The position numbers and the translations under genes were made by a program. From the IMG/VR virus record IMGVR_UViG_3300029892_000019, positions 1-22,894 of that record: a stretch of 22,894 nucleotides of DNA. One strand, 5' to 3'. Positions within the stretch are counted from its first letter, which is position 1. Each line of letters starts with the position of its first letter. Origin of the DNA: a virus. Below are positions 1-22,894 of the stretch, in pieces. Under the pieces are notes generated by a model. The model searched no databases. It worked only from the letters and a program-made list of their open reading frames with translations, and had not been told where the DNA came from.

Positions 1-638
1 CGGGTAATGCCTTGATTGGCTAGCTGGTTTTCCAGTTGGCCGCGACGGCGTTCAAGCTGCGGCGTCAGGCGGGAGAAAATCGCGTCCTGTACCGACTGGC
101 CCTGAATGGGCATTTGAGCCAGTTTGGATTCGTCGATGGTCGGGTTTTCAAGGAGCCGGTCAACATACCCCAGTCCCTTCTCTGCCGTGCCGAGAAGCCC
201 TTGATTAAGGCGAGTGTTTTGCTCTAAAATTTTTTGCTGGTCCGGCGAGAGCGTTATAGTTGCAGTCCATCCGCCATCAGGATTAGTTTCATTCCAAAAA
301 TCACTCTCCTTAGGCATCATCGGCATTGCATTTCCTGTGGCCGCCGAACCACCTGGAACTAATCGATCAATAACAATATCCTTTAATGAAAATTTAGATT
401 GGCTTGCCGCTTGTTGTGGGTCGTTCAATTTAGCGTAATAACTACGCATGGCAGCATCATATGCGTCCTGATTAAATGATCTCCCTGTATCCTGCGTATA
501 AGTCAAATTCCCATAAGGAGTGACCTGATTAACCCGATTTGCTGCTGTTTGCGCACGAACGGCATCCAGGTTTCCCTGTGCGGTCTGCCGGGCAGCGGCA
601 GCGTAGTCAGGCGGAGGGGGCGCTTTGGGCTTCGACAT
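1..638 (-). CDS. Phage tail-associated structural protein, partial (cut by left edge)
   Basis: An open frame starts at ATG 638 and runs to base 1 without a stop, giving 212 codons of a longer protein. The N-terminus begins MSKPKAPPPPDYAAAARQTA and continues with an Ala/Gln-rich stretch and NRVNQVTPYGNLTY. From memory of podophage structural modules, such proteins are encoded just after the tail hub genes and are probably virion or tail-tip components; the exact role is unknown. An AAGGTG Shine-Dalgarno lies just upstream. The start lies inside the 3' end of the GNAT-like gene (32-bp overlap). Codons for roughly residues 35-135 are visibly more AT-rich than either flank, which suggests mosaic exchange. 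I am confident it is coding and only moderately sure of the role. Confidence 0.8.
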   Translation of the reverse strand, partial: MSKPKAPPPPDYAAAARQTAQGNLDAVRAQTAANRVNQVTPYGNLTYTQDTGRSFNQDAYDAAMRSYYAKLNDPQQAASQSKFSLKDIVIDRLVPGGSAATGNAMPMMPKESDFWNETNPDGGWTATITLSPDQQKILEQNTRLNQGLLGTAEKGLGYVDRLLENPTIDESKLAQMPIQGQSVQDAIFSRLTPQLERRRGQLENQLANQGIT

Positions 639-1059
639 ACTTCACCTTTAAATTTAACCATCTACATTGATCGCGGAACAGGCGATAAACCAGCACGTCG
701 CCATCCGGGGCCGCGTCTTTGAGGGTCGCCTCCAGCTCAAAGCCCAAGTGTTCATCAAACCTTCGTGCGTCAAGATTGGACGCCGGGACAAGGCCGGTAA
801 TGCGTTTTACTTTCAACTGCTCGAACGGATACCAAAAACAGAAATGCAGGAATTCGCGTGTCAGCCATCGCCTGCCGGGTTGGGCGGCAACGTGCATGTT
901 AATCGAAGCGCCGTTGTAGTAATCGAACAGAACCCCGGCGATCAGTTCGCCGTCTTCCTCTAGACCGATGGCGGTATAGTCCGCAAACCCGCCCACGTCG
1001 AGCGCATCCCCCACAAACGCCGCAACACGCTCCGGCTGGTCGGTGACGATCCGCTTCAA
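607..1059 (-). CDS. GNAT-like acetyltransferase family phage protein
   Basis: This 150-residue protein has the order expected of a small GNAT fold: an N-terminal helix, a strand pair around TAIGLEEDGELIAGVLFDYY, a basic stretch GRRWLTREFLHFCF, and a late strand-helix VKRITGLVPASNLDARRFDEHLGFE. The last part resembles the N-A-RF-E-LGF motif of N-acetyltransferases. The acetyl-CoA loop (Q/R-x-x-G-x-G/A) is not convincing, so activity is uncertain. Podophages often carry such a gene beside tail genes, where it may act on a structural or host protein. Its start overlaps the stop of the hub gene by ATGA at 1056-1059, so translation is probably coupled. Confidence 0.7.
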   Translation of the reverse strand: MKRIVTDQPERVAAFVGDALDVGGFADYTAIGLEEDGELIAGVLFDYYNGASINMHVAAQPGRRWLTREFLHFCFWYPFEQLKVKRITGLVPASNLDARRFDEHLGFELEATLKDAAPDGDVLVYRLFRDQCRWLNLKVKYVEAQSAPSA

Positions 1060-2618
1060 CCAATCACCCCGCCGACCTCATACACGTACACGGTCGAGGC
1101 CCATCGGATGTTGACGCCATTGGACGCCGTGACAAGATGCAGCGCGGCGACGTTGCCGATTCCGCCGATGGTCTGCCAGTCTTTCTTGATCGAGTACGAT
1201 CCGCCCCATACCGACGCATCCCATGTCGCGGAATCCCAGGTCGCCGCAACGGTTGCCGTGAACGTCGGCGTTCCAACTGGAGCACTGGTGTCGTAATCCG
1301 TATTGATGCCGAGCAATACGCCGGGATTTCCATCGGTGGAAATGATCGGCTTCGCCATCTTGAAGTGCTTGATGTTGCCGCGATTGCCGAACGCGGAGAA
1401 CGCCGGCAGGACTTCGCCTTCAATGTTGGCGTTAAAGTCGCTGTTACCGTTCCACGCCTTGCAGACCTTGCCCGCCGTGCCGAAGTAGATTTCGTCGTCG
1501 AACAGCTCCCAGCACGTCGCATCCCAGCCCTCGAACCAGCACCACGCGCCGGTGATGGTGTTCATCACGTACTGCTGGCTTGCCGTCGAACTGGTCGGCA
1601 CGTTGAGGATCAGCATGTTTTCGACCGGATACGGCAGAATCTGCCAGCCGAAATTACTGCCGTAAAGGCTCGTCGCTTCGCTCACGGCCTGCTGAATCTT
1701 GTCAGTCAGTGCCGACTTGGTGTTGACGCGGCTGCTCATCAGGGCGCTGGAAAACGGCAGCAAGCCATCCTGCGACACGATCAGCAAATCCCCGCCGAAC
1801 TTGACCAGACAGCGCCGCCCGATAGGGTTGCCGATGTGCCACACGCCAACAAGCGCCCAGGTATTCGCGCTGCTGGGGTCGGTGCCTTTGTAAACCGCCA
1901 CCTCGCCTTCGGACGTGACAAAGACGGCGTGATCGTCCAGCCCTTCGCCAGCATCGAGCGACCATGTACCCATCGCCATCAGATAGCCGCCGCGCTTGAA
2001 GATGGGCCGGAAATCGAATGATGCCGCTGCCCCGGCGATGGAGTCAGTCGGCAGATACCACGCAAGCAGGGTGTCCTTCTGCACCCCCCACACCCGGCGC
2101 TTATGGATGTTGAGGTGAATCCAGGTCGCGGTATCCACCCCCGTCACCGTATAGGTCGCGCCGCCGTCCACGTCCCACGCCGAGCCGGTGTAGTAGCGCA
2201 TCTTGTCCGCGCCGTTCACCGCCAGCAGGAACGCCCCGCCCGTAGTGGAAAAGTTCACATGCTGGAAGCGGGCATTGGTCAGCGCCGTTACAGCAGAAGC
2301 CGGGGGCGTGCCGTCGGTGTCGCTGTTGGTCACGTCCACGATTTCGGCAGTCGCGCCCACGTCCACCACGGCGAACAGCTTGGACGCTGTGGCCGACTGA
2401 TAGCCCATCAGTGTTTCAACCGTGTCGCCCGTGAAGCCCGTCACCCAATCAATCACGCCCTGACGGAGCATCACGTCCGATGCGGTCGGGAAGTAGTTTT
2501 TGCAGATAACCGCGTCCGTCTCGGCCATGTCAGCGATGTTGTCGCGCTTGTTCCAGCCACCCGTAGGCGCGGGAATGCTTGCCGTCCTGGCGACGGGGCG
2601 GCGTTGCTTGACCAGCAT
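1056..2618 (-). CDS. Tail hub/stabilisation-like structural protein
   Basis: This 520-residue protein follows the adaptor gene and overlaps its stop by one base. The N-terminus has the pattern PAPTGGWNKRDNIADM followed by a conserved-looking NYFP...MLRQG, seen in podophage proteins that cap the tail below the adaptor (P22 gp10-like phage stabilisation proteins and relatives). The rest is rich in beta strands with repeated Trp, Gly and Thr, consistent with a beta-propeller or beta-sandwich virion protein. The assignment rests on position and N-terminal pattern. A tail tube or nozzle protein of another family is possible. Confidence 0.65.
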   Translation of the reverse strand: MLVKQRRPVARTASIPAPTGGWNKRDNIADMAETDAVICKNYFPTASDVMLRQGVIDWVTGFTGDTVETLMGYQSATASKLFAVVDVGATAEIVDVTNSDTDGTPPASAVTALTNARFQHVNFSTTGGAFLLAVNGADKMRYYTGSAWDVDGGATYTVTGVDTATWIHLNIHKRRVWGVQKDTLLAWYLPTDSIAGAAASFDFRPIFKRGGYLMAMGTWSLDAGEGLDDHAVFVTSEGEVAVYKGTDPSSANTWALVGVWHIGNPIGRRCLVKFGGDLLIVSQDGLLPFSSALMSSRVNTKSALTDKIQQAVSEATSLYGSNFGWQILPYPVENMLILNVPTSSTASQQYVMNTITGAWCWFEGWDATCWELFDDEIYFGTAGKVCKAWNGNSDFNANIEGEVLPAFSAFGNRGNIKHFKMAKPIISTDGNPGVLLGINTDYDTSAPVGTPTFTATVAATWDSATWDASVWGGSYSIKKDWQTIGGIGNVAALHLVTASNGVNIRWASTVYVYEVGGVIG

Positions 2619-3325
2619 CAGACGTTCCAGCTACCGGACGGCACCGCAACCGCCGGGAGAATGTCGTAGCGGTTGTCGGCGAGGTTGATCCAGTCTTTCG
2701 AGCCGTCTCGGGCGATGGCGTCGATCACCCGGCGTTCGTACTTCTCAAGGTCGGCGGTGTAGTCAAAACCCTTCGCGGCTTTCCAGCGCCAGATAAGGCC
2801 AAGCGTCAGGATGCGCTCGTCCAGCAGGCCCACGTCCGCATCGTCGGCAAAGGCTGCGCGCTCGGTTGCGCCGGTCGAGTCGGTGCACCAATAGCGGCTG
2901 ATGTACTCGAAATAGCACGTCTGCCCCGCAGTCGGCGCGGGGATGAACATGAGGTCATCGCCACGGATGCGGAACTGATTGAACGGGCCTTGAAACGCCA
3001 TCGCCTTGCGCTGCTGCCAGCGTTGGCGGGTCAGCGGGCCATATACGGGCCGGCGCAGGTCGCGGTTCCAAATCGTGTCATTGATGATGTAATCGAGGCC
3101 GGGCGCAATGCGCGTAATAGCCCCCTGCACCTCCGCTGCAACCGTGGTGAAGCTCGTTTCCTTGGTGATCGCCTGCCATACGTGCCGCGTTGCCAGCGCC
3201 TCGCCTTCCTCGTTCAACAGCGCGACCATTTGGATGATTTGCGCATCCGTATTGCCGATGGCCGCGTTAGGCGAGGTCAGGCCGACCCGTTGGCAGGCGG
3301 TTTGAACGATGGTCAGGCAGGTCAT
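2618..3325 (-). CDS. Head-tail adaptor (tail tubular protein A-like)
   Basis: This 235-residue protein begins MTCLTIVQTACQRVGL, a helical start typical of head-tail adaptor proteins of short-tailed phages. Mid-protein it carries FRIRGDDLMFIPAPTAGQT followed by a Tyr-rich strand (YFEYISRYW), a combination common in tail tubular protein A/adaptor families that bind below the portal ring. The C-terminal half is helical. The ATG at 3325 directly abuts the TAA of the upstream gene (3326-3328). Its place between capsid-associated genes and the hub protein supports the role. Confidence 0.75.
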   Translation of the reverse strand: MTCLTIVQTACQRVGLTSPNAAIGNTDAQIIQMVALLNEEGEALATRHVWQAITKETSFTTVAAEVQGAITRIAPGLDYIINDTIWNRDLRRPVYGPLTRQRWQQRKAMAFQGPFNQFRIRGDDLMFIPAPTAGQTCYFEYISRYWCTDSTGATERAAFADDADVGLLDERILTLGLIWRWKAAKGFDYTADLEKYERRVIDAIARDGSKDWINLADNRYDILPAVAVPSGSWNV

Positions 3326-3958
3326 TTAGGCGGCTTCCTGAAGTTTCGGCTTGCGGCCACGGCGCGGGGCGTCCTCGCCCGCTTCAATGGCGTTCATGCG
3401 CTTTTCCAGCGCGGCAATCACGTCATCACGCTTTTGCAGTTCACGCTTGAGGTGCGCGACTTCCTCGGCCACCTTGCCGCCATCCTGCGCGGCTTCCAGA
3501 TAGGCGCGGCACTTGTCGCGGAACATGCGTGCACCCATGCCTGCGGCTTTCAGGGTGTCCTCGGTCATCGAGGCGGCGGCTTCCACGCTGTAGATGTGAA
3601 GCTGGGCGTAGTTCTCGGCTTCGGCAGGCGTCACAAATGGCACATTGCGCAGCGCGGTTTCGCCTTCCGGCACATTGCCATCAATGCCGTTCTTCCAGTT
3701 CTCGTAAGCGCGGTGGAAGCCGTCAACCCATTCAGCCGGGTAGGCGGTGCGGCGACCTTGGTACAAATCCTCTTTGATCTGCGCCAGCCACTTTTCGGCA
3801 TTCTTGACCGTCCAGTCCTTGCCGGGCGGCTGTGAGATGTTGACGATGTTCACGTCGCGGAAGATGGCGCGGCCTGCCTCAAGGCTGGCGGCCTGATCCT
3901 GAATCGACTGGCGCTCGAATCGAACGATGGGGGGGCGTGCTTCATGAATGCCGATCAT
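3326..3958 (-). CDS. Uncharacterised phage structural-module protein with coiled coil
   Basis: This 210-residue protein is of unknown function. Residues about 60-110 are rich in Trp, Tyr and acidic residues. Residues about 160-195 form a charged heptad-like coiled coil (EEVAHLKRELQKRDDVIAALEK). The tail ends in a basic RRGRKPKL stretch resembling an AT-hook, so weak DNA contact is possible. A clear AGGAGC Shine-Dalgarno precedes ATG 3958. It lies between the decoration-type gene and the adaptor, which suggests a virion or head-completion role, but nothing in the sequence proves that. A strong leftward terminator (4018-4041) lies upstream, so it needs read-through or its own promoter. Confidence 0.6.
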   Translation of the reverse strand: MIGIHEARPPIVRFERQSIQDQAASLEAGRAIFRDVNIVNISQPPGKDWTVKNAEKWLAQIKEDLYQGRRTAYPAEWVDGFHRAYENWKNGIDGNVPEGETALRNVPFVTPAEAENYAQLHIYSVEAAASMTEDTLKAAGMGARMFRDKCRAYLEAAQDGGKVAEEVAHLKRELQKRDDVIAALEKRMNAIEAGEDAPRRGRKPKLQEAA

Positions 3959-4017
3959 TTTTGCTTGCTCCTGTAAAGGGATTGGGGTCTTTGTTGGCGA
4001 CTCTGTTGGGAGCGGCC

Positions 4018-4041
4018 AAAAAAAACCCCGCCGAAGCGGGG
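4018..4041 (-). terminator. Rho-independent terminator after the decoration-type gene
   Basis: Read leftward, CCCCGC-TTCG-GCGGGG forms a six-pair stem with an ultrastable TTCG tetraloop (4026-4041), followed by eight T residues (4025-4018). This is a textbook intrinsic terminator. The same 16-base hairpin recurs at 4588-4603. Confidence 0.9.
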
Positions 4042-4063
4042 AACAGTCCTACAGGCAGGATGT

Positions 4064-4558
4064 TTAGAGGGTGCGGCCAACCTTCGGCCAGTTGATGAAG
4101 GCGGCAGCCATGGTGGCACTGCCCGCAGCGGCGTCCAGCACGATGCCGTCGATGACTTCCGCGCCTGCGGTGGCGTCGTCGTCCAGCTTGCCAGCGGTGG
4201 CGGTGGTGTTGAGGATGGTATAAGCGTCCGCAGCAGCAGCGGTTTGGATGTTGCCCGCGCCGAAGATTTGCAGCCAGCCATAACCGGATGCGGCAATCGC
4301 AGCACGCGCAACACCCACCAGCTTGCCCGCGCCCGTACCCGGTGCGGAAGTGGTGGTGGTTGCCATGACTGCCTCGAACGAGGAGCCGTCAACAAGGCAG
4401 ACGTAGCCGTCGCCCGTGATGGCGGAACCGGAGTCCTTGACGTAGATATAGCCCTTGGGGCCGGCGCTCGTCATGTTCCAGCCGATGGTGCCGAGGGTGA
4501 ACTCCGGGCCTTCGCCGCTGGTACGGACGTTGGTGGGATTGATACCGGAAACGTACAT
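4064..4558 (-). CDS. Putative capsid decoration/head protein
   Basis: The start is set at ATG 4558, with GAAAGGACA as Shine-Dalgarno, giving 164 residues beginning MYVSGINPTNVRTSGEG. The protein is rich in Ala, Gly and Thr, acidic and low in Lys. It has a beta-rich first half (FTLGTIGWNM, YIYVKDSGSAITGDGYVCLV) and an Ala/Thr-rich second half, like small decoration or head-stabilising proteins. Its position immediately downstream of the major capsid gene is the usual one for a decoration protein. It is flanked on both sides by the same GC-rich hairpin, so it may be transcribed at its own level. The role is inferred from composition and synteny. Confidence 0.65.
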   Translation of the reverse strand: MYVSGINPTNVRTSGEGPEFTLGTIGWNMTSAGPKGYIYVKDSGSAITGDGYVCLVDGSSFEAVMATTTTSAPGTGAGKLVGVARAAIAASGYGWLQIFGAGNIQTAAAADAYTILNTTATAGKLDDDATAGAEVIDGIVLDAAAGSATMAAAFINWPKVGRTL

Positions 4559-4583
4559 TTTGTGTCCTTTCGTGAAAGTCAAA

Positions 4584-4603
4584 GAACCCCCGCCGAAGCG
4601 GGG
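4584..4603 (-). terminator. Terminator-like hairpin between capsid and decoration genes
   Basis: This has the same CCCCGC-TTCG-GCGGGG hairpin as 4026-4041, but the T tract is short and interrupted (TTCTTT). It is likely a leaky terminator or an mRNA 3'-end stabiliser that sets the capsid to decoration expression ratio. Confidence 0.6.
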
Positions 4604-4609
4604 AATTCA

Positions 4610-5605
4610 TCAGGCGTGCATGACCCCTTGCCGCGCCCTATTGCTACAGGTGAGGTTGGCCTGGGTCAGAATAGGCACGACAATGCCGTCCTGATTGACC
4701 GACTTCAGCTCTGGCATGATTTCCATCCAGGCGTCCTTGTGGGCGACCAGCTCCAGATAGTCGGTGTTGATGAAGTAAGCGTGCGAGGCAGGCATGCCCG
4801 AATCGCTGGAGTCATAGACCACATCGGCAGTCTTGTACTTCAGCGAGACGATGCCGGCCTGAGCCGAATCCGCCGAGGCGTAACGCTTGATGCTGGTCTG
4901 CGAGTTTTCAAAGTACGAGAAGTACACCGAATCCATCACGATCAGGTCGGGCGTGTCCATGCCACGGGTACAGGCCAGCCACAGCGGCAGCATCATCGAG
5001 TTTTCGATGGTGGTCGCCGAAGGGGTGACGCCGCCGACCGACGCATCGAACACCTGGTTGCGCCAGAAGGCGAAGGTCGAGGCGTTGATGCCGCCGACCG
5101 TGCCGACGCCGTACTGCACCGAACCGGAGCCGTCAGCGATGATGTGTTGCAGACCGCCCATCTGGTTAGTGGCGGTGCCGGCGGAATAGAGGTCTTCCGA
5201 CAGGCCGTTCGCCATCGTGCGCTGGGCGTTCTTGATCTTCGCCTTGACGAAGTTGATGATGCGGTTTTCGCCCGAGTTGGTGCGGATTTCCAGACCCGAC
5301 GCGGCGACGTTGACCGCGACTTGACGCCACGGGTATTCGGCTGCACTCAGCACGTCCGAAGCCTGGATGTTCAGCACATCAAAGCCGGAATAGCGTTGGT
5401 ACGTACTATTTTCCGCGAAGTCGATGGGGGTGACAATCGACAGGCCGCCGTCTTCCATGCGGATGCGGCCTTTGGCCGACAGCTTGCGGAACATCGCGTT
5501 GTGGTTGGAAACCGCATCGGCCACTTCGGCCTTGTGGTTGCGGTAGGTGGTCGTCACCAGTTCGGTGAACGTGGTAAACAGCGAGGATTGACCGGGAGAG
5601 GCCAT
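4610..5605 (-). CDS. Major capsid protein
   Basis: This 331-residue protein carries family-typical landmarks of podophage HK97-fold capsid proteins: an N-terminal helix (SLFTTFTELVTTTYRNHK), then NAMFRKLSAKGRIRMEDGG, then STYQRYSGFDVLNIQ, and a long central helix with ENRIINFVKAKIKNAQRTM. It is placed between the scaffold-like gene and a decoration-type gene, the usual order. A strong AAAGGAGC Shine-Dalgarno lies before ATG 5605. The length is normal for the family. It would form the icosahedral shell. No protease gene is seen nearby, so the shell is probably assembled from uncleaved protein on the scaffold. Confidence 0.88.
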   Translation of the reverse strand: MASPGQSSLFTTFTELVTTTYRNHKAEVADAVSNHNAMFRKLSAKGRIRMEDGGLSIVTPIDFAENSTYQRYSGFDVLNIQASDVLSAAEYPWRQVAVNVAASGLEIRTNSGENRIINFVKAKIKNAQRTMANGLSEDLYSAGTATNQMGGLQHIIADGSGSVQYGVGTVGGINASTFAFWRNQVFDASVGGVTPSATTIENSMMLPLWLACTRGMDTPDLIVMDSVYFSYFENSQTSIKRYASADSAQAGIVSLKYKTADVVYDSSDSGMPASHAYFINTDYLELVAHKDAWMEIMPELKSVNQDGIVVPILTQANLTCSNRARQGVMHA

Positions 5606-5623
5606 AATAGTGCTCCTTTAAAA

Positions 5624-6637
5624 TTAGAAAAGCCCCAGCCTTTGGGCCGTGGCTCTGATCGTGTCGTCCATCGTGCCAGTCGGTGCGCCTGCCGGTACGC
5701 TGCCCCTGCGGGGTACGTTGACGGCGTTTGCCCTCTTGGCTTCCTGTGCCTTACGTTCCGCTTCAACCTTGGCGGCGACCTCGGCCTGCTGTTTGGCAAG
5801 CATGGCGGCGCGGGTTTGCGGATTGGCCCAAACGGCCTGTTCGTAGGCGTCCGATAGGTCTTTGGCACGACCAGCCTGTAAAAGCGCGGCCATATCCTCA
5901 CGGACTTGCTCGAAGTGCTCGCGGCCCTCGGCGAACTTGGCAATCTCGCTGTTAAGCGTGTCCTGCTCGCGCTCCTGCTGCGTGCGTTGAAAATCGTTGA
6001 TAAACCCCTTCAGTTGATTCAACTCAGCCTGAAGGGCATAAACCTGCGGATCGGGTGCGGGGGTCGCCTGCACCTGTCCAATGTCGATGCCGTACTGATA
6101 CGCCAGCGAGGCCAGCGCGTGCGCCTTCTGCTCGGGCGAGCCGTAGCGCAAGGTGTTGTCGGCTTCAAGCAGCTTGCTAACGGCGACTTCGTGCGACACG
6201 CCCAATTGCTGCAGCGTGTGTTCGTAGGGCTGGAACGCCTGCGCGATCTTCTGCGCGAACTGTGCGGCCTCTCGGTACTGCTCAAGCCCCCTGTGCATTT
6301 CTTCCGACCGGCGCAGCAATGCCTGCTGGAGTACGGGGCTGGCCTTGGCCCACTCTGCCGCTTCTTCCTTGCGCAGCCCCAACCGCTGCACCTCGGGCGA
6401 CAAGACGGGTTCCTCGACCGGCTCAACAATCGGCTCGGTCGGTGTCTGTTCTTCCTGCTGCCTGGCCGCAAACCGGCCTTTTTCATCCCGTACCCGTTCG
6501 GCTCGTTCTTCCGCCGTTTCTTCCGGCTCGTCGATTTCGGGTTCGTCTCGGGCGTTGATTTCCGCCAGGGTGGCGCGGATGGTGTCGTCCATGCTGGGCG
6601 CTTCGTCGTGGGTAGCCACGATTTGCTCGTCAGACAT
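5624..6637 (-). CDS. Scaffolding-like protein
   Basis: The start chosen is ATG 6637 (MSDEQIVATHDEAPSMDD), with TTTAGGAGC upstream, giving 337 residues; an in-frame start at 6661 has no comparable ribosome site. The protein is very acidic near the N-terminus (residues about 20-65, many Glu and Asp). It is helical and Gln/Ala-rich in the middle and coiled-coil-like at 210-305 with KVEAERKAQEAKR. The C-terminus is short and basic to hydrophobic. This profile and the position directly upstream of the capsid gene match phage scaffolds, which fill the procapsid and leave before DNA packaging. Primary sequence is not diagnostic of a family. Confidence 0.72.
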   Translation of the reverse strand: MSDEQIVATHDEAPSMDDTIRATLAEINARDEPEIDEPEETAEERAERVRDEKGRFAARQQEEQTPTEPIVEPVEEPVLSPEVQRLGLRKEEAAEWAKASPVLQQALLRRSEEMHRGLEQYREAAQFAQKIAQAFQPYEHTLQQLGVSHEVAVSKLLEADNTLRYGSPEQKAHALASLAYQYGIDIGQVQATPAPDPQVYALQAELNQLKGFINDFQRTQQEREQDTLNSEIAKFAEGREHFEQVREDMAALLQAGRAKDLSDAYEQAVWANPQTRAAMLAKQQAEVAAKVEAERKAQEAKRANAVNVPRRGSVPAGAPTGTMDDTIRATAQRLGLF

Positions 6638-6729
6638 TGGTAGTGCTCCTAAAGTCGTCATGGGCGACCAACTCCCATGCCAGCGCCTCGCGGCGTTTGG
6701 TTAGCTAGTGATACTGGTCAGGTATGCGT

Positions 6730-6754
6730 AAAAAAGCCGCCCTGTTCGGCGGCT
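6730..6754 (-). terminator. Rho-independent terminator after the deacetylase gene
   Basis: Read leftward, AGCCGCC-GAACAG-GGCGGCT forms a seven-pair stem followed by a T run (6735-6730). It lies downstream of the deacetylase stop and upstream of the scaffold gene, so it insulates the deacetylase gene from the capsid genes. Confidence 0.85.
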
Positions 6755-6838
6755 GGGTGGTTATTGGTGGGTATTTACGAAAAGACTGCGGTAGGTGGTC
6801 TGTTGGGTGATGTATTTGGAGAGATGGTTTTCACAACA

Positions 6839-8257
6839 CTACAAAAGGAATCGCCCCGTACCTTTGGCGATGGAATATAAATCGTTTATGTTCCCGACAA
6901 CCCTAGCAGAACCTACAATTTCTTTTTGTTTTACATAAGCAACAATTTCCTCAAAATCATCCCTATAGAACTCGTTACCGTCCGCTGGGTTTCCGCCATT
7001 CAGACCAGACGGATTTAATGTATCAAGAATTTTGTGGAAAAATAGATTAATGTTTTCGTTTAAAAGAATAGCCTGATCGATCGCTGCTTTAACATTGGTA
7101 ATGGTTCCACTCACTCCTCCGATCTGCTGTGCCTTGATCCTTGTCGGATTGACAAAACCAGGATCTGCGATCTGCCCGTACATCTGAAAACCCCTGTATG
7201 GAGTTTGCGCTCCCAGTCGACCTGTCAGCATTCCAATTGCCGTAAGAACATTTGCGGGGTCAGAGCCGTCTACACCAGCCGTACTCACACCATAAGGGTA
7301 TGCGAAGTGATACGGGGCATTAGCCCCTATCGCAATGAGGTCAGAGACTCCTGAATTAAAATCAGATTCCATTTGCGTACTAGTCAGGGTACTGTAATTT
7401 AAATGCCCCCTGCCGTGATTGGCAATCGCCCACCCATAATTGTTTTGTAGTTCAAGCAGTTCAGTAGAGGTGCAATAGGTAGGGGTATTTCCAATCTTTC
7501 CTGTAAAGATGTAAGCCGTTGCGCTATACCCATATTTTGCAAGAATTGGTGCAGCGACTCTCCTTTGTGATGAGTATCCATCGTCACACGAAAATGTGAT
7601 AAGCGGAATTGATTTAATGTTCGCAACAAGTCCTCCCAAGCCTATTTCTGGGTATGTTGCAGAAACACCTATTGTGACACGATACATTCTTACGCCCGAT
7701 GCCCAAGAAAAACTTCCATTAAGTGTAAAGTTAGATTGTGCCCACTGAATCAGGAGCCATCCTCTAGGAACTGCAACACGTCCAGTAATAGAGGCAACCG
7801 CATAATTCGTCCAGCCGGTGTCGTTTGAGAGATATAACTGGACGCCGACACCCTGATCTCCAGCCCATTTAAGAAACAATCCAATTGCGCCACTCCCAAC
7901 TTGAACGGCGGAAGAAAATGTCCTCGTTACACTGCTATATGTGCCCGAAGGCGCTGTCATCTTAAGCCCTGACGTTCCTAAGTATTGGTATTCACTTTGC
8001 TGCGCAGTCATAGCGCCAGTTCCGTCTGTGGAAAACGTGTATGTTTCGCCAACGCCGTCGAATTTTTCCAGAACGATTGGAACTGACATTGCAGCTTGAT
8101 CTGGGATTTTTATTCTGTTTGTATCTCTGATTATTCCATCCGCCCCCATCAGCACCGTGTTGCCGAAGGCGTCGGTGGAAAGCTTGGCCGGCAGTTGACC
8201 TTCGTTCAACACCACATTAATGGTGCTCTGCCCAAATTGCATGCTGGTTGTTGCCAT
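6839..8257 (-). CDS. Polysaccharide deacetylase (NodB-like) tailspike candidate
   Basis: This 472-residue protein has three parts. Residues 1-60 look like a virion-anchoring head (LPAKLSTDAFGNTVLMGADG). Residues 65-205 are beta-rich, with many Ser, Thr and Trp, like a carbohydrate-binding or spike-stalk domain. Residues 217-460 carry NodB motifs: TFSCDDGY (D225, D226), NHGRGH (H281, H285), FAYPYG (318-323) and a late FFHK (H408). These are the metal and catalytic residues of carbohydrate esterase family 4, which removes acetyl groups from surface polysaccharides. The gene is clearly more AT-rich than its neighbours and is closed by its own terminator, so it looks acquired. I infer a receptor-binding spike that deacetylates capsule or O-antigen. 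The location between portal and scaffold genes is unusual for a spike. Confidence 0.82.
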   Translation of the reverse strand: MATTSMQFGQSTINVVLNEGQLPAKLSTDAFGNTVLMGADGIIRDTNRIKIPDQAAMSVPIVLEKFDGVGETYTFSTDGTGAMTAQQSEYQYLGTSGLKMTAPSGTYSSVTRTFSSAVQVGSGAIGLFLKWAGDQGVGVQLYLSNDTGWTNYAVASITGRVAVPRGWLLIQWAQSNFTLNGSFSWASGVRMYRVTIGVSATYPEIGLGGLVANIKSIPLITFSCDDGYSSQRRVAAPILAKYGYSATAYIFTGKIGNTPTYCTSTELLELQNNYGWAIANHGRGHLNYSTLTSTQMESDFNSGVSDLIAIGANAPYHFAYPYGVSTAGVDGSDPANVLTAIGMLTGRLGAQTPYRGFQMYGQIADPGFVNPTRIKAQQIGGVSGTITNVKAAIDQAILLNENINLFFHKILDTLNPSGLNGGNPADGNEFYRDDFEEIVAYVKQKEIVGSARVVGNINDLYSIAKGTGRFLL

Positions 8258-8259
8258 AA

Positions 8260-8634
8260 TCAGCCTCTAGTCAGTTCCCGGCGTTTCTTCGGGTCAAGCT
8301 GGTAAAACGAACGCGCTACCGCCTCATGCAGCCGCGCATCGCTCTTTTGTTCCTGATATTGCTTCTGGCGGGCGGCTTCCTGTTTTTCAACCGCCATACC
8401 CTCCCACGGCCTAGAATTGGTGCGCGCCATGTCCTCGCGGCGTTCCTTGCGGCTGGTAATCATCTTGCCGCTGGCGGGGGATTCGTAGGCTTCCCACGGT
8501 TGAATGTCCAGCATGAGGTCGGGCGCTTGGTGTTTCTCGGCAAGCCACGCCTGTTTTTCTTGCCATTTCTGTTCAGCACCTTCCGCTCCGTAGGTCGGCG
8601 TCCAGTGGGCAATGAATGTTTCCTTTTCAGTCAT
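8260..8634 (-). CDS. Small charged phage protein next to the portal gene
   Basis: The start chosen is ATG 8634 (MTEKETFIAHWTP) because AAGGA lies eight bases upstream; an in-frame ATG nine bases earlier lacks a well-placed site. The 124-residue product is strongly charged, with Trp-rich motifs (HWTPTYG, QEKQAWLAEKHQAP) and a helical C-terminal half (EKQEAARQKQYQEQKSDARLHE). It overlaps the portal stop by eight bases and ends just before the deacetylase gene, so all three were probably once one translation unit. I do not recognise a function. It may be a structural accessory protein. Confidence 0.6.
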   Translation of the reverse strand: MTEKETFIAHWTPTYGAEGAEQKWQEKQAWLAEKHQAPDLMLDIQPWEAYESPASGKMITSRKERREDMARTNSRPWEGMAVEKQEAARQKQYQEQKSDARLHEAVARSFYQLDPKKRRELTRG

Positions 8635-10735
8635 TGGGCGCATCCTTGTTCATTGCCGCAACCATCGCGGCTTCGGTCTTGCTGCCCGCCTGAATCTGCG
8701 CGATCTGAATCCTGGTCTGCGCTTCCAGCTCGGCTTTCCAGCGGTCGAACTGCAATTGCTGCTCGGCCAGATACGCTTCTTGCTGCGCCTTGAACTGCTC
8801 GACTTGGGTGGTTGCCTGCGCCCGCATCTGTTCGGCCTGCATGTCGGCCTGAATCTTCGCTTGGTCGCTTTGCGCCTGCTGTAGCTGCTGGGTAAGCTGC
8901 TGAATCTGCTGCTGGTATTGCTGTTCCTTCTGCTGCACCTGGTCAATGCCGCCCTGCTCTTGCGGTGCCTGCATCTTGTCGAAAGCGTCTTCCACAGCCG
9001 ACCCCATGCGGGCGCGACGGGTGACGGTCATGACGATTTCTTTGACCGCCTCAATCGGCACCGCCTTGGCCTGCACCGCAGGGCCGATGCCCTGGATAAA
9101 GCCGACGATGCCTTCCAGCACTTCGCGCATGCCGTGCATGTCGGCTTCGATGCTCGCGGCCACGGTCGAATCCGTCTCCACGTCGATGCGGTAGGTGCGG
9201 CCAAGGTCGGAGCGGAGTACCTGCATGACCGCTTCCCAGGTGATCGCGTTGGGGTCGACCTGCTGGCCCTGCTGCTGCGCCATCATTAGCTGCTCTTGCG
9301 TGGGCAGGTTCACAAGCGTCATCTGCTGCAGCGTGGATTGATCGAACTTCTCGGCGATGATCTCGGCCTTGATGCGGAGAATATCTCGCAGGTAGCGGGC
9401 CACGTCCTGCTGCATACGCTTGATGCGCAGGCTTCCCCATTGGCTTTTGATCTGCTGGGCGGTAGCGGTTTCGTTGGGGTTGGACGCCCCCCTCAGAATG
9501 TCGCCCATGCCGGTGATTTCATAGATGGTCTGCTTGACCGCATCGCGTTGCAGGTAAAGCTGCTGCAACACCTGAGCGCCCGCCTTGACCAGCGCCTCGG
9601 TCGTCCAGATAGCCTTGTCCAGCCCGCCCCGCTCGATCAATGCGGTGACGTTCTGCGCCGGGATCATGTCGTTGTCGTTGCCGCGCATCACCTCGGAAAG
9701 CTCCGAAATAGTGGCGTCATACACGCCGCGCAACTTGAGCGCATCGACCAGCTTGTTGATCCGCGTGCTGATGCGGTTCAGTTCTTCGGCCTGTTCCTTG
9801 TATTGCTCATACAGGCAAACCGGCGTGAGGCTGTCCACGTCGGCCACGGCGTATATCGGGCGCGGGTTGGGGAAAAAGCCCTGCAGCCCGAGTGGGTCAT
9901 CAACCACTTTCAGCGGGCCGGCCTTATAGCTGGCGTTGATGAACAGCACTTGCCGTTCGTCCTTGTCCCAAATCTCCCACACCTCGGCGGTCTTGAACGC
10001 TTCGGCCTCATGCTCGGCCATCTTGTTCAGGTCGTCGTCGTTGGTGGCGTCAAGCTGGATCGCCTTGCCGATTTCCTCGCCGAACTTCTTGATGAGGTCA
10101 TCGCGGCTCATGCGATGGCGGAACGCCTCCCAGCACACGTCTTCCCATCGCTTGCCCGGCCCGAAGCGGAAGTCGTCCCATTGCACATGCTCGGCGACGG
10201 TCTGCTCCCACTCCAGCTCTTCGGTCACGCCCTCCATTGCTTCGTGCTCGGGGTCTTCGGCGTCTTCGTCGTGGTTTTCCGGGTCTAGCCCCACCTGGCG
10301 CATGCTCGGCACGTAGCGCACGCGGCTGATACCACGACCCACCAAGAGCATGTCCAGCACATCAGCACGGGCGAGGCTGTCGAAATCGTAAGTGTCGATG
10401 CTGAAGTCGAGCGCCCGGCTCACCACTTCGGAAACCACCTTGCCCAGCTTGTCGGCGTCCTTGTAACGGCGGCGCACGTCAGGCTTGGGCGGGTTGCTGT
10501 AGATCGCCGGGAGCATCGTTTCCGTGTTCGACCACAGGATGTTGAAGCTGTTTTTCTTGACGTTTTCGCCTCGGTACAGCTCCAGCACGCCCTGCGCGGT
10601 CTTGCGCCATTCGCGCTCACGCTTGTCGGCAAGACGCAATTCCAGCAGCCAGCGGCGCACCTGGGCGGCGGGGTTGTCCCCCAAATCGCCCTTGGTTTCC
10701 AGCCCCGGCGTGGTGTTGTCGTCGTAATCAGCCAT
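8627..10735 (-). CDS. Portal protein (P22-like, head-tail connector)
   Basis: This 702-residue protein starts next to the large terminase stop (TAAATG). N-terminal helices carry REREWRKTAQGVLELYRGENVKKNSFNILWSN and ETMLPAIYSNPPKPDVRRRY, the pattern of P22-like portals. The middle has VGRGISRVRYVP and later ITGMGDILRGASNPNETATAQQIKSQW, typical of wing and stem regions. The last 120 residues are a Gln-rich coiled coil that would form the barrel inside the capsid. The length suits P22-type portals. Twelve copies would form the ring through which terminase pumps DNA. Confidence 0.9.
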   Translation of the reverse strand: MADYDDNTTPGLETKGDLGDNPAAQVRRWLLELRLADKREREWRKTAQGVLELYRGENVKKNSFNILWSNTETMLPAIYSNPPKPDVRRRYKDADKLGKVVSEVVSRALDFSIDTYDFDSLARADVLDMLLVGRGISRVRYVPSMRQVGLDPENHDEDAEDPEHEAMEGVTEELEWEQTVAEHVQWDDFRFGPGKRWEDVCWEAFRHRMSRDDLIKKFGEEIGKAIQLDATNDDDLNKMAEHEAEAFKTAEVWEIWDKDERQVLFINASYKAGPLKVVDDPLGLQGFFPNPRPIYAVADVDSLTPVCLYEQYKEQAEELNRISTRINKLVDALKLRGVYDATISELSEVMRGNDNDMIPAQNVTALIERGGLDKAIWTTEALVKAGAQVLQQLYLQRDAVKQTIYEITGMGDILRGASNPNETATAQQIKSQWGSLRIKRMQQDVARYLRDILRIKAEIIAEKFDQSTLQQMTLVNLPTQEQLMMAQQQGQQVDPNAITWEAVMQVLRSDLGRTYRIDVETDSTVAASIEADMHGMREVLEGIVGFIQGIGPAVQAKAVPIEAVKEIVMTVTRRARMGSAVEDAFDKMQAPQEQGGIDQVQQKEQQYQQQIQQLTQQLQQAQSDQAKIQADMQAEQMRAQATTQVEQFKAQQEAYLAEQQLQFDRWKAELEAQTRIQIAQIQAGSKTEAAMVAAMNKDAPND

Positions 10736-12115
10736 TTATTCCCCAAGGCGCTGCATGGTGCGGCGCTTGATGATTTCTGAGATAGTCAAATCGGTTTCGT
10801 AGCGCGGCTTTTCTTTGGCCGGGCTTGGGGGCGCAACTTCTTGCATCACCTGACAACCGTATGAATAGCCGTCGCCATCGTGTGAGGCCCAATCATGCAA
10901 AGGCTCACTAGAAAACGTCTTTGTCTGTTCGTTGTATTCGTAAGACCATGAGCGCAAGCCGTGTATGCCGCGCTCACAGTTCGTCTCATGGAACGCAACC
11001 TTGGGCGTAAGCTGCCTGGCAGCGTTTACCCGGTCAGCCTTACTTGTCATACGGACAATGCGTACTTTGTCCCACCCAAACTTGAGCGCGAATGTTTCTT
11101 CTGCACTACGCTTGGCGGCGAACGACTTGGCTTTAGCGTCGTGCGGCATCCACACCCGTCCTAGCTTCTTCCCTGCTAGCCGTTTTTCGATACGCTCGCA
11201 CCACTCGTCGGCATCTATACCCCAACCGCCGTCGTAGTCGATGATGTGATAACCACCAACCACCGGCTGCCAAAACCACCATGTTGCTGTATCCCTGCGG
11301 CCAAGGTCGCAGCTAATCTCAATCGGCGCACCATTGGGGTCATACTCGATGCTGTCACTTATCCGGCCTTCTCTTTCGGCCTGAGTAATGGACTTCGCCA
11401 AAATCGCGCCAAGGTTGGCTGCATCAAAAGAGCATTCGTATTCCTGCTCAAACTTCGCCAAGCCGTAATCAGCGCCAAATTCAGCCATGTAGGCCAATTT
11501 CTCGGCCTCTAACTGCTCGGCGGTAAATACTCCTGTATCAGTCGCCCTCAACACCTGCGCGAACGAACCCGGCGTCTTTTCAGCCGCCTTGAGCGTGGTG
11601 TATGCGTGATTCCTGCCGCGTGAAGTTGAGATGAACAACTGCCACCCGCCATTTTCGAGCAGGATCGGGCGGAGGTACGCCCTGGCCGTAGGATTAGCCA
11701 AGGCCCACTCGGAGTAAACAATGCCCGCAGGGGCAGAGCCTACAAGTGAGTTAAAGTTGTCAGAGCCAACTACCTGCCACGATGACCCGTTTTTAAACCG
11801 GATCATCATTTCGGTGTTGTTGGTGGACTCCCTTAGTTCATGCGGGAACGCCTCATCTATCCGCAGCGTCCCGGTATGCGGGTTGACAGCCGACCAGATG
11901 GCCTTACGGGCTTGTGCGGCTTCTGGCAACATATGCCAGTAGTTCGCCACCCGCTCAAATGCGGCACACGCTGCACGGTGCAAGCAAATCTCATCCTTGC
12001 CTGCCCTGCGATGCCAAACCAGCTCAGCGTGCCTGCCTCCGCGCTCCAAGTAATCCCATGCCGGCCTTTGGTAATCGCGTGGCGTCCAGTTATTTGGGAG
12101 TCTGATCGTCGGCAA
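10736..12115 (-). CDS. terL: Terminase large subunit
   Basis: The ATPase motor and nuclease that packages DNA. From the TTG start used here, residues 36-41 are RRAGKD (Walker A variant), residues 132-137 are IVYSEW (Walker B with catalytic Glu) and residues 162-170 are ISTSRGRNH (motif III). The C-terminal nuclease shows CDLGRRDTATWW (Asp near 270), PHDAK (325-326) and HDGDGY near the end. I chose TTG 12115 because AGGTGG lies five bases before it and the protein then begins MPTIRLPNNWTPRDYQ, a normal terminase start. ATG 12148 is an alternative but has only a too-close GGAGG. The gene overlaps the small-subunit gene by 26 bases. Confidence 0.9.
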   Translation of the reverse strand: MPTIRLPNNWTPRDYQRPAWDYLERGGRHAELVWHRRAGKDEICLHRAACAAFERVANYWHMLPEAAQARKAIWSAVNPHTGTLRIDEAFPHELRESTNNTEMMIRFKNGSSWQVVGSDNFNSLVGSAPAGIVYSEWALANPTARAYLRPILLENGGWQLFISTSRGRNHAYTTLKAAEKTPGSFAQVLRATDTGVFTAEQLEAEKLAYMAEFGADYGLAKFEQEYECSFDAANLGAILAKSITQAEREGRISDSIEYDPNGAPIEISCDLGRRDTATWWFWQPVVGGYHIIDYDGGWGIDADEWCERIEKRLAGKKLGRVWMPHDAKAKSFAAKRSAEETFALKFGWDKVRIVRMTSKADRVNAARQLTPKVAFHETNCERGIHGLRSWSYEYNEQTKTFSSEPLHDWASHDGDGYSYGCQVMQEVAPPSPAKEKPRYETDLTISEIIKRRTMQRLGE

Positions 12116-12362
12116 ACTTAACCACCTGCACCACCAACGGCCCGCCATCGCCTCCAGTAATGGCTTGCGGTGCCTTTCCGTCTATCCTGTCGCCAAGCTC
12201 ACGAATAGCCCAAGGCTTACCTTCTTCGGCTTCAGTCAATAGCTTTTCAGCAATCCGCCGCAATCTATCGGCGTCAGATTGGGCAATCGCCCGCTTGATT
12301 GTATTTGCCCACAAGCGATTGTTTACGCTTGAGTTTTCGTTACCTTCGGGTGCTCCTGCCAT
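12090..12362 (-). CDS. Putative terminase small subunit
   Basis: This 90-residue protein starts MAGAPEGNENSSVNNRLWANTIKRA, which matches the usual start of small phage proteins encoded just upstream of terL. A helical middle (LRRIAEKLLTEAEEG) and WAIRELGDRIDGKAPQAI follow; these are typical of the group. It probably recognises the packaging site. The frame stays open upstream to a TTG at 12473, but that extension reads as low-complexity Ser/Gln/Arg sequence without a good ribosome site, so I prefer ATG 12362 with GAGGGG just before it (unusually close). The small-subunit role is inferred from position and family resemblance. Confidence 0.7.
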   Translation of the reverse strand: MAGAPEGNENSSVNNRLWANTIKRAIAQSDADRLRRIAEKLLTEAEEGKPWAIRELGDRIDGKAPQAITGGDGGPLVVQVVKFADDQTPK

Positions 12363-12507
12363 CCCCTCACAACCGGGTTGCCGGTCGCCTCGTTCATGCT
12401 GCGTGTTAGTGCTGGTTGACCTGTTCCGCACCATTGAGGCCGACGCCTGACCGGGATTTTGTGCGCCGTTCAACGGAAAGCCATCCGGGACTGACCCGGA
12501 ATCGCAA

Positions 12508-12596
12508 CCAACACGGCTGGCGATTGCCGTTCAGTACATTTCGGCTTACTGCGTCACTCGTCCGTGTTTCCACGCGACAATCGCCATGCGTGTTGG
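12508..12596. repeat. 22-bp imperfect inverted repeat
   Basis: The arm at 12508-12529 and the reverse complement of 12575-12596 match at 19 of 22 positions, sharing CCAACACG and TGGCGATTG blocks, with 45 bases between them. It lies about 150-235 bases upstream of the small terminase gene. It may be a protein-binding site (packaging) or an RNA stem. Confidence 0.6.
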
Positions 12597-12697
12597 CCCT
12601 TTTTTCAGGGCGAGCAATCCCGCCAAGGAAGCGGGCCGCTCTTTATCTCTATATGCTGCCCGGATTTACGGGCTGCTACTTTCGAGTGGTTATACGC

Positions 12698-12724
12698 ATA
12701 TTAGCAAATTTTGGCGTTTGTCAA
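12698..12724 (-). promoter_or_regulatory. Putative leftward late promoter
   Basis: Read leftward: TTGACA (12724-12719), a 15-base spacer, then TAATAT (12703-12698). The -35 box is perfect; the spacer is one or two bases short. The -10 context GCTAATA resembles the -10 regions of the two rightward promoters. It points at the terminase and structural genes, like a late promoter downstream of an antiterminator gene. Confidence 0.55.
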
Positions 12725-12795
12725 ACCATTTCGCTAATTTTTTATTAGAGGGCTTGGCCTATTAGCGCCCGCCGAAAAATAATTGCAAAAAGCTC

Positions 12796-12823
12796 TTGCG
12801 TTCTTTTGTTTCGTGTGTATAAT
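12796..12823 (+). promoter_or_regulatory. Rightward sigma70-like promoter of the cassette island
   Basis: TTGCGT (12796-12801), a 16-base spacer, then a perfect TATAAT (12818-12823). Predicted transcription starts near 12830-12831, at or next to an ATG. It faces away from the phage late promoter and drives the small rightward ORFs. Confidence 0.7.
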
Positions 12824-12830
12824 TCAACTC

Positions 12831-12878
12831 ATGGAAGCAACGTTGTTTCCGGTCCGCGCCTCGGGAGATCAGGGGTAG
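12831..12878 (+). CDS. Possible 15-residue leader peptide
   Basis: A 16-codon frame MEATLFPVRASGDQG begins seven bases after TATAAT, so its mRNA would be nearly leaderless. Its TAG stop overlaps the TAGGAG ribosome site of the next small ORF, so translation of one could influence the other. It is too short to be sure it is translated. Confidence 0.3.
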   Translation: MEATLFPVRASGDQG

Positions 12879-12887
12879 GAGTCCAAA

Positions 12888-12968
12888 ATGTCCAAGACCA
12901 TCACTGCCAACGTCCCCGCTCGCAAGATCACCTGGGGCGGAAAAACCCAAACCTACATCGCGCATTGA
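12888..12968 (+). CDS. Small 26-residue protein
   Basis: MSKTITANVPARKITWGGKTQTYIAH has a well-placed TAGGAG upstream of ATG 12888 and ends 11 bases before the next start. It is basic and beta-like, with no recognised function. It belongs to the rightward cluster that opposes the phage operons on both sides. A strong promoter and ribosome site support expression. Confidence 0.5.
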   Translation: MSKTITANVPARKITWGGKTQTYIAH

Positions 12969-12979
12969 GGAGAGGCCCA

Positions 12980-13174
12980 ATGAACACCCTTGAACGGCAT
13001 CCGGATCTCAAGAACAAGATTTCCAAGGACTCGGCCGCGTGGTGTCTGGAACGCGGCTACACGGTCTACGCCGTGCGCAAGGATGGCTTTTGGCCTACGC
13101 CGATCGTGATTCTCTCTGTCGAGCACTTGAAGTGCTTTGACGGGCGATCCCACGACTTCTACCAAGGGGCATAG
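12980..13174 (+). CDS. Small hypothetical protein, possibly truncated by an amber stop
   Basis: The start at ATG 12980 follows a strong GAGGAGAGG ribosome site; the product has 64 residues beginning MNTLERHPDLKNKISKDSAAWC and containing GYTVYAVRKDGFWPTPIVILS. It is compact alpha/beta with no family I recognise. After the TAG at 13172-13174 the same frame continues with protein-like sequence (HSLKALGFTHEQRVHD) for about 20 codons, so an ancestral protein may have been longer. Either this is a truncated gene or the downstream resemblance is accidental. Confidence 0.55.
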   Translation: MNTLERHPDLKNKISKDSAAWCLERGYTVYAVRKDGFWPTPIVILSVEHLKCFDGRSHDFYQGA

Positions 13175-13253
13175 CACTCGCTGAAAGCGCTTGGCTTTAC
13201 CCACGAACAGCGCGTTCATGACATCACCATCCACCACCACCAAGGAGCACGCC

Positions 13254-13491
13254 ATGACCACGACCATCAAGCTCACCGACACCCAGCGCGAAGTCCTGAA
13301 GCTCGCCACCCAGCGCCCCGACGGCAACTGCGGCCTACTCCCGCACCTTTACCCAAGACGACCAAGGCCGCTGGAGCGAGCCTGAAATCGGCGCAATGAC
13401 CGAGGCCGAAGTAATCGACATCTGCATCAAGGCCACCAACTGGGCCGAGATCAAGGCGGCCCATTTTCCGATGCACGGTTTCCACGCTTAA
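13254..13491 (+). pseudogene. Frameshifted small gene (DUF3489-like N-terminus)
   Basis: ATG 13254 follows AAGGAG and opens with MTTTIKLTDTQREVLKLATQ, then RPDGN, resembling the start of DUF3489-type proteins, which are small and HTH-like. After RPDGN the frame degenerates to a Pro/Arg-rich tail and stops at 13385. In another frame, AYSRTFTQDDQGRWSEPEIG continues as sensible protein (MTEAEVIDICIKATNWAEIK) to TAA 13491, but it has no start codon before ATG 13397. This looks like a deletion or frameshift joining two parts near 13327-13333. The family name is from memory and tentative. Confidence 0.5.
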
Positions 13492-13496
13492 TAGGA

Positions 13497-13528
13497 GGCG
13501 GCCATGACCCATAACAATCGTGGCCGCC
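13497..13528 (+). promoter_or_regulatory. Inverted repeat over the ribosome site of the next gene
   Basis: GGCGGCCA (13497-13504) and TGGCCGCC (13521-13528) are perfect eight-base arms separated by 16 bases. The stem would include the end of the AGGAGG site and the first base of the start codon, so it could hide the start from ribosomes. Confidence 0.45.
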
Positions 13529-13914
13529 TCACCGTCGCCCTGGGCGGCGCGTGGCGGCTCTACAGCAACACCATCCCGACAGGTAGCCGGGCGCTTGGCA
13601 CCATCACCCGCGACATCGGCGACACCGGGGCGCTGGTGCAGATCGAGGCAACCGGCCTCTTTGTGCAAATCAACGCTGGGGCAGTTCGCACGCTGCCACA
13701 GGCCAAGGTGGCAGCGGCCATTGAAGCAGCGCGCGCCGGGTCGCAAGGCGGCCCTGGTCGTGGCCAGGGTGCCAAGGCCGCCGACGGGGCGACGGGCCTC
13801 AAGCGGGTCAATGTCAGCCTCGACGAGGCTAGCATTGAGGCCCTGCGCCAGTTCGGCGATGGCGAGTTGTCCTTGGGTATCCGGCGCGCTGCTGCTCATA
13901 TCAAAGCCCTCTAA
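13504..13914 (+). CDS. Small protein with putative ribbon-helix-helix C-terminus
   Basis: This 136-residue protein has a strong AGGAGG ribosome site. Residues 1-60 are beta-rich (RLTVALGGAWRLYS, TGALVQIEATGLFVQIN). Residues 80-95 form a Gly/Ala-rich linker. The C-terminal KRVNVSLDEASIEALRQFGD and LGIRRAAAHI resemble a ribbon-helix-helix DNA-binding unit. Its TAA stop lies inside the R'' box of an attC-like site, as usual for the last codon of an integron cassette gene. Function is unknown; a small regulator is plausible. Confidence 0.6.
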   Translation: MTHNNRGRLTVALGGAWRLYSNTIPTGSRALGTITRDIGDTGALVQIEATGLFVQINAGAVRTLPQAKVAAAIEAARAGSQGGPGRGQGAKAADGATGLKRVNVSLDEASIEALRQFGDGELSLGIRRAAAHIKAL

Positions 13915-13989
13915 CAAGGCGGTCAAGTTCGCTCCACTTCGTTCCGCTGGGACGTGCCTGACAGCCCGCCCCTTACCTCATTGTTCGGC
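13909..13989 (+). other. attC-like integron recombination site 1
   Basis: R'' is CTCTAAC (13909-13915). L'' is GGTCAAG (13921-13927) and L' is CTTACC (13972-13977); they pair except for one extra C at 13924, the hallmark extrahelical base. R' is GTTCGGC (13983-13989). Spacers are five bases on each side, and AACAA pairs with TTGTT. The imperfect palindromic layout, spacing and single bulge match attC sites. It immediately follows the stop of the gene at 13504-13914. Confidence 0.7.
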
Positions 13990-13990
13990 G

Positions 13991-14290
13991 TCATGCCAGC
14001 GACGCCAGCGTGTAATCGCCGAGGTTGACGACGATGTATCCGTCGTCGGTTTCATGGCTCACCGCTTCGCCATGCCAGCACAAGTGCGCAATGCAGTCGC
14101 GCATGTGGTCATCAGCTTGGCATTGTGGTATCGCAAACTCGTCGATTCCGCTGGTGGCCTCGCCTTCGCAGCGGATCAGCTCTTCCGCCGCCATGCTGGC
14201 TATACGGTGCGCCCGGTCGTCGGCCATCTTTTCGGCCAGTTCGCGCATCTTTTCGGCCAGTTCGCGGGCAATTTTCTGTTCTGCGTTCAT
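13991..14290 (-). CDS. Small helical protein in the second cassette-like unit
   Basis: The start chosen is ATG 14290 (MNAEQKIARELAEKMRELAEKM), giving 99 residues; GTGGAG lies upstream at a rather long spacing. The N-terminus carries a perfect seven-residue repeat (RELAEKM twice) from a 21-bp tandem duplication at 14225-14266. The C-terminal half contains two Cys-His motifs (CQADDHMRDC, HLCWHG) and an acidic DDGYIVVN stretch. It is read leftward although the two attC-like sites face right. Function is unknown; it may be an ordinary phage gene between early and late operons. Confidence 0.5.
   Translation of the reverse strand: MNAEQKIARELAEKMRELAEKMADDRAHRIASMAAEELIRCEGEATSGIDEFAIPQCQADDHMRDCIAHLCWHGEAVSHETDDGYIVVNLGDYTLASLA
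14225..14266. repeat. 21-bp perfect tandem duplication
   Basis: The unit starts CATCTTTTCGGCCAG and ends TTCGCG, copied twice back to back. It encodes the doubled RELAEKM segment and keeps the frame. Confidence 0.85.
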
Positions 14291-14304
14291 GGTCAATACT
14301 CCAC

Positions 14305-14368
14305 GCCTAACCCGTCATTCCAGCGGACGGGCGAAAAGCCCGCCCGCCCCTGAATTCAAGCGTTACCG
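14305..14368 (+). other. attC-like integron recombination site 2
   Basis: R'' is GCCTAAC (14305-14311), a perfect match to RYYYAAC. L'' is ATTCCAG (14317-14323) and L' is CTGAAT (14350-14355); they pair except for one extra C, the expected extrahelical base. A central stem GCGGACGGGC / GCCCGCCCGC follows, then R' G14362 with TTA 14363-14365. R'' also pairs six of seven with GTTCGGC at 13983-13989, as expected if 13984-14362 is one cassette. The cut point G|TT falls exactly at the stop codon of the downstream leftward phage gene. Confidence 0.75.
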
Positions 14369-14869
14369 CAGCTTGTTTTTAAGCCCCACCTGAATCCACC
14401 CAATCGCCGTATCCGCCCGCTCGTGCAATTCCCGGTAAACCTCCAGCATTTCCCCACGCTGGCGGATCGGTTCGCGTCCTGTCCCCTGGCAATGCGGGCA
14501 TTGCTTGTCCGACAGATAGGGCGTTCCATCCGTCACCACGAACTTGACGCCTTTGCACTTGCTGCACACGTCGTTGAGCCATGCCGACAACGCCTGCACC
14601 CCTACCCGGCTGGCCTTCTCCGGGTTCAGCGTAGACCCGGCGCGCATCCGGTTGGTCATTGAAACACGCGCCCAGCGGATGAACAGGCTTTTGGCTGCGG
14701 CCAGCTCTGCGGCGTCGTTGAGGATTTTTACCCGGAACAGGCTCATATGGCCGGGGTGCTTGATTGCGGCAAGGCCGGCAGCGCCCAGCACGTCCACGTC
14801 GCATGTGTGCTCGTAGTGGCGTAGATCGCCGGAGACTTCGGCTCGGGCCAGCAGGTCGAGTGCGCTCAT
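14363..14869 (-). CDS. Zinc-finger protein in late-antiterminator position (Q-like)
   Basis: The start chosen is ATG 14869 (MSALDLLARAEVSGDL), preceded by AAGGGGA, giving 168 residues. Residues 102-127 hold two pairs of Cys (CSKC, CPHC) spaced like a DnaJ-type zinc finger, followed by QGTGREP. Lambda Q has a similar arrangement. Helices flank the finger. The gene is last in the early operon and sits before the terminase genes, where an antiterminator is expected. It overlaps the HNH gene by ATGA. The Q-like role is inference; a general zinc-binding recombination accessory is an alternative. Confidence 0.55.
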   Translation of the reverse strand: MSALDLLARAEVSGDLRHYEHTCDVDVLGAAGLAAIKHPGHMSLFRVKILNDAAELAAAKSLFIRWARVSMTNRMRAGSTLNPEKASRVGVQALSAWLNDVCSKCKGVKFVVTDGTPYLSDKQCPHCQGTGREPIRQRGEMLEVYRELHERADTAIGWIQVGLKNKLR

Positions 14870-15138
14870 GTGTTCCCCTTTGTGGATAACTTTTTTATCG
14901 TGTCCGCCAGCATGTCCAGTTCGTCCATTTTCATGATGCGCAGCATGGTTTGATCGCCGTGGACGCCCTTGGGGCCGGTGTGACAGCCAGGGCAGAGCGG
15001 TACGGCCAACCAATTTGATGCGCGCTGGCTCATGCCCTGGCCTTCGCGGATGTGGTGAACATGCACGGGCGACTCGCCGCACAGGCAGCACGGCAGGCTT
15101 GCCACGCGGTCTAGATGCTGACGCTCGGCTTTGGTCAT
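14866..15138 (-). CDS. HNH/Ref-like nuclease
   Basis: This 90-residue protein has C17-x-x-C20, then HVHHI (H28, H29), WLAVPLCPGCH (C49, C52, H53) and GPKGVHGD (H60). This is the zinc-and-catalytic layout of small phage HNH enzymes related to P1 Ref. The C-terminal MDELDMLADTIKKL helix is also typical of the group. Such enzymes cut DNA and aid recombination in phage early operons. It is coupled by ATGA overlaps to ninB upstream and to the zinc-finger gene downstream, which fits a recombination role. Confidence 0.78.
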   Translation of the reverse strand: MTKAERQHLDRVASLPCCLCGESPVHVHHIREGQGMSQRASNWLAVPLCPGCHTGPKGVHGDQTMLRIMKMDELDMLADTIKKLSTKGNT

Positions 15139-15539
15139 GCGGCCACCATGTCGGCAAACTCGACGCCATGCTCGGCCCCAAAGGCCAACGTGTACTCGAT
15201 CAGGCTCGCGCCCCTCGTTTTGCTCATGCTTGCCGTGCTTTCTCGGATGTTCACAAACTCACCTTCCAGCCCCGGCACAATCTCCGCACCATGCTTAGTT
15301 GCTACAGCATGACCAGACACTAGCAGCACCTTCCATTCGTCAGCCGTGCGGCGTTTACCGGCCCATTCAAGCCCTGCGCGTGCAATGTCTGAGCACAAGG
15401 CGTGAAACTTGGCATTTTGCTCAAGGCTTCTAGTCGCCGGCTGAACCTTGACGACGTAGCCATCCGGCGCGGACTGGATCGCGGCCACAGCGCGGCGGCG
15501 GGCCTCGGTGTGGGACAGGACGAAAAGCTGCTTGGTCAT
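15135..15539 (-). CDS. ninB: NinB-like recombination protein
   Basis: The 134-residue NinB core starts at ATG 15539, with AAGGAGG at ideal distance. It carries the family signature: RSLEQNAKFHALCSDIA, GKRRTADEWKVLLVSGH, then EIVPGLEGEFVNIREST and SMSKTRGASLIEYTLAFG. NinB (lambda Orf) is a recombination mediator that helps load RecA onto single-stranded DNA. The frame is now open upstream through a small gene to at least 15707 because of a 16-bp tandem duplication, so an N-terminally extended fusion could also be made. It overlaps the HNH gene start by ATGA. Confidence 0.88.
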   Translation of the reverse strand: MTKQLFVLSHTEARRRAVAAIQSAPDGYVVKVQPATRSLEQNAKFHALCSDIARAGLEWAGKRRTADEWKVLLVSGHAVATKHGAEIVPGLEGEFVNIRESTASMSKTRGASLIEYTLAFGAEHGVEFADMVAA

Positions 15540-15707
15540 GCGTCCTCCTTTGCCATCGCCCTCCTTTGCCATCGCCGAAAAGCACGTTTCGGCGTTCTCC
15601 AGGTCGCGCCGTGCTGCTTCCTTGGCGGCTTCGTATTCGCCAAGCTCGCGCAGGTTGTAGCGCAGGGCGACGGCCTCGAAATCAGCCACGAACTGCTTAC
15701 TCGCCAT
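15540..15707 (-). CDS. Small helical protein whose stop was lost; frame now runs into ninB
   Basis: It starts at ATG 15707 with GGAGG upstream and reads MASKQFVADFEAVALRYNLR, then helical ELGEYEAAKEAARRDLENAE and FSAMAKE. Removing one copy of the 16-bp repeat at 15545-15576 restores MAKEDA followed by TGA, with the stop overlapping the ninB ATG in the ATGA style used throughout this operon. With both copies present, the frame continues in phase as GDGKGGRM into ninB. Function of the small protein is unknown; it is acidic and helical. Confidence 0.55.
15545..15576. repeat. 16-bp perfect tandem duplication fusing two genes
   Basis: CTCCTTTGCCATCGCC occurs twice back to back with no mismatch. 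On the coding strand it duplicates the end of the small gene together with an AAGGAG, leaving the ninB ribosome site intact but shifting the frame by one so the upstream stop is lost. Confidence 0.95.
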
Positions 15708-15789
15708 CACGCTTTTGCCTCCATCCATACCACGCCCCCATAACCGTGTACTCGATTCGCCACCACAGCCGCCCCACCCTCGCCCACAT
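15697..15789 (-). CDS. Possible 30-residue Trp-rich protein
   Basis: ATG 15789 with AGAGGGAG ideally placed upstream opens MWARVGRLWWRIEYTVMGAW and then YGWRQKRDGE, ending in a TAA that overlaps the start of the next gene. It is basic with five Trp in 30 residues, perhaps membrane-associated. The ribosome site and overlap support it; length and lack of family knowledge do not. Confidence 0.4.
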   Translation of the reverse strand: MWARVGRLWWRIEYTVMGAWYGWRQKRDGE

Positions 15790-16025
15790 GGCGCTCCCTC
15801 TGTTAGTTCACCCAAAGACCCCCTACCCCACAGCGCGGTGAGATAAGGGGCTAGTTCACCCTCGATAAACGAGATTCCCGATGCCACGGATTTGGTGTCG
15901 TTACCGTGTGCCCTCGACTTCGGGATACGACCAGTCGCCAGATTCTTTCGGATTTGCACCGTCTCGCCCAACTTCAGCGGATTACTGGTAGCCCTGTTTG
16001 CGGTGTGAGCCGGGCGTTCGCTCAT
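15790..16025 (-). other. Open stretch between primase and the small genes, no confident gene
   Basis: One frame is open from ATG 16025 (MSERPAHTANRATSNPLKLG) in phase with the small gene and ninB, so a 296-residue product is formally possible. The start lacks a good ribosome site, and the later part (CGRGWGGCGG) looks like GC-driven noise. It may be a degraded gene or a short leader. Confidence 0.3.
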
Positions 16026-16031
16026 GCTCGA

Positions 16032-16874
16032 TTAGCGCCTCGCCCGCTTGGCGTTCAAAAAGTTTCGCAACTCCATTCCTGCGGCAAACGTGCCGCGTGA
16101 TTGGTGATAATCGTTGAAGTCCCATCCCTTCTCGGATGGCATGTAATAGGGCAAGCCGGTCGCCTGCGCGACCTTCTCGCCAGTCTTTGATTCGTCGTTA
16201 TCTGCCACCACAAACCCGCGCTTTGCCATGCGCTGAAGATTCCCAGCCGAAAAGCAGGCATGTACCCGGCATTGCACCTTCATCGCCATCAGGGAGGCAT
16301 GGATGGAAAGCGCCGTGGCGTAGCCTTCGCACCACACATCGACGCCGCCCGTGCCGATGACAAACTCCGCGCCGTTGGTTTTCTGGCCGCGCAGGAACTT
16401 CTTTTCACCGTCGCGGCTGATAAGCTGACAGCCGACAATTTCCCTGTCGGCGCGCATTGGGATAACAAGCAGATTGGTTTCGCTGTCTGGATACCAAACA
16501 AGCCCAGGCATATCGCGGAAGCCCTTGCTGTCCAGATAGGCGTGCTGTTCGTACTTAGCATGTTTGATGATGGCTTTGGCCTTGCCAGTGGCTTGCTGCT
16601 GCGCGTGCTTACGCTCCATCGCCTGAGCAAGTCTTGATGCCTCCATGCGCAATTTCATTGCATGGGTTTCGGAAAGCGTCATCGGGCGATCATCGCGCCA
16701 TGTCACGCATTCGCTCATTTCCGCCCAATTCTGCACATGGGCATAATCGCCATCGAAGAAATACGCGCCGTTCTTACTGCGCGGGTGATCCTTCGTCGGC
16801 ACGCGCACCCAACGGCCCGCTTCGATGCGGTCAACAATAAGTCCATGTGCGGCGGCAAAATCGACGAAGTTCAT
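16032..16874 (-). CDS. Toprim-domain primase-like protein
   Basis: This 280-residue protein has an N-terminal half with short strands (RWVRVPTKDHPRSKNGAYFF) as in phage primase/helicase-associated proteins, then a Toprim domain. That domain includes VDVWCEGYATALS with catalytic E183, FVVADNDES with D225 and D227, and a closing WDFNDYH (251-257). Toprim Glu and DxD bind magnesium for primer synthesis. No Cys4 zinc finger precedes it, so template recognition may come from elsewhere. It overlaps the helicase gene by ATGA at 16871-16874, and together they form the replication core. Confidence 0.85.
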   Translation of the reverse strand: MNFVDFAAAHGLIVDRIEAGRWVRVPTKDHPRSKNGAYFFDGDYAHVQNWAEMSECVTWRDDRPMTLSETHAMKLRMEASRLAQAMERKHAQQQATGKAKAIIKHAKYEQHAYLDSKGFRDMPGLVWYPDSETNLLVIPMRADREIVGCQLISRDGEKKFLRGQKTNGAEFVIGTGGVDVWCEGYATALSIHASLMAMKVQCRVHACFSAGNLQRMAKRGFVVADNDESKTGEKVAQATGLPYYMPSEKGWDFNDYHQSRGTFAAGMELRNFLNAKRARR

Positions 16875-18346
16875 GCGGTCTTCCTAGATGCCTTGCGATA
16901 GGCAATGTTTGCGCGCTGCAGGTAGCCGACGCACTCGGGCAGAATCTCGCCCGGCTCTTTTTTCCAACGCGGATCGACGCCGAACTTCTCGCGGTAAAGG
17001 TGATATGCCCGGTTTTCGTTCTTACCCCGGCTGCGCAGCAGGGCAATCATTCCCTGATACCACTTGCGCTTGTATTCGGAATCGAACCGGCCTTTTTCTG
17101 CATCCAGCTCGACAACCTCGCCAGCCTTGGCAATCACTTCGTTATGTCGCACTCGCGTATGGCCGCAGTGCAGGCAAATGTCCGAGCGCCCAGGCCACAA
17201 AGAACCACAGGACGGACACTTGGCTTTTTCCTTCTCTTGTTTGGTCGGTTCCTTGCGCGGCTTTTCCTTGCCGTCCGAAAGTTCCGAAACGCCCTCGGCG
17301 TACAGGGCATCCCATTGATCGCGGAACCTCAGATAGTTGCCGGAATGATCGAGCCAAACGGCAAAATCCTTGCCTGGATGGCTCCGCATCACGCGCCCCA
17401 TCTGCTGCACATGGCTGGAAAAAGACTTGCTGAACGGGCGGGCCGACACGCCAATCATCACATCCGGCACATCAAAGCCCTTCGTGAGAATGTCGGTCGC
17501 AATCAGCCCGTGAATGGTGGTATCGGGACGGCTGAAATCCTCGACAGCCTGGCGCTTAAATTCGTCGTCGTCGTTGTAGCTGATCGAGACAAAGTTATAT
17601 CCAGCCTCGGCAAACTTGTTGGCAAGATCGGCCCCATGCGCCACGCCAGCGGCAAATACAATCGTTTTGCGAGGCCCGCCAAATACTTCATGGGTTTTTT
17701 TGACCCATTCAGCAACAACATCGCCGGTAATCTTGATGCCGCGCTCGGTGGCGTCTTTCTGGCTCCACTCGCCAGCAACCTTCTTCGCACCTTCCATGTC
17801 GATTTCTTGCGCCACAAACACGCGAAGCGGGGTCAACCATCCCTGCTCGACAAGTTCCTTGGTCGTGGTGGCGGAGACAACAGCGGTGTAAGTGTTCGCC
17901 AGTCCATCGGTGAACGGCGAGGCAGACAACCCAACGACACGGGCGCGACTCTTGCGCGCAAATTCCGTAGTATCACGGCGCTGCGCATGGCATTCGTCGA
18001 TGATGACAAGATCGCATTCAGGGAATGAACCGCGAGCCTCCAGCGTCTGCGCGCTGCATACCTGGATTTTCTCGGCAGGACGGTAACGCCAATGCCCGGA
18101 CTGCAAAACGCCGTGGTCGATGTAGTATTTACCAAGGCGCTCGCTGGTCTGGTTGCATAACAGGATGCGATCAAGCACCATCGCCGCCCGGTTTCCCTTC
18201 TCGGCTGTCGCATTCATCAGCGCGATCGCCAATTCTGTCTTGCCGAATCCGGTCGGCCCATACAACAGCACGGAACGATGCCCGGCGCGAAACGCATCGC
18301 GCAGCAGGTCAAGCGCCTTTTGCTGTAGGGGGCGAAGTTGCAGCAT
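16871..18346 (-). CDS. SF2 DECH-box helicase with zinc ribbon
   Basis: The start chosen is ATG 18346 (MLQLRPLQQKALDLLRDAFR); a GTG at 18361 is possible. The 491-residue protein has GPTGFGKT (30-37, Walker A), IIDECHAQ (DECH at 117-120), GLSASPF (motif III), TDILTKGFDVPDV (motif V) and QQMGRVMR (motif VI), a complete superfamily 2 motor. A CPSC...CLHCGH zinc ribbon follows, and then a basic C-terminal domain. Phages use such enzymes in replication or recombination. It begins one base after the parB-like stop and overlaps the primase start, so expression is coupled. Confidence 0.9.
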   Translation of the reverse strand: MLQLRPLQQKALDLLRDAFRAGHRSVLLYGPTGFGKTELAIALMNATAEKGNRAAMVLDRILLCNQTSERLGKYYIDHGVLQSGHWRYRPAEKIQVCSAQTLEARGSFPECDLVIIDECHAQRRDTTEFARKSRARVVGLSASPFTDGLANTYTAVVSATTTKELVEQGWLTPLRVFVAQEIDMEGAKKVAGEWSQKDATERGIKITGDVVAEWVKKTHEVFGGPRKTIVFAAGVAHGADLANKFAEAGYNFVSISYNDDDEFKRQAVEDFSRPDTTIHGLIATDILTKGFDVPDVMIGVSARPFSKSFSSHVQQMGRVMRSHPGKDFAVWLDHSGNYLRFRDQWDALYAEGVSELSDGKEKPRKEPTKQEKEKAKCPSCGSLWPGRSDICLHCGHTRVRHNEVIAKAGEVVELDAEKGRFDSEYKRKWYQGMIALLRSRGKNENRAYHLYREKFGVDPRWKKEPGEILPECVGYLQRANIAYRKASRKTA

Positions 18347-18347
18347 G

Positions 18348-19184
18348 TCAGGCCATCGCACCCATGCTGCGCAGCTTGTCGATTTCCTTGCGCTGCATCT
18401 TCACCTGGCGCATCAGTTCTTCATTCTTGCGCATCAGGCTGTCACGGCTCACTGTGACAGCCTCAAGCGTGGCGGTCAGCGTCTTGATTTCTGCGCGAAG
18501 GTCTGAAATCAGCTTGGCCGTGTTTTCCTGTTCTTCCTCGGGCGCACCGCGTACCGCAAGCATGTCCTGAAGGTCGGCAATCTGGTCGCGCAGTTCGTCA
18601 GCCTCGGTATATTCCGGGGCAGGTGCGGGTGTCGTTTGCCCTAGCTCGATTGCCTCTTTTTTAGGCAATTCAAAAACAACCACCGCGTCGTTATTGGGTT
18701 TGACGGGAGGGGTGCCAACAGTTGGCACCTTGTCGGCATACTTTTTCGCCTGTCCATCAAGTTCATTTCTCAGCTTGTCAACAAACTGCGGCGTTACGTG
18801 GCAATGCTTGGCAATCTGCCTATTGCTCCATTGCGTCCACTCCTTGTCGAGCAGCAAAACCAAAACAGACTTGCGCTTGTCGGCATTGGTCAAGCGCATC
18901 CCATGTGTGCCGTTGGCACCTGCCGAAAACAGCACTGCGTCACGTTTCGTGCCTTCGCGCACGTCAGCCAAAATATCCAGCAATTCAGCGGCGCGGCTGG
19001 CATGGAAACGATGAAATCCATCAGCCAACCAATAACGAACACCATCAAAAAACAGCGTCACAGCCGGAAACTTGGCCCCGCAGCGCATCGCTTCGGCATA
19101 CTCGGCAACGATTTCCTCGTTGATTTTTTCGCGCTGCTGTGTACCGCCGTCGATTGCAATGTCTTTAATGTTTACCGACTTCAT
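18348..19184 (-). CDS. ParB/Srx-domain DNA-binding protein
   Basis: The start chosen is ATG 19184 (MKSVNIKDIAIDGGTQQREK), overlapping the rusA stop by ATGA; the product has 278 residues. Residues 1-65 form a ParB-type fold with YWLADGFHRFHASR (51-64), the segment equivalent to the CTP/nucleotide-binding GxRR motif. Residues 117-142 form an HTH (SNRQIAKHCHVTPQFVDKL). Residues 195-270 are a charged coiled coil for dimerisation. ParB-like proteins bind specific palindromes, and two perfect palindromes lie inside this very gene (18436-18463, 18711-18729). It may act in replication, partition or gene control. No ParA is seen in the window. Confidence 0.82.
   Translation of the reverse strand: MKSVNIKDIAIDGGTQQREKINEEIVAEYAEAMRCGAKFPAVTLFFDGVRYWLADGFHRFHASRAAELLDILADVREGTKRDAVLFSAGANGTHGMRLTNADKRKSVLVLLLDKEWTQWSNRQIAKHCHVTPQFVDKLRNELDGQAKKYADKVPTVGTPPVKPNNDAVVVFELPKKEAIELGQTTPAPAPEYTEADELRDQIADLQDMLAVRGAPEEEQENTAKLISDLRAEIKTLTATLEAVTVSRDSLMRKNEELMRQVKMQRKEIDKLRSMGAMA
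18436..18463. repeat. Perfect 10-bp inverted repeat inside the parB-like gene
   Basis: AGGCTGTCAC and GTGACAGCCT flank an eight-base loop. It lies in the coiled-coil coding part. It is a candidate protein-binding site or RNA hairpin. Confidence 0.75.
18711..18729. repeat. Perfect 19-bp palindrome inside the parB-like gene
   Basis: GGTGCCAAC-A-GTTGGCACC has nine-base arms around one central base. The half-site GTTGGCACCT recurs at 18912-18921 in the same gene. It encodes the PTVGTP linker. It is a candidate binding site for the gene's own product. Confidence 0.75.
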
Positions 19185-19537
19185 TCCTCGATCCCCTTCG
19201 ATAGACGCACCTTCACCGCGCCGCCATTGCGTACTTCGTCGGACAGCCACGGATGGATGCGGAAACGTTTGTCATCAAGCCCCAGCGCCTGCGCCACGCC
19301 ATCGCGGCCCGCCTTGAATGCACTGATGGCGTTGTCGTCATCCCTGCGGCGACGGTCAGGCGGATAAAACGTGATCCACGCATGAACCACGCCATCCCAA
19401 TCCACGCGCACCCCTGCAGCCTTGGTCAGCCAAGCGCAGTTCTCGCGGTACAGCTTCACGGCGCGATTCTTGACGGCCCAATGAATGCGGGCATTGGGTG
19501 ACAATTCCTTCGGCGGCCAGGGGAGCATGATTTCCAT
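19181..19537 (-). CDS. rusA: RusA-like Holliday junction resolvase
   Basis: The start chosen is ATG 19537 (MEIMLPWPPKELSPNARIHW), with GGGGCG upstream, giving 118 residues, the usual RusA length. Catalytic acidic cluster RRRRDDDNAISAFK (Asp 66-68) and ALGLDDKRF (Asp 88-89) match the family; basic residues bind the four-way junction. It cleaves Holliday junctions made during phage recombination and replication. TGATG overlap with the Cys-rich gene and ATGA overlap with the parB-like gene place it firmly in the early operon. Confidence 0.92.
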   Translation of the reverse strand: MEIMLPWPPKELSPNARIHWAVKNRAVKLYRENCAWLTKAAGVRVDWDGVVHAWITFYPPDRRRRDDDNAISAFKAGRDGVAQALGLDDKRFRIHPWLSDEVRNGGAVKVRLSKGIEE

Positions 19538-19746
19538 CAATCGCCCCGCCCTTCGCCTGCCGCGTGCTGATCCGGCCAATACCAGGCCGGAATCGCGTCA
19601 TCGCTGCCAACCTCACGCACGTAGCGGGTGCAGTCAGCCTCAAGCGCAGGCGATACAGCAAGCCCATAGGTGCGGCACAGGCGCTGCCCGTCAGCCGTCT
19701 TTTCGGGCTGCATCAGGTGGATACAGGCGGGGCAGTTGGGATTCAT
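19537..19746 (-). CDS. Small Cys-rich protein, possible zinc binding
   Basis: This 69-residue protein begins MNPNCPACIHLMQPEKTADG and has Cys at 5, 8, 24 and 39, a spacing that could hold one zinc ion. It is second in the early operon; its ATG directly follows the stop of the Cro-like gene (TAGATG) and its own stop overlaps the rusA start. Small proteins with this motif are common in prophage early operons, but their function is unknown. Confidence 0.65.
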   Translation of the reverse strand: MNPNCPACIHLMQPEKTADGQRLCRTYGLAVSPALEADCTRYVREVGSDDAIPAWYWPDQHAAGEGRGD

Positions 19747-19932
19747 CTACTTTTTGAACAGGTCAGGCCGGATGCAACGGAAATACTTGAGCCACGGCTT
19801 AGGGATTCCGTTTTCGCGCCAGTTTGTGACCGATGGTTGCTTGATCTCGCACAATCTGGCGACGGCTGATGTACCGCCCATCGCGTCAATAATGCGGGAT
19901 GCCGTTTTCTTGTCTTCGTCGGATGTACTCAT
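19747..19932 (-). CDS. Cro/YdaS-type transcriptional repressor
   Basis: This 61-residue protein begins MSTSDEDKKTASRIIDAMGG. HTH residues 21-42 read TSAVARLCEIKQPSVTNWRENG, and IPKPWLKYFRCIRPDL follows, the usual end of Cro/YdaS proteins. It is first in the leftward early operon, as Cro is in lambda. I chose ATG 19932 because the promoter at 19940-19967 puts transcription at or next to this base; frames from 19950 would start inside the promoter. The mRNA is thus probably leaderless. An operator-like dyad lies in its promoter, so it likely represses itself and the divergent helicase-methyltransferase operon. Confidence 0.85.
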   Translation of the reverse strand: MSTSDEDKKTASRIIDAMGGTSAVARLCEIKQPSVTNWRENGIPKPWLKYFRCIRPDLFKK

Positions 19933-19939
19933 GGAAAAC

Positions 19940-19967
19940 ATTATAGACAAAACTAAACGCTGTGCAA
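19940..19967 (-). promoter_or_regulatory. Early leftward promoter (repressor and replication operon)
   Basis: Read leftward: TTGCAC (19967-19962), a 16-base spacer, then perfect TATAAT (19945-19940). Expected start of transcription is 19932-19934. The spacer holds a TTAG-N6-CTAT dyad (19956-19943), one base off the operator consensus. Confidence 0.85.
19943..19956. promoter_or_regulatory. Putative operator O1
   Basis: On the leftward strand TTAG-TTTTGT-CTAT matches TTAG-N6-CTAA with one mismatch. It overlaps the -10 box of the repressor promoter. Confidence 0.5.
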
Positions 19968-19990
19968 GTCGAACGAATCAAAAATAATGC

Positions 19991-20018
19991 TTGCTATTTG
20001 TTTAGGATAGGCTAACAA
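19991..20018 (+). promoter_or_regulatory. Rightward promoter of the helicase-methyltransferase operon
   Basis: TTGCTA (19991-19996), a 16-base spacer, then TAACAA (20013-20018; AACAAT one base later is also possible). The layout is the same as the promoter at 22731. The predicted leader to ATG 20052 is about 26 bases. Confidence 0.65.
20002..20015. promoter_or_regulatory. Putative operator O2
   Basis: TTAG-GATAGG-CTAA, a four-base-arm dyad with six-base centre, lies between and over the promoter boxes. It has the same arms and spacing as 22742-22755. Confidence 0.6.
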
Positions 20019-20051
20019 TAACAAGGCGTCAATTAACCACTGAGGGAAGAT

Positions 20052-22253
20052 ATGGAATATCAGGAATTTATCAAAGAGAAGGGATTTGTCGATGTGCCTA
20101 CAGGTCATGTCATTACGCTGGATCAAGTAAACACTGCGTTGTTTGACTTTCAAAAGGTGCTCGTGAGATGGGCTGTCGGTCGTGGGCGTGCCGCCATCTT
20201 TGCGGATACTGGCCTAGGCAAAACCGCCATGCAGACGGAGTGGGCACGGCAAGTAAACAACCACACAGGAAAGCCCGTTTTGATTTTGGCCCCGCTTTCT
20301 GTTGCCCATCAAACCGTGCGCGAGTGCAAGAAGTTTGGCATTGACGCAGAGTACCATCGCAGCCATCCCGAATCTGCGAATGGCATCATCGTTACAAATT
20401 ACGAGATGATGGATCGTTTCGATCTATCTAAATTTTCCGGTGTTGTCCTGGATGAATCTTCAATACTGAAGTCACACGACGGCAAGACGCGAACCGCCAT
20501 TCTGGAAGCAACCGCAAAAGTTCCCTATCGTCTTTCGTGTACCGCAACCCCGTCACCTAATGACTTCATGGAGCTTGGCAATCAGGCTGAATTTGTCGGA
20601 GTGATGAGCCGCGAGGAAATGCTGGCTATGTTCTTCATCCACGATGGCGGAGATACGGCCAAATGGAGGCTGAAGGGACACGGTGAGGAGAAGTTTTGGG
20701 AATGGCTATCAACGTGGGCGGTTGTTATTCGCAAACCATCTGATCTTGGTTTTGATGATGGAGCGTATAACCTTCCGGCGTTGCATATTCATGAACACAT
20801 TATCGAAGTAGACCGCCCAGCGCCCGGCCAACTTTTCGCCCTTCCTGCTGTTTCGCTGAACGAGCAAAGGGCCGCAAAACGCGAATCTATGGAAGACAGA
20901 GTTAATGCCCTGTCTGCGCTGGTAAACAGTTCGTCTGACCCGTGGCTGGTTTGGTGCCACATGAACGACGAAAGCGATGCGCTTGGCAAGGCGATCCCCG
21001 ATGCTGTGACCGTATCAGGCTCAGACTCAATTGAGCACAAAGAATCTGCGATGGATGGATTCACCGACAAACAAACACGAGTCCTGGTTTCAAAGCCGTC
21101 TATTTGCGGTTTTGGGATGAATTGGCAGCATTGTAATAACGTGGCTTTCGTTGGTCTGGATCATTCGTTCGAGTCGTTCTATCAGGCCATTCGCAGATGC
21201 TGGCGATTTGGACAAGACAAAGAGGTTAATGTTCATGTCTATCTGTCAGACGTGGAAAGACCGATTCTTGACAATATCAAGCGCAAGGAGCGGCTGCACA
21301 ACGAAATGAGCGCACGCATGGTTCAACACATGCGCGACTTTATGCACAGGAGAATTTTCGGAATGGAAGCAGAAAAATCGGAGTATGTCCGCGATGTGTG
21401 TTCAGGTGAAAACTGGACTGTTCATCTCGGTGATTGCGTAGAAGTTGCCAGCGAGATGGATGATGGCTCTATCGACTTCACCGTGTTCTCGCCGCCGTTT
21501 GCCAGTCTATATACCTACAGCAACAGCGACCGAGACATGGGTAACTGCAAAGGTAATGACGAGTTCCTGCGACATTTCGGATTCCTTGTGGATCAGCTTT
21601 ATCGCATTACCCGTGATGGTCGTTTGTGCTCGGTTCATTGTATGAACCTGCCCACCAGCAAGCAGAATGACGGATACATCGGTATTCGTGATTTTCGTGG
21701 GGATATTATCAGGCTGTTTCAATCGAAAGGCTGGATTTACCATTCCGAGGTTTGCATTTGGAAAGACCCCGTAACGGCCATGCAGCGCACCAAGGCGCTC
21801 GGATTGCTACATAAGACAATCCGCAAAGACTCCAGCATGAGCAGACAGGGTATCCCTGACTACCTTGTGACCTTTCGCAAGCCGGGCGATAACAACAAGC
21901 CTATCTCACATACGCATGATGAGTTCCCGGTCGATATGTGGCAGCGTTACGCATCTCCGGTATGGTTTGACGTTAATCCGTCGCGCACCCTGCAATACCG
22001 GGCAGCTCGTGAAAACGAGGATGAGCGGCATATCTGCCCGCTTCAGCTTGATGTGATCGAGCGCGCAATTGAGCTTTGGTCTGCGCCTGGTGATATGGTT
22101 TTTTCTCCGTTTACCGGGATTGGGTCCGAGGGGTTCACCGCCATCAAGATGGGCCGCAGGTTCGTTGGATCTGAACTGAAGCGGAGTTATTGGGATTTGG
22201 CTTGCAAGAATATTGCATCAGCCGAAACTGAACAGCAGGACCTTTTCGCATGA
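20052..22253 (+). CDS. SNF2-like helicase fused to a beta-class DNA methyltransferase
   Basis: This 733-residue two-part enzyme starts at ATG 20052 after GAGGGAAG. Residues 1-440 are a superfamily 2 motor: ADTGLGKTA (51-59), LDESS (133-137), TATPSPND (164-171), GFGMNW (353-358) and QAIRRCWRFGQ (378-388). Residues 445-733 are a methyltransferase: HLGDCVEV, catalytic SPPF (480-483), a target-recognition stretch, then SAM-binding FTGIGSEGF (687-695). Motif IV before motif I is the beta order; SPPF suggests N4-cytosine or N6-adenine methylation. It could methylate phage DNA while moving along it, protecting it from host restriction. It is more AT-rich than the leftward genes. Confidence 0.9.
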   Translation: MEYQEFIKEKGFVDVPTGHVITLDQVNTALFDFQKVLVRWAVGRGRAAIFADTGLGKTAMQTEWARQVNNHTGKPVLILAPLSVAHQTVRECKKFGIDAEYHRSHPESANGIIVTNYEMMDRFDLSKFSGVVLDESSILKSHDGKTRTAILEATAKVPYRLSCTATPSPNDFMELGNQAEFVGVMSREEMLAMFFIHDGGDTAKWRLKGHGEEKFWEWLSTWAVVIRKPSDLGFDDGAYNLPALHIHEHIIEVDRPAPGQLFALPAVSLNEQRAAKRESMEDRVNALSALVNSSSDPWLVWCHMNDESDALGKAIPDAVTVSGSDSIEHKESAMDGFTDKQTRVLVSKPSICGFGMNWQHCNNVAFVGLDHSFESFYQAIRRCWRFGQDKEVNVHVYLSDVERPILDNIKRKERLHNEMSARMVQHMRDFMHRRIFGMEAEKSEYVRDVCSGENWTVHLGDCVEVASEMDDGSIDFTVFSPPFASLYTYSNSDRDMGNCKGNDEFLRHFGFLVDQLYRITRDGRLCSVHCMNLPTSKQNDGYIGIRDFRGDIIRLFQSKGWIYHSEVCIWKDPVTAMQRTKALGLLHKTIRKDSSMSRQGIPDYLVTFRKPGDNNKPISHTHDEFPVDMWQRYASPVWFDVNPSRTLQYRAARENEDERHICPLQLDVIERAIELWSAPGDMVFSPFTGIGSEGFTAIKMGRRFVGSELKRSYWDLACKNIASAETEQQDLFA

Positions 22254-22492
22254 CCCGCGACGAGTGGAAAATCCGCGCCGCTGAACTCGCAAAACGCGGG
22301 TTTGATCTGCCGCATACCAAGGTGCCACCGCTCGCCGTGGTGGCGATCCGCCAGGCCGCGAAGAAGCGCGAAGAGATGCGGCGCGAGATTAACGACAAGT
22401 ATTCAAATTCCGCCCTTGCAAAACAGTGGGGGGTTCACGTCCGGACAATCGAGAAGATTCTGTCTTACGAAACCGCGAGGCATGTTCCATGA
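22250..22492 (+). CDS. Small HTH protein
   Basis: This 80-residue basic protein overlaps the methyltransferase stop by ATGA. A helix rich in Arg and Lys (IRQAAKKREEMRREINDK, 33-50) precedes an HTH at about 54-71 (SALAKQWGVHVRTIEKIL). It resembles small phage regulators or replication accessory proteins that recognise DNA by an HTH. It is the middle gene of a coupled three-gene operon, so it may act with the methyltransferase or control the operon. The family is not recognised. Confidence 0.65.
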   Translation: MTRDEWKIRAAELAKRGFDLPHTKVPPLAVVAIRQAAKKREEMRREINDKYSNSALAKQWGVHVRTIEKILSYETARHVP

Positions 22493-22734
22493 GCGCACTG
22501 ATAGCATCCTTTTCGATTGTGTTTTTACGCGCCATGCAACAACAGAACGTGATCCACGGGCGCTATAAATCCGCCGCACTCACCAGCTACCTGATCGCGC
22601 TAGCCGAGGTTGGCGTCGTTTTGATCGTCGTGCAAAAAGGCTGGCCGGCGGTTCCGTGGGTTGGGACTGGCGGGGCGATAGGCGTTGTTTTGGCTATGTA
22701 CGTTCACAGAAAATTTTTTACGAAAAAGGCTTGA
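22489..22734 (+). CDS. Small phage membrane protein
   Basis: It starts at ATG 22489, overlapping the HTH gene stop by ATGA; the product has 81 residues. Hydrophobic segments lie at about 3-15, 31-49 and 56-72, separated by MQQQNVIHGRYKS and a Trp-Pro loop, with a basic C-terminus (HRKFFTKKA) that would stay in the cytoplasm. Two or three membrane spans are likely. No holin hallmark or neighbouring lysin is present; a membrane partner of the upstream enzyme or an exclusion protein is possible. Confidence 0.65.
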   Translation: MSALIASFSIVFLRAMQQQNVIHGRYKSAALTSYLIALAEVGVVLIVVQKGWPAVPWVGTGGAIGVVLAMYVHRKFFTKKA

Positions 22735-22758
22735 TTATTTGTTAGGCTTGGCTAATAA
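22731..22758 (+). promoter_or_regulatory. Rightward promoter with embedded operator
   Basis: TTGATT (22731-22736), a 16-base spacer, then TAATAA (22753-22758). The layout matches 19991-20018 base for base in spacing, including the ATTTG block before the dyad. Confidence 0.6.
22742..22755. promoter_or_regulatory. Putative operator O3
   Basis: TTAG-GCTTGG-CTAA has the same arms and centre length as 20002-20015, again between the promoter boxes and over the -10. Confidence 0.6.
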
Positions 22759-22798
22759 TAAATCAACCCCGCACAACGCGGCTAATGAGGACAAAACG

Positions 22799-22894
22799 AT
22801 GAACAACCGTATGCCCTGCATCACCGATTCGGACGAGTTCCGCTACCCGGAAGAAGACCGCTCCAGAAGCGTCGAGGATTACGCCGACAACCTG
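22799..22894 (+). CDS. Hypothetical protein, partial (cut by right edge)
   Basis: ATG 22799 follows GAGGAC and the frame is open for 32 codons to the last base, beginning MNNRMPCITDSDEFRYPEED. The visible part is acidic and unstructured. It is the first gene after a promoter with an operator-like dyad, so it likely belongs to the same regulon as the helicase-methyltransferase. No function can be given from this fragment. Confidence 0.6.
   Translation, partial: MNNRMPCITDSDEFRYPEEDRSRSVEDYADNL

Follow-up and report, generated by a model that had tools for sequence, protein, structure and literature searches.

Integron gene cassettes appear to be gained, lost and shared at one site in a phage lineage

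The window, i.e. the whole stretch of DNA analysed in this study, comprises 22,894 nucleotides (positions 1-22,894 of IMG/VR record IMGVR_UViG_3300029892_000019) and is a metagenome contig that represents a fragment of a phage. Portal, terminase, head and tail genes identify the contig as phage. The terminase, portal and head genes lie to the left of an array of two cassettes, and the gene at 14363-15181 lies to its right; the latter coordinates are those of the longest ORF, and the real start is probably further inside. The features are listed below, with G002, L003, L004 and L005 denoting contigs that share phage sequence with the window, G001 an unrelated phage, and R1 and R2 two attC covariance models.

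4610-5605, minus strand: major head protein of the phage (phrog_9953, E 6e-80)
8627-10735, minus strand: portal protein of the phage (phrog_12082, E 4.6e-164)
10736-12148, minus strand: terminase large subunit of the phage (PF03237 above cut-off; 203 viral relatives)
12399-12744, no strand: phage left flank of the array (88.6% in G002; 91.6% in L005 up to 12703; A12744 directly precedes cassette 1)
12732-12744, plus strand: CGCTAAT and spacer, forming with 14363-14368 an inverted box pair like an attI core (6/7 inverted match, spacer 5)
12745-13983, plus strand: cassette 1, terminated by attC1 (first bases TTAGAG complementary to R'' CTCTAAC; 96-97% identical in G001)
12796-12823, plus strand: promoter-like TTGCGT-16-TATAAT within cassette 1, read by eye
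12956-13328, no strand: 373 bp absent from the G001 copy of cassette 1, by alignment with that otherwise 96-97% identical copy
13504-13914, plus strand: gene of cassette 1, 136 aa (its stop codon and the R'' of attC1 overlap; third-position excess 28/18/88)
13909-13989, plus strand: attC1 (R1 44.2 bits, E 5.7e-8; R2 23.1 bits, E 1.4e-3)
13984-14362, plus strand: cassette 2, terminated by attC2 (first bases TTCGGC complementary to R'' GCCTAAC bar one base)
13991-14296, minus strand: gene of cassette 2, 101 aa, running antisense to attC (third-position excess 453/384/1398, nine homologues)
14305-14368, plus strand: attC2 (R1 50.1 bits, E 2.8e-9; R2 49.7 bits, E 7.8e-10)
14363-15181, minus strand: phage gene whose stop codon TAA (TTA on the plus strand) starts at the array edge; common to L003, L004/G002 and L005

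Analysis of the window (a phage fragment) and of G002 with tyrosine recombinase models (TIGR02249, PF00589) revealed no match, and neither contig has intI beside attI and an array as a complete integron does. As far as this contig goes, the array is thus an integrase-free attC cluster, with two attC sites and no intI nearby within the fragment, as in the clusters known as CALINs. No tRNA was found in the window, and blastn of the array region against INPHARED phages gave no match.

Both attC sites carry AAC/GTT cores in R'' and R', L'' and L' boxes and an extra base in L''. The boxes of attC1 are R'' CTCTAAC (13909-13915), L'' GGTCAAG (13921-13927, extra base C13924), L' CTTACC (13972-13977) and R' GTTCGGC (13983-13989); those of attC2 are R'' GCCTAAC (14305-14311), L'' ATTCCAG (14317-14323, one extra C at 14320/14321), L' CTGAAT (14350-14355) and R' GTTACCG (14362-14368). 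An earlier sequence-only reading of this DNA had proposed two such sites with these boxes and extra bases, and all of them are present in the sequence. In attC2 the cassette DNA extends up to G14362 and the remainder of R' is phage DNA.

A first version of a regular expression for attC missed most sites, so covariance models were made. Model R1 was trained on 18 attC sites, taken from a class 1 integron on a plasmid and from two further phage contigs, with the window excluded. As its training set contains one homologue of attC1 and one of attC2, model R2 was made from 25 attC sites that are all bacterial, with the closest copies of the window sites omitted. Both models matched both sites and nothing else in the window (next match 8.9 bits, E 3.6, with R1; E 4.4 with R2). 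A search of Rfam at gathering score matched nothing.

Free folding constitutes weaker support than the covariance models. Folding of the bottom strand, which had been put forward as a check, gave -16.1 kcal/mol (z -2.9) for attC2, next to -13.8 kcal/mol (z -3.3) for the top strand of this site; the bottom strand of attC1 (z -0.25) folds no better than shuffles. The attC1 value would fit a reading of the two sites as chance inverted repeats and not attC. Against this, two covariance models match both sites, R1 gave zero matches in 79 phage relatives with a related terminase (814 kb), and both sites have close sequence matches in arrays with intI genes: attC1 is 84% identical over 75 bp to an attC of a Klebsiella class 1 integron array with intI1, and attC2 has an 89% match adjoining intI in genome G239 of the Thiobacillus order. 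An exact attC2-core pattern found no match over genome contigs, and attC2 DNA used as query against Thiobacillus-order genomes recovered sites. Chance repeats were rejected on this evidence as having next to no probability, and our analysis indicates that attC1 and attC2 are genuine attC sites.

The start of cassette 1 pairs fully with the R'' of attC1, and its homology begins at the same base (TTAGA) in four contexts (the window, G001, G002 and G006), i.e. the same unit occurs elsewhere with the same edges, as a mobile cassette does. Among the cassettes of phage contigs, 29 of 32 have a start that fully complements their own R'' (shuffle mean 4.4, maximum 13). Family search with the cassette 1 gene product gave no match, and its structure prediction was unusable (pLDDT 34.5). 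The promoter-like sequence at 12796-12823 is conserved at most positions in G001, G002 and G006 and is not listed by a consensus scan that demands a closer -35 match; it is a candidate for an own promoter from which cassette 1 may be expressed. The 373-bp segment at 12956-13328 breaks a small ORF that is intact in G001.

Comparison of cassette 1 between phages revealed that the copy in G002, whose backbone is 92-93% identical to that of the window over the longest matches, is 84% identical at the start and 71% at the end. G001 is an unrelated phage: besides cassette 1, its blastn matches to the window are attC sites only. Since cassette 1 is closer in the unrelated G001 than in the backbone-related G002, these identities indicate that cassettes travel independently of phage backbones. 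A tblastx comparison of the window with G001 gave short scattered pieces only and was set aside.

The sequence-only reading had singled out 13984-14362 as one cassette-sized unit. This unit is indeed a cassette, starting with TTCGGC which pairs with the R'' of attC2 as had been claimed; the array however begins at 12745 and holds two cassettes instead of one. Third-codon-position changes across the nine homologues of the cassette 2 gene place it antisense to attC. Its product found no match in family search; its predicted structure is confident (pLDDT 92.7), and fold searches with it gave no match at E<=0.001. Cassette 2 may be transcribed from its own or from phage transcription, the latter being possible as it lies in the phage reading direction.

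A non-exhaustive pattern search found the cassette 2 protein in at least 11 other viral contigs and, among about 85,000 genomes of bacteria, in at least one, which is a Thiobacillus MAG; no relatives beyond this MAG were found among 117 Thiobacillus-family genomes. The Thiobacillus homologue has 80% identity and the same start and lies in a chromosomal integron adjoining a full intI, so that the earlier proposal to look for this unit in chromosomal integrons proved fruitful. The genes neighbouring this integron, as read by eye, are presumably topA and dprA.

Comparison of the same site between phage relatives revealed one cassette-free phage and three different arrays. L005 has no attC and carries 28 bp where the window has 12704-14363, with both flanks aligning at 88-92%. 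A comparison with relatives lacking the island had been suggested as a way to find an uninterrupted junction; the cassette-free relative exists, but with some 40 bp of differing left flank it does not locate the empty site to the exact base. The array of G002 has three cassettes, namely a new one, a homologue of cassette 1 and a different last one, the extra whole cassette sitting between the left flank and the cassette 1 homologue. In L003 the last cassette differs again and carries an ORF that an NPPY motif marks as methyltransferase-like. Three different arrays, those of the window, G002 and L003, thus abut the same phage flank, ACCGCAGC, in agreement with the earlier placement of the right boundary at G14362|T14363 on the phage stop codon. 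In G002 one T is missing at this flank, so the phage gene extends two codons more, into cassette DNA.

As the window is a metagenome contig and attC sites repeat, it was considered whether phage reads and reads from a bacterial integron had been assembled into a chimera. This was rejected as very improbable, since the same phage flank is joined to cassettes in G002 and L003, which come from other IMG samples. Together with the model matches, the cassette-free L005 and the differing arrays uphold the earlier claim of integron cassettes inside a phage; the two outcomes named beforehand as contrary to it, i.e. no model match on either site and close relatives all sharing the same sequence at the same place, did not occur.

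IntI prefers a G|TT target. The sequence-only reading had proposed insertion at a secondary GTT site; the right edge of the array is G|TT (G14362|T14363) as proposed, whereas the left edge is A|TT (A12744|T12745), in the window and G002 alike, and does not bear out a plain G|TT target. The flanks joined read CGCTAAT-TTTTT-ATTACCG, a box pair with a chance of about 0.004 when the left flank is shuffled, and may represent an attI-core-like landing site. Just before this site, the left flank at 12700-12738 of the window contains an inverted repeat, ATTAGCAAAT...ATTTCGCTAAT, with GTTTGTCAAAC within.

Overall, our analysis suggests that the island at 12745-14362 very probably consists of two genuine integron cassettes in a phage, with IntI supplied in trans and later turnover of whole cassettes. 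With no integrase on the contig, IntI in trans is the most likely source of recombination, and it accounts best for array edges that coincide precisely with cassette ends. This IntI, acting during infection, would come from a chromosomal integron of the host or from a co-infecting phage; the host is probably a betaproteobacterium near Thiobacillus, as judged from the cassettes alone. The enzyme would have recombined folded attC bottom strands with a site where the phage gene at 14363 ends. Subsequent attC x attC recombination would have led to the gain, loss or exchange of whole cassettes, and the phage could then take cassettes to new hosts. IntI action on phage DNA, the cell from which IntI came, the direction of transfer and the roles of the cassette genes are what we infer here. 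What this explanation chiefly leaves unaccounted for is the left edge, A|TT; the missing T in G002, the imprecise empty site in L005 and the chance that this phage encodes an integrase outside the fragment were likewise counted against it.

Alternatively, the cassettes may have come from a bacterial integron or from another phage by homologous or illegitimate recombination and would now be passengers, and the later differences may have come from homologous recombination between repeated attC sites, without IntI acting on the phage. Phage mosaicism is common, a comparable entry is proposed by Qi et al. 2023 (PMC9892861) for the phages of that study, and both the A|TT at the left edge and the absence of one T in G002 fit this origin. 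The attC2 sites of the window and L003 are almost the same in their core although the cassettes differ, a pattern that homologous exchange could also yield. However, both array edges are cassette edges and the relatives differ by whole cassettes with exact boundaries, which random breakpoints rarely produce; passenger entry is therefore considered unlikely, and IntI in trans is preferred.

Phage cassettes had been described in the earlier reading as rarely reported, but attC clusters in phages are already in the literature. Qi et al. 2023 (PMC9892861) detected 17 attC clusters (CALINs) among 10,705 phage genomes; of the six phage attC sites assayed there, five were active with IntI1. The array reported here resembles those CALINs in being an integrase-free attC cluster in a phage with small cassettes of unknown function, and in the DNA methyltransferase cassettes, found here in relatives of the window. 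It differs in that theirs occur in single phages, whereas one lineage here has a cassette-free site and varied sets and has a cassette in common with an unrelated phage; turnover at one site in a phage lineage is not described in the text consulted. Hence phage cassettes as such are known, and the new finding is unit-by-unit turnover at a fixed phage site. According to papers that cite Loot et al. 2024, cassettes are inserted into bacterial genomes at attG sites; both cases involve whole cassettes outside an integron at a non-attI site, but here the target is the end of a phage gene, the left edge is A|TT and the IntI action is putative.

The chromosomal integrons of Thiobacillus and relatives (L136, G239) have the attC type, cassette edges and cassette 2 homologue in common with the phage array, but their arrays start beside intI in the chromosome whereas the phage array is without intI. 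Bacterial integrons are the likely source of the phage cassettes. Where phage attC clusters were previously isolated cases, natural relatives now provide one site with none, two or three cassettes and a cassette common to unrelated phages. This makes it directly testable whether phages ferry integron cassettes among bacteria and whether they exploit the host integron to acquire genes.

Most callable cassette genes in the arrays of G001, G002, G009, G010, G011 and G014 are antisense to attC by a heuristic call, in contrast to the Klebsiella plasmid pRHBSTW-00464_5 class 1 array (L002, the source of the attC1 match), in which intI1 is present and all 10 scored cassettes are read in the attC direction. 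We tentatively propose, as an idea that at present has somewhat less in its favour than against it, that betaproteobacteria phages have a circulating cassette pool of their own, with accessory genes mostly antisense to attC that unrelated phages exchange through an IntI of the host or one carried by a phage, and with a fixed attI-like landing site in the present lineage.

Other arrays were observed in viral contigs. Near one end of its contig, G002 has a further array, with nine attC sites on the minus strand (L117 13319-16560). L120, L123, L124, L130 and L133 each have a short attC array no more than a few kb away from a tyrosine recombinase of phage type; these may be prophage borders in host integrons and not phage-carried arrays. 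Positions 1-3775 of L114 (IMGVR_UViG_3300035642_000055) encode a full integron integrase (468.6 bits) and a methyltransferase-like ORF, and also contain two attC sites and a homologue of cassette 1. A phage integrase and tRNA-Val lie next to them, and the contig has genes for phage tail proteins and an endolysin; L114 may be either a phage that carries an integron of its own or a prophage located beside one.
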